This document shows positions 1 through 48,009 of a stretch of DNA of 48,009 nucleotides, in pieces. The stretch's first letter is position 1, and the number at the start of each line of letters is the position of its first letter. The notes under the pieces were generated by a model. It did no database searches and was not told the origin of the DNA. It worked only from the letters and a program-made list of their open reading frames with translations. The stretch comes from Flavobacteriales bacterium UBA979 (GTDB lineage Bacteria; Bacteroidota; Bacteroidia; Flavobacteriales_D; Sanyastnellaceae). A program made the translations under genes and the position numbers. The DNA lies in assembly GCA_002292325.1 (NCBI GenBank), contig DBBR01000034.1, positions 1 to 48,009 of the forward strand. The letters are read 5' to 3'.

Positions 1-33
1 GTCACCGAATAAGCGTCACCGAATAAGCGTCAC
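1..33. repeat. 14-bp tandem repeat at the window edge
   Basis: The 14-bp unit gtcaccgaataagc occurs twice head to tail (1-14, 15-28), followed by its first five bases (29-33). It covers the last codons and stop of the minus-strand T9SS gene and continues past the stop. It may be a local duplication. Because it sits exactly at the sequence edge, it may also be an assembly artefact of a contig end. Confidence 0.85.
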
Positions 34-3000
34 ATGACCGCGCCACTCCTGTGTGGCTGGCAATTGAGCCCGGGAATCAATGCGCAGAACCCATGTGTAA
101 ACGTCGTTCATTCCATAAAACTCACCGTCCATTTGGGCCGAACCAATCCAGAAGGCCTCGGGGTCTTGGGATTCCCAGATGAGTTCACCAAATCGGTTGA
201 ACACACGCAGCTCGTATCGATCTACAAGCTCGGGAGCCGAGACTTCTGGTCGCCAACCGTCGTTCACACCGTCTGAATACCCCGCGTTCGGCGGAGTAAA
301 TGCATTCGGAATAAAGACCTGCAAATTCTCCTCAACTGTGATGGTCGTCGTCCATTCATCAGAGCACCCCCATTCATTGACCACAAGCAAAACCACCTCA
401 TACGAGCCCGGTGCCTGATACGTATGTGTTCCGATCCATTCTGAAGACATACTTCCATCTCCAAAATCCCAAATGGATTGGCCTGCATCTGAACTGTTCT
501 CAAAGGTCCAAGAGCTGTTCAGCGGGTGTGGATCGGTTGCCGTTCCGGCATACGGATTTGCCTCAAAATAAACTTCTGGACTCGGGAAAACCACCACACT
601 ATCTGCGAATTCAAGCACATTCACGCATCCCCGATCTGACGTTGTTACCAAGGTAAATTGATAGCCTCCTGCTTCGTCCAAAATAAAGATAGAATCCACC
701 TCGCCGGAATACACCCCATTGTCTGCTTGGGTAATCTCCAACTCAGCAGACACCCCATTGGTGAAGGCCTCAACCTCGACCTCCAATCCAATGCAACCCA
801 TCAAAGGTCCCACGGACAAATCCGCACTGGGCAATGCCAATACCTCGATGGAATCCAATGCAGATGTGCTGCATCCAAATTCGTTGAAAATCACCTGTTC
901 AATATAATTCCAACCCAATTCTTCCAATGCAACCATCGCGCTGTCACCGATGGCCGTCAATTCGCCGTTTACATTCCAATGAATTAGATTTTGGGGGCTT
1001 GAATCACTTTCCAATTCAATCTCCGAAGGCACTCCGCAGCTTTCGTCTGCTTCCAGACCCCACTCCGTTGTGGGACTTGGATGCAATTGAATGGATATCG
1101 ATGCTGAAGCTGCACATCCAATGTCAGTTGTCACTGTAGCCAGCGCCTCCATTGTCTCTCCATCTGAGGCTCCATTGTAGATATGCATTGCGTCAGATCC
1201 TGCAACTTCTGTGATGCCATCACCAAAATCCCAGTTCCAATCCCATCCCACACCATCCACATCCGAAGAAAATTGAGTGGTCAATGGAGAGCAACCTACT
1301 GAATCACTGACAGACAATGAGAAGGAAGGAAGTGCATGCACTTCCATAGACCAATTGGCTTCGGTACTGCATGCATTCAAGACATGCGTCGCTGTTATCT
1401 GAACCTCATACAACCCGGGAGTCGACCACGCTATTTCCAGCGTGTCCGCCATAACCGAGGACTGTTCATTCCACGACCACACCAATTGATCAGCAAACGA
1501 CGATTCAACGCTGAGAACCAAAGTATCCCCAGCACAACCATCACCGATTGTATTGGAAAAGTCCAATCCCGGAGCGGGCAAAACCAACAGAGAATCTTGG
1601 GATTGATACACCCCGCAAGCATGATTCAATTCAAGCGTAACAACATAGACCGTCGAGTCATTTTCAGCTTCCAATACCGATTCAAACTCTGAATCTGTTG
1701 AGGTCAATTCTCCATCGATGAACCACGACCAAGTCACATCATTCAATTCGGTTGATGGTTGAAATGAGACATTCAATGGAGCGCAGCCTAATGCCGTTGA
1801 ACTCTCCACTTCAGCTTGGGGCACATGCTCCCATGTTACTTGCTGCATCTTCGCATCTTCGCATCCGTTGTGATCGATGGTCCTCAGCACGATATTGGAA
1901 TCATCTTCGGAAAGCCACTCGATTGACACTCCTTGCCCAATGAGGGTATCCGCCTGCCACCAAGTAGCAGAAGACAACAACTCAGAATTCGCTGCATTCA
2001 ATTCGACTGCAGTGCCTGCGCACACAGTAACAGGAACATAAAATTCCGCTGGAACAGGATCTACAACTTCGAGCTCTAACATATCCGAAGATTCGCATTG
2101 AGTCGCAGAATCGGACACTGCATATTCCAATTCGTGAAGTCCAACTCCTGCTAATGCCGGATCAAATGCCCCTGACGCATTATCGACGATGCCCAGGCCT
2201 GTCCACACACCTCCAGCTGGCTGAACACCCTGCAACTCGATGATCTCCGCTCCTGAACACTGAGCATCCACCATGGGCATTTCAATTTGTGGCAAAGCCG
2301 CGACCTCAATGGCAACAGTATCCATCGTTTGACATGTTCCCAGCCCCATTGACACGATGAATTCATGCGAACCAATGGGCAAAGCATTCACATCAATTAT
2401 TCCTGATTGCGAATCTACCAATGCTGCTGCACCTGCTGCCTCTGCTGCTGACCACGTCAATACCTCGTTGATCGGCAGTGCATCAAACGTGTGCAAACCA
2501 GAAAAGGCACAAGCTAATCCGTCCTCCCCAGCGTCAGGAAACAAAGGAGCTGCGACCTGCACGTGCAGGGTGTCTAACGCACTGCATCCCATCTCCGGCT
2601 GGACCAACACGTGTATTTCATGCATGCCTTCAGACAGGGCAGCGGGATTCAGCAAACCGTTGGAAGACACTGCATCTTCTGCCTCCCCCTCGCCAGTAAA
2701 CCACAATTCTGTTAAGTCATTGAAATTGATCAATTCTGTCAATTCAAGTGCAATCGCTTGATTGCATACCGAAATGATTGAATCCATTTCCACCGCAGCC
2801 GGTTGCATCACCTCCACCTCCCATTGAGCTTCACCCGAGCAGCCAAAAGCGTCGTAAACAACGCAATGAATAGGTTGAACACCTGGAATGGACCAGGCCA
2901 CCTCGAGGGTAAGCTCTTCTTCACTTTGGAGGAGGCCATTCAGCTCCCAATTGGCCAAAAAAGGAGGAGTTCCTGCCGATGCCTCGACTTCCAAGAAAAC

Positions 3001-6000
3001 AGTCGAATCCGGGCAAAATTGATTCGCGGAAATGGGTTCAACGATGGGTACGGCATGAACAACCAACTCCACCGAATCCACAGCGGTGCAAGCGGGTCCC
3101 TCAAACGTAAATGAATAGGCGTAAGTGCCCGGCATCAAACCTTCGAGGGAGACAATTGAATTCGTGTCCGCTTCGATGGCGGGACCCTCCCAAACACCAA
3201 CAAGACCGTCTGGAGTGGGCAAAACCACATTGAGGTCTCCGAAGCACACAGGAGGAGGTGGTGTTAAATTCAAATCAAGGGCTTGACTCACTTCCACGGT
3301 CATCGAATCGATTCCTATGCATCCATTCGCATCAATCACCTCATAAACAGCGAGGTATGGACCGGGAATAAGCTGCGTGGCATTCAGGATAGAATCTGTG
3401 ATCCCGGGGCCACTCCATGCACCCTCCTCGGAAACTACAAGAGGCAAGTTTGCTGAAGAATCTGATTGGCAAACTGCCCATGTTGCTGGGAGGCTAAAGG
3501 AAGGCGGAGCGTATACGGTCCAGCTCACTTCATTTTCTGTTGCGCAACCGGCTTCATTTACCACCGTGAATGAAATATTCGGAAGGTCTCCCTCCTCCCA
3601 TACTTGGGTGGACAACAACCAGCCATCGGAACCTGAAACATTCGATGTACCGGACCAAATCAAATCATGGCCTGCAACGCCGCCATCGACGGAAATTGTG
3701 AATGATGCAGCCTCACCGGCACAGATCCCTTCGGAGCTGTCATATGTGAGCAAAGGCAAGCCTATAACAGATGCCCAAACTGTATCCAAAACAGCACATG
3801 ATCCCGATCCTACTTCATAAATGAGCGCGTGCTCACCCACACCAGCATCGGCCGCATGGAATAAGCTATCTCCCGCTGCTGCAATGCCCGGTCCGCTCCA
3901 CCCCCCCGCTTCCGTGGACGTTGCACTCAAACTTATGACGTTTGAATCTTCGCAAACGCTTATGTCCTCCATAACGCTCACGTCGGGTGCCGAAATCACT
4001 TCAATTGTCGCCGTATCCGAATTGGTACATCCCATTGAGTTTTGACCCGTGTACACCAATTCAAAGGTGCCAACACCGGTCATCATAGGATTAAAAACAC
4101 CCATGGAATCCACGACTCCCGGCCCTTCCCAGAATCCACTTGATGGACTCGCACCGAGAAGGGGGATTTCGATATCCTGAGCGCATTCGATGCCCAATTC
4201 GGGCAAACTAATTTCCGGTAGCACCATGGGTGTTATGAAGGTCATGGCATCATCGGAGCACCCAAAATCATCGGTGACTGTCAAACCTACAATCGCAAAG
4301 TTTTCAGCAAGATTGGCAATCCAATAGGCTCCGCCTGCAGCATTGACCAGCACCTCATCCGTCCATTCGTAGGTATATTCATTGCCCGGTGCTAACGTTC
4401 CACCGCCGGCAAATACGTTCATCCAGACTGTGTCGCCATCGCATGCAACACTTCCCTCTGTCGATAGAAAAGCAACGGGCTCCTCAAGGATTTGCCAGAT
4501 CGCAGTATCGCTGGTAGCGCACGAGCCTGATCCCACATGGTGAATAAGCTCCCAAAACCCGGGATCTAACTCCCCCAAGTCAAGCAATCCCGACGTGGAA
4601 TCGGTGATCCCCGTACCTTCCCAATATTCTGTCTCAAATCCACCCATCAACGGCAGTTGAACCAAGTCATTGCTCGCGCATAGCGTCGTATCATCTCCGG
4701 CTTGAGCCATGACAGGAGGCACAATGGACATGAACGTTGAATCCAAAGCCGAGCAGCCAAATTCGTCTGCATACGTGTAGGTCAGTTCATGAAGCCCTAC
4801 TCCATACTGCGACGGATTCAATGCGTTATTCTCCAGGGTCATGTCGGCGGACCACCAACCTCCGGCAGGAGATCCGTCGGGCAAGAGTTCTGTAAAGTCC
4901 TGGTTGCAATAGTGAAGCACCGAGGGTGCTGTAACCACAGGCAAAGGTTGAACAACCAATTCATGGTACACGGTGTCAGTGCAGCCGTAATCGGGCAACC
5001 AAGCAGGATATGGCTCAAACGCAAGCGCTGCCGCAAGCGAATGTGCGCCCAATGGTAAAATAGATGTCGGCAATGAAGTGTTCGAGGTAGTGCTCACGGA
5101 AGCTGTGGGAGCCCAGGTCGTATCGACGGGGGTATCGTCCAATATCCATTCCACCGATGTGTCCCAGCCGTAGCTGGTAATGTTCGCCTGTATATCAACG
5201 GCGGTTCCAATGCACGACGTCTCATCTGCTGTCAATGTCATGGATGGAATGAAGAAGCCATAGATAGCGAAGCCCAAACTCGTCGAACATTGAATCGTTC
5301 CATGGTCCAAGGTCGTAAACACCGATCCCACGACTTGAGATCCTACGGTATAACGCGCAGTCGTATCACCGGGTTGACCACCGTTCAGTAAAGCCGAGTT
5401 CGAACTCCACGAAAAATCACCTTCACCCGTTGCCTCAACATCCACATACGACCCCATGCAATACCAGTTATGCGATGTACTCACTTCCAGTGAAGGGGAA
5501 GGGTGCGCGACGACAAATGCCGTGTCCAATCCCACCCCGCATTCGTTTTCTGCCCGGGCGACAACCTCATGCACTCCCGCATTGTTATAACTCTGAGTCA
5601 ATGGAGCAGGGAATAAAAACGAAGCCTCCGTTCCATCGGTAATCCATGCAAACGAAGTGAGTGCCGTATTTCCCGGATTGACCAAAACTTCAACCGTTCC
5701 GGCTTCTTGAGTGCACACTTCCAATTCATTCAAAATAGAAACGGACGGCGCATCGTGCGCAGAGGTTCCCATCGCCGTAGCTGAAGTCATGCAACCACTC
5801 AGCGTATCAGTCAACTGAACCGCTACCTCATATCCAGTAGCATCCAAAAACAATACAGATGGTTCCATCGACTGTGAATTACTTCCTCCCTCGTATTCAA
5901 AGTCCCCCCCCCCGATTGACCAATCGTACGTCACGTGCGTCCAACCTTCTAGGTCTAATGAGACGGATAATGCAGATTGAACTGGCACACAATTATCGCC

Positions 6001-6450
6001 CGCCGTAAATTCAATGTTGACCTCCTCTTGCAAGGGATGGCATGCACATGGCCAGATGACATCGTTCAGAACATGGGTTAGAGAAATCGATTCAGTGCAC
6101 CCACAATTCAAATATTCATCTGAGCCAGCCCACGTGACCACCAATAGTCCTCCTTCCTGAACTCCGGTTGAAAGCATCGAATACTCCATTCCAGATGCAA
6201 CAACGAGCCCGTTTAATTCCCAAGACACATCAAGCGAGTCCACTTCTGAACCATCAAATGCTTCGTCAAAATCCAAGGAAAACTGCACCGTGCAATCATC
6301 CATCGGCAACCAATCGATGGCTGCTAGAGCGGATTCGCACCACGCTGCACAGTCCTGAGCCCGCCCAGCATTTGCTGCATACAAAGCACATAGAACGACG
6401 ATTAGCCGCAATGACAGGCATGATTTACGATGGAAGGCTAATTTTTGCAT
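16..6450 (-). CDS. Giant T9SS type B surface protein with Ig/PKD-like repeats
   Basis: A 2144-residue secreted protein, probably an outer-surface adhesin or matrix protein; no enzymatic motif was seen. The N-terminus has a signal peptide with hydrophobic core LRLIVVLCALYAANAG, ending near GRAQ. The middle holds about nine degenerate modules of roughly 80-100 residues. Their shared pattern is G-x-W-x-G-x-G-I, then a Gly-rich stretch, HELxY, and a closing GC..xDT. PKD-like modules with WDFGDG follow in the last third. The last ~95 residues (from FIPNAFTPPN, with VFNRFGELIW) are the gliding-motility/CHU C-terminal domain, the type B T9SS sorting signal. Cysteines are frequent and regularly spaced. 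A run of ten G (5904-5913) lies in the coding strand near the N-terminus. The gene is complete, with its stop inside the terminal tandem repeat. T9SS export is well supported; the ligand is unknown. Confidence 0.9.
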   Translation of the reverse strand: MQKLAFHRKSCLSLRLIVVLCALYAANAGRAQDCAAWCESALAAIDWLPMDDCTVQFSLDFDEAFDGSEVDSLDVSWELNGLVVASGMEYSMLSTGVQEGGLLVVTWAGSDEYLNCGCTESISLTHVLNDVIWPCACHPLQEEVNIEFTAGDNCVPVQSALSVSLDLEGWTHVTYDWSIGGGDFEYEGGSNSQSMEPSVLFLDATGYEVAVQLTDTLSGCMTSATAMGTSAHDAPSVSILNELEVCTQEAGTVEVLVNPGNTALTSFAWITDGTEASFLFPAPLTQSYNNAGVHEVVARAENECGVGLDTAFVVAHPSPSLEVSTSHNWYCMGSYVDVEATGEGDFSWSSNSALLNGGQPGDTTARYTVGSQVVGSVFTTLDHGTIQCSTSLGFAIYGFFIPSMTLTADETSCIGTAVDIQANITSYGWDTSVEWILDDTPVDTTWAPTASVSTTSNTSLPTSILPLGAHSLAAALAFEPYPAWLPDYGCTDTVYHELVVQPLPVVTAPSVLHYCNQDFTELLPDGSPAGGWWSADMTLENNALNPSQYGVGLHELTYTYADEFGCSALDSTFMSIVPPVMAQAGDDTTLCASNDLVQLPLMGGFETEYWEGTGITDSTSGLLDLGELDPGFWELIHHVGSGSCATSDTAIWQILEEPVAFLSTEGSVACDGDTVWMNVFAGGGTLAPGNEYTYEWTDEVLVNAAGGAYWIANLAENFAIVGLTVTDDFGCSDDAMTFITPMVLPEISLPELGIECAQDIEIPLLGASPSSGFWEGPGVVDSMGVFNPMMTGVGTFELVYTGQNSMGCTNSDTATIEVISAPDVSVMEDISVCEDSNVISLSATSTEAGGWSGPGIAAAGDSLFHAADAGVGEHALIYEVGSGSCAVLDTVWASVIGLPLLTYDSSEGICAGEAASFTISVDGGVAGHDLIWSGTSNVSGSDGWLLSTQVWEEGDLPNISFTVVNEAGCATENEVSWTVYAPPSFSLPATWAVCQSDSSANLPLVVSEEGAWSGPGITDSILNATQLIPGPYLAVYEVIDANGCIGIDSMTVEVSQALDLNLTPPPPVCFGDLNVVLPTPDGLVGVWEGPAIEADTNSIVSLEGLMPGTYAYSFTFEGPACTAVDSVELVVHAVPIVEPISANQFCPDSTVFLEVEASAGTPPFLANWELNGLLQSEEELTLEVAWSIPGVQPIHCVVYDAFGCSGEAQWEVEVMQPAAVEMDSIISVCNQAIALELTELINFNDLTELWFTGEGEAEDAVSSNGLLNPAALSEGMHEIHVLVQPEMGCSALDTLHVQVAAPLFPDAGEDGLACAFSGLHTFDALPINEVLTWSAAEAAGAAALVDSQSGIIDVNALPIGSHEFIVSMGLGTCQTMDTVAIEVAALPQIEMPMVDAQCSGAEIIELQGVQPAGGVWTGLGIVDNASGAFDPALAGVGLHELEYAVSDSATQCESSDMLELEVVDPVPAEFYVPVTVCAGTAVELNAANSELLSSATWWQADTLIGQGVSIEWLSEDDSNIVLRTIDHNGCEDAKMQQVTWEHVPQAEVESSTALGCAPLNVSFQPSTELNDVTWSWFIDGELTSTDSEFESVLEAENDSTVYVVTLELNHACGVYQSQDSLLVLPAPGLDFSNTIGDGCAGDTLVLSVESSFADQLVWSWNEQSSVMADTLEIAWSTPGLYEVQITATHVLNACSTEANWSMEVHALPSFSLSVSDSVGCSPLTTQFSSDVDGVGWDWNWDFGDGITEVAGSDAMHIYNGASDGETMEALATVTTDIGCAASASISIQLHPSPTTEWGLEADESCGVPSEIELESDSSPQNLIHWNVNGELTAIGDSAMVALEELGWNYIEQVIFNEFGCSTSALDSIEVLALPSADLSVGPLMGCIGLEVEVEAFTNGVSAELEITQADNGVYSGEVDSIFILDEAGGYQFTLVTTSDRGCVNVLEFADSVVVFPSPEVYFEANPYAGTATDPHPLNSSWTFENSSDAGQSIWDFGDGSMSSEWIGTHTYQAPGSYEVVLLVVNEWGCSDEWTTTITVEENLQVFIPNAFTPPNAGYSDGVNDGWRPEVSAPELVDRYELRVFNRFGELIWESQDPEAFWIGSAQMDGEFYGMNDVYTWVLRIDSRAQLPATQEWRGHVTLIR
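5904..5913. repeat. C10/G10 homopolymer inside the giant T9SS gene
   Basis: Ten consecutive C on the + strand, read as G10 in the gene, encode the Gly-Gly-Gly of the segment SIGGGDFEYEG. A tract of this length early in a surface-protein gene could change length by slippage and switch the gene off. It could also be a sequencing error that happens to keep the frame. Confidence 0.7.
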
Positions 6451-6557
6451 TCGCGTCTGATACGCACAAAAAGACCTAAACGTTACAGAATGAAGGCAGG
6501 TTTATGCCGTTCGGGGAAGGACAAGGCTGGTTTGAACCCCCAAGTCCATGCGTTGAC

Positions 6558-6588
6558 TTGAAAATCTCCGGGCATTACGGTATTTTTG
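6558..6588 (+). promoter_or_regulatory. Bacteroidota-type promoter of the ammonium transporter gene
   Basis: A TTG at 6558-6560 is followed by exactly 20 bases and then TATTTTTG at 6581-6588. This fits the Bacteroidota sigma-A consensus (-33 TTG, ~20-nt spacer, -7 TAnnTTTG). Transcription would begin near 6595 and leave a leader of about 40 nt before the ATG at 6635. It is the best promoter match in the window. Confidence 0.65.
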
Positions 6589-6634
6589 GCATCCGGCAAT
6601 TACCCGACTTTTTCTTGGTTTTTTCATTCCTCAA

Positions 6635-7921
6635 ATGAATAGAAAATGGAATTTTTTGTTTCTATCACTCATGGTGGCAGGAACCTGCGTTTTTGGTGTT
6701 GATTATGAAACAACATCCGTCGATTCTTCGGCCTACGATTCAGGCGATATCGCTTGGATGATCGTTGCAAGTGCTTTCGTGCTCCTCATGACCCCTGGCC
6801 TGGCCTTTTTCTATGGTGGGATGGTCAATAAAAAGAACGTGATTTCCACTATGCTCCAGAGCTTCGTCGCATTGGGTGTGATCAGTGTTTTGTGGGTCGT
6901 CGTCGGATTCAGTTTATGCTTTGGAGAATCCGTGGGAGGTATCATCGGAGACCCGCGGACTTACTTTGTCTTTCAGGGGGTTGGGCTGTCACCAAATCAT
7001 GCTTTTGCTGAGACCATTCCGTTTCTACTATTTGCCTTGTTCCAGTTGAAGTTTGCCATCATCACACCTGCGCTGATTACAGGCAGTTTTGCCGGACGGA
7101 TTCGATTCCGAGGTTACATTCTATTTATGGTCCTGTTCAGCCTGATTATCTATCCGCCGCTTGCGCACATGACATGGCATCCTGATGGGTTGCTTAGGAA
7201 TTGGGGGGTTCTCGATTTTGCAGGCGGAACAGTTGTCCACATGTCCGCGGGTTTTGCCGCATTAGCAGGCGCTATGTTTTTGGGGAAACGAAATGAATCT
7301 GTTCATCAACCGGCCAACATTCCATTCGTCATTTTGGGCACTGGTTTGTTGTGGTTTGGATGGTTTGGATTCAATTCAGGTTCTGCGCTTGGGGCAAATG
7401 CCGATGCGGTAAAGGCTTTTGCCAACACCAATCTCGCAAGTGCCACAGCCATGATAACATGGGTGTTCTATGAACGATATCAAAACCGCAAGATGTCTGC
7501 GATGGGGGCCTGCATCGGAGCGATTGTCGGCCTCGTAGCAATTACCCCGGCTGCAGGATTTGTCTCTCTAAGTCATAGCATTCTCATAGGTTTCATCGCC
7601 GCCTTGACCAGTAATTGGGCCATTCGAGTACAAAAAAAGTTTGCTATTGATGACACGTTGGATGTGTTTGCAAGCCACGGAATTGGCGGAGTCGTTGGCA
7701 TGATCCTCACGGGAGTGCTCGCAGAAGACGTAGGCCTCATTCATGGAGATTCAATTGTTTTCGTTCGCCACTTGATTACCCTCTTCGTTGCAGCATTGGG
7801 AACATTTGCATTGAGCTACGTGCTCTACGCTTTGGTAAATCGCATCATCCCGCTTCGTGTTCGGAGCGATCAGGAATTGCGCGGATTGGATTATTCGCAG
7901 CATGGGGAACGCTTAGAATAA
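6635..7921 (+). CDS. amt: Ammonium transporter (Amt/MEP/Rh family)
   Basis: A 428-residue inner-membrane ammonium channel of normal family length, with a cleavable-looking N-terminal hydrophobic segment and about 11 membrane helices. Family hallmarks are visible: GLAFFYGGMV in the first core helix, and FQLKFAIITPALITGSFAGR in the phenylalanine-gate/signature region. The two pore histidines are His202 (in GGTVVHMSAG) and His348 (in ASHGIGGVVG), equivalent to the twin His pair of E. coli AmtB. The C-terminus ends GLDYSQHGE, matching the conserved tail that transmits PII regulation. No glnB/glnK gene accompanies it, although amt and PII genes are often paired. A good promoter lies upstream. The next gene starts 44 bp after the stop on the same strand, so read-through is possible. 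Confidence 0.96.
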   Translation: MNRKWNFLFLSLMVAGTCVFGVDYETTSVDSSAYDSGDIAWMIVASAFVLLMTPGLAFFYGGMVNKKNVISTMLQSFVALGVISVLWVVVGFSLCFGESVGGIIGDPRTYFVFQGVGLSPNHAFAETIPFLLFALFQLKFAIITPALITGSFAGRIRFRGYILFMVLFSLIIYPPLAHMTWHPDGLLRNWGVLDFAGGTVVHMSAGFAALAGAMFLGKRNESVHQPANIPFVILGTGLLWFGWFGFNSGSALGANADAVKAFANTNLASATAMITWVFYERYQNRKMSAMGACIGAIVGLVAITPAAGFVSLSHSILIGFIAALTSNWAIRVQKKFAIDDTLDVFASHGIGGVVGMILTGVLAEDVGLIHGDSIVFVRHLITLFVAALGTFALSYVLYALVNRIIPLRVRSDQELRGLDYSQHGERLE

Positions 7922-7965
7922 GAGAGTCTGTGAAATTCACCTTATATTTCAAGAAACCTCAGCAC

Positions 7966-10776
7966 ATGAAGATGTCCGCTCTAATTGGTCTTTTCCTTTG
8001 GGGAATGGCCCTTTTCACAGTCAATGGGTTGGCCCAAACTTCCATCAGTTTCGATTACACGGGTGAAGTGGAAACGTACACAGTTCCCAATTGCGTGGCA
8101 CAATTGGAATTTGTGATCAAAGGGGCCAAAGGTGGAGGAGCAAACGGAGGCAACGGATCGACCGTTTCGGGAATTCTCGATGTGGTTGAAGGCGAAATAT
8201 TGGAAATTCGAGTGGGTGGCACAGGAGGTTGTCCTTCAGCCGGATTCAACGGAGGAGGTGAAGGAGGTAACTCAAGTGGAGCCAATGCTGGCTGCGGCGG
8301 TGGAGGTGCATCGGACATTCGGGTGGGTGGTTCAACTGCAGCGGACCGCGTGGTCGTTGCCTCTGGAGGTGGCGGCATGGGCGGAGGAAATACCGATGCG
8401 AATGCTGGAGCGGGTGGCTGCAGTTCTGGCCTCGAAGGAGAAAGCCCCTTCGGGCAAGGTGGCAACGGTGCAACACAGAACGCTGGGGGATTGGGCGGTC
8501 CACCCTGGATTGGATCAGGCAACAATGGTTCAGCAGGTAGCCTTGCGAACGGCGGTGCCGGAGCCATCGATCCCTGCTACAATGTTGGTCCCGGAGGCGG
8601 CGGCGGAGGCGGCTACTACGGAGGTGGCGGAGGTGGCAGTGACTGCTTTGCTTCGGGAACACTTGGTGGCGGAGGAGGAGGAGGAGGTTCAAGCCTCACC
8701 CCAGCTGGATTCACCTGCGTCGGAGGCAATGTAACCGGTGCAGGATCCATCACAATCACCCCCATCGGTGGGGTGGGCATGGTCATCGAACCTACGAGCC
8801 CACAATACTGCGAGGGAGACTCGCTTCTCTTGACGCTCTCGGGAGCAGAAAACTACGATTGGTTCGAAGCAGATGGACTCAACGTAGTCGATGGTCCAAC
8901 CGCGTGGGTCAGCCCTCTAGAAACCACCGTTTACAGCGTGATCGCATCCAACGAAAAGTGCATTGATACGGTCGATGTGACAGTAACCGTGATTCCGTAT
9001 CCTGTCATTACGGTCAACCCCGCATACATCACAACGTGTAACGAGGAAGTCACCCTTACCGCCACTGGGGCCTTTCAACTGCAATGGACACCAAGTGAAA
9101 GCTTGGCAGGCAATGGCTTTGGACCGATACAGTATGCGAATCCAACAGAGACGACCGTTTACACAGTGACAGGGACAAATAGTGGATGCTCATCCGACAC
9201 AACCGTTACCGTGGCCTACCAGCTGGAGGTTGAGTCCACCGAATATTATTGCGAAGGTGGGACGTATGGACTCCCTGATGGAACGGAGGTTTCTGAAGAG
9301 GGGACTTATGTCGCGAACTATGTTAGTGTCCTCGGTTGCGATAGCGTCGTTACGGTGAATTTGCTGGAGCAATCAACCTATGATTTTCAGATGCCCGTGC
9401 AATTGTGTGCCGGCGAAACCTGGTCCTTGCCAGATGGGACCATCATCGATGAACCAGGGACATTTCCTGTGGTATTGCAAACGAGCAATGCGCAATGCGA
9501 TAGCATCATCACGACGGTGGTGAGCATACTGCAGCCTTTTGTCACGGAAAACACTTTGGCATTGTGCGAAGGGGAACCGGTCACATTGGGAGACGGTACA
9601 GTGATTACAGAAGAAGGGCTTTATACCGTCGTTTTGACTTCGGAAACCAATGGATGCGATAGCACGGTCACATCCAACGTAATTTATCAACCCAATTACG
9701 ATGTAATCGTTGATCTCGATGAATGCGATGATGGTTCGTATTTGTTTCCGGATGGCTCTCTCCCGAGTAACTCAGGGGTTTTTAATTTTGACCTGCAAAC
9801 CACCCTCGGCTGCGATAGCAATGTTACCATTGATCTCACCTTGAATCCAGCGTATGACATAACCTTTGGCGATGAAATTTGTGCCGGTGAAACCTACCTC
9901 ATGCCGGACGGTAATGCCATTTCAACGGATGGTCCGTATACCTCAATTTTGCAAACCAATGCAGGGTGTGATAGCGCAATCACGGTCCAATTAACCGTGT
10001 ATCCGCTCCCGGATGTTTCAAGCGGCGCCAGCGAAAGCTATTGTTTGTATGATGGAAATATTGAGCTACTCCCCACGCCCGCAGGAGGATCCCTTTCTGG
10101 TGATCTCGTCTCGGGAACCAACTTGGAGCACTCCAATGCTGATCCGGGCATATATGACGTGGTCTATAGCTTCACCGATGGCAACGGATGCACCAACACG
10201 GATGTAGTCAATTACGTGCTGGCCGACCCCATCACTCCCTCTTTTACTTATGAAATGATTTGCAACGAGTTGGAACTGACAAGTACGGTATCCGACCCAA
10301 ACAGCCTCTATGGTTATGAGTGGTTTTTGCAAGATGAATTGGTCGCCATTTTCTCCAATCCCACCTACTTCTTCGATCAAAGCGGTACGTTTGACCTCGG
10401 GTTGACAATCACCGATGAATTTGGTTGCGTTTATTCGAACGCTGAAGAAGTGCTATTGCAAAATGCTCTGAACCTTGAGGGTTTTTATGTTCCGAACGTT
10501 TTTACGCCAAACGGAGACAATTTCAACGATTCCTTCCTGATTCCGAGTGCCGTGTCGGCCTGCCTGAATTATCAATTGGACATATTCAATAGATGGGGCC
10601 AACTCGTATATACAATGAAGCCAAATACAGCCGCATTTGGTGGTAATGACGAAAATGGAAATGAATTGCCTGAAGGGGTTTATTACTACACTTTGGAAAT
10701 TTTAGAATATCCCTGCAACGACACCCCTGAACTTCAGCCTTTTTGCAGCGGAAGCATTTCACTCTTTAGAGAATAA
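7966..10776 (+). CDS. Glycine-rich T9SS type B secreted protein
   Basis: A surface or extracellular protein of 936 residues from the ATG at 7966. A GTG at 7930 would add 12 residues, but the ATG places the signal peptide (SALIGLFLWGMALFTVNGLAQ) directly at the N-terminus. After the signal comes a strikingly glycine-rich domain of about 220 residues with clusters of GGGGGG and GGGYYGGGGGG, like the bacterial Gly-rich domain seen in receptor-type surface proteins. Next are Ig-like modules, then about six short repeats of the pattern C-x-G-(E/G)-x-(T/P) ... LPDG ... GTY ... GCDS. The last ~90 residues (from VPNVFTPNGDN, with IFNRWGQLVY and LPEGVYYY) are the type B T9SS sorting domain. The ligand is unknown. 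The GC-rich Gly codons create long spurious ORFs in other frames. Confidence 0.9.
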   Translation: MKMSALIGLFLWGMALFTVNGLAQTSISFDYTGEVETYTVPNCVAQLEFVIKGAKGGGANGGNGSTVSGILDVVEGEILEIRVGGTGGCPSAGFNGGGEGGNSSGANAGCGGGGASDIRVGGSTAADRVVVASGGGGMGGGNTDANAGAGGCSSGLEGESPFGQGGNGATQNAGGLGGPPWIGSGNNGSAGSLANGGAGAIDPCYNVGPGGGGGGGYYGGGGGGSDCFASGTLGGGGGGGGSSLTPAGFTCVGGNVTGAGSITITPIGGVGMVIEPTSPQYCEGDSLLLTLSGAENYDWFEADGLNVVDGPTAWVSPLETTVYSVIASNEKCIDTVDVTVTVIPYPVITVNPAYITTCNEEVTLTATGAFQLQWTPSESLAGNGFGPIQYANPTETTVYTVTGTNSGCSSDTTVTVAYQLEVESTEYYCEGGTYGLPDGTEVSEEGTYVANYVSVLGCDSVVTVNLLEQSTYDFQMPVQLCAGETWSLPDGTIIDEPGTFPVVLQTSNAQCDSIITTVVSILQPFVTENTLALCEGEPVTLGDGTVITEEGLYTVVLTSETNGCDSTVTSNVIYQPNYDVIVDLDECDDGSYLFPDGSLPSNSGVFNFDLQTTLGCDSNVTIDLTLNPAYDITFGDEICAGETYLMPDGNAISTDGPYTSILQTNAGCDSAITVQLTVYPLPDVSSGASESYCLYDGNIELLPTPAGGSLSGDLVSGTNLEHSNADPGIYDVVYSFTDGNGCTNTDVVNYVLADPITPSFTYEMICNELELTSTVSDPNSLYGYEWFLQDELVAIFSNPTYFFDQSGTFDLGLTITDEFGCVYSNAEEVLLQNALNLEGFYVPNVFTPNGDNFNDSFLIPSAVSACLNYQLDIFNRWGQLVYTMKPNTAAFGGNDENGNELPEGVYYYTLEILEYPCNDTPELQPFCSGSISLFRE

Positions 10777-10785
10777 AAGAACCCC

Positions 10786-11142
10786 ATGAATAAGATCCTC
10801 CTTTTCTTTTTTGCCTTGGTCCTCGGGATCAACGCAAATTTATCCGCCCAATCAGGAATGAACCAAGCTTCCATTGAAGCAGCATATACCGAAGCGGGAT
10901 TCAATTACGAGCATGTAAATAGCATCGCAAGTCAGATTACCCAGAGCGAAGAGAACATGGCTGTCGGCCTTGCAGTATCCATGCTTCGGGCTATGGAGGG
11001 CATGAAAGATGCCAATGAGCCCCTTCCGATGACGGAGTCCACGTTAACCCTTTGGACCCAAGACTACGGACTCACAATAGAACAAGCGCAAGACATGTAC
11101 AAAGTCGCCGTTCGTTTCGCCCTCCAAGGCCTCCGTCGCTGA
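10786..11142 (+). CDS. Small secreted protein of unknown function
   Basis: A 118-residue protein with a clear signal peptide (hydrophobic LLFFFALVLGINANLSAQ, cleavage probably after SAQ). The mature part is about 95 residues, mostly predicted helical, with no Cys and no recognisable motif. It starts 9 bp after the glycine-rich T9SS gene on the same strand, so the two are probably cotranscribed and could work together at the surface. I do not recognise the family. Confidence 0.7.
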   Translation: MNKILLFFFALVLGINANLSAQSGMNQASIEAAYTEAGFNYEHVNSIASQITQSEENMAVGLAVSMLRAMEGMKDANEPLPMTESTLTLWTQDYGLTIEQAQDMYKVAVRFALQGLRR

Positions 11143-11263
11143 CGTCCTTTTGACGTCTAGGCAAACGAATATGAACCCAAGGTTGCCAGTTATGAAGCCG
11201 ATGGATGTATGATCATTCGGTATTTGATCGAGTGCTATCTTCTGACCATCTAATCACTTAAAA

Positions 11264-12454
11264 GTGCGGCTATCTCATTCAATCCATCTTGCATTCCGCC
11301 AGAAAATCGAACGGGAATGGGGTAACAGCGTTGTGACTCAAAGAGATTGCATCGAATTGTCAAAAGATCTATCTGCAACAAATGGGGCGAAGGTCGGCAG
11401 CCATACGTTACGAAGGTTTTTTGGTTTGGTTGAATGGGATGGCACGTTCAGAAAATCCACCTTGGATCACCTCGCGCGGTACGTTCATGAGGCCAACAGC
11501 AGTGAGTTGATTTCGCAACTCCAAAGTCAAGAAGACCTCGTCGAAATCCTTGTCAAGCTTCAAGTACAGAACGTTGCCATCGATGAGTATTACATTAAAA
11601 AGTCACTCGAAGAAAAAATCACACTAGAGATTGTGATGATGGCTGGACACATGATACTCATCAGACTCGAGCAGACGGATCACGACCGAACCATCCGGAT
11701 GTTAAATACCTTGAAACACCTCGATGAACAGAGGTCGTCTAATTTTCCAACGGCATCGGTATTCGCCCACTATGTGGCTCCACAATTTCATCAGATTACC
11801 AACGATGATTTCACACGACGGCTCATCAACGAGACACCTTATGTCAATTTAGTTCTGGGGTTTTATGCGCCGATCATGGATTTAGACGGGCACTTTGGGC
11901 GGCACATTCGCCTGATGCTGACGTATTCAAAAGACTTAGAGCATCAAGCTTATGGGCACAGCTTATTGGCAACGTTCGCGCTACAAAATGGCGCTTTCGA
12001 GACAGCCAAGAAACATTTCGACTCAATACCCACCTTCCAAAACGAGCATGCCATTCTGCAAGGAAGAATAGATATCTTATCGTTTCTGATACAATCACCC
12101 AACGCCTCGATTTCATCCTGTTTGAGACCTCCAAAAAACCAGGAGATCATTTACTTTAAGGCCGTCATGCCACTGCTCATTTTCTTAGAAAAAGTGGATG
12201 AACTCGATGCTCTATTCTCTGCGCACAATTTCGCTCAAAACCAGACTTCGCATTGGCTTGAGAAAAGCGCTCAAAAACAAATTCATATCGCACAAGCATG
12301 GCTATTTGCAAGAAATGGAAAAACACATGAAGCAGGCGCCATCATCGACCAATACTCAGATACCATTTGGCCAAAAGACTACCAAGGAATCTCGGCAAAA
12401 ATGATGGAACTGACCCGCAAGGAAATCGCATTACATCCAAGGAACTTGGGTTGA
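11264..12454 (+). CDS. Uncharacterised protein with HTH-like N-terminus
   Basis: A 396-residue cytoplasmic protein with no signal peptide or membrane segment. It starts at a GTG, the only start codon after the upstream in-frame stop at 11243. Residues ~20-60 contain TQRDCIELSKDL and VGSHTLRRFFGL. That spacing resembles the helix-turn-helix-like N-terminus seen in uncharacterised Bacteroidota proteins, so DNA binding is plausible but unproven. The rest is Leu/Ala-rich and helical, possibly TPR-like around residues 215-350, and resembles a tetratricopeptide sensor module. Its 3' end overlaps the convergent PH-domain gene by 24 bp. No neighbour indicates a target. Confidence 0.75.
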   Translation: MRLSHSIHLAFRQKIEREWGNSVVTQRDCIELSKDLSATNGAKVGSHTLRRFFGLVEWDGTFRKSTLDHLARYVHEANSSELISQLQSQEDLVEILVKLQVQNVAIDEYYIKKSLEEKITLEIVMMAGHMILIRLEQTDHDRTIRMLNTLKHLDEQRSSNFPTASVFAHYVAPQFHQITNDDFTRRLINETPYVNLVLGFYAPIMDLDGHFGRHIRLMLTYSKDLEHQAYGHSLLATFALQNGAFETAKKHFDSIPTFQNEHAILQGRIDILSFLIQSPNASISSCLRPPKNQEIIYFKAVMPLLIFLEKVDELDALFSAHNFAQNQTSHWLEKSAQKQIHIAQAWLFARNGKTHEAGAIIDQYSDTIWPKDYQGISAKMMELTRKEIALHPRNLG

Positions 12455-13888
12455 TTCAATTTCGAACAAGGCCTTATCTCGCAGTTCCTTTGCTTGGAAC
12501 AAGGGAACATAAGGCAGCGTAAGAGGACCCGCCGCGGTTAACAAAACAACGTTCGAAACGCCTTTTTTTCGCATGAACCAATTCGCGCGGAGCGTCACCC
12601 GTTGAAGTTTTCTCAATTCGATGCGGCGACTTAACTGTACCCGCCATCCCGAGCGAAAAATCAGCTCCGAAGGCATGACGATAAGGCACATCTGACGATG
12701 AAGCATCGCGGAAGAATAAATACTCCATGCAGCCCAAGCAAAAGCAAACAAAACCACCAAAAAGTTAGGCCATAAAAACAAAGGGATTGTACTCCAAGCT
12801 ATGAATAAAACTGCCCTTCTAACCCACCAAATGGAATGAGGTTTAAGCCGAAGTGCTTCTGACGTACAATCCTCCTTGTAAATGCCAGAATTCAATGTCG
12901 CCATCTCCTCCCTACTTAATCCTGGTATGACCACATTGACCCCTCCAGCATCCGCGTTGCTTTGAGACCTCGCTTGGTGAATCTTGACGGTCTGAAAGCC
13001 GGCCAAACGCTGTAGAATACCACTTTTCCCTTCAAGCATCTGGATCTTATGCAGTGGCAATTTGAATTCGAATTTCTTCAAGAATCCTCCCTTCATCTCC
13101 AAATGACTCGAGGTCAACCGCACGGTTAGCCTGTGATAACGAAGCAAGGCGCCAAGCAATGAGACAAGCAAACCCGTGAAAAGAAAGAAGAGGCCAAATA
13201 GCGGAACCGCAAAAATCCAGGCAAATTTAAAAGCCCAAATCCAAACTGTGGGAAGGGAATCAAGAGCCTGCTCGACCCATTCCATCAATGGCTCAGCCAC
13301 TGCCACGACAGCCCCGAATGAAATCATCGCATTGCGAAGATGATTTTGAGTCAATCCAATTCTAAAAAGTTTCTCCCAATCCAATTGAATCAAGGGCGCA
13401 ACCTCTGCCTTTGGTTCGTGATGCGCAGAGCTCAAAACGTCTATCAGCAAGCTTGCTTGATCTTTTTTGAGCGCGGTGAGTTCCACCTCCGCTCCACTCG
13501 ACCCTGCAGTATCGATTCGCAATCCTACCAAACTGAAGAATCGATGCCAGAACAGCTCCTCTGTGTGAACCGTTTGTATTCGATCCAATGGAATCACCAA
13601 CCGCTCCCGTTCCAATATACCCCGCTCAATGATGAGCGATCCCGCATCGATCTTGAACGTAAACCGCCAATGCTCCAAAGCCGCAAATGCACAGAGGCCA
13701 ATCAGAACGATAACACTCACTAACCCAGTATACATTCGAACCGAATCTGAAATGGCCAATCCAGCAAGAGCAGGCCAAAAGCTCCTGATCAGCAGCCAAG
13801 CGTTTCGTGTGAAATACCGAAATACGCCGAGAACATGCTGCCGTTGAGGAAGCGAAAACACCCCCTCAACTTTGTCCTGCTCGTTCAT
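12431..13888 (-). CDS. Membrane protein with three bacterial PH domains (YdbT-like)
   Basis: A 485-residue membrane protein. Two hydrophobic segments near residues 30-70 precede a first bacterial PH-like (bPH2) domain, marked by IERGILERERLVIPLDRIQTV and TAGSSGAEVEL. Two more membrane segments lie near 185-260. A second bPH2 domain (HRLTVRLTSSHLEMKGGF, KLPLHKIQMLEG) follows, then a third membrane pair and a C-terminal bPH2 domain (RSGWRVQLSRRIELRKLQRV). This architecture matches B. subtilis YdbT-type proteins, whose exact role is unclear; resistance to bacteriocins or stress at the membrane has been proposed for relatives. It overlaps the end of the upstream partner gene by 23 bp, the usual YdbS-YdbT order. 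Its 3' end overlaps the convergent gene. Confidence 0.88.
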   Translation of the reverse strand: MNEQDKVEGVFSLPQRQHVLGVFRYFTRNAWLLIRSFWPALAGLAISDSVRMYTGLVSVIVLIGLCAFAALEHWRFTFKIDAGSLIIERGILERERLVIPLDRIQTVHTEELFWHRFFSLVGLRIDTAGSSGAEVELTALKKDQASLLIDVLSSAHHEPKAEVAPLIQLDWEKLFRIGLTQNHLRNAMISFGAVVAVAEPLMEWVEQALDSLPTVWIWAFKFAWIFAVPLFGLFFLFTGLLVSLLGALLRYHRLTVRLTSSHLEMKGGFLKKFEFKLPLHKIQMLEGKSGILQRLAGFQTVKIHQARSQSNADAGGVNVVIPGLSREEMATLNSGIYKEDCTSEALRLKPHSIWWVRRAVLFIAWSTIPLFLWPNFLVVLFAFAWAAWSIYSSAMLHRQMCLIVMPSELIFRSGWRVQLSRRIELRKLQRVTLRANWFMRKKGVSNVVLLTAAGPLTLPYVPLFQAKELRDKALFEIESTQVPWM

Positions 13889-14453
13889 CTAAAAAGGCTC
13901 TGAGTTGCTGAGCTCGTGCAAAGTCTAACCCCGGCACACGAAGGTTTGCACCTGAACTACCTGCAGTATACAATTTTAAAGTGCATACACCGAATGCACG
14001 TGCAAGTGGACCTTGGGAAACCTCACTGTGTTGAATCCGATTGAACGGCACCGTGACCATTTCACGAACCCAATATCCAGAGCGAAAAGTCAAGTCATGG
14101 TCTCTCACCAGAACACCGCGTATCGGGAAACCTCGTAATTCCTCCATTGCCCAAATTCCTATGAATACAGCCATTGTCGCAAAAACGACCCATAAGACTC
14201 CCGGGACGGATTCCTCTTCGGACATGGCAAACCAAACCGCCGGAAAGATCAATGCCGCAAGCCCCAAGATGACAACAGCCATAAAAACCGACCATCGAAG
14301 ACGCTTATACCGCGCAGGCATTGGCTCAAACTGACTTTCGTCCACTTGCGGAAGAGAATCAATGCGTGATGATGGGTTTTGGAATAAATCAGCCATGGTT
14401 AACTTGGGCACAAGGTACGCTTTGCCCTTCTTCGAGAAATGATTTTTTTGCAT
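13866..14453 (-). CDS. Membrane protein with one bacterial PH domain (YdbS-like)
   Basis: A short partner of the YdbT-like protein, 195 residues from the ATG at 14453. An upstream ATG at 14486 would add 11 residues but would overlap the divergent glpK start. A purine-rich stretch (gggtgaaaggtgaggtg) lies immediately before the 14453 ATG. A cytoplasmic N-terminus precedes two membrane helices (VFMAVVILGLAALIFPAV, VLWVVFATMAVFIGIWA). A single bPH2 domain follows: VRDHDLTFRSGYWVREM, VPFNRIQHSEVSQGPL, and FGVCTLKLYTAGSSGANL near the end. It overlaps its downstream partner by 23 bp, so the two are translated together and probably form one complex. It is divergent from the glycerol operon, with almost no intergenic space. 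Confidence 0.85.
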   Translation of the reverse strand: MQKNHFSKKGKAYLVPKLTMADLFQNPSSRIDSLPQVDESQFEPMPARYKRLRWSVFMAVVILGLAALIFPAVWFAMSEEESVPGVLWVVFATMAVFIGIWAMEELRGFPIRGVLVRDHDLTFRSGYWVREMVTVPFNRIQHSEVSQGPLARAFGVCTLKLYTAGSSGANLRVPGLDFARAQQLRAFLDERAGQS

Positions 14454-14484
14454 CACCTCACCTTTCACCCAATTGCATAACACC

Positions 14485-16008
14485 ATGTCCGCCTCCTACA
14501 TCCTCGCACTTGATCAGGGAACCACAAGCAGCAGAAGTTTGATTGTTGACGCACATGGTCAAGTTTTATTTCAGGCGCAAAGAGAATTCACCCAGCACTA
14601 TCCTGAGCCGGGCTGGGTCGAACACAATCCAACAGAAATTTGGGACTCCCAGTGGGCAACCATCCAAGAAGTTTTATCCAAATCCACCTTGGATCCTTCG
14701 TCCTTCGGGGGCATTGGCATAACCAATCAACGTGAAACGACTGTTGTGTGGGATCGCACGACAGGTGAACCCGTGCACAGGGCCATCGTTTGGCAGGATC
14801 GACGCACAGGTGATTATTGTGAAAAACTCAAGTCCAATCTCACGGTAAAGGATGACATCCAATCGAGGACGGGCTTGATGGTAGACGCTTATTTCTCGGC
14901 ATCCAAAATTCGCTGGATCCTCGATCACACCGAAGGCGCAAGAGAAAGGGCCAATCGGGGAGATTTGCTGTTTGGGACGGTAGACAGTTGGCTCATCTGG
15001 AAACTCTCGGAAAGCACTTCGCACATAACGGATGCTTCCAATGCCTCGCGGACCATGCTGTTCAATATCCACACCATGGAATGGGACGCTTCACTTTGCA
15101 CCTTGTTCAATATTCCCATGTCCATGCTTCCCGAAGTGGTCTCCAGTAGCGGCCAACTCGCACAAGCCACATGCTTCACCCACCCCATTCCCATCACCGG
15201 TATTGCAGGGGATCAACAAGCGGCCTTATTTGGACAACAGTGTTTTCGTCCTGGTATGGTCAAAAACACATACGGCACTGGGTGTTTTATGCTCATGAAT
15301 ACGGGTGACCACGCCGTGCAATCAACGCATGCACTTCTGACCACAGTGGCCTGGAAAATTGGCGATCGTGTTCAGTTTGCTTTGGAAGGAAGTGTTTTCA
15401 TTGGCGGTGCTGCTGTGCAATGGCTTCGCGACGAACTTTCTTTCATCGAAAATGCTGCTGAAATCGAAGCTTTGGCCCACACTGTGCAAGACTCAGGAGG
15501 GGTGTATGTGGTTCCCGCTTTTGCTGGATTGGGAGCACCTTATTGGAACCCACGTGCACGGGGTAGCATCTTTGGGGTAACGAGGGGAACGGGACGCGGT
15601 CACATAGCACGAGCTATTCTCGAAAGCATAGCCCTACAATCGATGGATGTGCTTGAATGCATGAAAAAGGACAGTGCGATCGCCATCACGGAGATGCGTG
15701 TGGATGGGGGGGCTGCCAAAAACATCCTGCTCATGCAATTCCAGTCGGATGTACTTGGCATCGACGTTGTAAGGCCTCAAAATACGGAGTCCACTGCAAT
15801 GGGTGCGGCATATTTGGCGGGGCTGGGCTGTGAAATTTGGACCAGCATGGAGGAACTTTCCGCATCCCTTGCACCACAGGATACGTTCAAGCCTTCAAAA
15901 GACAAAAGCGAAATGAGGAACAAAATAAGCGGATGGAAACGCGCTGTCAAAGCGGCTGCTTATTGGGCGAATGACGGGATGAAAGAAGAAAAAACATCGG
16001 AATCATGA
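14485..16008 (+). CDS. glpK: Glycerol kinase
   Basis: A FGGY-family kinase of 507 residues that phosphorylates glycerol to sn-glycerol 3-phosphate with ATP in the cytoplasm. The start is the ATG at 14485; a TTG at 14473 would only add MHNT. The N-terminus has the phosphate-binding loop ALDQGTTSSRS. Substrate-contact motifs are visible: GITNQRETTVVWDR, WQDRRT, GTYGTGCFMLMNTG, and GGVYVVPAFAGLGAPYW with WNPRARGSIFGVTRGT. The C-terminal MRVDGGAAKN and STAMGAAYLAGL motifs complete the FGGY fold. It is the first gene of a glpK-glpD-glpF-glpQ run and its stop overlaps the glpD start by 4 bp (ATGA). No glpR/glpP regulator is adjacent. Confidence 0.97.
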   Translation: MSASYILALDQGTTSSRSLIVDAHGQVLFQAQREFTQHYPEPGWVEHNPTEIWDSQWATIQEVLSKSTLDPSSFGGIGITNQRETTVVWDRTTGEPVHRAIVWQDRRTGDYCEKLKSNLTVKDDIQSRTGLMVDAYFSASKIRWILDHTEGARERANRGDLLFGTVDSWLIWKLSESTSHITDASNASRTMLFNIHTMEWDASLCTLFNIPMSMLPEVVSSSGQLAQATCFTHPIPITGIAGDQQAALFGQQCFRPGMVKNTYGTGCFMLMNTGDHAVQSTHALLTTVAWKIGDRVQFALEGSVFIGGAAVQWLRDELSFIENAAEIEALAHTVQDSGGVYVVPAFAGLGAPYWNPRARGSIFGVTRGTGRGHIARAILESIALQSMDVLECMKKDSAIAITEMRVDGGAAKNILLMQFQSDVLGIDVVRPQNTESTAMGAAYLAGLGCEIWTSMEELSASLAPQDTFKPSKDKSEMRNKISGWKRAVKAAAYWANDGMKEEKTSES

Positions 16009-17501
16009 GTGGGATGGGATCACGTCGGGATCATTGGAGTCGCGTTCGTTCGAAGACGGAATGGGACGTCATGGTCATTGGAGGTGGTGCCTCAGGGCTA
16101 GGTATCGCCGTGCATGCTGCTTCGAGCGGACTCAAAACAGTGCTTTTTGAGCGAGATGATTTTGCCAAAGGCACATCGAGCAAAAGCACCAAACTTATCC
16201 ACGGAGGAGTGCGCTATTTGCAGCAAGGAAACATAAAATTGGTCAAAGAATCCTTGCGTGAACGCGGGCTGCTCATGCAAAATGCACCACATCTGGTACA
16301 CAACATGAAATTCGTTCTTCCAACGTTTAAACCTTGGCATACCTGGTACTACAGCATAGGGCTCAAGGTGTACGATCGATTGGCAGGTCGTCTAGGTTTG
16401 GGAAGATCTGAATGGCTGAACCAATCCGAGACGAGCGCTTTGTTACCCGGCATAAAATCGGACCTTCTTGCGGGTGGTGCTAGCTACCATGACGGCCAAT
16501 TTGATGATGCACAATTGGCCATGTCGCTCGCCAAGACTGCTGTTCATTACGGAGCAACGCTCTTGAATTATTGCAAAGTGACCTCCTTTGTTCATGAAAA
16601 TAATGGTCTAAAAGGTGTGGAAGTTCAGAACTCCATAGAATCCGAAACATGCCGCGTGCGTGCACGGTTCATCATCAATGCGACGGGCCCCTTTAGTGAT
16701 TCTGTCATGTCACTCGACAATCCGAAGCACAAGCCCGTTATCAAACCCAGTCAAGGAGCACATTTAGTGGTCAATTCATCTTTTTTCCCGGGGGATACGG
16801 CAATGTTAATACCCAAAACAGATGACGGACGCATCCTATTTGCCGTGCCGTGGCACGGAAAAATCATTCTTGGCACCACAGATACAGCGGTCGATTCTGT
16901 TCTGAAAGAGCCGGTACCTCTGGATGCGGAAGTTGATTTCATCCTGCATCACCTCCAACGCTACTTGAAAAAGGCACCCAATCGCTCCGATGTGTTGAGT
17001 GCATTTGCAGGCATTCGTCCATTGGTTAAGTTATCGAATAAAAAAACCGCTGAACTAGCGCGCGATCATGTGATTCGTGTCAGCGATTCAGGCTTAATTT
17101 CAATTTTAGGCGGAAAATGGACGACCTATCGCAAAATGGCTGCAGACGTGATGGGTAAAATAAAGAGCATGAGCAACGAAAAAATCGTTCTTTCCGATAC
17201 CCGAATGCTTCGCTTGGTTGATTACAATACCCTTGTCGCCTCTCCTTCCGTTGAACACTTAGATGATGATGCGTTGCGCAAACGCATTCAACATGAAGTC
17301 GATCACACGAGTTGTCTCACCGTTGAGGATTTTTTGGCAAGGCGAACCCGGCAGCTGCTATTGGATGCGCGCCATGCCATAAAACGAGCTCCGTTTATTG
17401 CTTCTTGCCTTGCTGAAATGCTCGATCGAGATCCAGAATGGCAAAATCTCCAAATTGAATCTTTCAATGCCTTCGCCGCATTGTATCTTCCGGCCGATTG
17501 A
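16005..17501 (+). CDS. glpD: Aerobic glycerol-3-phosphate dehydrogenase
   Basis: A membrane-associated FAD enzyme of 498 residues that oxidises sn-glycerol 3-phosphate to dihydroxyacetone phosphate and passes electrons to quinone. The FAD-binding Rossmann motif MVIGGGASGLGIAVHAA lies at residues ~23-39. It is followed by the family signature GTSSKSTKLIHGGVRYLQQ. The substrate-binding arginine region IRPLVKLSNKK and GGKWTTYRKMA near the C-terminus are also present. The length is near normal, with a C-terminal helical cap. It overlaps glpK by 4 bp; the glpF ATG lies 12 bp after the stop. Confidence 0.97.
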   Translation: MSGMGSRRDHWSRVRSKTEWDVMVIGGGASGLGIAVHAASSGLKTVLFERDDFAKGTSSKSTKLIHGGVRYLQQGNIKLVKESLRERGLLMQNAPHLVHNMKFVLPTFKPWHTWYYSIGLKVYDRLAGRLGLGRSEWLNQSETSALLPGIKSDLLAGGASYHDGQFDDAQLAMSLAKTAVHYGATLLNYCKVTSFVHENNGLKGVEVQNSIESETCRVRARFIINATGPFSDSVMSLDNPKHKPVIKPSQGAHLVVNSSFFPGDTAMLIPKTDDGRILFAVPWHGKIILGTTDTAVDSVLKEPVPLDAEVDFILHHLQRYLKKAPNRSDVLSAFAGIRPLVKLSNKKTAELARDHVIRVSDSGLISILGGKWTTYRKMAADVMGKIKSMSNEKIVLSDTRMLRLVDYNTLVASPSVEHLDDDALRKRIQHEVDHTSCLTVEDFLARRTRQLLLDARHAIKRAPFIASCLAEMLDRDPEWQNLQIESFNAFAALYLPAD

Positions 17502-17513
17502 TTGTTCATCCTC

Positions 17514-18227
17514 ATGCAACCTTATATCGCAGAATTTATTGGAACGTACTTGCTTATAACGGTAGGTGCAGCCATCAATGCTAACCTCGAATTAGCTAAA
17601 ACCAAAGGAAACAACTCCGGTTGGATCGTCATCTCCATTGGCTGGGGAATTGCCGTGTTTTTGGGCGTATATACCGCCACGGCCCTTGGCGGAAGTGGCC
17701 ACCTCAACCCCGCAGTGAGCATTGGAGTGGCTGTGTTCGGAGATTTGAGAATGGAACTACTGCCCGGATACATCCTCGCCCAGATTGCTGGTGCCTTTTT
17801 CGGCGCCATTACAGCTTGGCTCGCCTTCATAGCGCATTTTCGTGAGACCGTGGATCAGGCAGCCATTCTCGCCGTTTTTAGCACAGCGCCCGCCATCCGC
17901 AATAAACCTGCGAACTTTTTGACAGAGACCATCGGAACCTTTGTGCTCGTATTAGGAGCCTTGAGCGCTTCTGAACCCTCGTCTTCTTTAGGTGCACTCG
18001 ACGCGCTGCCCGTTGGTTTGCTAGTGATGGGCATTGGCATGGGCTTGGGCGGCCCCACGGGCTATGCCATCAATCCAGCTCGTGACTTGGGTCCGCGCAT
18101 AGCCCATGCATTGCTCCCCATTCGAAACAAAGGAACAAGCGATTGGGACTATGCTTGGGTGCCTGTCTTAGGTCCCATTACAGGCGGAATCCTTGGATCC
18201 GGCATTCACTATTTACTGCTGTCATGA
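17514..18227 (+). CDS. glpF: Glycerol facilitator (aquaglyceroporin, MIP family)
   Basis: A 237-residue inner-membrane channel for glycerol uptake, taking the ATG at 17514; a TTG at 17502 would add four residues. Both NPA half-helix motifs are present: GGSGHLNPAVSIG and GYAINPARDLGPRI. The Asp after the second NPA-R (NPARD) and the GLGGPTGYAIN context are typical of glycerol-conducting members rather than strict water channels. The family's six membrane helices with duplicated topology are apparent. It sits inside the glp operon, and its stop overlaps the phosphodiesterase start by 4 bp. Confidence 0.95.
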   Translation: MQPYIAEFIGTYLLITVGAAINANLELAKTKGNNSGWIVISIGWGIAVFLGVYTATALGGSGHLNPAVSIGVAVFGDLRMELLPGYILAQIAGAFFGAITAWLAFIAHFRETVDQAAILAVFSTAPAIRNKPANFLTETIGTFVLVLGALSASEPSSSLGALDALPVGLLVMGIGMGLGGPTGYAINPARDLGPRIAHALLPIRNKGTSDWDYAWVPVLGPITGGILGSGIHYLLLS

Positions 18228-19003
18228 CGCGACTTGCATTCTTTGGATTCCTGATCACCTTCATTCCTCAAGTCATGTCGCAATCGCCGCTCATTGTCGC
18301 TCACCGTGGATATTCTCATCTCGCTCCGGAGAATTCTCTTTCTGCATTTGAAAGAGCGATCGAAATAGGTGCTCCCTTCCTGGAACTCGACGTTCAGCGC
18401 AGTGCCAATGGTACTCCCATCGTCATCCACGATGAGAGCTTGGAACGCACCACTTCCTGCAGTGAACTTGGACGTACGGATGGTTACACGGATCAGGAAC
18501 TGCAATCTGTTAGAATCGGCTATCCATCCAAGTTTGGACTGGACTTTCAGCACGAGTCCCTGCCTACGCTCAGTCAAGCACTTGAATTGGCAAAAGGACG
18601 CATCGGCGTTTGCGTTGAAATCAAGGTAGCGGGCATTGAATCGGCCATCATCGCCGACATCGCAAAATGGAACATGGAAAAGGAAGTCGTTATATTCTCC
18701 TTTTTGCCCGAAGTACTCCGTTCTATTCACTCGTTGGCACCGGATTTGAAGCTGCTGTTTCTCAAATCCAAGGCGCGCAGTGAGGACTTAAACGAATGCC
18801 TGGCCTTGCACGCAACCGCTTTGGGTGTTGGAGGAAAGACTCAGTTGGATCATGCTTTTCTAAAAGAAGCCGCTGAAAAGAACATTGAAATCTGGCGATG
18901 GACGGTCGACGACGTACGCGAAATGCAACGCCTCAAATCACTTGGTATTCATGCCATCATTACCAACCGGCCAGACCTGGGGCTCACACTGCACCTTGAG
19001 TAG
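18224..19003 (+). CDS. glpQ: Glycerophosphodiester phosphodiesterase (secreted)
   Basis: A 259-residue GDPD-family enzyme that hydrolyses deacylated phospholipids such as glycerophosphocholine or glycerophosphoethanolamine to glycerol 3-phosphate plus an alcohol. A signal peptide (MTRLAFFGFLITFIPQVMSQ) implies a periplasmic location. The catalytic signature VAHRGYSHLAPENSLSAF carries the conserved His-Arg and Glu. LELDVQRSANG supplies the metal-binding Glu/Asp pair, followed by IVIHDESLERTT with the second catalytic His. VCVEIKV and WRWTVDD near the C-terminus are also conserved. It is the last gene of the glp operon and overlaps glpF by 4 bp. It could supply glycerol 3-phosphate from external phospholipid debris, but no glpT/ugp transporter is visible here, so the route into the cell is unclear. 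Confidence 0.93.
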   Translation: MTRLAFFGFLITFIPQVMSQSPLIVAHRGYSHLAPENSLSAFERAIEIGAPFLELDVQRSANGTPIVIHDESLERTTSCSELGRTDGYTDQELQSVRIGYPSKFGLDFQHESLPTLSQALELAKGRIGVCVEIKVAGIESAIIADIAKWNMEKEVVIFSFLPEVLRSIHSLAPDLKLLFLKSKARSEDLNECLALHATALGVGGKTQLDHAFLKEAAEKNIEIWRWTVDDVREMQRLKSLGIHAIITNRPDLGLTLHLE

Positions 19004-19017
19004 CAGGCAGCCCCAGG
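18976..19017. terminator. 9-bp GC-rich inverted repeat at the glp operon end
   Basis: CCTGGGGCT at 18976-18984 pairs perfectly with AGCCCCAGG at 19009-19017. Inside the loop, CTGC and GCAG add a further 4-bp stem. The structure straddles the glpQ stop (19001-19003) and lies between convergent glpQ and sulP genes. No T-run follows on either strand, so it is a stalling or 3'-end hairpin rather than a textbook intrinsic terminator. Confidence 0.45.
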
Positions 19018-19037
19018 ATGTCCGGCAAATGCGTGAA

Positions 19038-20597
19038 TTAACCTCCTAGTTTTCGAGCGAATTTAGCGAGTGGCTTGGAGCGGGATGGGTTGTCTTCTCC
19101 ATTCTCCACGGACCAATCCCAGCCATCTGCACGGGCACGGTCCAACCATTCGTTGATGATCAGGCGCACATCGGAATCCATGCGGACCGTTCGATTGGCA
19201 TCGATGACCATCTTAAACTCCTTCGGCACAGATTCAAACAATTTTCGAATGCCCACCTTGTGCATGAACGTCACATCTTCTCCTAGATGAATGATACATC
19301 GTTTGTTGACATCGTCCAATTCAAAGTCAATGATGGGCTGGTGAAAATGATCGTAAAGAATCACGAGCAGCGCCGCAAGAATGCCGATGCCGATGCCGAC
19401 CAACAAATCAGTGAAAAGGATGGCCAAAACGGTAATAACAAAGGGCAGAAACTGTCTCGCTCCTTGCTTAGCGATGGCTTTGAACTGCGCGGGTTTTGCA
19501 AGTTTGTATCCAACCAACAGCAGCACCGCTGCTAAACTTGACAACGGAATGAGATTCAACAAATTCGGAATAAGAAACACCGAACCGAGCAACAAAAACC
19601 CGTGCAAAATTGCCGACATTTTGGTCTTTCCTCCACTTTGGATATTGGCTGAACTTCTGACAATAACCTGAGTGATTGGCAGGCCACCGATCAGACCGGA
19701 CAAAACATTTCCTGTTCCTTGAGCGATTAATTCACGATTGGTCGGCGTAATGCGCTTTTCAGGATCTAATTTATCCGTTGCTTCCACGCAAAGGAGCGTC
19801 TCCAGCGACGCTACAATGGCGATGGTGATTCCCAAAATCCACACATCACTTCGATTCCACGCACCAAATTCGGGCACCCTCACCACATCCGACCATCCAT
19901 TGACAATCATTGGAATTTGGACCAGGTGATCCGCCCCCAAACCGGAAGCTCCATCCCGGGTCACCAAATGCAAGCCGATTCCTGACAGGACCGCTACCAG
20001 TGAGCCCGGCAGATATTGCGTCCACGTCAATCGTTTCATAAATGGCTGTTCCCACAAAATCAAAACCGCAAGTCCAACTGCAGCAATGCTCAGGGCAATG
20101 GGTTGGATCCCATCCAACATGAAAGACAGGTCGGTGAAGGTGTTGTGCGTTGCATCTTGAGCAAACCCCAGAGACCCTTCAGGCTCAGCATCGTAACCAA
20201 AGGCGTGAGGAATCTGTTTGAGGATGATGATCAAACCAATGGCTGACAACATTCCCTGAATCACCGACGATGGGAAGTAAAAACCAATGATTCCTGCTTT
20301 TAGAAATCCAAGAAGCAACTGGACAAGGCCTCCAATGACCACAGCTAACAAGAACACCTCATAAGAAGGCATGGATTGTATGCCATTCAAAACAATGACC
20401 GCAAGTCCAGCAGCAGGGCCACTAACACCAATGGCCGATCCACTGATAAAACCTACCACGATACCTCCAATGATACCGGCAATTAAACCCGCTATGGGGT
20501 CAGCGCCAGAAGCCAAGGCAATTCCCAAACAAAGAGGAAGTGCAACCAAAAAAACAACCAAGGATGCTGGAACATCCTTTGCTAAATACTTAAACAT
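19038..20597 (-). CDS. SulP family inorganic anion transporter
   Basis: A 519-residue inner-membrane anion transporter of the SLC26/SulP family. It moves sulfate, bicarbonate or a related anion, and the sequence does not decide which. The first membrane helix carries VALPLCLGIALASGADP, then GFISGSAIGVSGPAAGLA, the family's anion-site region. About 12-14 hydrophobic segments fill residues 10-410. The C-terminal ~100 residues form a short STAS-like regulatory domain (IDFELDDVNKRCIIHLGEDV; KEFKMVIDANRTVRMDSDV). No carbonic anhydrase is adjacent, which would have favoured bicarbonate. A small acidic membrane-anchored gene lies 72 bp upstream on the same strand and may be cotranscribed. Confidence 0.92.
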   Translation of the reverse strand: MFKYLAKDVPASLVVFLVALPLCLGIALASGADPIAGLIAGIIGGIVVGFISGSAIGVSGPAAGLAVIVLNGIQSMPSYEVFLLAVVIGGLVQLLLGFLKAGIIGFYFPSSVIQGMLSAIGLIIILKQIPHAFGYDAEPEGSLGFAQDATHNTFTDLSFMLDGIQPIALSIAAVGLAVLILWEQPFMKRLTWTQYLPGSLVAVLSGIGLHLVTRDGASGLGADHLVQIPMIVNGWSDVVRVPEFGAWNRSDVWILGITIAIVASLETLLCVEATDKLDPEKRITPTNRELIAQGTGNVLSGLIGGLPITQVIVRSSANIQSGGKTKMSAILHGFLLLGSVFLIPNLLNLIPLSSLAAVLLLVGYKLAKPAQFKAIAKQGARQFLPFVITVLAILFTDLLVGIGIGILAALLVILYDHFHQPIIDFELDDVNKRCIIHLGEDVTFMHKVGIRKLFESVPKEFKMVIDANRTVRMDSDVRLIINEWLDRARADGWDWSVENGEDNPSRSKPLAKFARKLGG

Positions 20598-20669
20598 CAG
20601 AAAAAAATTTGAATGAAACGCTCAGCGAGTCCGAAAACTCAAGATTGCCGCAGCAGTTGCAGCATTAAA

Positions 20670-20993
20670 TCATACGCAGCATTCCGGGGGTTCGAGGTGA
20701 CCCTTAAGTTGTGGTGAATCCCAATTGCCTCGATCATCCGCACGCGCCCACGCCTCATCAAACATCATCTCCTGAGCACGGTCCATGGATTCCGAAGACC
20801 ACTTCTTCCCCTCATCATCCGCCTCTCCCTTCTCTTCGCCTTTGTTCTCCTCATTCCGGTCTTCTTCCGCTCCGTCGATTACATTCCAAACGACCTCATC
20901 TTCGAACGCAAAGTCTATTAGCTGCATCGCTGGGACAAAAGCCCAACAGGCAATTGTCAAGGTGATCAGGACGTGGGCTATTGATTGTCTCAT
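20670..20993 (-). CDS. Small acidic membrane-anchored protein, unknown
   Basis: A 107-residue protein taking the ATG at 20993; a longer reading from 21056 lacks a recognisable signal at its start. The N-terminus is a hydrophobic segment (HVLITLTIACWAFVPAMQLI) that could be a signal anchor. It is followed by a highly charged stretch rich in Glu, Asp and Lys (GAEEDRNEENKGEEKGEA). The protein ends in Cys-Cys-Val. It lies upstream of sulP on the same strand. I do not recognise a family and cannot suggest a function. Confidence 0.55.
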   Translation of the reverse strand: MRQSIAHVLITLTIACWAFVPAMQLIDFAFEDEVVWNVIDGAEEDRNEENKGEEKGEADDEGKKWSSESMDRAQEMMFDEAWARADDRGNWDSPQLKGHLEPPECCV

Positions 20994-21212
20994 TGAACAG
21001 CGTTCGGGGAGTAAAATTAACTTCTTCTGCCTGTAAAATGTTCCGATTGTTCCCAAAAAATATTCAAGACGTGTTGGTGTTCTGTGAGCGTTAAGAGCGA
21101 AGCAAACCTGCTTGAAATGCAGCCAATGCAGTTGTTTTTTGTGTTCTCGGATTCATGCTTTTGAACAAAACGCCGTAAAGAATGTTTAGTTTATTGGTTA
21201 ACAGCTACCTAC

Positions 21213-22058
21213 ATGCTTCAATTTCTACGGTCCAAATCTGAAATTATTCTCTCAGAGGCTACAAAAGAGCGCATCGAGAGGGGTCTTGTGGCATTTGCCT
21301 TGGGCATGTTCTTAATTCACCTTGTCTTATTTGGTCTGAATCAAGTTCTGGAGTTGAACTGGACCTCAGCATACTTTGGACACCCGCTGCAAACTTTGTA
21401 CACCCCATTTTCAGCCATCCTTGTCGCGGAAGTCTACCTCCTTATCTACTACCTGCCCACCAGTTTTGCCCGATCCATGGGAAAGCAAATGGAAATCGTC
21501 GCATTGATTGAGATCCGGTCGGTTTTCAAAGATGTAGACTTTACCTCCAAGTGGCCTTGGGAGGCGGATTTCTTTCCGCATTTGCTTGGTGCTGTCGCAC
21601 TGGGCGGAATACTCGCTCTTTTCTACCGGATTCTTCCGCGAAGAGCTGCTAGAATTGAAGAGGTGGACCTCAATAGGTTCATTGATATCAAGAAAATACT
21701 GGCCGGTTTTCTTTTTGTCTATTTAGTCGTGTTGAGTGCATGGTCCGTGCTCACTTGGGGCCAAGAAGTGCTTATGCAGCCAATCAGCGAAATCCATGAC
21801 CCCAACGACTTTTTCTACAATGATTTCTTCACAGCACTCATCCTGATTGACGTATTGCTCCTCGTGATATCCTTCCGCTACCTGAATGATTTTGGCTTGG
21901 TACTTCGAAACTGCGGGTTCATCGTGGGTACCATTTTGCTTCGCAGGGCCTTGGCTCTTGAAGCATGGCATGCGCTGTCGTACGAGTTGACGAGCGGTAT
22001 TTTAGCGGTATTGGTTTTAATTCTTCACCGCAGTTTGACGAGCAAAACGCCGGAATAG
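21213..22058 (+). CDS. Multi-pass membrane protein of unknown function
   Basis: A 281-residue integral membrane protein with about six or seven hydrophobic segments (near residues 26-48, 68-88, 125-145, 165-186, 208-228 and 255-275). There are no transporter or enzyme motifs I recognise. The segment SMGKQMEIVALIEIRSVFKD between helices two and three is probably cytoplasmic, as are the charged residues RRAARIEEVDLNRFIDIKK. It begins after a ~220-bp gap and runs convergently into the asparaginase gene, 11 bp away. It may be a single-gene unit. Confidence 0.8.
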   Translation: MLQFLRSKSEIILSEATKERIERGLVAFALGMFLIHLVLFGLNQVLELNWTSAYFGHPLQTLYTPFSAILVAEVYLLIYYLPTSFARSMGKQMEIVALIEIRSVFKDVDFTSKWPWEADFFPHLLGAVALGGILALFYRILPRRAARIEEVDLNRFIDIKKILAGFLFVYLVVLSAWSVLTWGQEVLMQPISEIHDPNDFFYNDFFTALILIDVLLLVISFRYLNDFGLVLRNCGFIVGTILLRRALALEAWHALSYELTSGILAVLVLILHRSLTSKTPE

Positions 22059-22069
22059 ATTCACCTGGC

Positions 22070-23128
22070 TCAGTGCACTTCGACGGTGCCTTCAAGCGTG
22101 GCACCAAACATCGCAACACCGCGTTCTGTGGGAATAGCCCATGCCCTGAACATCCCTGAACTATTGCACACGAGAGCGATGTTGCCTTTGGCATCGACCC
22201 CGACGACTCCGCCGTCTCCCCCCAACTCACCCATCTCACCAAAGATTGCACCTCTGCATGCTTGAGCTAACGTTTCCTTGCCGTGCAGCATCCTTCCATG
22301 CACGTCTTGAGCAACTCCCGTCCGGATAAAGTACTCACCCCAACCTGTTGCTGAAATCGCGCACGATCGGTCGTCCGCCCATGTCCCAGCCCCGATGATG
22401 GGACTGTCTCCAATGCGACCGTGTTGCTTGTAGGTCATCCCTCCAGTCGAAGTGCCCGCGGCAAGGTGACCTGCTTGATCTAGCACCGTGCATCCCACGG
22501 TCCCTTTCTTCTTATCAAGCCCTTCATTTTTTTGCTCAGATTTGGCCTTGGCACGCTCGTATCGTCGAAATGCTTTTTGCGTCCAAAACCAATCATCTCC
22601 AGCTTCTTCGTGCCCCATGGATAAGGCAAATTCACCCGCACCATGACCGCTAAAAAATACATGATCACTCGAATCCATAACTGATCGCGCCACAGATATC
22701 GGATGCCTGAAGCCGCGAATTCCTGTGATCGCACCGCAGTTTCGAGATGCTCCATCAGCTATCGAAGCATCCAATTCCTGGACGCCTTCTGCTGTGAAGA
22801 CTGCACCCCTGCCAGCATTGAAAAGTGAATCATCTTCGAGCATGCGGATGACCGATTCTACCACGTCCACCGCCCCCGAGCCAGCCGCGAGCATTTCCTC
22901 TCCAATACTGAGTGCCGCAGAAAGTGACTCCGTGTAAGCTCTTTCTTGTTCGTCCGTCAAATCCTTCTCACCGAAATAACCAGCACCGCCATGAATCGCA
23001 ATGGCCCAATCCCTGCGCTCCATATTGGAATCACCTGATCCAGTAGGTGATTCCAAATCGCTGCACCCCGTTGCAAAAATGATCATCAGCATAAGCCAAC
23101 CCTTGATGATGGACGTGTTCATTCGCAT
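22070..23128 (-). CDS. Isoaspartyl peptidase/L-asparaginase lipoprotein
   Basis: A 352-residue Ntn-hydrolase of the plant-type asparaginase family (threonine peptidase T2), which hydrolyses isoaspartyl dipeptides and asparagine. The precursor self-cleaves before the catalytic Thr210, seen in KKKGTVGC; the segment upstream is the Lys-rich linker. Substrate-loop motifs are present: IHGGAGYF, NAGRGAVFTAEG, ELDASIADG and GHGAGEFALS. After the nucleophile come STGGMTYKQHGRIGDSPI and ATGWGEYFIR. The N-terminus is a lipoprotein signal with lipobox FATGC (Cys22), so the enzyme is a periplasmic lipoprotein. The start lies 3 bp after the stop of the dioxygenase-methyltransferase gene, which indicates one operon. 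It may recycle damaged aspartyl peptides. Confidence 0.94.
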   Translation of the reverse strand: MRMNTSIIKGWLMLMIIFATGCSDLESPTGSGDSNMERRDWAIAIHGGAGYFGEKDLTDEQERAYTESLSAALSIGEEMLAAGSGAVDVVESVIRMLEDDSLFNAGRGAVFTAEGVQELDASIADGASRNCGAITGIRGFRHPISVARSVMDSSDHVFFSGHGAGEFALSMGHEEAGDDWFWTQKAFRRYERAKAKSEQKNEGLDKKKGTVGCTVLDQAGHLAAGTSTGGMTYKQHGRIGDSPIIGAGTWADDRSCAISATGWGEYFIRTGVAQDVHGRMLHGKETLAQACRGAIFGEMGELGGDGGVVGVDAKGNIALVCNSSGMFRAWAIPTERGVAMFGATLEGTVEVH

Positions 23129-23131
23129 AAA

Positions 23132-24547
23132 TTAAGTCATGGGCTTGGTTCCTGAGACGAATAGTTTTCCCTCACTCGATTCAACACCCGATGATTGATC
23201 GTAGCCAATGGTTGTCAATTGGATGTTGCAAAATCCCGAAGCACCCATCATTTCCTCCAATTGATTCGCAGTGCAATAATGTAAAAAAGCCAAATGTTCT
23301 CCTTTCGCTCTACGGTAGAAAACATCCCCAGATTCATAGCCTTGATTGTACAAACGTTGCATTTCAAATTGACTGATCGCTTCTGGGCCCCATTCATTGG
23401 GATCCGCTACATCGAATGCGTCGAAATAAAAACGTCCACCGGGTTTGAGCATGTCAAAAGCACTCTGAATGACCCCCTGTCGTATTTCCTCATTGGGTAA
23501 GTGACCGTATGCATAAAGCAAGGTAACCGCATCAAATGCTTCCTTCTCTAACCAAGTGGAAGGATCTCGAAGTGACCCTACCCGTACACTCAGTCCGCGG
23601 GCTTTAGCTTGGTCCGACATGTCATCGCAAAGGTCAAGGCCAACCATTTCATAGTTCAATCCGGACTTGGATTGCACCTCAATTGCTCTGCGCCCTGTTC
23701 CGCATGCCAAATGCATGACACGGCTTACAGAATGAACCTCTTGCAAAGCACGGAGGTCATCGGCGATTCGATCATCTATGCCTTCCGTGTATTGCTTGCG
23801 CTTTTGAATTTGATCATCCAACTCATCATAGCGGTTGGCATGCTCCGCAAAATAGTCCATCACCATCTGCTCTATGGCAGGAGCACTGGGCTTGGGAACG
23901 ACATTGCATTGGACATGAGAAGCCACATTCAATTCCTTGTATTCAAAAGCTTTTGGCTCAATGCTGTGGTAATGGTTTTCGCTCAAATGAACAGAGGCGG
24001 TCTGAGCCTCCTTGTTGCAAGTAAACTTCCGACCTGTTGGTAGGTCATAAAGAACCAACCCATCCAAATCGGCCAGGGCTGGACTGTAAAAATGCAACGT
24101 GACCAAGGCGGATGATTTACTTCCGTTGCGGATTTTATGGATCGTGCCATCGGGCTCTGGAACAACACCACCGGGGTGCGCGCGCAGCACATCCTGAATC
24201 TCAAGTTTGCCATCCCGCATGCGATAGGTGACATTTTCGAGCATTCCATCAAGGCAAATGACCGTACCCCAGAAGCCCGAATGATGGTGGACCGCACTTT
24301 CCACGCCAGGCGGCCAATGCAACAGCACGATCTCGAAAGGCTCCAAACACAAAATATTTCGCGCATAATCATTGGAATCCGTGACGGAAGGCACGTGTTT
24401 CTTCCAATCACTCGCTCTCCATTCTATGCCCTCTACCCAATCGCATAACGTCCTGTAGGTTAGCGGTTTTGGCGCCAATTCTGAAAGACGCGACACAAGC
24501 GATTTTAAATCCAGCTCCAATGTATCATTGATCATTTTCTCAAGCAT
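23132..24547 (-). CDS. Cysteine dioxygenase-like cupin fused to a methyltransferase
   Basis: A 471-residue cytoplasmic two-domain protein. Residues ~25-190 form a type I cysteine dioxygenase cupin. The putative iron ligands are His87 and His89 (VHHHSGFWG) and His137 (GTIHKIRN). Arg63 (YARNILC) would bind the substrate carboxylate. Tyr154 (LHFYSPA) is present, whereas the cross-linked Cys of animal enzymes is Gly, as in bacterial thiol dioxygenases. Residues ~225-471 form a class I SAM-dependent methyltransferase: glycine-rich VMHLACGTGRRA, then GLDLCDDM, and DMLKPGGRFYF as motif III. The expected reactions are oxidation of a thiol to a sulfinate and transfer of a methyl group, but the real substrate is unknown. 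It precedes the isoaspartyl peptidase by 3 bp and follows a serine hydrolase by 46 bp. The fusion is uninterrupted, with no frameshift. Confidence 0.88.
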   Translation of the reverse strand: MLEKMINDTLELDLKSLVSRLSELAPKPLTYRTLCDWVEGIEWRASDWKKHVPSVTDSNDYARNILCLEPFEIVLLHWPPGVESAVHHHSGFWGTVICLDGMLENVTYRMRDGKLEIQDVLRAHPGGVVPEPDGTIHKIRNGSKSSALVTLHFYSPALADLDGLVLYDLPTGRKFTCNKEAQTASVHLSENHYHSIEPKAFEYKELNVASHVQCNVVPKPSAPAIEQMVMDYFAEHANRYDELDDQIQKRKQYTEGIDDRIADDLRALQEVHSVSRVMHLACGTGRRAIEVQSKSGLNYEMVGLDLCDDMSDQAKARGLSVRVGSLRDPSTWLEKEAFDAVTLLYAYGHLPNEEIRQGVIQSAFDMLKPGGRFYFDAFDVADPNEWGPEAISQFEMQRLYNQGYESGDVFYRRAKGEHLAFLHYCTANQLEEMMGASGFCNIQLTTIGYDQSSGVESSEGKLFVSGTKPMT

Positions 24548-24593
24548 AGGTCTAGCGGAAGATACCTTGATGAAGTCGCTCTCTCCAAATTAA

Positions 24594-25844
24594 TCATTCG
24601 CCATTTGACCGGCTAAAAACAAAGTCATTGAACTGCTGGGTGGTCGGTTCATTCGCCCCATAGGTTTGCTTCATCAGAATGCCGATGGTTTTTGAATCCG
24701 GATCAGCGGTGTAAGTGGTGTTGAAGTAGCCTCCCCAGAAAAATGCCCCCGGCTCCAGCGAACCATCAACCTCCTCCTTTTGCACACCGAAAGCCAAACC
24801 TTGATGCCACGTCGATTCTCGAGCATGGACCTCATGATTGGCCATAATCGTGTCGATCGTAGACTCCCGTAAAATGCGTTGACCATCGTGCATGCCCCCA
24901 TTCAAATACATCTGCAAGAACTTGGCATAATCCAGCGGTGTGCTGCAGAGTCCCGCGCCGCCGCTAAAATACGTTTGAGCGCCATCTACAGGATAATCTG
25001 TTTGGTATTGTGGATGGGTATGCAAGACCCAAGTTGCTGAGGAGTCAGGTTCCCAAACTGGCACCAACCGATTGCGAAGTGAATCTGGGAGATAAAAATA
25101 AGTGTCCTGCATTCCGATGGGTTCAAGTACCTCCGTTTTTAGGAATTCATCAAAAGGCCGCCCAGAGACGACCTCTATAACGCGCACCATGACATCCAAT
25201 CCCAAACTGTAATTCCAACGTGCTCCCGGGTCATGAATCAATGCCGTGGACGCAATTCGGATGCAATTCTCTTCGGCCGTCAAAGAGTCAGTCGTGAACA
25301 AATCCACAACCCCTGCTTTCTCGTACAAAAGCTTGAACCTCGGATCACCGATTTCACCATAAGAAATACCGGATTGGTGAGTCATCAAATGCCGCAGGGT
25401 CATGATGGATTGACTGGGACGGATCGAACAAGTCGAATCCTCGAAAACTTCTTCGATGACTCCCATGGATCCGATGTCCGGAATGTAGTTAGAAACAGGA
25501 TCATCCAACCCAATTAAACCCCTCTCCCACAATATCATAGCGGCTGTAGAAGTGAGTGATTTTGTTTGGGAACAAATTCGAAAAATCGCATCTTCCGGCA
25601 TGCCCTCTAACTCTAAAGGATTGGCATAACCAAAGGCCCGAAAATGGGCCACTTCTCCATCTTTCATAATCAGAGCAATGCCTCCAGGAACTTGATGATT
25701 GGCAACGGCGTGATCGAGCATGGAGTCCAACGGCGCATACTCCGATGATCGAGGAAAATTGGACGTTGGGCTCATTTCGGAATCTGCACAACCAAGTAAT
25801 GATGCGGTTGCAGCAGCAACAAATAAGGAAAACCGTGCATTCAT
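24594..25844 (-). CDS. Beta-lactamase-like serine hydrolase lipoprotein
   Basis: A periplasmic lipoprotein of 416 residues of the beta-lactamase/penicillin-binding (class C, PF00144-type) superfamily. The start at 25844 gives a proper lipoprotein signal with lipobox SLLGC (Cys19). A longer reading to 25901 has no such signal and would overlap the neighbour's upstream region. The SxxK nucleophile motif is SQTK, with Ser92 and Lys95. The tyrosine motif is WNYSLGL, where the usual Asn of YxN is Leu, so standard beta-lactam hydrolysis should not be assumed. Typical substrates in this family are esters, D-amino-acid peptides or amides. It is the first gene of a minus-strand run with the dioxygenase fusion and the asparaginase, and is divergent from the GH92 gene. 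Confidence 0.88.
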   Translation of the reverse strand: MNARFSLFVAAATASLLGCADSEMSPTSNFPRSSEYAPLDSMLDHAVANHQVPGGIALIMKDGEVAHFRAFGYANPLELEGMPEDAIFRICSQTKSLTSTAAMILWERGLIGLDDPVSNYIPDIGSMGVIEEVFEDSTCSIRPSQSIMTLRHLMTHQSGISYGEIGDPRFKLLYEKAGVVDLFTTDSLTAEENCIRIASTALIHDPGARWNYSLGLDVMVRVIEVVSGRPFDEFLKTEVLEPIGMQDTYFYLPDSLRNRLVPVWEPDSSATWVLHTHPQYQTDYPVDGAQTYFSGGAGLCSTPLDYAKFLQMYLNGGMHDGQRILRESTIDTIMANHEVHARESTWHQGLAFGVQKEEVDGSLEPGAFFWGGYFNTTYTADPDSKTIGILMKQTYGANEPTTQQFNDFVFSRSNGE

Positions 25845-25919
25845 GTCGCGTTCTTTTAGACTGGGCAAGGATGTTGGAAGTCCGCAAGCTAATGCAGGCA
25901 ATTCGATTAGATTTGAACC

Positions 25920-28259
25920 ATGCTTGGAAATTTATCAGACACTCCGTTCCCTTGCGCTCTCAATCATCCGCTCGCACTTTTTCTCTCCCTCACGCTTATA
26001 TGCTCCAGTTGCGCAGAGCGCATGGAAGAGCAGACCATAACAAACGTTGCAGATGCTTCAGCGTGGGTCAATCCGATGGTAGGTACCACCCGGATGGGCC
26101 ATACGTATCCCGGTGCGACGGCGCCGCACGGCATGGTGCAGCTCTCTCCGCAAACACATTATGAACCCTACTTGCGGGCCGATGACACTTACAATCCAGC
26201 AACATATGAATATTGCGCCGGATATCAGTACGAGGACACGACCATCCTCGGGTTCGCTCATACTTCGTTCAGCGGAACAGGTCACAGCGATTTAGGTGAT
26301 ATTCTCATCATGCCGACCACAGAAAGACCCGATCTGACATCCGATTCCGATGGAGGACCTTTGTTTGGAAGCGGATTCGATCATGCAAGAGAAGCAGCAA
26401 AACCCGGCCATTACGCAGTGTATTTGGACCGATATGATATCCAAGCGGACTTGAGTGCAACGGAACGGGTAGGCATTCACCGGTATCGTTTTGAGTCAGG
26501 AGGACATGCACATATCGCGTTGGACTTGGCGTACAACATATACCACCACCCCGACAAAAACGTTTGGACCTTTTTGCGTGTCGAAAATGACAGCACGGTC
26601 GTAGGATACCGACAAACCACCGGATGGGGCCGAACACGACTTGTTCATTTCGCCATGCGATTTGACCGCCCTTTGAAGGACTATGGCTACGTCCAAGGGC
26701 AAAAACTCGACTACAACGGCTTCTATCGCCGCTTCCAAGAGCATCAGGGATTCCCGGAAATGGCCGGACGGGATCTGCGGGCTTGGTTTGATTTTGGCAC
26801 CGTTGAAGCAGGCGATCAGTTGGGCATTCGCGTCGCCCTTTCAGGTGTTTCCATGGACGGTGCTCTAAAAAACCTTCAAAGTGAAGCGCCGTACTCAGGA
26901 TTTGACAGCTACCGTCAAGCTGCAAGGGCACAATGGAATGAAGCGCTGTCAAGGGTTGAAATTGATCCATTGCGCGAAGCTGATCGCACCACGTTTTACA
27001 CAGCACTCTATCACAGCATGCTCAGTCCGATCATTTATGAAGATGTAGATGGACGCTACCGCGGGCTGGATCAGAACATTCACACCTCAGAAAACTTCAC
27101 GAACTACACCATTTTTTCGCTGTGGGATACCTACCGCGCCTTGCACCCTTGGATCAACCTAACCCAACCGAATCGGGCGGCAGACCTCATCAACAGCATG
27201 CTGGCCCATGCGGATGAAAGCGTGCACGGAATGCTCCCCATCTGGAGTCATTATGCCAATGAAAACTGGTGCATGATCGGCTACCATGCCGTTTCTGTTC
27301 TCGCTGACGGTGTGGCCCATGACATACCCGGATGGGATCGAAATCAAGGACTGGAAACGGCCGTGAGGACCGCTCGTGTTCCTTACTTCGACGGGCTGGA
27401 CTTGTACATGAAGTACGGCTATATGCCGGATGACTCGAGCCATTCCGCCGTTTCGAAGACATTGGAGTACGCGTATGACGATTGGTGCATTGGTCAATTG
27501 GCAAAAAGCACCGGAGACCTGGTAATTGCGGCGGAATTTGATCGGCGGTCAGCAGCGTATCGAGAAGTCTGGGATGCATCGTCAGGTTTCATGCGCCCGC
27601 GGTTGTCCTCAGGTCAATTCCGAGAAGAATTCGATCCGATGGAAACACACGGGCAAGGGTTCATTGAAGGCAATGCTTGGAATTATGGTCTGTACGTGCC
27701 GCATGCGCAAGATTCGCTCATCGCTTGGCACGGAGGCCCCGACTTATTTATAGCCCATCTGGATTCCCTGTTCACCATGAAGTTGGACGATGCCTACTTC
27801 GCCCATACCGAGGACATCTCGCGTGATGGCATCATTGGCAACTACGTCCATGGCAATGAGCCCGGCCATCACATTGCTTATTTGTACAACTTCGCCGGTG
27901 CACCAGAAAAAACCCAAGAACGCGTGCGAATGATTTGTGAGACCATGTATGGACCGGATACCGATGGGCTATGCGGCAACGACGACGCGGGTCAAATGTC
28001 AGCGTGGTACTTGTTTTCTAGTCTGGGCTTCTATCCTGTCGCTCCAGGTTCGGGCATGTATGACCTAGGCAGCCCGACCGTCCGGTCAGCGCGAATTGCA
28101 GTCGGACAAGGGCAAACATTGATCATTAAAACCCGGGGGAATGAAGTCGGAAAATCTCGTGTGAAATTAGTCCGTTGGAACGACCAAGTCCTCAATGGAT
28201 GGCAAATCGCCGCAGCTGAATTGGTGCAGGGAGGAACGTTGATATTTGAATTTGAATGA
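25920..28259 (+). CDS. GH92 family glycosidase (alpha-mannosidase-like) lipoprotein
   Basis: A 779-residue glycoside hydrolase of family 92, exo-acting calcium-dependent alpha-mannosidases that trim N-glycan and yeast mannan side chains. The N-terminal hydrophobic segment ends LICSSC, a lipobox-like site (Cys31), so the enzyme is probably surface- or periplasm-anchored. The N-terminal beta-domain starts VNPMVGTTRMGHTYPGA and includes HTSFSGTGHSDLGD. The (alpha/alpha)6 domain carries YTIFSLWDTYRALHPW, IEGNAWNY and HGNEPGHHIAYLYNFAG with the catalytic Glu. It also carries CGNDDAGQMSAWYLFS with the base Asp. It is a lone gene: no susC/susD pair or other mannan genes are in the window, so it is not part of a visible PUL. 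It precedes tspO by 4 bp. Confidence 0.95.
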   Translation: MLGNLSDTPFPCALNHPLALFLSLTLICSSCAERMEEQTITNVADASAWVNPMVGTTRMGHTYPGATAPHGMVQLSPQTHYEPYLRADDTYNPATYEYCAGYQYEDTTILGFAHTSFSGTGHSDLGDILIMPTTERPDLTSDSDGGPLFGSGFDHAREAAKPGHYAVYLDRYDIQADLSATERVGIHRYRFESGGHAHIALDLAYNIYHHPDKNVWTFLRVENDSTVVGYRQTTGWGRTRLVHFAMRFDRPLKDYGYVQGQKLDYNGFYRRFQEHQGFPEMAGRDLRAWFDFGTVEAGDQLGIRVALSGVSMDGALKNLQSEAPYSGFDSYRQAARAQWNEALSRVEIDPLREADRTTFYTALYHSMLSPIIYEDVDGRYRGLDQNIHTSENFTNYTIFSLWDTYRALHPWINLTQPNRAADLINSMLAHADESVHGMLPIWSHYANENWCMIGYHAVSVLADGVAHDIPGWDRNQGLETAVRTARVPYFDGLDLYMKYGYMPDDSSHSAVSKTLEYAYDDWCIGQLAKSTGDLVIAAEFDRRSAAYREVWDASSGFMRPRLSSGQFREEFDPMETHGQGFIEGNAWNYGLYVPHAQDSLIAWHGGPDLFIAHLDSLFTMKLDDAYFAHTEDISRDGIIGNYVHGNEPGHHIAYLYNFAGAPEKTQERVRMICETMYGPDTDGLCGNDDAGQMSAWYLFSSLGFYPVAPGSGMYDLGSPTVRSARIAVGQGQTLIIKTRGNEVGKSRVKLVRWNDQVLNGWQIAAAELVQGGTLIFEFE

Positions 28260-28263
28260 ACCC

Positions 28264-28746
28264 ATGAACTTAAAAAAAACACTGCTCTTTGCCAGCATCT
28301 TGTTGATCAACTTCGGCGGACTAGCTATCGGAGGCTGGTTTACCGGACCGGGGGTTCAATCCGAATGGTACGCTGCACTTCCCAAAGCCCCCTGGACGCC
28401 TCCTGGCTGGGTTTTTGGCGCGGCTTGGACCTTAGTGATGGTCGGTTTTAGTGTGTTTGGCTATGTCATTCTGACTAGGGCCAAAACGAAGGGATCGCGC
28501 TCACGCTGGCTCAGTTGGCTGATCTTATCCTGGATCCTGAACGTTGGATGGAACCCGTTGTTTTTTCGTTGGCATCTCCTTCAATGGGCGTTGGTCGAGA
28601 TTACACTCCTCTTAGCGCTCACGCTTTGGCTCTTTCTCTGCGGCTGGAAGGAATTGGGAGGAAAGAGTGCGGTTTGGAGTTTGGCTCCTTATTGGGCATG
28701 GCTGATGATAGCCACCTCGCTCAATGCTTATTCCCTCTTTCATTAG
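28264..28746 (+). CDS. tspO: TspO/MBR family protein
   Basis: A 160-residue membrane protein with five helices, homologous to the tryptophan-rich sensory protein/mitochondrial translocator protein that binds tetrapyrroles and cholesterol. The sequence is Trp-rich, as expected. Conserved elements are WYAALPKAPWTPPGWVFG after helix one, AWTLVMVGFSVFGY, WNPLFFRW in helix three, and the last helix WAWLMIATSLNAYSL. The start is the ATG at 28264, 4 bp after the GH92 stop, so the two are probably cotranscribed. Bacterial TspO affects porphyrin handling and stress; a haem-related operon lies about 9 kb away, but nothing here proves a link. Confidence 0.95.
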   Translation: MNLKKTLLFASILLINFGGLAIGGWFTGPGVQSEWYAALPKAPWTPPGWVFGAAWTLVMVGFSVFGYVILTRAKTKGSRSRWLSWLILSWILNVGWNPLFFRWHLLQWALVEITLLLALTLWLFLCGWKELGGKSAVWSLAPYWAWLMIATSLNAYSLFH

Positions 28747-28771
28747 ACACGGGAGAACTCCGCTGATGCCT

Positions 28772-30457
28772 TCAACTTTGAACGTTTGACTCCAGTGCTT
28801 TCAAACATGGAGTCAAAGCCGCTAGCGCAGCATAGTAATCTTTTGAAGTCGCTGAAAGAAGCTCCACCGAAATGAAAATCGAGATGACGTTGGCACCCGT
28901 ATGCCGATGCACGTAATTGTGCAGCAGGTTTGGACTTGTGGACACAAAATCTTCATGGGTTCCGACTGCATGACCCAGCGGACGCATGGCCTCTTTGAAT
29001 CGTTGGATGAAGCTTTCTAGATTCGCCAAAGCTTCAGAAGAAACTGTTGGGTTTGCGACAGCCGAAACGCTGGAATCTCCCTTCTCCCCGCCAAATGTAA
29101 CATGGAATTGAGCTTTGCGATGAGAAGCCGAAGACCGCAGTACTACAATCCAGTCTGTTTCTTTCTCAATGCCAGTTTGGATGTCCTGTAAGAATTCCGG
29201 AACTCCAGGAATGTCTGGAACAGTATCTTTCGCGAAATCAGGATTTTTCGTCAGATTGTATTTGATCTGAGGCAGTATTTCGGAGCCTGCAAAAACTTCG
29301 TTGCTCACCACATGGTGGCCTCCAGCTTTTCCCAGTGAGTAACCAAAGTGGGAGATCCCTCGCTCACCTCGTCCTTGAGGATTGATGACGTGGATATTCG
29401 TCTTTGCCGGAATATATTCAAAGCCGTAAGGCCGATTCAAGTTGAAATATTCGATCACCGTCAAGTCAGAAACCTTGAGTTCAGGGGATGACTTTTCCCA
29501 TTTCAATCTCAATTGCCTGGAACTCCGAATGGCTTGCATGATTTCCTCTGGCGTCAATTCCAATTTGGACTGAAGAAAGGGCAAGGTCCTCTTTCGGGCT
29601 TGCAAAGGAAGCCTTCCCATGGCCGCCACAGGTTTTTCTGAAAAACTGGCTTCAATCAATTCGACATGCCGAGAGACCTCATTGCGTTTCTTTTCTTCAT
29701 CCATTTCCTCTACAAATCCCGAGGCGATGATGCCCGAGGGAACGGCAAAAAGAGCGATCGAAAGAATACCTACCCCCGAGGCCAAAAGTTTGCCCAATGT
29801 CGTAACAGGCTGGAAATCTGCATACCCTCCTATGTCTCCAATGTATTGCGACATGGACCACAGCATGGCTTGACCAATGGAAGAAAACTCATCGGGTTGG
29901 GCCGCATTTTCGACCTGGAACAGGAGCACAGATAAAATAAAGGTGAGCAAGAGCAGAATTTGCATCGAGATCGACAGTTCTGATTTCTTTTTGCGTGTGG
30001 CTTCAATGATGAAATTGAAGGACTTGAGAAATCGCGCGAGCTTGAGCAATCGAAGGATGCGCAACACTTTGAGCGAGGACCAGGAAGTGCCTGGCAAGAA
30101 AATTCCAACAAGAGCCGGGATCACAGCGACGACATCAATCACGGCATACGGTGTCAACAAATAAGCGATTCGCCCTTTGAAACCAACAAACCGATCATCG
30201 AGCAAGTCCGCCGTCCAAACTCGAAGGATGAGTTCTAATGTAAATACCGTCGTGCACGTGAGGTTGGCAACCTGAAAAAGCCTCGAGAATCGCAACGCAC
30301 CTGGAATGGAGTCAAGCACAACCTGAAAAGCCGATATCAGAATCAAGCCGACGATGATGAAAGTGGTGACCTTGGTTGCCTTTGAGGTTGCCAGATTACG
30401 CTCGTCCAGGAGCTTGGCAACAAGCAATTTGAAACGTTGGAGTGGAGAAGGGATCAT
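28772..30457 (-). CDS. Voltage-sensor cation channel with non-canonical pore and large C-terminal domain
   Basis: A 561-residue membrane protein (ATG at 30457). Six transmembrane segments follow the voltage-gated cation channel plan. S4 near residues 129-147 has regularly spaced basic residues (LKVLRILRLLKLARFLKSF). The pore is at residues ~195-225, but the filter reads SQYIGDIGGYADFQPVT instead of T-x-G-Y-G-D. Gly213 of a K+ filter is Ala and the upstream Thr is missing, with about one extra residue after Trp200. S6 follows (LLASGVGILSIALFAVPSGII). Residues ~260-561 form a cytoplasmic domain I do not recognise, with motifs VIEYFNLNRPYGFEYIP, SHFGYSLGKAGGHHVVS and NLLHNYVHRHTGANVIS. This may be a ligand-sensing or enzyme-like module. 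The ion cannot be predicted. It is convergent with tspO. Confidence 0.85.
   Translation of the reverse strand: MIPSPLQRFKLLVAKLLDERNLATSKATKVTTFIIVGLILISAFQVVLDSIPGALRFSRLFQVANLTCTTVFTLELILRVWTADLLDDRFVGFKGRIAYLLTPYAVIDVVAVIPALVGIFLPGTSWSSLKVLRILRLLKLARFLKSFNFIIEATRKKKSELSISMQILLLLTFILSVLLFQVENAAQPDEFSSIGQAMLWSMSQYIGDIGGYADFQPVTTLGKLLASGVGILSIALFAVPSGIIASGFVEEMDEEKKRNEVSRHVELIEASFSEKPVAAMGRLPLQARKRTLPFLQSKLELTPEEIMQAIRSSRQLRLKWEKSSPELKVSDLTVIEYFNLNRPYGFEYIPAKTNIHVINPQGRGERGISHFGYSLGKAGGHHVVSNEVFAGSEILPQIKYNLTKNPDFAKDTVPDIPGVPEFLQDIQTGIEKETDWIVVLRSSASHRKAQFHVTFGGEKGDSSVSAVANPTVSSEALANLESFIQRFKEAMRPLGHAVGTHEDFVSTSPNLLHNYVHRHTGANVISIFISVELLSATSKDYYAALAALTPCLKALESNVQS
28785..28817. repeat. 10-bp perfect inverted repeat at the channel gene 3' end
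   Basis: TTTGACTCCA (28785-28794) and TGGAGTCAAA (28808-28817) are perfectly complementary with a 13-nt loop. The hairpin lies within the last 15 codons of the channel gene, close to the convergent tspO stop. It could fold in RNA from either strand and act as a 3'-end structure. No T-run is present. Confidence 0.5.
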
Positions 30458-30512
30458 CAAGTCGAAATTCAGACAGCAAAGTTTAAACAGGGAAATGTCA
30501 TTGCATTCTGTG

Positions 30513-30520
30513 CAAAAATA
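30513..30520 (-). promoter_or_regulatory. Putative -7 element of the channel gene
   Basis: Reading the minus strand, TATTTTTG fits the Bacteroidota -7 consensus TAnnTTTG. It is followed by about 45 nt of leader before the channel ATG at 30457. A weak TTA occupies the -33 position 20 nt upstream, inside the end of the neighbouring gene. Confidence 0.4.
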
Positions 30521-30539
30521 GATGCTAGCTTGACGTTAT

Positions 30540-31088
30540 TTAATCTATCATCGCTTCCAATGCGTGGACCGTCCATTGGCCGTTGATTTTCTCCATCTCA
30601 AAAGGCCAACGATATGGCATGCACTGGGGTTCAAGGACAAAAAACACCTCTCCCACAAGCTGCGTTATGCCGGGACGTATGGCCAACTTCACTCCCACCT
30701 GCGTGGTCCTCAATAACATAGGGACCATGACGTAATCAAAAGGTTCTAGACCGAGCTCTGAAGGAGGGTTTTCTGAGATCTCTTGGATCTGAGTCAGGAA
30801 GGGATTCTCCCACAAAACCTGAAATTTGCCCAAGTAATCAAAGTCTGATAAGGCGGAAATTACATACCCTCCGTATGGCATGTGAACGGTCGCCAAGAGC
30901 CAACAATCACCTTCCAGATGATCCACTTCAAACGTCACATCAAATCCAGGAGGTCGGACGGACTGATCTCGGTGCGGATGCATCAGCACCTCCTCAAGAT
31001 CAATTTGCGCATGAATACCGAACGAGGCAAAAACAAGGAACAGGCTTGAAAAACAGGACCTCCACCCCCCCCTTGCGCTCAACTTCAT
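30540..31088 (-). CDS. Secreted protein of unknown function
   Basis: A 182-residue protein with a signal peptide (hydrophobic SSLFLVFASFGIHAQ). The mature domain is predicted mostly beta, with two Cys (GDCWLLA and EPQCMPYRW), possibly a disulfide. The fold may resemble the immunoglobulin-like N-terminal domain of DsbD-type proteins, but this is a guess. Its ATG overlaps the stop of the T9SS-type gene upstream by 4 bp, so it is cotranscribed and may be its partner. A G8 tract (31065-31072) lies in codons 6-8, early enough that slippage would abolish the protein. Confidence 0.7.
   Translation of the reverse strand: MKLSARGGWRSCFSSLFLVFASFGIHAQIDLEEVLMHPHRDQSVRPPGFDVTFEVDHLEGDCWLLATVHMPYGGYVISALSDFDYLGKFQVLWENPFLTQIQEISENPPSELGLEPFDYVMVPMLLRTTQVGVKLAIRPGITQLVGEVFFVLEPQCMPYRWPFEMEKINGQWTVHALEAMID
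31065..31072. repeat. C8/G8 homopolymer near the start of the secreted-protein gene
   Basis: Eight C on the + strand are read as G8 in the gene, encoding the Gly-Gly of SARGGWRSC just upstream of the signal-peptide core. Length change by one base would frameshift the gene. Confidence 0.6.
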
Positions 31089-32302
31089 TGAACAATCAAC
31101 TGTGTTGATTGAATTCCTCTCGCGCTAAACCAATGCAGGCTATACGCTCCAGGGGCTAAGCCCGCAGTCGTCATCGTCATTTCACCTCGAAAGTTACCGC
31201 ATGCCTCATCCTGAACAATGCGTCCCATTCCATCGCGCAAAACCAACCGGTACCATGCTGGGCTTTGAATCCAAGCAATCGTCTCCCCTTGTTGAACGGG
31301 ATTCGGATAAACCAAGGGTGATATCAAGTCAACCTGAGTGGGAGTTTCCCACATACCATTGAATCCACCTTCGGTCACTACATGGATGGTGAACCCCTCC
31401 AAGAAATTAATGAATCCGTCATCATCGACAGAGACCGAATCACAATAGGTCGCCGTGCAGAGCAGCGAATCACCCCATGCAGCCGTCAAACACAACAGGT
31501 AAGGGCCATTGCCCGCATACGTGTAGGTCGGTGATGCCTCCGTGCTCGTCCCTTCATCACCAAAATCCCATTCATACGTCGGCTGTCCAGAGAGCTCTGG
31601 GACAATCACATCCAATGAACCGGGGATCAGATCTCCTGCCTCATCCACAGATTGCACGACCTCAAAACTCAATTCACAATTTTCTCCTCCTGTGGGGTTT
31701 GTTGTATCAACCTCATAACAATCCGTCCACGGTTCGCAATCAGCGGAAATCACTTCAACGCACACCGTCCAAAATGACTCACCTTCAAATTCCCAACCAA
31801 AATTTGAATCGTTGGTGTTGTTCATGGTCACGCCGTCAACGGTCCAATCGTAGGTAGCATTTTCCGGAGCACCGGCCACAGCAAACATCCAAGACCCCAT
31901 CACCGTTTGCCCTCCATCCAAGCTCATGTTGCAAGGATTTACCTCGCCTCCGCAGTAGACTCCAGCCAGGAAGACATCGCTCAGTCCGCCCAGCGCGTTG
32001 GCCGAAAATGAGGCTGTCATGGTCGACATGACCGAATCACAGTTCATGTATGTTGCATTCACCATTCCTTGCATGGTCCCACTGGGCAACTCAAAGCTCA
32101 CCGCTGCAACTCCGGATTCATCCGTGCTTTCTTCCGCCGTATAAACCGCGCCTGATGCCTCAACGTTAAATTCGACGGTAACACCTGTAGCAGCATTACC
32201 CGCTTCATCCGACAGCAAGGCTGTGGCATTTAAGTTCACCTGTGCACTTGCGAGTGCAGCTAATCCTAGGACAGAAAATGCAAGACAGATTATTTTCATC
32301 AT
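31085..32302 (-). CDS. T9SS type A secreted protein with PKD domain
   Basis: A 405-residue secreted protein. The signal peptide is MMKIICLAFSVLGLAALASAQ. Residues ~22-110 form an Ig-like domain, including EAGNAATGVTVEFNVEASG, reminiscent of bacterial Ig/invasin modules. The middle carries a PKD domain with TYEWDFGDEGTST. The last ~75 residues (LVYPNPVQQGE ... LAPGAYSLHWFSARG) are a type A Por secretion sorting domain, so it crosses the outer membrane by T9SS and is likely attached to the surface. No enzymatic domain was recognised. The downstream secreted-protein gene overlaps its stop by 4 bp. Confidence 0.85.
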   Translation of the reverse strand: MMKIICLAFSVLGLAALASAQVNLNATALLSDEAGNAATGVTVEFNVEASGAVYTAEESTDESGVAAVSFELPSGTMQGMVNATYMNCDSVMSTMTASFSANALGGLSDVFLAGVYCGGEVNPCNMSLDGGQTVMGSWMFAVAGAPENATYDWTVDGVTMNNTNDSNFGWEFEGESFWTVCVEVISADCEPWTDCYEVDTTNPTGGENCELSFEVVQSVDEAGDLIPGSLDVIVPELSGQPTYEWDFGDEGTSTEASPTYTYAGNGPYLLCLTAAWGDSLLCTATYCDSVSVDDDGFINFLEGFTIHVVTEGGFNGMWETPTQVDLISPLVYPNPVQQGETIAWIQSPAWYRLVLRDGMGRIVQDEACGNFRGEMTMTTAGLAPGAYSLHWFSARGIQSTQLIVQ

Positions 32303-32394
32303 GGTGGTATCAATTAAAAACGTTCATCGCTAAAGTACTGAACTCCAGCCAAAATCGCTTAACAACCCACAACCCATGAGTTTGCATTTTGCCC

Positions 32395-33957
32395 TTAGAG
32401 CAGGTAATTCATGGAGCTGAACTCCGAGTGGCCTCCTGCAATGACCTCCTCGACCAAATCTTTCTGATCCTCCGAACATGCAACCAGGGTGCGGATGGAG
32501 AACGAGCGAAGAGCGGCTTTGACGCTCAATGTGCTCACAGCGCTGTCTTTGCGGCCTGTAAAGGGCAACGCATCTGGTCCTCGCTGGCAGGATGCATTGA
32601 TGTTTACCCGGCACACTTGATTCACGAGGTGGTCGATGCACATGCCAGCAGTCTCCGGATTTCGTGTGAACACACTCACTTGCTGCCCGTAATCACTCTC
32701 CGCGATATCGGTCAGAACCTCCTCAAAGTCCTCAAATTCCAATACAGGACAGACCGGGCCAAATTGTTCCTCTCGGAAAAGCCCGGTTTCTCTGGATGTC
32801 GGGAAAAGAATGGCTGGAAAAAATAGATTGCCCTCGACTTGTCCTCCTCTCGCATTTATGACTTCTGCTCCCTTTTCACATGCTTCTTTCACGTATTCTT
32901 CCATGTAACCCACCTTCCCTACTTCAGGAAGCGGTGTAATGTCCTTGTCCTCAAACGGACTCCCCCAGCTCAGCTCATCCGTCGCTTTTGCAAAGGCTGC
33001 AAGGAACTTCGATCGAACTTCCTTTTGAACGTAAATCACCTTCAAGGCCGTGCACCGCTGGCCATTGAAACTCCACGCTCCCTTGACGCACTCCTTGACT
33101 GCCACATCTATGTCCGCGTCGCTGAACACCACAGCGGGATTTTTGGCCTCCAGGCCTAGTACTTGCCTCACGCGATTCGGTTTCGGGTGTTGTGAAATCA
33201 AAGCATTGCTGCTTTTGCTATTGCCAATCAATGCCAGCACATCCACTTTACCAGACTGCATAATAGGCGAAGCCAGGGTACGTCCTCGGCCAAAAATGAC
33301 ATTGACCACTCCGGGAGGAAAACTTTCAGCAAAGGCCTCTAAGAGAGGGGTAATTAACAAGACACCGTATTTGGCGGGTTTGAAAACACATGTATTTCCC
33401 ATCAACAGCGCAGGCAACAAAACACAAAATGTTTCGTTCAGCGGGTAATTAAAAGGGCCCAGGCAGAGCACAACGCCAATTGGTCCTCGGCGTATTTGAG
33501 CCAAAGTGCCGTTCACAGAGGTGATGTGACTGCCTTCTCGGTGTAAATTTTTGTATTCAGCAATCGTCTCTTCCAAATAGGTTACGGTGCGGTCAAATTC
33601 TTTCTCTGCATCCGAACGTTTCTTGCAAATCTCCCACATGAGCAACTCGATGACCTCGTCGCGCTTGGGAAGCATCAATGCGATGAACTTCTCCATCGCA
33701 GCGATTCGCTCATGTGCGGAAGCGGTAGGCCATTCGCCTCGACCATGATCGTAGGCCTTTTGTGCGGCATTCAATGCTTCCATGGCATACTCAGACGTCA
33801 TATCCGGTGTGGACCCGAGGTATATCGGCTTCGCCTCCTTTTCATCAGCTGAGAGGATAGGACTATAAACAGCCGCTGTTGAACCAGACCAATTCTCCAA
33901 AGTTCCGTTAATGAGGTAGGATGAATGCTCGCGCGCGGGGTGGTTGGGGTGTTTCAT
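32395..33957 (-). CDS. gapN: NADP-dependent non-phosphorylating glyceraldehyde-3-phosphate dehydrogenase-like ALDH
   Basis: A 520-residue cytoplasmic aldehyde dehydrogenase. Catalytic residues fall at the usual ALDH places: Asn170 (GPFNYPLNE), Glu270 (VLGLEAKNPA) and Cys302 (FNGQRCTALK). The LEAKNPAVVF ... GQRCTALKVIYV context matches plant-type GapN better than other ALDH classes. GapN oxidises glyceraldehyde 3-phosphate directly to 3-phosphoglycerate and makes NADPH without ATP. The substrate assignment rests on motif similarity alone; a related short-chain aldehyde is possible. It would draw on triose phosphate produced by the glp operon elsewhere in the window. It is divergent from the YeeE genes across a 159-bp gap. 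Confidence 0.85.
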   Translation of the reverse strand: MKHPNHPAREHSSYLINGTLENWSGSTAAVYSPILSADEKEAKPIYLGSTPDMTSEYAMEALNAAQKAYDHGRGEWPTASAHERIAAMEKFIALMLPKRDEVIELLMWEICKKRSDAEKEFDRTVTYLEETIAEYKNLHREGSHITSVNGTLAQIRRGPIGVVLCLGPFNYPLNETFCVLLPALLMGNTCVFKPAKYGVLLITPLLEAFAESFPPGVVNVIFGRGRTLASPIMQSGKVDVLALIGNSKSSNALISQHPKPNRVRQVLGLEAKNPAVVFSDADIDVAVKECVKGAWSFNGQRCTALKVIYVQKEVRSKFLAAFAKATDELSWGSPFEDKDITPLPEVGKVGYMEEYVKEACEKGAEVINARGGQVEGNLFFPAILFPTSRETGLFREEQFGPVCPVLEFEDFEEVLTDIAESDYGQQVSVFTRNPETAGMCIDHLVNQVCRVNINASCQRGPDALPFTGRKDSAVSTLSVKAALRSFSIRTLVACSEDQKDLVEEVIAGGHSEFSSMNYLL

Positions 33958-34116
33958 AATGAGTTTAAAACCAAACTTTCAGTGAGAAGTTCTGCGTACA
34001 ACTTGATTGGGGCACAGACTGCGGTTTCACTGGAACGGACTTATGCTAAAGTCTACTGATAAAACTTGACCTCGTGTATGTCATGAGTCCCCATATAACA
34101 ATGTAAATTTAACCCT

Positions 34117-34686
34117 ATGAATTCATTCCTAGTATGGCTCAGTCAGCCATGGCCCTGGTACGTAGCAGGGCCCATCATTGGCTTAATGGTCCCTTTGCAT
34201 TTGATCCTATTGAATCGCACGTTTGGCATCAGCTCCTCTTTTCGCCACGTTTGCGCAGCGGTCATTCCAAACAACCTCGACTTCCTTAAGTACGACTGGA
34301 AATCCGAAACGTGGAACTTGGTCTTCGCCGTTGGGATCCTCGGAGGTGCATTTATTGCTGCACAATTCCTCAGCACGGATGCACCAATCGATTTGAGTCA
34401 AGCAGCGATTGCGCGCATGGGAGAGTTCGGCATCACCGACTTAAGCGGCCAACACCCCAAGCAAATTTTTGAGTGGAACTTGCTAGGCGACTGGCGAACT
34501 TTACTCTTGGTCGTAGGTGGAGGATTTCTTGTCGGATTTGGCACCCGCTATGCAGGGGGCTGCACTTCGGGGCACGCCATTATGGGCCTCAGTCACCTCC
34601 AGCTGCCATCATTTGTGGCCGTACTCGGATTTTTCACCGGTGGCCTTCTGATGTCATGGGTTTTTCTACCTCTCATATTCGCTTGA
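34117..34686 (+). CDS. YeeE/YedE family sulfur transporter, first half
   Basis: A 189-residue membrane protein, the N-terminal half of a YeeE/YedE (TsuA-like) transporter that imports thiosulfate or another reduced sulfur compound. Signature elements are GFGTRYAGGCTSGHAIMG with the conserved Cys that relays the thiosulfate ligand, and four or five membrane helices. A 13-bp gap separates it from the second half, so together they make a two-gene transporter as often seen in Bacteroidota and Proteobacteria (PmpA/PmpB-type). Sulfane-sulfur enzymes are not adjacent, although a thiol dioxygenase lies 10 kb away. Confidence 0.9.
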   Translation: MNSFLVWLSQPWPWYVAGPIIGLMVPLHLILLNRTFGISSSFRHVCAAVIPNNLDFLKYDWKSETWNLVFAVGILGGAFIAAQFLSTDAPIDLSQAAIARMGEFGITDLSGQHPKQIFEWNLLGDWRTLLLVVGGGFLVGFGTRYAGGCTSGHAIMGLSHLQLPSFVAVLGFFTGGLLMSWVFLPLIFA

Positions 34687-34699
34687 TCCCTCCCGCACC

Positions 34700-35113
34700 A
34701 TGAGAAATTTCCTAGCACTCTTTTTAGGCACCCTCTTCGGCATCATTTTAGTCAAAGCTGAGGTACTTTCTTGGTTCCGAATTCAAGAAATGTTTGCTTT
34801 TCAAAGCATCCACATGTTCGGCATCATCGGCCTCGCTATCGTCGTTGGCGCCTTGAGCGTCTTCATCATTCGAAAAATGGGCGTTAAAAGCATCGAAGGC
34901 AACATCATTGAATTAGAAGACAAGGCACCGCAATACAAGTCCGCCTATGTCGGTGGAACCATTTTTGGACTGGGCTGGGCCATGACCGGGGCATGCCCGG
35001 GGCCACTGTATGCCTTGATCGGCAGTGGAACGACCATCATGGTACTCAGCGTGGTTATGGGCATTTTGGGCGTCCTCACCTATGCCGCGTTGCGGAGCAA
35101 ATTGCCGCATTGA
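34700..35113 (+). CDS. YeeE/YedE family sulfur transporter, second half
   Basis: A 137-residue membrane protein, the partner of the preceding gene. It carries the second conserved cysteine motif GLGWAMTGACPGPLYALIG, which pairs with the CTSGH motif of the first half. Four hydrophobic helices are visible (for example ALFLGTLFGIILVKA and MFGIIGLAIVVGALSVF). It begins 13 bp after the first half and is translated from its own ATG. The next gene, a flavoprotein, starts 34 bp after the stop and may be read from the same transcript. Confidence 0.9.
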   Translation: MRNFLALFLGTLFGIILVKAEVLSWFRIQEMFAFQSIHMFGIIGLAIVVGALSVFIIRKMGVKSIEGNIIELEDKAPQYKSAYVGGTIFGLGWAMTGACPGPLYALIGSGTTIMVLSVVMGILGVLTYAALRSKLPH

Positions 35114-35147
35114 AATGATGCTGCGAGCATCAACTTGAACGAAGCCC

Positions 35148-36368
35148 ATGAAAATCGCGGTCATTGGAGCTGGTGCAGCCGGATATTTCGCAGCCATTTC
35201 CGCTGCGCATCACCACCCTGGAGCCCGCATCGTATTATTTGAAAAATCAGGGAAATCACTCGCCAAAGTCAAGGTGTCAGGAGGAGGTCGATGCAATGTC
35301 ACCAATGCCACCTTCTCGCCTGCGGCGCTCTCGAAAAACTATCCACGCGGAGGCAAGCAGCTCAAAAAAACATTCAGCCAATTTCAAGCGACCGATACCA
35401 TTCAGTGGTTTTCCGAGCGGGGTGTTGAATTGCATACTGAAGCAGACGGCCGAATGTTTCCAACCACAAATGATTCTCAAACCATCATTGATTGTTTGGT
35501 TATGGCAGCGAAAGAAGCGGACGTTCAACTGCGCATGCAAACCCCGGTTCGCGCGATTTTTCAAGACAACGACCAATTCAGGCTCAATGACATTGTGTTT
35601 GACGCCATCATTGTTGCCACAGGCGGCAGTCCAAAAGTGACCGGATTCGACTGGTTGGTGGACTTGGGTCATACCGTTTCCTCCCCCGTCCCCTCTTTGT
35701 TCACCTTCAATATGCCCGGCAACCGGGTGGTTGACTTGATGGGCGTGGTGATTCCCCATGCCATTGTCCGCATTCAAGGAACAAAATTGGCAGAGCAAGG
35801 CCCAGTGCTCATCACCCACTGGGGCATGAGCGGTCCAGCGGTATTGAAACTTTCGGCCTGGGGCGCACGTGAATTGGCTCAGTCTGACTATCGCTTCACG
35901 GCACAGATTAATTGGATCGGCGAAACCAATGAAGCCGAGGCGAGTGCGGCATTGGATGTCACCATGAATGCATTCCGAAAGAAGAAGCTAGCCAATGCTT
36001 GTCCGTTCGAATTGCCTCGAAAATTTTGGGAATACCTATTGAAAAAGTCCGGCTGCAATGCCGACTCTCCATGGATGGAAACCTCAAAAAAAGACCGAAA
36101 TCGGCTCTTGAACTTGCTCTTAAACGACTGCTATGACGTGAATGGAAAAACCACATTCAAAGAGGAGTTTGTAACCTGCGGAGGGGTTGAACGGTCCGAA
36201 GTGGATTTCAATACGATGCAAAGTCGAGTCGCTCCGGGGATGTACTTCGCTGGCGAAGTCCTTGATGTGGACGGTGTAACCGGAGGGTTCAATTTCCAAG
36301 CAGCGTGGACCACAGGCTATGTAGCTGGAAAACTCGGTGGGCGAGCAGAAGACAAAGACTTGGATTAG
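35148..36368 (+). CDS. BaiN/HI0933-family FAD-dependent oxidoreductase
   Basis: A 406-residue cytoplasmic flavoprotein of the HI0933/BaiN family. The N-terminal FAD-binding site is AVIGAGAAGYFAAISAA, followed by FEKSGKSLAKVKVSGGGRCN, the family signature that contacts flavin. GGSPKVTGFDW and the C-terminal DVDGVTGGFNFQAAWTTGYVAG complete the second FAD half-site. Physiological substrates of this family are mostly unknown; some members reduce bile-acid intermediates, but that should not be carried over here. It lies 34 bp after the YeeE pair and 9 bp before a pterin dehydratase gene, suggesting cotranscription. Confidence 0.92.
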   Translation: MKIAVIGAGAAGYFAAISAAHHHPGARIVLFEKSGKSLAKVKVSGGGRCNVTNATFSPAALSKNYPRGGKQLKKTFSQFQATDTIQWFSERGVELHTEADGRMFPTTNDSQTIIDCLVMAAKEADVQLRMQTPVRAIFQDNDQFRLNDIVFDAIIVATGGSPKVTGFDWLVDLGHTVSSPVPSLFTFNMPGNRVVDLMGVVIPHAIVRIQGTKLAEQGPVLITHWGMSGPAVLKLSAWGARELAQSDYRFTAQINWIGETNEAEASAALDVTMNAFRKKKLANACPFELPRKFWEYLLKKSGCNADSPWMETSKKDRNRLLNLLLNDCYDVNGKTTFKEEFVTCGGVERSEVDFNTMQSRVAPGMYFAGEVLDVDGVTGGFNFQAAWTTGYVAGKLGGRAEDKDLD

Positions 36369-36377
36369 CTTCGTGGC

Positions 36378-36611
36378 ATGTGGAAAAAAGAAGACCAAAA
36401 GCTTGTTCGGGAGTTTACATTCAACTCATTTCCCGGAGCGCTCGATTTCATTCAGGAGGTTGGGCTGATCGCTGAAGCACATCGTCACCACCCGACCATC
36501 ATCAATGCATACAACAAAGTCCGTCTAGAGCTAACCACGCGCGATGCCGGTGACACATTGACCTCCAAAGATTACGCACTCGCCGACGCCATCGATGCCT
36601 TAAGTCATTGA
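36378..36611 (+). CDS. phhB: Pterin-4a-carbinolamine dehydratase
   Basis: A 77-residue enzyme that dehydrates 4a-hydroxytetrahydrobiopterin so the cofactor can be re-reduced to tetrahydrobiopterin. It has the family signature AEAHRHHPTIINAYNKV, with the conserved His-His-Pro, and LTTRDAGDTLTSKDYALA near the end. Its length (about 75-105 residues usual) is at the short end but complete. It is 9 bp after the BaiN-type gene on the same strand. Its 3' end overlaps the convergent fatty-acid hydroxylase gene by 7 bp. No aromatic amino-acid hydroxylase is in the window, so its user could instead be the alkylglycerol-monooxygenase-like enzyme 6 kb away. That link is inference. Confidence 0.92.
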   Translation: MWKKEDQKLVREFTFNSFPGALDFIQEVGLIAEAHRHHPTIINAYNKVRLELTTRDAGDTLTSKDYALADAIDALSH

Positions 36612-37531
36612 AGTTGGACCTCTTCGTCATCTGCCGTTGGATCATAATCTTCTGTAGATTTTAATGTATTTAATTCACTTTTCGGATCCTGAGACCGAAT
36701 AAAAGGGAATAATAGCTGTACGTACCACGGCTCATTCATTCTATTCCAAGCCCCGAATTGCTCAGGGTAGCGACGGGTGATTTTGGCGGTCCCGAATAAC
36801 ACATCCCAGAGAAAAAGCAGGTTTCCATAATTTCCATTGGGATTTGAAATACCATCCGATGCCGTTAAGCCATGGTGGGCAAAATGTGTAGAAGGAGTTG
36901 AAATCGTGCGTTCAATGATCCAGGCCAATGGATGAAGCCACTTCGTACTGTACAAAACTCGATCCCATTTGGTTTCGCTGTGGGCAAGCAAGATGACCAA
37001 CAGCTTGACCGTCAGATAAACCGAATAAACAGACCCCATACCTAAAAACACCAAAACTGCAGACAGCCAAATCCCCGGCATCAATGCGTAGTACAAAAAA
37101 GCATTGCGGTACGTCACCAGCACCCCCATTTCCTGCACCACATGGTGGGGCCGATGCAGCTTCCAAAGTATGGGGTGATGATGGGATAACCGATGCCAGC
37201 CGTATTGAGTCAAATCATCAAAAAGCAAAAAACAGGCGAACTGAATCCAAATCGGCCAGGACAATAAAGCACTGTCCCATGCGGGAAGCAACCAAGCCAT
37301 CCCACCAAGCACCAATAAAAATATCCCGGGTTGAATGACCGTAGGCAAAACCGCCAAACTGATCAATTCAATTGAAAAATCATTCCTTGTTCGCTTGTCA
37401 TCGAAATATACCCCCCCTAACGCTTCAATTCCTCCGAGCACAAGAAGCGTCGCAAGGGGTATCAATTTGCTGTGTTCCACACCGAAAGATAAACATTCAA
37501 TGGCGACAACGTTTCGCAAGCCGCCGCTCAT
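36605..37531 (-). CDS. Fatty acid hydroxylase/sterol desaturase superfamily protein
   Basis: An integral-membrane di-iron enzyme of 308 residues taking the ATG at 37531; a TTG reading to 37645 would add 38 residues without an obvious signal. The His clusters are present: GWHRLSHHHPILWKLHRPHHVV supplies HRxxHH and HRPHH, and STHFAHHGLTASDG supplies the third. About five membrane segments flank them. In this superfamily the enzymes hydroxylate or desaturate sterols, fatty acids or carotenoids; the substrate cannot be told here. It is convergent with and overlaps the pterin dehydratase by 7 bp, and is divergent from the HmuY-like operon. Confidence 0.85.
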   Translation of the reverse strand: MSGGLRNVVAIECLSFGVEHSKLIPLATLLVLGGIEALGGVYFDDKRTRNDFSIELISLAVLPTVIQPGIFLLVLGGMAWLLPAWDSALLSWPIWIQFACFLLFDDLTQYGWHRLSHHHPILWKLHRPHHVVQEMGVLVTYRNAFLYYALMPGIWLSAVLVFLGMGSVYSVYLTVKLLVILLAHSETKWDRVLYSTKWLHPLAWIIERTISTPSTHFAHHGLTASDGISNPNGNYGNLLFLWDVLFGTAKITRRYPEQFGAWNRMNEPWYVQLLFPFIRSQDPKSELNTLKSTEDYDPTADDEEVQLQ

Positions 37532-37654
37532 ACCGCCATGCACGTAATTCAAGATTGCATTCAGTACGCTAATTCTTTCTTGACAAATCACTGACACAGG
37601 ACCTGCACGTTTACTCAATTTCACAAACCAACTTTGCGGCCACAATCCAAGAAA

Positions 37655-38890
37655 ATGAATAAGTTCTACTCTTTAATTTTGGTCACCTTGACCTCTTTTT
37701 CCAGCTACGCACAGGACGTAGCCTATGACAGCGTATCCCTCGGAGCGGACAATGCCAATATGGTTTGGTACAGCCTGTCCAATGGTGAAGTCGGTACTGC
37801 CGCGCTTGCAGATTGGCACATCGCTTTGGACGTCCGACCAATGGGCAGCACAGCTCGAATCAATGGAGGACTGGGCGTCCAATTGTTTGAATACGGGACG
37901 CTCGACCAATGGGAGACTGCCTCGCTCGAAGGATGGGAAATGAGCGAGCCACAATACAACGACCAAACCGATTGGTCCAATGCAGCCTTCAGCCAGGGTG
38001 GCGATGGCATGTTTGATTTTGGTTGGGGGGTCTACGATGTGATCACCCACGTTGTCACATCAGATCGAACCTACCTTCTCCAATTGGCGGATGAAAGTTG
38101 GAAGAAGGTTGCACTGCTCTCATTGGAAAGCGGCGAATACCAGTTGCAATTTGCGAACCTAGACGGCTCGGCAGAAACAATCCTGAACATCAATAAATCA
38201 GATTATCCGGGTAAACTCTTCGCATACTGCAACTTGGAGACCCAAACCGTAACCGATTTGGAACCCGCAGAGCCATGGGACTTTGTGTTTCTGAAGTACC
38301 TCGAGGATGTCGGGAACGGAAATTACTACGCGGTAGCTGGCGTCTTGAATCACCCGGCAGTTTCTGCGCAAGAAGTAAACGGATTGGCCGATCCCTTCCA
38401 AGACGGCAATTACAGCTTCGATTCATTCAGCATGGAAACGAATGCAATCGGTCACGATTGGAAGACCTATGTACCACAACAAGGTTATGTCCTAGAGAAT
38501 GAACGTTGCTATTTTGTAGCGGACCAGGACAGCGCATTTTGGCGCGTCGTGTTCACCGAATTTGAAGGAAGTGCGACAGGAAACATTGGTTTTGGTAAGG
38601 TCTCATTGACAGGTGCAAATGCCGTTATTGAAACAACTGCCGATGACTTGTTTGTGCTCTATCCCAATCCTGTTGCGCTCCAGGGATCAGTCAACCTGCA
38701 ATGGAAAGGCAGAACCACAAGCAATCACGAAGTAGCCATTTATGGTTTGGATGGTACGCTGAAATTTCGCCGCTCGATCTCCGGACAGATGACTCAAATT
38801 TCTCTCGAATCCCTCTCCAAAGGCATGTACATCGTTCGCGTGACCAATGGCAACGGGGGATTGACCACAGAACCGTTGATCGTCCAATAA
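37655..38890 (+). CDS. T9SS type A secreted protein with two HmuY-like domains
   Basis: A 411-residue secreted protein. The signal peptide is MNKFYSLILVTLTSFSSYAQ. The body divides into two related halves. Each starts with a Tyr/Phe-rich strand then an ...DWHIALD or ...PWDFVFL segment, and each has a TYLLQLADESWKKVAL-like or CYFVADQDSAFWRVVF-like strand pair. This is the layout of HmuY haemophores. The second half ends AIGHDWKTYV ... FEGSATG, which matches AIGYDWKTFD ... YDANGDKG in the lipoprotein encoded two genes later. The last ~75 residues (LYPNPVALQGS ... LSKGMYIVRV) are a type A T9SS sorting domain. It is the first gene of a three-gene operon, 3 bp before the receptor. The ligand, haem or another, is inferred from the family. 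Confidence 0.8.
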   Translation: MNKFYSLILVTLTSFSSYAQDVAYDSVSLGADNANMVWYSLSNGEVGTAALADWHIALDVRPMGSTARINGGLGVQLFEYGTLDQWETASLEGWEMSEPQYNDQTDWSNAAFSQGGDGMFDFGWGVYDVITHVVTSDRTYLLQLADESWKKVALLSLESGEYQLQFANLDGSAETILNINKSDYPGKLFAYCNLETQTVTDLEPAEPWDFVFLKYLEDVGNGNYYAVAGVLNHPAVSAQEVNGLADPFQDGNYSFDSFSMETNAIGHDWKTYVPQQGYVLENERCYFVADQDSAFWRVVFTEFEGSATGNIGFGKVSLTGANAVIETTADDLFVLYPNPVALQGSVNLQWKGRTTSNHEVAIYGLDGTLKFRRSISGQMTQISLESLSKGMYIVRVTNGNGGLTTEPLIVQ

Positions 38891-38893
38891 CGC

Positions 38894-40933
38894 ATGAAGC
38901 ACTGCATCGGATTCGTTCTTGCATTGGCATGGTCTGCTGTCCTTTTTGGACAGCAGACTGTGCCTTTATCCATTGACAGTGCCCTTTGGCAGTTGGTCGA
39001 ATTATCAAATGCCGTCGTCACAGGGGAGCGGGATGAAACAACTGCAGAGCAGGCCTTGCGTCCTACGCGCGTCATTAGCCGTCAGGCCATCGAGCAAAAC
39101 GCCTCACCCACACTCCACGAATTACTCAACCGTCAATTGAACTTTCGCGTGGCGCAAGATCCCGTGCTTGGCGCAGCAGCTTCATTGAATGGCCTGGGGG
39201 GCAACAACATCAATGTCCTCATCGATGGTGTGCCCCTTGCCGGCCGGCTCAATGGGGAACTCGATTTGAGTCAAGTGGCTCTTGACAACATTGAACGAAT
39301 CGAAATCATCAACGGACCCATGGCCGTGGAATACGGCACCAACTCGTTGGCTGGAACCGTACACCTCATCACCAAATCCCGGCGCCAACCGGGCCGTGAG
39401 GTGCGGTGGACCAGCCAATATGAAACCGTGGGAAGCCACACAAATTCCGTGTCATATGCTCAGCAGCTTGGTGGTTTTCAATGGGGAATCGAAGCCAATC
39501 AAAATTATTTCGATGGCTGGTCACCGGGTGATGCCTTGATTGACGGATTCTCCAACTTTGCAGCAGATTCCAATCGCGTCACCCTGTGGAATCCTAAGTT
39601 GCAGCGGAATGCACGTCTGCACAGCCAACTGACTTCGGGTCAATGGGTATTTCGCCCTTCTGTTCAGCTGTTGACCGAACAAATTGATAACCGAGGCGCA
39701 CCTCGAGCACCGTATGGACAAACGGCATTTGACAATACATACAGCACAACGCGCTGGATCCCAACGTTGCAATGCCGTTCATTCAATGACGAGGGTACCG
39801 TCTGGAACATCACTCAATCGTGGCAGCGTTACAGCCGGACTTCCGGGTCGTACTTAACAGACCTCGAAACCCTGCACCAAACATCGCTCTCCGATGAGCA
39901 GGATACGACCCGCATGTCCGTCTGGCAATCCCGAGGCACCCGTTACCTTTCTTGGTCAGAAAGAATCCATGGCTCAGCCGGTTGGGACGGAAGACATGAA
40001 ACCATTGCTGGGGGACGATTGACACAGCCGCAGCATGTGCTTGTTGACTTGGCCACATTTGCCACGGTCACATGGGAAAGCGAGGTGCAATCGCAACGAT
40101 TTGGTTTGAGGAAAGCTTTCAACTCGGCATTCAGGACTCCAGCTTTGCCCAGCTGGAATGGCATGTGGAAATGGAGAGCACACCGCTTGCGTTTGGCCTA
40201 TGCCAAAGGATTTCGCGCACCCACTCTAAAAGAACTGCACTTTCAATTTATCGATGTCAACCACCAGCTTTTTGGCAACACCAGCTTACGACCTGAAACA
40301 TCGCATTTCATGCAACTTCATTGGCAATTGAGCGGTGATTTGGATTTCTCTATTCGAGCATATTCCAATGTTGTCACAGATCAAATCGGCTTGGTAGACC
40401 AACTAGATGGCACCTATCAATACGTGAACTTTACCGGATTCTCCTCTCGAGGTGCGGAAGTTCAAGTCCATACTTCAAATGCGCAATTTGAATTGAATGT
40501 TGGCGTCAGCGGCTTCAAAGCACAGACAAATCTGGCAAATTCCGGAGAGGAAGCTGACATCTCGAAGCCAGCTGCACCTCTAACAGTGGAAGGCCAATCC
40601 GAATTGACTTGGAACATCAACTCACAACTGCAAAGTTCCATTTTCGTTAAATACAACGGCGCCCGACAACGTGTCATTCAAGACGCCGATGGTGCCTTGA
40701 AATTGGTTACGGCACCCGCCTATACTTTGCTGGACTTCAATCTCCTCAACTGGAGCAGCCCCGCCGATCGACTTCACATTGCGCTCCGCTTCAAGAACTT
40801 GTTGAATGTCACATCCGTTTCAAACGGCGTAAACACGTCCGGTCCTGAAGCCCATACTGCAGGCCTGACTCCCATTGCTTGGGGTCGGAGTGCTGTTGTT
40901 CGACTGACCTACCAATGGAACCAAAACCGATGA
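38894..40933 (+). CDS. TonB-dependent receptor, HmuR-like
   Basis: A 679-residue outer-membrane receptor: signal peptide (KHCIGFVLALAWSAVLFGQ), plug domain, then a 22-strand barrel. The plug has RVISRQAIEQNASPT, LNGLGGNNINVLIDGVPL and IERIEIINGPMAVEYGTNS. No carboxypeptidase-like N-terminal extension or SusC signature is present, unlike glycan receptors. The barrel carries the FRAP box found in haem receptors (GFRAPTLKEL, from residue 440) followed by NTSLRPE. Two histidines (His449, His457) lie between them, in the region where haem receptors carry the axial His. It sits 3 bp after the secreted HmuY-like gene and overlaps the HmuY lipoprotein gene by 4 bp, mirroring HmuY/HmuR of Porphyromonas. 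Confidence 0.92.
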   Translation: MKHCIGFVLALAWSAVLFGQQTVPLSIDSALWQLVELSNAVVTGERDETTAEQALRPTRVISRQAIEQNASPTLHELLNRQLNFRVAQDPVLGAAASLNGLGGNNINVLIDGVPLAGRLNGELDLSQVALDNIERIEIINGPMAVEYGTNSLAGTVHLITKSRRQPGREVRWTSQYETVGSHTNSVSYAQQLGGFQWGIEANQNYFDGWSPGDALIDGFSNFAADSNRVTLWNPKLQRNARLHSQLTSGQWVFRPSVQLLTEQIDNRGAPRAPYGQTAFDNTYSTTRWIPTLQCRSFNDEGTVWNITQSWQRYSRTSGSYLTDLETLHQTSLSDEQDTTRMSVWQSRGTRYLSWSERIHGSAGWDGRHETIAGGRLTQPQHVLVDLATFATVTWESEVQSQRFGLRKAFNSAFRTPALPSWNGMWKWRAHRLRLAYAKGFRAPTLKELHFQFIDVNHQLFGNTSLRPETSHFMQLHWQLSGDLDFSIRAYSNVVTDQIGLVDQLDGTYQYVNFTGFSSRGAEVQVHTSNAQFELNVGVSGFKAQTNLANSGEEADISKPAAPLTVEGQSELTWNINSQLQSSIFVKYNGARQRVIQDADGALKLVTAPAYTLLDFNLLNWSSPADRLHIALRFKNLLNVTSVSNGVNTSGPEAHTAGLTPIAWGRSAVVRLTYQWNQNR

Positions 40934-41907
40934 ATCACAGGAAATACCTTCCAAGCCTCGGACTCCTCCTTGTGTTGTGCGGATGCATCGAAAAGGAACT
41001 TGCCATTCCTGTGAAGCCGGTCGGAAAGCTTGTTTCGCACGAAGTTTCCATCGGCGCAGAGTATGACGCGCGCGTTTATTACAGCTTACAACGCAGCGAG
41101 GTGGTTGCCACCCATTCTCCTTTGGACTGGTGCCTCAAGCTCACCTTGCTTCCTGAATCTGGGAAGGTGGCAGTATTGCTAAATTCGAGCCGGACCATGC
41201 GCATTGCCAAAGACACCCCTGGAGGTTCAGAGCAGGGCTTGACCGACGAACAATTAGAGGCGCTTGAGTGGCGTATTGATCCGCCCTCAGGCTGGTCACC
41301 TGATTCAACCGAAGCGCAATTTGACGTTGGAGAGTCGTTTTTCATTGACTTGGGTTATGGGGCTGAGAATGTGCAATTGGGAAAGCGCCGAATCACAATC
41401 CAGGGTGCTTCAGAAAACGGAATTGAAGCCAGAATTGACCTTCTCAATTCGGCGCAAGACGGGTCCGTCATGGTCCCCCTGAGCACATCACGACCCTTTG
41501 GATATTTGAGTGTTCTAAATGCGGACTCCCCGGATATTGAACCTCCGAGTGACCAATGGGAGCTATTGTTGACCTCTTACACAGAGCTTTTAGAAGGTAC
41601 GATTCCCTATCAAGTCACCGGAATACTCACACCGAGTTCACGTGTGCAAGTCATTGAACCGCAGGATTTCGACTGGGAAGAATTTGGTCAACTGGATTGG
41701 TCTGGCTTCTCGGCGACTGGGAATTGGAATGCCATTGGTTACGATTGGAAAACATTTGATCTCGACGCTGGAGTTTACAGCATAGATGCGAGTAATCTCT
41801 ATGGCATCGTGACTTCTGAAGGACGTGAATTTCAACTCAGGATGCTCGACTTTTATGATGCGAATGGTGACAAAGGCTATTTCACCTTTGAAGCCTTTGA
41901 GCGTTAA
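40930..41907 (+). CDS. hmuY: HmuY family lipoprotein
   Basis: A 325-residue lipoprotein taking the ATG at 40930, which overlaps the receptor stop by 4 bp. The lipobox is LVLCGC. The C-terminal ~75 residues contain AIGYDWKTFDLDAGVY, a classic HmuY signature, and LRMLDFYDANGDKGYFTF, which closely resembles the HmuY C-terminus. The N-terminal part starts EYDARVYYSLQRSEVV with SPLDWCLKL, the beginning of the same fold. HmuY binds haem at the cell surface and hands it to the TonB receptor. P. gingivalis HmuY uses two His; here the ligand residues cannot be aligned with confidence, so another porphyrin-like ligand is possible. It is the third gene of the operon. Confidence 0.85.
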   Translation: MNHRKYLPSLGLLLVLCGCIEKELAIPVKPVGKLVSHEVSIGAEYDARVYYSLQRSEVVATHSPLDWCLKLTLLPESGKVAVLLNSSRTMRIAKDTPGGSEQGLTDEQLEALEWRIDPPSGWSPDSTEAQFDVGESFFIDLGYGAENVQLGKRRITIQGASENGIEARIDLLNSAQDGSVMVPLSTSRPFGYLSVLNADSPDIEPPSDQWELLLTSYTELLEGTIPYQVTGILTPSSRVQVIEPQDFDWEEFGQLDWSGFSATGNWNAIGYDWKTFDLDAGVYSIDASNLYGIVTSEGREFQLRMLDFYDANGDKGYFTFEAFER

Positions 41908-41919
41908 AAATCTCGTTCA

Positions 41920-42186
41920 TTACTGCTTCGAAGGGCACTTGTGATCTCCGTGGGTGCAAAAAACGCAGCAATCGTCTCCTTCTGGATGCAGGGTCGTACC
42001 ACAGTGCTTGCAATCATAAGAAATCACGCAGTATTCCGTCGGAAGCGTTTCCAATTCTTGGTGTCCACATTTTGGACAGGTAATATTGGATGTTGTGCTC
42101 GTCATTCCTTGGTTTAAACCGCAAGACAAAAATCCAACCAATGGAAGCCAAAGTAACACGATGCGAATTGCGTTCATGGAATTCAT
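41920..42186 (-). CDS. GDCC-motif lipoprotein with zinc-ribbon-like Cys pairs
   Basis: An 88-residue lipoprotein from the ATG at 42186 (42177 is a second candidate), with lipobox GFLSC (Cys22). The mature domain has two CxxC pairs (ITCPKCGHQ, YDCKHCGTT) and ends in EGDDCCVFCTHGDHKCPSKQ. The GD(D)CCVxC ... CP pattern resembles the family I recall as 'GDCCVxC domain-containing (seleno)protein', in which one Cys can be selenocysteine. Here all are Cys. The function is unknown; metal binding or redox is likely. Its start lies 11 bp after the stop of the AGMO-like gene on the same strand, so they are probably cotranscribed. It is convergent with the HmuY operon. Confidence 0.75.
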   Translation of the reverse strand: MNSMNAIRIVLLWLPLVGFLSCGLNQGMTSTTSNITCPKCGHQELETLPTEYCVISYDCKHCGTTLHPEGDDCCVFCTHGDHKCPSKQ

Positions 42187-42197
42187 TTGTGATGAGG

Positions 42198-43421
42198 TCA
42201 TAAGATCGCGGGTTTTCGCAAGGATGCTGCCCAATACGTCAGCCCGGCTGATACCAGGGCCAATAAACACCAGATGGCATAAGCTAGTGGAGGCCCTGAA
42301 ACCAGCATGCCCATGACAGGAATGAAGCACAAGTCTGCGAACCAGGCAATCACCAACCGCACCCGATCCAATCTGCTATCCCACAATTCACCAACCGCGG
42401 CAAGTGCTACTAAAACCCAAGCCAAAGCCATTGCCAATTGCCAAGATGGAATGGTCTTCTCAGCTGCCAACGCGAGCAATGCCACGGCCAAAAGCATGAC
42501 CCACCGACCAAGCAGCAATCCGGCCATGAATGAACTCGGGCGCGGATTAAACTTAGTTTGTGGTCCAACAATTTTCGGTGCCGCCTGCGGACCGCCGATG
42601 CTTTCAGGATACCAACCCGGAGGGGCAAATAAAAAGCGCAATTTGTCCGCCCAACCAGGAATACTCTGGAGGTCTTTCCAAAGGTCAGCTACGGGCTTCC
42701 ATTGTGCTCGCACAGGATTGAAAGACTCCGTCGGTCGCGTAATACCGTAGGTCGGCTGGACAATCTCCTTTTGAAAGGTGCCGAAAATGCGGTCCCACAC
42801 AATGAAAACGCCCGCATGATTGCGGTCAATGTATTCGGGATTTCGACCGTGGTGAACGCGATGGTGCGAAGGAGTATTGAACACCCACTCGAATGGACCC
42901 AAACGTTCAATTAATTCAGTATGAATCCAAAATTGATACAAAAGGTTGATGGCCATACTGGTCAAAAACATCTCCGGAGGAAATCCGAGAATCGCAAGAG
43001 GCCAATACACCCACATTAAGAGGACTTTTTGAAGAACACTCTGACGCAACGCAACGCCCAAGTTGTAATCTTCACTCTGATGGTGAACTTGGTGACCGAT
43101 CCAAAGGATATTGACCTCATGGCTCAGCCGGTGAGCCCAATAATAGGCAAAATCAGAGAGCACAAAAGTCGCCACCCAAATAGCCCAGTGGCCATCCAAT
43201 TCCCATGGCCTCCATGATGCAGCCCAAAAAAAGACGGCTGTGTAAGCGCCCACGGTCAAGACCTTGGAAAACAAAGCACTGCTCTGATCCATGATCCCAC
43301 AGCCAATATTGGCGAGGGTATCGCCAAGGCGATAAACGTTCCTTCCCTTCCATTGGTCCCAGGCCACCTCTAACCCGATCAGGGCAAAAAATATGGGGAT
43401 GGACAGGACGATGAGGTTCAT
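42198..43421 (-). CDS. Alkylglycerol monooxygenase-like (AGMO/TMEM195) hydroxylase
   Basis: A 407-residue membrane enzyme of the fatty acid hydroxylase superfamily, taking the ATG at 43421 (longer readings to 43676 lack a sensible N-terminus). The iron-binding His clusters are HRLSHE (His97, His101), [11 protein letters not shown] (His110, 113, 114; Glu117) and [13 protein letters not shown] (His186, 187, 190, 191). The surrounding text, including [19 protein letters not shown] and [16 protein letters not shown], closely matches animal alkylglycerol monooxygenase. That enzyme cleaves the O-alkyl ether bond of ether lipids using tetrahydrobiopterin. It has an added C-terminal membrane region with 5-6 helices. 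A GDCC lipoprotein follows 11 bp downstream. The pterin dependence in bacteria is not established here. Confidence 0.9.
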
Positions 43422-43514
43422 GGAGTTAAAATTAGGACTTAGCTGTTTATTTTCTGCGCAATCACCTGAATCCGTTCCATTGCTCTTTTGTGTCAATGTT
43501 GCCAGGATTGAAAC

Positions 43515-43522
43515 TACTTTTG
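43515..43522 (+). promoter_or_regulatory. Putative -7 element of the RimB-RimK gene
   Basis: TACTTTTG matches TAnnTTTG and lies 26 bp before the ATG at 43549. The upstream TTG/TTTTG candidates are at spacings of 13 and 24 nt rather than 19-21, so the -33 part is weak. The AGMO-like gene reads away on the other strand. Confidence 0.4.
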
Positions 43523-43548
43523 CGCCCTTATTTTTTGCTGATAGCAAT

Positions 43549-44910
43549 ATGAACATTATCGGAAGTGCAGAATGGTGCCGGTTCCAAGAACTAGGCATGC
43601 CCGCAGTGAAGGCTCGAGTTGATTCAGGTGCAAAGACATCTACCATCCAAGCCGATAACATCAAACCATTCGTCAAGGACGGTCAAGAATGGGTCAAGTT
43701 TGAAATCAATCCAATTCAGGATAATCGGAGCATCATCATCAGCTGCGAAAAGCGCATAATCGCGCGTAAGATGATCAAAAACACCTCGGGCATCACAGAG
43801 GAGCGAATTGCCATTCGGACCTCCATGCAAATAGGTGATCAAATGCACGAGATTGATTTAACGCTTGCTGATCGTAACTCCATGGAATTTCGCATGCTGC
43901 TGGGGCGAGATGCATTCAAGGATCGATTTCTGGTAGACGTGTCGAAAGAGTTTGTTCAAGGAGAAATATCGGATGAAGAGCTCAACCAGCTTTACAAACT
44001 ATTCGTCAAGGAGAAAGACGGACTGCGCATTGGTGTGCTGGCCTCCAACCCGAATCTTTACAGCAATAAACGCATCATGGAAGCAGGGGAAGCCAAAGGC
44101 CATGAAATGGTTTTTCTCAACGTTGAGCACGCTTACATGAAGTTGGACGTGCACTCCCCAGAAATCCGTTACCGAGGTGGTAATATTCTGAATCAATTTG
44201 ATGCGATCATCCCTCGTATTAAGCCTGCCGTGACGTTCTATGGCTGTGCGCTTTTGCGCCAATTCAAAAACCTGGGGGTGTATTGCTTGAACTCTGCTGA
44301 TGCAATTAGTCAGTCGCGCGACAAACTTTTTGCGTCCCTTCTCTTTTCTGAAAACGATATCAATATTCCCATAACGGGATTCGCAAAATCACCAATGGAC
44401 ACCAAAGACCTCATCCGAATGGTCAATGGCGCTCCGCTCATCATTAAACTTCTTGAATCGACTCAGGGACGAGGCGTGGTTCTCGCAGAAACGAATAAGG
44501 CTGCAGAAAGTGTGATTAATGCCTTCAAGTCTGTCAAAACCAACATCCTTGTGCAAGAGTTCATCAAAGAGGCCAATGGCCAGGATATTCGGTGCTTCGT
44601 CGTCAATGGAAAAGTGGTCGCAGCAATGCAGCGCCAGGCTGAAAAGGGCGAATTCAGAGCCAATATTCATCAAGGAGGCAGCGCCTCCCTGATCAAGATT
44701 ACCGCTGAAGAACGAAAACTGGCGATCAAAGCAACCAAAACCCTCAATCTCGCTGTAGCAGGCGTGGACATCATACGCTCCAACAAAGGGCCTTTGCTGC
44801 TAGAAGTGAATTCATCCCCCGGATTGGAGGGCATAGAAAAAGCAACCGGCGCCGACATCGCCCAGACCATGATCCAAGCCATTGAACGAAAGTTGAAATT
44901 TAACGTCTGA
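43549..44910 (+). CDS. rimK: RimB-RimK fusion: retropepsin-like domain plus ATP-grasp ligase
   Basis: A 453-residue cytoplasmic protein. Residues ~1-140 form a RimB-type (putative ATP-dependent zinc protease, retropepsin-like) domain with the signature [16 protein letters not shown], where DSGA carries the active-site Asp, and [10 protein letters not shown]. Residues ~155-453 are a RimK ATP-grasp ligase: [35 protein letters not shown] with the ATP-binding loop, and [19 protein letters not shown] with the metal-binding Glu/Asn. In E. coli, RimK adds glutamates to ribosomal protein S6 and RimB trims or modulates this; the two are separate genes there. Here they are fused, so writing and editing would be coupled. 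The start is chosen at MNIIGSAEW; longer readings have no support. It is convergent with doxX. Confidence 0.93.
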
Positions 44911-44928
44911 AGCCTATTTCGACTTCAG
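44907..44928. terminator. 6-bp hairpin between rimK and doxX stops
   Basis: CTGAAG (44907-44912) and CTTCAG (44923-44928) form a 6-bp stem with a 10-nt loop across the convergent stop codons. No T-run follows, so this is a weak bidirectional 3'-end candidate. Confidence 0.3.
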
Positions 44929-45303
44929 CCGATCACGACGGGCAAATGCTACGAAAGCAGCCAATGCAGCCAGTACAATATTGGGTGCTAGCGGCTCACT
45001 GCGGCCTATGTGTGTAACAGCCGCGCCTGCCATGATAACAAACAGTCCCATGGCGAATATGGACGTCCACTTTTTGAGCGGTAGCAAAATCAAAGAAAGT
45101 CCCAATGCCAAAGCCAAAAGAAATTCAGCCGAAGCGATTACTAGCACACCGGTAGGTGAAAAATCAAAGATCCACCCCATGTTGGGATCCTCACTCAATT
45201 GAGCATAGGGCGTAATGAGCTTCATTATTCCGAAGAAGAGAAAGGCCAATGAAAGCATGAGTTGAGCGCCCACCACCAAGCCATTTGCTATTTTGCTGTT
45301 CAT
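44914..45303 (-). CDS. DoxX family membrane protein
   Basis: A 129-residue protein with four hydrophobic segments, the DoxX/MauE-like topology. The first helix carries GAQLMLSLAFLFFGIMKL, with the typical family glycine/lysine pattern. The later segments VLVIASAEFLLALALGLSL and IFAMGLFVIMAGAAVTHI match the family. Functions in this family range from thiosulfate:quinone oxidoreductase subunits to antioxidant membrane complexes, so no specific role is given. A TAATTTTG -7-like element (minus strand, 45315-45308) lies directly before the ATG and would give a leaderless or nearly leaderless message. Confidence 0.85.
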   Translation of the reverse strand: MNSKIANGLVVGAQLMLSLAFLFFGIMKLITPYAQLSEDPNMGWIFDFSPTGVLVIASAEFLLALALGLSLILLPLKKWTSIFAMGLFVIMAGAAVTHIGRSEPLAPNIVLAALAAFVAFARRDRLKSK

Positions 45304-45307
45304 GGGA

Positions 45308-45315
45308 CAAAATTA
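45308..45315 (-). promoter_or_regulatory. Putative -7 element just upstream of doxX
   Basis: On the minus strand TAATTTTG fits TAnnTTTG and ends only 5 nt before the doxX ATG. The -33 region is poor (TGTG). If used, transcription would start at or next to the start codon. Confidence 0.3.
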
Positions 45316-45377
45316 CACCCATTCTATACGTCACACATTCATTCAGGTGAAGAAAAAAACACCCATTGCGACAGTAA

Positions 45378-45827
45378 TTACTCGGCCTCTGCGGTCCTCT
45401 TCGACTTGCGGTAAATGAACGAATTGAAAATGTTTCTCCGGGCAAATCGCTGCACTTTTTCTGCGTTGACCAATTTGGTAAACAGGTTCTTGTTCACCCC
45501 AAAGTACTCGTAGGTTGAACCATCGGTGAATTTCAACTCCAACAAAAGGCTCTTGTGCTGCATATCGTCGATGAATGCATTTTCAATGGTGTGCGTGTAT
45601 TCCTCGAGTCCCTTTGCAATGGTCGCCGGTGCGATGCTGATTAAAAAGGCGTATCCATCGGTAATTTGACGGGTCATTTCTTCTGCTTCCGCGGCCTTTG
45701 TCTCATCCAGGACATGCTTATCCGGGTGCCATTCTTTGACCAGCCTCCGGTAGGTTTTTTTGAGTTCACCTAAATCGATTTCTCCTTCGATTTCGAATAG
45801 CCTTTTGTACGCGTTGATCCGTTTCAT
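45378..45827 (-). CDS. J-domain/KTSC domain protein
   Basis: A 149-residue cytoplasmic protein from the ATG at 45827. The N-terminal ~65 residues form a J domain: LKKTYRRLVKEWHPDKH has the HPD tripeptide that stimulates Hsp70 ATPase. The C-terminal ~70 residues form a KTSC-like domain: LLELKFTDGSTYEYFGV and LVNAEKVQRFARRNIF. KTSC domains are small beta-rich modules often attached to RNA-related proteins. It could be an Hsp70 co-chaperone that recruits a specific client through the KTSC module. Nearby genes give no clue to the client. Confidence 0.82.
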   Translation of the reverse strand: MKRINAYKRLFEIEGEIDLGELKKTYRRLVKEWHPDKHVLDETKAAEAEEMTRQITDGYAFLISIAPATIAKGLEEYTHTIENAFIDDMQHKSLLLELKFTDGSTYEYFGVNKNLFTKLVNAEKVQRFARRNIFNSFIYRKSKRTAEAE

Positions 45828-46441
45828 CTTCTTCTTTTTTTCTCGCATCCTGTGAAGCACATCTCATTTTCAACCTTTTGAATTGAAACATACCTCTCGG
45901 GAAGCGGCAGCAAAAATAAGGATATCACCTGAGATGGTGGTGTAGCAAATGAATACCGCATCCTCACACCCATGACTTGAGCCCCACCAATTCATGGCAG
46001 TCGACTACATCCGCCTCTTTCAATAATTGGGCACAAGGACCGCAACCAATCACACCGACTCTGCCAACGCATGAACGCAGGCTGAGAGCAAGAGGCTCAA
46101 AAGCGCAAAACCATGAATTTGCTGAAGTCTGCGGATTGACCCGTTTGTGGTCGGGCGTGCATTTTGAAGACTCGGTCAACAACATCAAAGTGCCTTGCAC
46201 CACGATCGGTGCCGCCGCCGCAGCTTATGTCGATGGGCTGGTGGCCGGAGGAGACGGAAGCGGAGCCGGAGGCAAAGGCAAAAAGCGGAAGAAGTAATTC
46301 AAATCCAACTGTTACCCATTTACACGCGGATAATGTTTCAACTTTTCCAGAACAGCCTCTAATTTACATTGAAGCTGAATCACATTTCATTGGTACACAT
46401 CAATGAATAAAAACAATACTATATTGCGCGAGTAAAAACAA
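45828..46441. other. 614-bp stretch mostly without an intact gene
   Basis: Between the J-domain gene and the lipoprotein gene the only coding-like signal is the possible haloperoxidase remnant described separately. The left 120 bp and the right ~140 bp hold nothing I can support, apart from an AT-rich segment before the lipoprotein start. Confidence 0.6.
45977..46297 (+). pseudogene. Possible C-terminal remnant of a vanadium haloperoxidase/PAP2-like protein
   Basis: A 106-codon open frame from a TTG, with an upstream in-frame stop at 45950-45952. Its C-terminal part reads EFAEVCGLTRLWSGVHFED, followed by IGAAAAAYVDGL. That resembles the terminal active-site helix of vanadium-dependent haloperoxidases and PAP2-type phosphatases, where ...SRxWxGxHF... 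holds the vanadate/phosphate His. The remaining ~400 N-terminal residues expected for such an enzyme are absent, and the tail is a low-complexity Gly/Lys run. I read it as a decayed or truncated remnant, but a small real gene or chance ORF cannot be excluded. Confidence 0.35.
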
Positions 46442-47464
46442 ATGATGCACTGTTTTCGCTTTCAGGCCCCGGCTGTACTTGTGGCTGTTTTAATGTGTGC
46501 TTCATGCAGTTCTTTTCGTTATTCAGAGCTTGAAAGGACTGAAAATTCCACCTTTGACTTTGTTATCAATGCTCCCGAAGCGACGATTACCTCAATCAAT
46601 CACCCGACAGATTCACGAGTCAATTACGCAAGTCAAAATGGTGTCACGAGAGGGAGTGTCACAGTTGCCAAAGTCAAACACAGTCATCTCAAATTTTCTG
46701 TAGGAGCACCTGGCTTTGAATCACAGCGCATTCGCATAAAAAGAAGACCGCGTACAAAGGCATTGATAAGATCAAGTTTGTTAAGCACAATGATGATGGG
46801 ATTTCCCTTGTATGTTGACGTCTTCAAATCTGATTTTTATCAGATCCGACCTGCATATCAATCGGTGCGAATAGATCTACTCGAACGTGAACAGGAATCA
46901 ATCGAAACGAGGGATGTTGAACTTGCGACATCAAGTTCAAACGAAAAAAAAGATGAACCTGCTGAACAAGATGGATTTGACTTAAAGTCCGCAGCAGCCC
47001 AAAAATCGAAAGAAGAAAACCAATCTGGATACGGCTCTTCCAATTCAAAAACTGTCGAAAATTCTCAGTGGATAGGCCGCTACACAATCAAAGCATCTCG
47101 CATTCAATCCAATGGAGCCAATGGCTCAACCAACTCACTTAAGAATACAACCATCCAAATTGATTCGAAAGGCAATGTTGTCCTAGATGAGGCATGCAAA
47201 GGATTAGCAAACGCCATGGCTCCAGCCGAATTCCATGATCAAATCAGTCAATGCAAATTTGTCAACCAATCTTCGCGAATCCTGGCCGGTTCATTGTTAG
47301 AAGGGATATTGATTTTTAAGAATAATCGATCCAATGAGGTATACCGATGCAACGCAACGATTGCTGTGAATCCAGGAGCCGACCCTTACACTACTTCGGA
47401 ATTTAAGATCAACAAGACGAATAGCCCAAGTCAAGTTATTCTAGAACTAAAGCGATTGAATTGA
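46442..47464 (+). CDS. Lipoprotein of unknown function
   Basis: A 340-residue lipoprotein with lipobox VLMCASC (start 46442, or 46445 at the second Met). Residues ~30-130 look beta-rich and include VINAPEATITSIN and VSVAKVKHSHLKFSVG-like strands, perhaps a PEGA-type domain. A hydrophobic segment (SSLLSTMMMGFPLYVDVF) follows near residue 120. Then comes a Ser/Glu/Lys-rich linker (~residues 155-205), and a C-terminal domain with YTIKASRIQSNGANG and CKFVNQSSRILAGSL. I do not recognise a family. The next gene starts 29 bp downstream on the same strand. Confidence 0.72.
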   Translation: MMHCFRFQAPAVLVAVLMCASCSSFRYSELERTENSTFDFVINAPEATITSINHPTDSRVNYASQNGVTRGSVTVAKVKHSHLKFSVGAPGFESQRIRIKRRPRTKALIRSSLLSTMMMGFPLYVDVFKSDFYQIRPAYQSVRIDLLEREQESIETRDVELATSSSNEKKDEPAEQDGFDLKSAAAQKSKEENQSGYGSSNSKTVENSQWIGRYTIKASRIQSNGANGSTNSLKNTTIQIDSKGNVVLDEACKGLANAMAPAEFHDQISQCKFVNQSSRILAGSLLEGILIFKNNRSNEVYRCNATIAVNPGADPYTTSEFKINKTNSPSQVILELKRLN

Positions 47465-47493
47465 TTCCATTTACACTTTCAAATGGCTAAACC

Positions 47494-48009
47494 ATGATCA
47501 TCTCCCAAGTGCTTTCAAGATTTTTTAGTAAGTGGCTCGATGCACTGATGCTTTTGATTGGTGTTTTCATGACGGCATTTTGCATTGGTCAAGAAGTCAA
47601 TAAGGCAAATTTTATCTTAAACAATCAACTTGTTGGAGCTGACAATTTGAACTCCTACAAACGAGTTGGACTTACAATTTGTACTGCATCGCTTTCCAAT
47701 GAGTTCATCCAAAAAACACGAGGAGGTGAAATTGAAAATGAGTCCATTTACGATATTGACCCGAATCTGTTTTTTCCAAATGACCCTTATCAATACATCT
47801 CGAACAAATTCGACGTAAACCAATCCCAAACAGATCATCTGCATATCAATAATCGGGTGCTCAACCCGAGTGATGGCAACCGAATTTTTCATTCAGTCCA
47901 TATCATAGACGCATTGAACGCGAGCGATGTATCGCATGAAGTGTTGGGTAATTTATTGGAGCCTTTCAATGGTACATTGCCTCCACCCGAAGTCGCAAAA
48001 CGGATATAC
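47494..48009 (+). CDS. Partial secreted protein cut by the window end
   Basis: An ATG at 47494 opens a reading frame of 172 codons that runs to the last base, so the gene continues outside. It follows the lipoprotein gene by 29 bp on the same strand. The N-terminus is MIISQVLSRFFSKWL followed by a hydrophobic core (DALMLLIGVFMTAFCIG), a likely signal peptide or membrane anchor. The remainder is Asn-rich and unremarkable; no domain is recognised in the visible part. A shorter ORF at 47483 stops after four codons and is not the start. Confidence 0.6.
   Translation, partial: MIISQVLSRFFSKWLDALMLLIGVFMTAFCIGQEVNKANFILNNQLVGADNLNSYKRVGLTICTASLSNEFIQKTRGGEIENESIYDIDPNLFFPNDPYQYISNKFDVNQSQTDHLHINNRVLNPSDGNRIFHSVHIIDALNASDVSHEVLGNLLEPFNGTLPPPEVAKRIY

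Follow-up and report, generated by a model that had tools for sequence, protein, structure and literature searches.

A conserved operon of Bacteroidia, probably for haem uptake, in which genes for a type IX-exported and a lipoprotein form of a double HmuY-like protein flank a TonB-dependent receptor gene

Three closely packed genes of Flavobacteriales bacterium UBA979, in which a TonB-dependent receptor gene is flanked by genes for two HmuY-like proteins, raise the question of which ligand is taken up and how the two proteins might share the work. The genes lie in the window, i.e. the whole stretch of DNA that was analysed (48,009 nucleotides of contig DBBR01000034.1). The spacing described in the initial annotation is correct: gene 1 is separated from the receptor gene by 3 bp, and the receptor and lipoprotein genes overlap by 4 bp (ATGA; Table 1). 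The next gene of the window after the lipoprotein gene is on the opposite strand, and the operon contains neither a haem-processing insert nor a chelatase gene. The operon is probably responsible for the uptake of haem or a closely related iron-porphyrin, involving both a haemophore exported by the type IX secretion system (T9SS) and a tethered one.

Table 1. Coordinates of the predicted operon and its parts in the window
Feature	Position	Strand	Basis
Gene 1, T9SS-exported double HmuY-like protein, 411 aa	37655..38890	+	TIGR04183/PF18962; PF14064 matches in family
Type A T9SS C-terminal sorting domain, gene 1 residues 335-411	38657..38887	+	TIGR04183
TonB-dependent receptor, 679 aa; FRAP at 440, His457, NTSL at 462	38894..40933	+	PF07715
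Double HmuY-like lipoprotein, 325 aa; lipobox LCGC at 16-19 (by eye)	40930..41907	+	PF14064; Cys19

The type A T9SS domain claimed for the C-terminus of gene 1 is recognised above cut-off by two models, TIGR04183 (42.7 bits, cut-off 23) and PF18962 (42.7 bits, cut-off 27), and the N-terminus is signal-peptide-like as judged by eye. Two HmuY-like units occupy residues ~21-330. The body of gene 1 itself did not match the Pfam HmuY model (PF14064) at E<=1, and the lipoprotein remained just below its cut-off (25.9 bits, cut-off 27); the cut-off is reached by neither protein of the window, and relatives of both match the model, with 54 of the 71 aligned gene 1 family members and 22 of the 23 lipoprotein family members found at E<=0.01. 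The lipobox cysteine (Cys19) is conserved in 22 of the 23 lipoproteins. Profile comparison (hhalign) of the two families showed that they are homologous over the body (Prob 100, E 3.5e-50), and the AIG(H/Y)DWKT(Y/F) motif, which the initial annotation had described as shared with the lipoprotein, is indeed common to both proteins, its G, W and K being invariant in an alignment of 56 sequences of both.

Searches of the PDB with single sequences yielded just weak sorting-domain matches for gene 1 and only weak matches to designed proteins for the lipoprotein. Against solved HmuY-like chains, the T9SS family profile alone matched 8b6a (E 8.1e-5) and HmuY 3h8t (E 1.9e-4), and the lipoprotein family profile alone reached 8b6a only at E 0.089. 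A joint profile of both bodies matched 8b6a (E 6.6e-7) and 3h8t (E 4.6e-6), aligning with their N- and C-terminal parts.

The proposal that the body of gene 1 consists of two HmuY-like halves was borne out, as the N- and C-terminal halves of the T9SS family resemble each other (Prob 96.0, E 4.3e-9, versus Prob 1.1 for the column-reversed control). The lipoprotein likewise looks like an internal HmuY duplication, which the initial annotation had missed: its family halves align with Prob 91.8 and E 7.4e-7 (column-reversed control, Prob 0.2). The match of the window lipoprotein to PF14064 is one stretched alignment (residues 45-321), which alone would suggest a single domain with an insertion. 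In some relatives, e.g. in a T9SS protein of genome G213 (model positions 1-143 and 65-153) and in G200 and G150 lipoproteins, the Pfam model matches both halves separately. When three single-unit HmuY proteins were aligned and used as the reference, they detected the T9SS N and C halves with Prob 96.5 and 77.4, and the lipoprotein N and C halves with Prob 47.3 (the weakest) and 95.7, respectively (reversed controls <=0.5). When HmuY sequences were used singly, the results were weaker and uneven (T9SS C half, Prob <=5.3; lipoprotein N half, <=37.8), and the single-unit protein of region L204 scored low against three of the four halves; the T9SS C half and the lipoprotein N half also resemble each other weakly (Prob 42.3). 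The best reading of these comparisons is that each protein would comprise two HmuY units and not one unit of ~200 aa, the lipoprotein N unit and the T9SS C unit being the least certain in relation to single-unit HmuY. In region L176 (genome G320), a single 770-aa frame carries two gene 1 bodies in tandem ahead of the sorting domain.

A tree of 83 T9SS bodies and 83 lipoproteins is divided by one branch, with none of the 166 sequences misplaced; the node support at this split is unusable because of re-rooting. The lipoprotein is read as an old paralogue of gene 1 with the same two-unit build. The paralogues differ consistently in one segment. His132 of gene 1, conserved in 65 of 71 family members, lies within a GWGxYxxxTH pattern that is missing from the lipoproteins in the compared alignment, and the pattern GWxxYxxxTH occurs in the single-unit HmuY of region L214. 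By its position only, His132 is a candidate haem ligand; it may be equivalent to His134 or His166 of P. gingivalis HmuY, which are named in PMC9331221, the stretch in question being outside the joint-profile alignment.

The three-gene order was looked for in relatives and in the class. Gene 1 was matched in 53 of 60 genomes (its own and 59 relatives), many at the sorting domain only. Among the 20 fetched regions of relatives with a long gene 1 match, 17 have co-oriented gene 1, receptor and lipoprotein genes in this order, and in the remaining three the contig ends inside the receptor gene (two) or inside gene 1 (one). In the class, 115 of the 296 genomes sampled contain gene 1 at E<=1e-20; 118 regions were obtained from 112 of these 115 genomes (five twice), a stray 1 kb piece was dropped, and 117 regions were examined, a set that does not contain the window's own genome and G043 (fetched earlier) or G338 (E 1.0e-23). 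The co-oriented order is present in 97 of the 117 regions; in 70 of these the three genes are strictly adjacent, and in the other 27 there are inserted genes. The arrangement first noticed in the window is found in both samples. Two further regions lost gene 1 to the open-frame filter, and 18 fail the order rule, among them two antisense-frame artefacts (L125, L169) and a contig end (L109). The order is rearranged to receptor, lipoprotein and gene 1 in L121, L130 and L135; the lipoprotein was not recognised at the locus in L132 and L156, and neither the receptor nor the lipoprotein was recognised beside gene 1 in several regions (e.g. L105, L190, L191 and L196). For the three genes, pairwise distances show correlations of 0.70-0.75, against a maximum of 0.18 in 200 permutations; a shared species history alone could be enough to produce this.

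In the mechanism that we propose, the gene 1 protein would leave the cell through the type IX system and capture haem on the surface or beyond it. The lipoprotein would be held at the outer membrane, offering haem to the receptor or capping it, and the TonB-dependent receptor would pull haem in. That the proteins are exposed at the surface, that they bind haem and that haem moves from secreted protein to lipoprotein to receptor we only infer. The most specific form of this mechanism is a relay of two haemophores, in which the T9SS-released double HmuY forages away from the cell and passes haem to the receptor-docked double HmuY lipoprotein; the relay would be the main haem supply where synthesis has been lost, and in other lineages it would be combined with interchangeable chelatase, reductase or ABC/HemS modules. 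We put this forward tentatively, as a doubtful proposal, and the data fit parallel capture as well. In parallel capture, which we hold to be a serious possibility, both HmuY proteins would bind haem and supply the receptor independently of each other; the T9SS copy would act far from the cell or on surface polysaccharide, and the lipoprotein close to the receptor. The two-unit build common to both proteins agrees with such an arrangement, as do their similar distance correlations with the receptor (0.697 and 0.747). However, the consistent differences between the paralogues (the GWGxYxxxTH segment), together with their joint retention in 97 of the 117 regions, suggest that the two proteins have distinct jobs.

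The strongest evidence on what the operon takes up comes from the genes that are inserted, in other lineages, between gene 1 and the receptor gene. In region L088, the inserted genes encode (i) a periplasmic binding protein (PF01497), (ii) a FecCD permease (PF01032), (iii) a haem ABC ATPase (290 bits with the haem model NF010068, cut-off 261) and (iv) HemS (262.5 bits with PF05171, cut-off 24). With profiles seeded from L088, ten of the 117 regions (L088, L092, L096, L106, L114, L118, L125, L132, L169 and L202) were found to have HemS no more than 9 kb from gene 1, and in seven of the ten it lies between gene 1 and the receptor gene. Within the same distance, a CbiX-like exported chelatase is encoded in 14 of the 117 regions (51.1 bits with PF01903 in L095, cut-off 22) and a second chelatase type in one more; PepSY proteins occur in nine, FMN-binding/4Fe-4S proteins in five, DUF6607 proteins in ten and LuxR-type response regulators in 15. 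For these groups of inserted genes the curated models were run on one or two members per group. The CbiX-like, PepSY and FMN-binding/4Fe-4S genes are candidates for extracytoplasmic removal of iron from haem. In L086, L087, L089, L090, L093-L095, L097, L101, L107-L110 and L112, the CbiX-like exported chelatase occurs together with a PepSY or FMN-binding/4Fe-4S membrane protein, inside the operon or next to it. DUF6607 (PF20311) genes adjoin the operon or lie inside it in L029, L031, L033, L035 and L052 in addition to the ten class regions, and no paper naming this domain was found in the open-licence literature. Model searches with PF14064 and PF20311 gave no match in the window's own genome or in any control genome, which makes them uninformative.

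The receptor contains a plug domain (PF07715, 68.2 bits, cut-off 23.9) and FRAP and NxxL boxes with His457 between them. The initial annotation had pointed to two histidines near the FRAP box; His457 is conserved in 112 of the 115 receptors of the fetched loci, whereas position 449 is a histidine in just eight of the 115. The FRAP-His-NxxL motif is that of haem and haemoglobin receptors, for which mutagenesis elsewhere gave differing results, as described in PMC9331221. The NCBIfam haem receptor model TIGR01785 scores 108 bits, well below its cut-off of 316.85; the best NCBIfam model is that of the B12 receptor (TIGR01779), also well below cut-off (127.1 bits, cut-off 599.7). The latter match would fit another tetrapyrrole, e.g. 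a corrinoid or a product of pigment breakdown, as the ligand in place of haem, and so would the BtuB structures as the nearest solved sequences to the receptor and the only FecCD permease found in the window's genome (G000), for which the best model is BtuC, below cut-off (155.9 versus 334), no ligand-naming model scoring above cut-off. Against this reading, which we consider unlikely, stand the NF010068-positive ATPase together with HemS inside an orthologous operon, the HemS-like genes near gene 1 in ten of the 117 regions, the conserved FRAP-His-NxxL motif and the Rfam scan of the window, in which no family, cobalamin riboswitch included, reached its gathering score. Cobalamin, raised as a ligand by BtuB as the best receptor model, was downgraded because haem genes sit in orthologous operons. 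Haem as the ligand, postulated from the start, is thus supported by context and motif, and the apparent absence of haem biosynthesis genes from the lineage is in line with it.

Among 22 genomes of the genus, the window's own included, HemB (ALAD), HemE (URO-D) and HemH (ferrochelatase) were detected in 13 each and were missing from the same nine (G000, G002, G003, G005, G010, G015, G016, G017 and G021), the three absences not being independent of each other because the genes cluster in some genomes (e.g. G001 and G012). Genome G000, that of the window, is 74% complete, and the sister G010, with gene 1 at 80% identity, is 99% complete. COX1 was found in 20 of the 22 genomes and not in G000 and G007. 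Haem auxotrophy is probable in the window's lineage; with haem biosynthesis apparently lost, the operon may therefore supply haem itself and not iron only. No report of haem auxotrophy in Flavobacteriales was found in the open-licence literature. HmuY proteins are encoded in seven of the nine genomes without the haem genes versus four of the 13 with them (Fisher P 0.08 two-sided and 0.04 one-sided, uncorrected for relatedness); P is 0.19 (two-sided) when G005, where only the lipoprotein gene and, by eye, the end of the receptor gene precede the contig end, is counted as operon-less. Within the genus, the association of the operon with a lack of haem genes is therefore no more than suggestive. 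Genome G015 (96% complete) was found to have none of HemB, HemE, HemH and HmuY proteins. HemS was not found in any of the 22 genomes, which tells against the haem reading; a FecCD permease was found in 21.

Several known systems share parts of this organisation. The hmuYRSTUV operons of P. gingivalis and Bacteroides likewise combine an HmuY-type haemophore and a TonB-dependent receptor (PMC12583661). In the window, however, two duplicated HmuY proteins, one T9SS-exported and one a lipoprotein, flank the receptor, and hmuS and hmuTUV do not follow the receptor gene, the next genes being that of the lipoprotein and one on the opposite strand. An HmuY-like haem-binding protein and a receptor are also encoded in one iron-regulated operon of F. 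psychrophilum (HfpR/HfpY), which differs in its gene order (receptor, DoxX-family gene, HfpY) and in having a single HmuY-like protein (PMC9331221). The Iht system of P. gingivalis (IhtABCDE), composed of a receptor, a CbiK-like lipoprotein (IhtB), thought to take iron out of haem, and an ABC transporter, resembles the CbiX-containing operons of the class, but no HmuY is part of its description, and the window operon has no chelatase gene (PMC10913741). An HmuY lipoprotein and HmuR are reported in the secretome of T. maritimum (PMC10288586). A protein similar to that of gene 1 by description is C6N29_01035 of F. columnare, which has an HmuY domain and a Por_Secre_tail in one protein reported as T9SS-secreted; its description mentions no linked receptor and lipoprotein (PMC9618737). 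When this gene was deleted, neither growth nor virulence was impaired in the conditions used (PMC9618737), which weighs against the mechanism proposed here. Like the failure of the Pfam model to detect the body of window gene 1, this result would agree with a T9SS protein whose ligands are haemoproteins or surfaces in place of free haem, the lipoprotein alone handling haem. However, the gene 1 N unit is the best of the four halves against single-unit HmuY (Prob 96.5) and keeps GWxxYxxxTH as in the single-unit HmuY of L214, and we regard this reading as improbable, the least likely of those considered.

A possible two-stage relay had initially been presented as one not seen described. One part of it, a T9SS-exported HmuY, is not new, having already been reported in F. 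columnare (PMC9618737). For the paired operon, in the open-licence literature (titles and abstract starts), no description was found of the T9SS-HmuY/receptor/HmuY-lipoprotein order, nor of an HmuY with duplicated units.

The best-known haemophores are those of animal-associated bacteria, and the widely conserved pair of an exported and an anchored protein suggests a haem-capture route for other Bacteroidia. As the pair coincides with a lack of haem genes in some members of one genus, haem auxotrophy becomes testable in these Flavobacteriales. Candidate steps in the extracytoplasmic removal of iron from haem are suggested by the inserted CbiX-like, PepSY and FMN/4Fe-4S genes.

Further observations concern the surroundings of the operon. 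Fatty acid hydroxylase family genes are present on each side of it (36605-37645 and 42198-43676, both on the minus strand), and a GDCCVxC domain (seleno)protein is encoded just downstream (41920-42330, minus strand; NF041374, 77.2 bits, cut-off 40). A 471-aa frame at 23132-24547 (minus strand) joins cysteine dioxygenase-like and methyltransferase domains. Elsewhere in the window, an ammonium transporter gene is followed by a gene for a 948-aa protein with a CHU_C type IX secretion signal (PF13585; 7930-10776).
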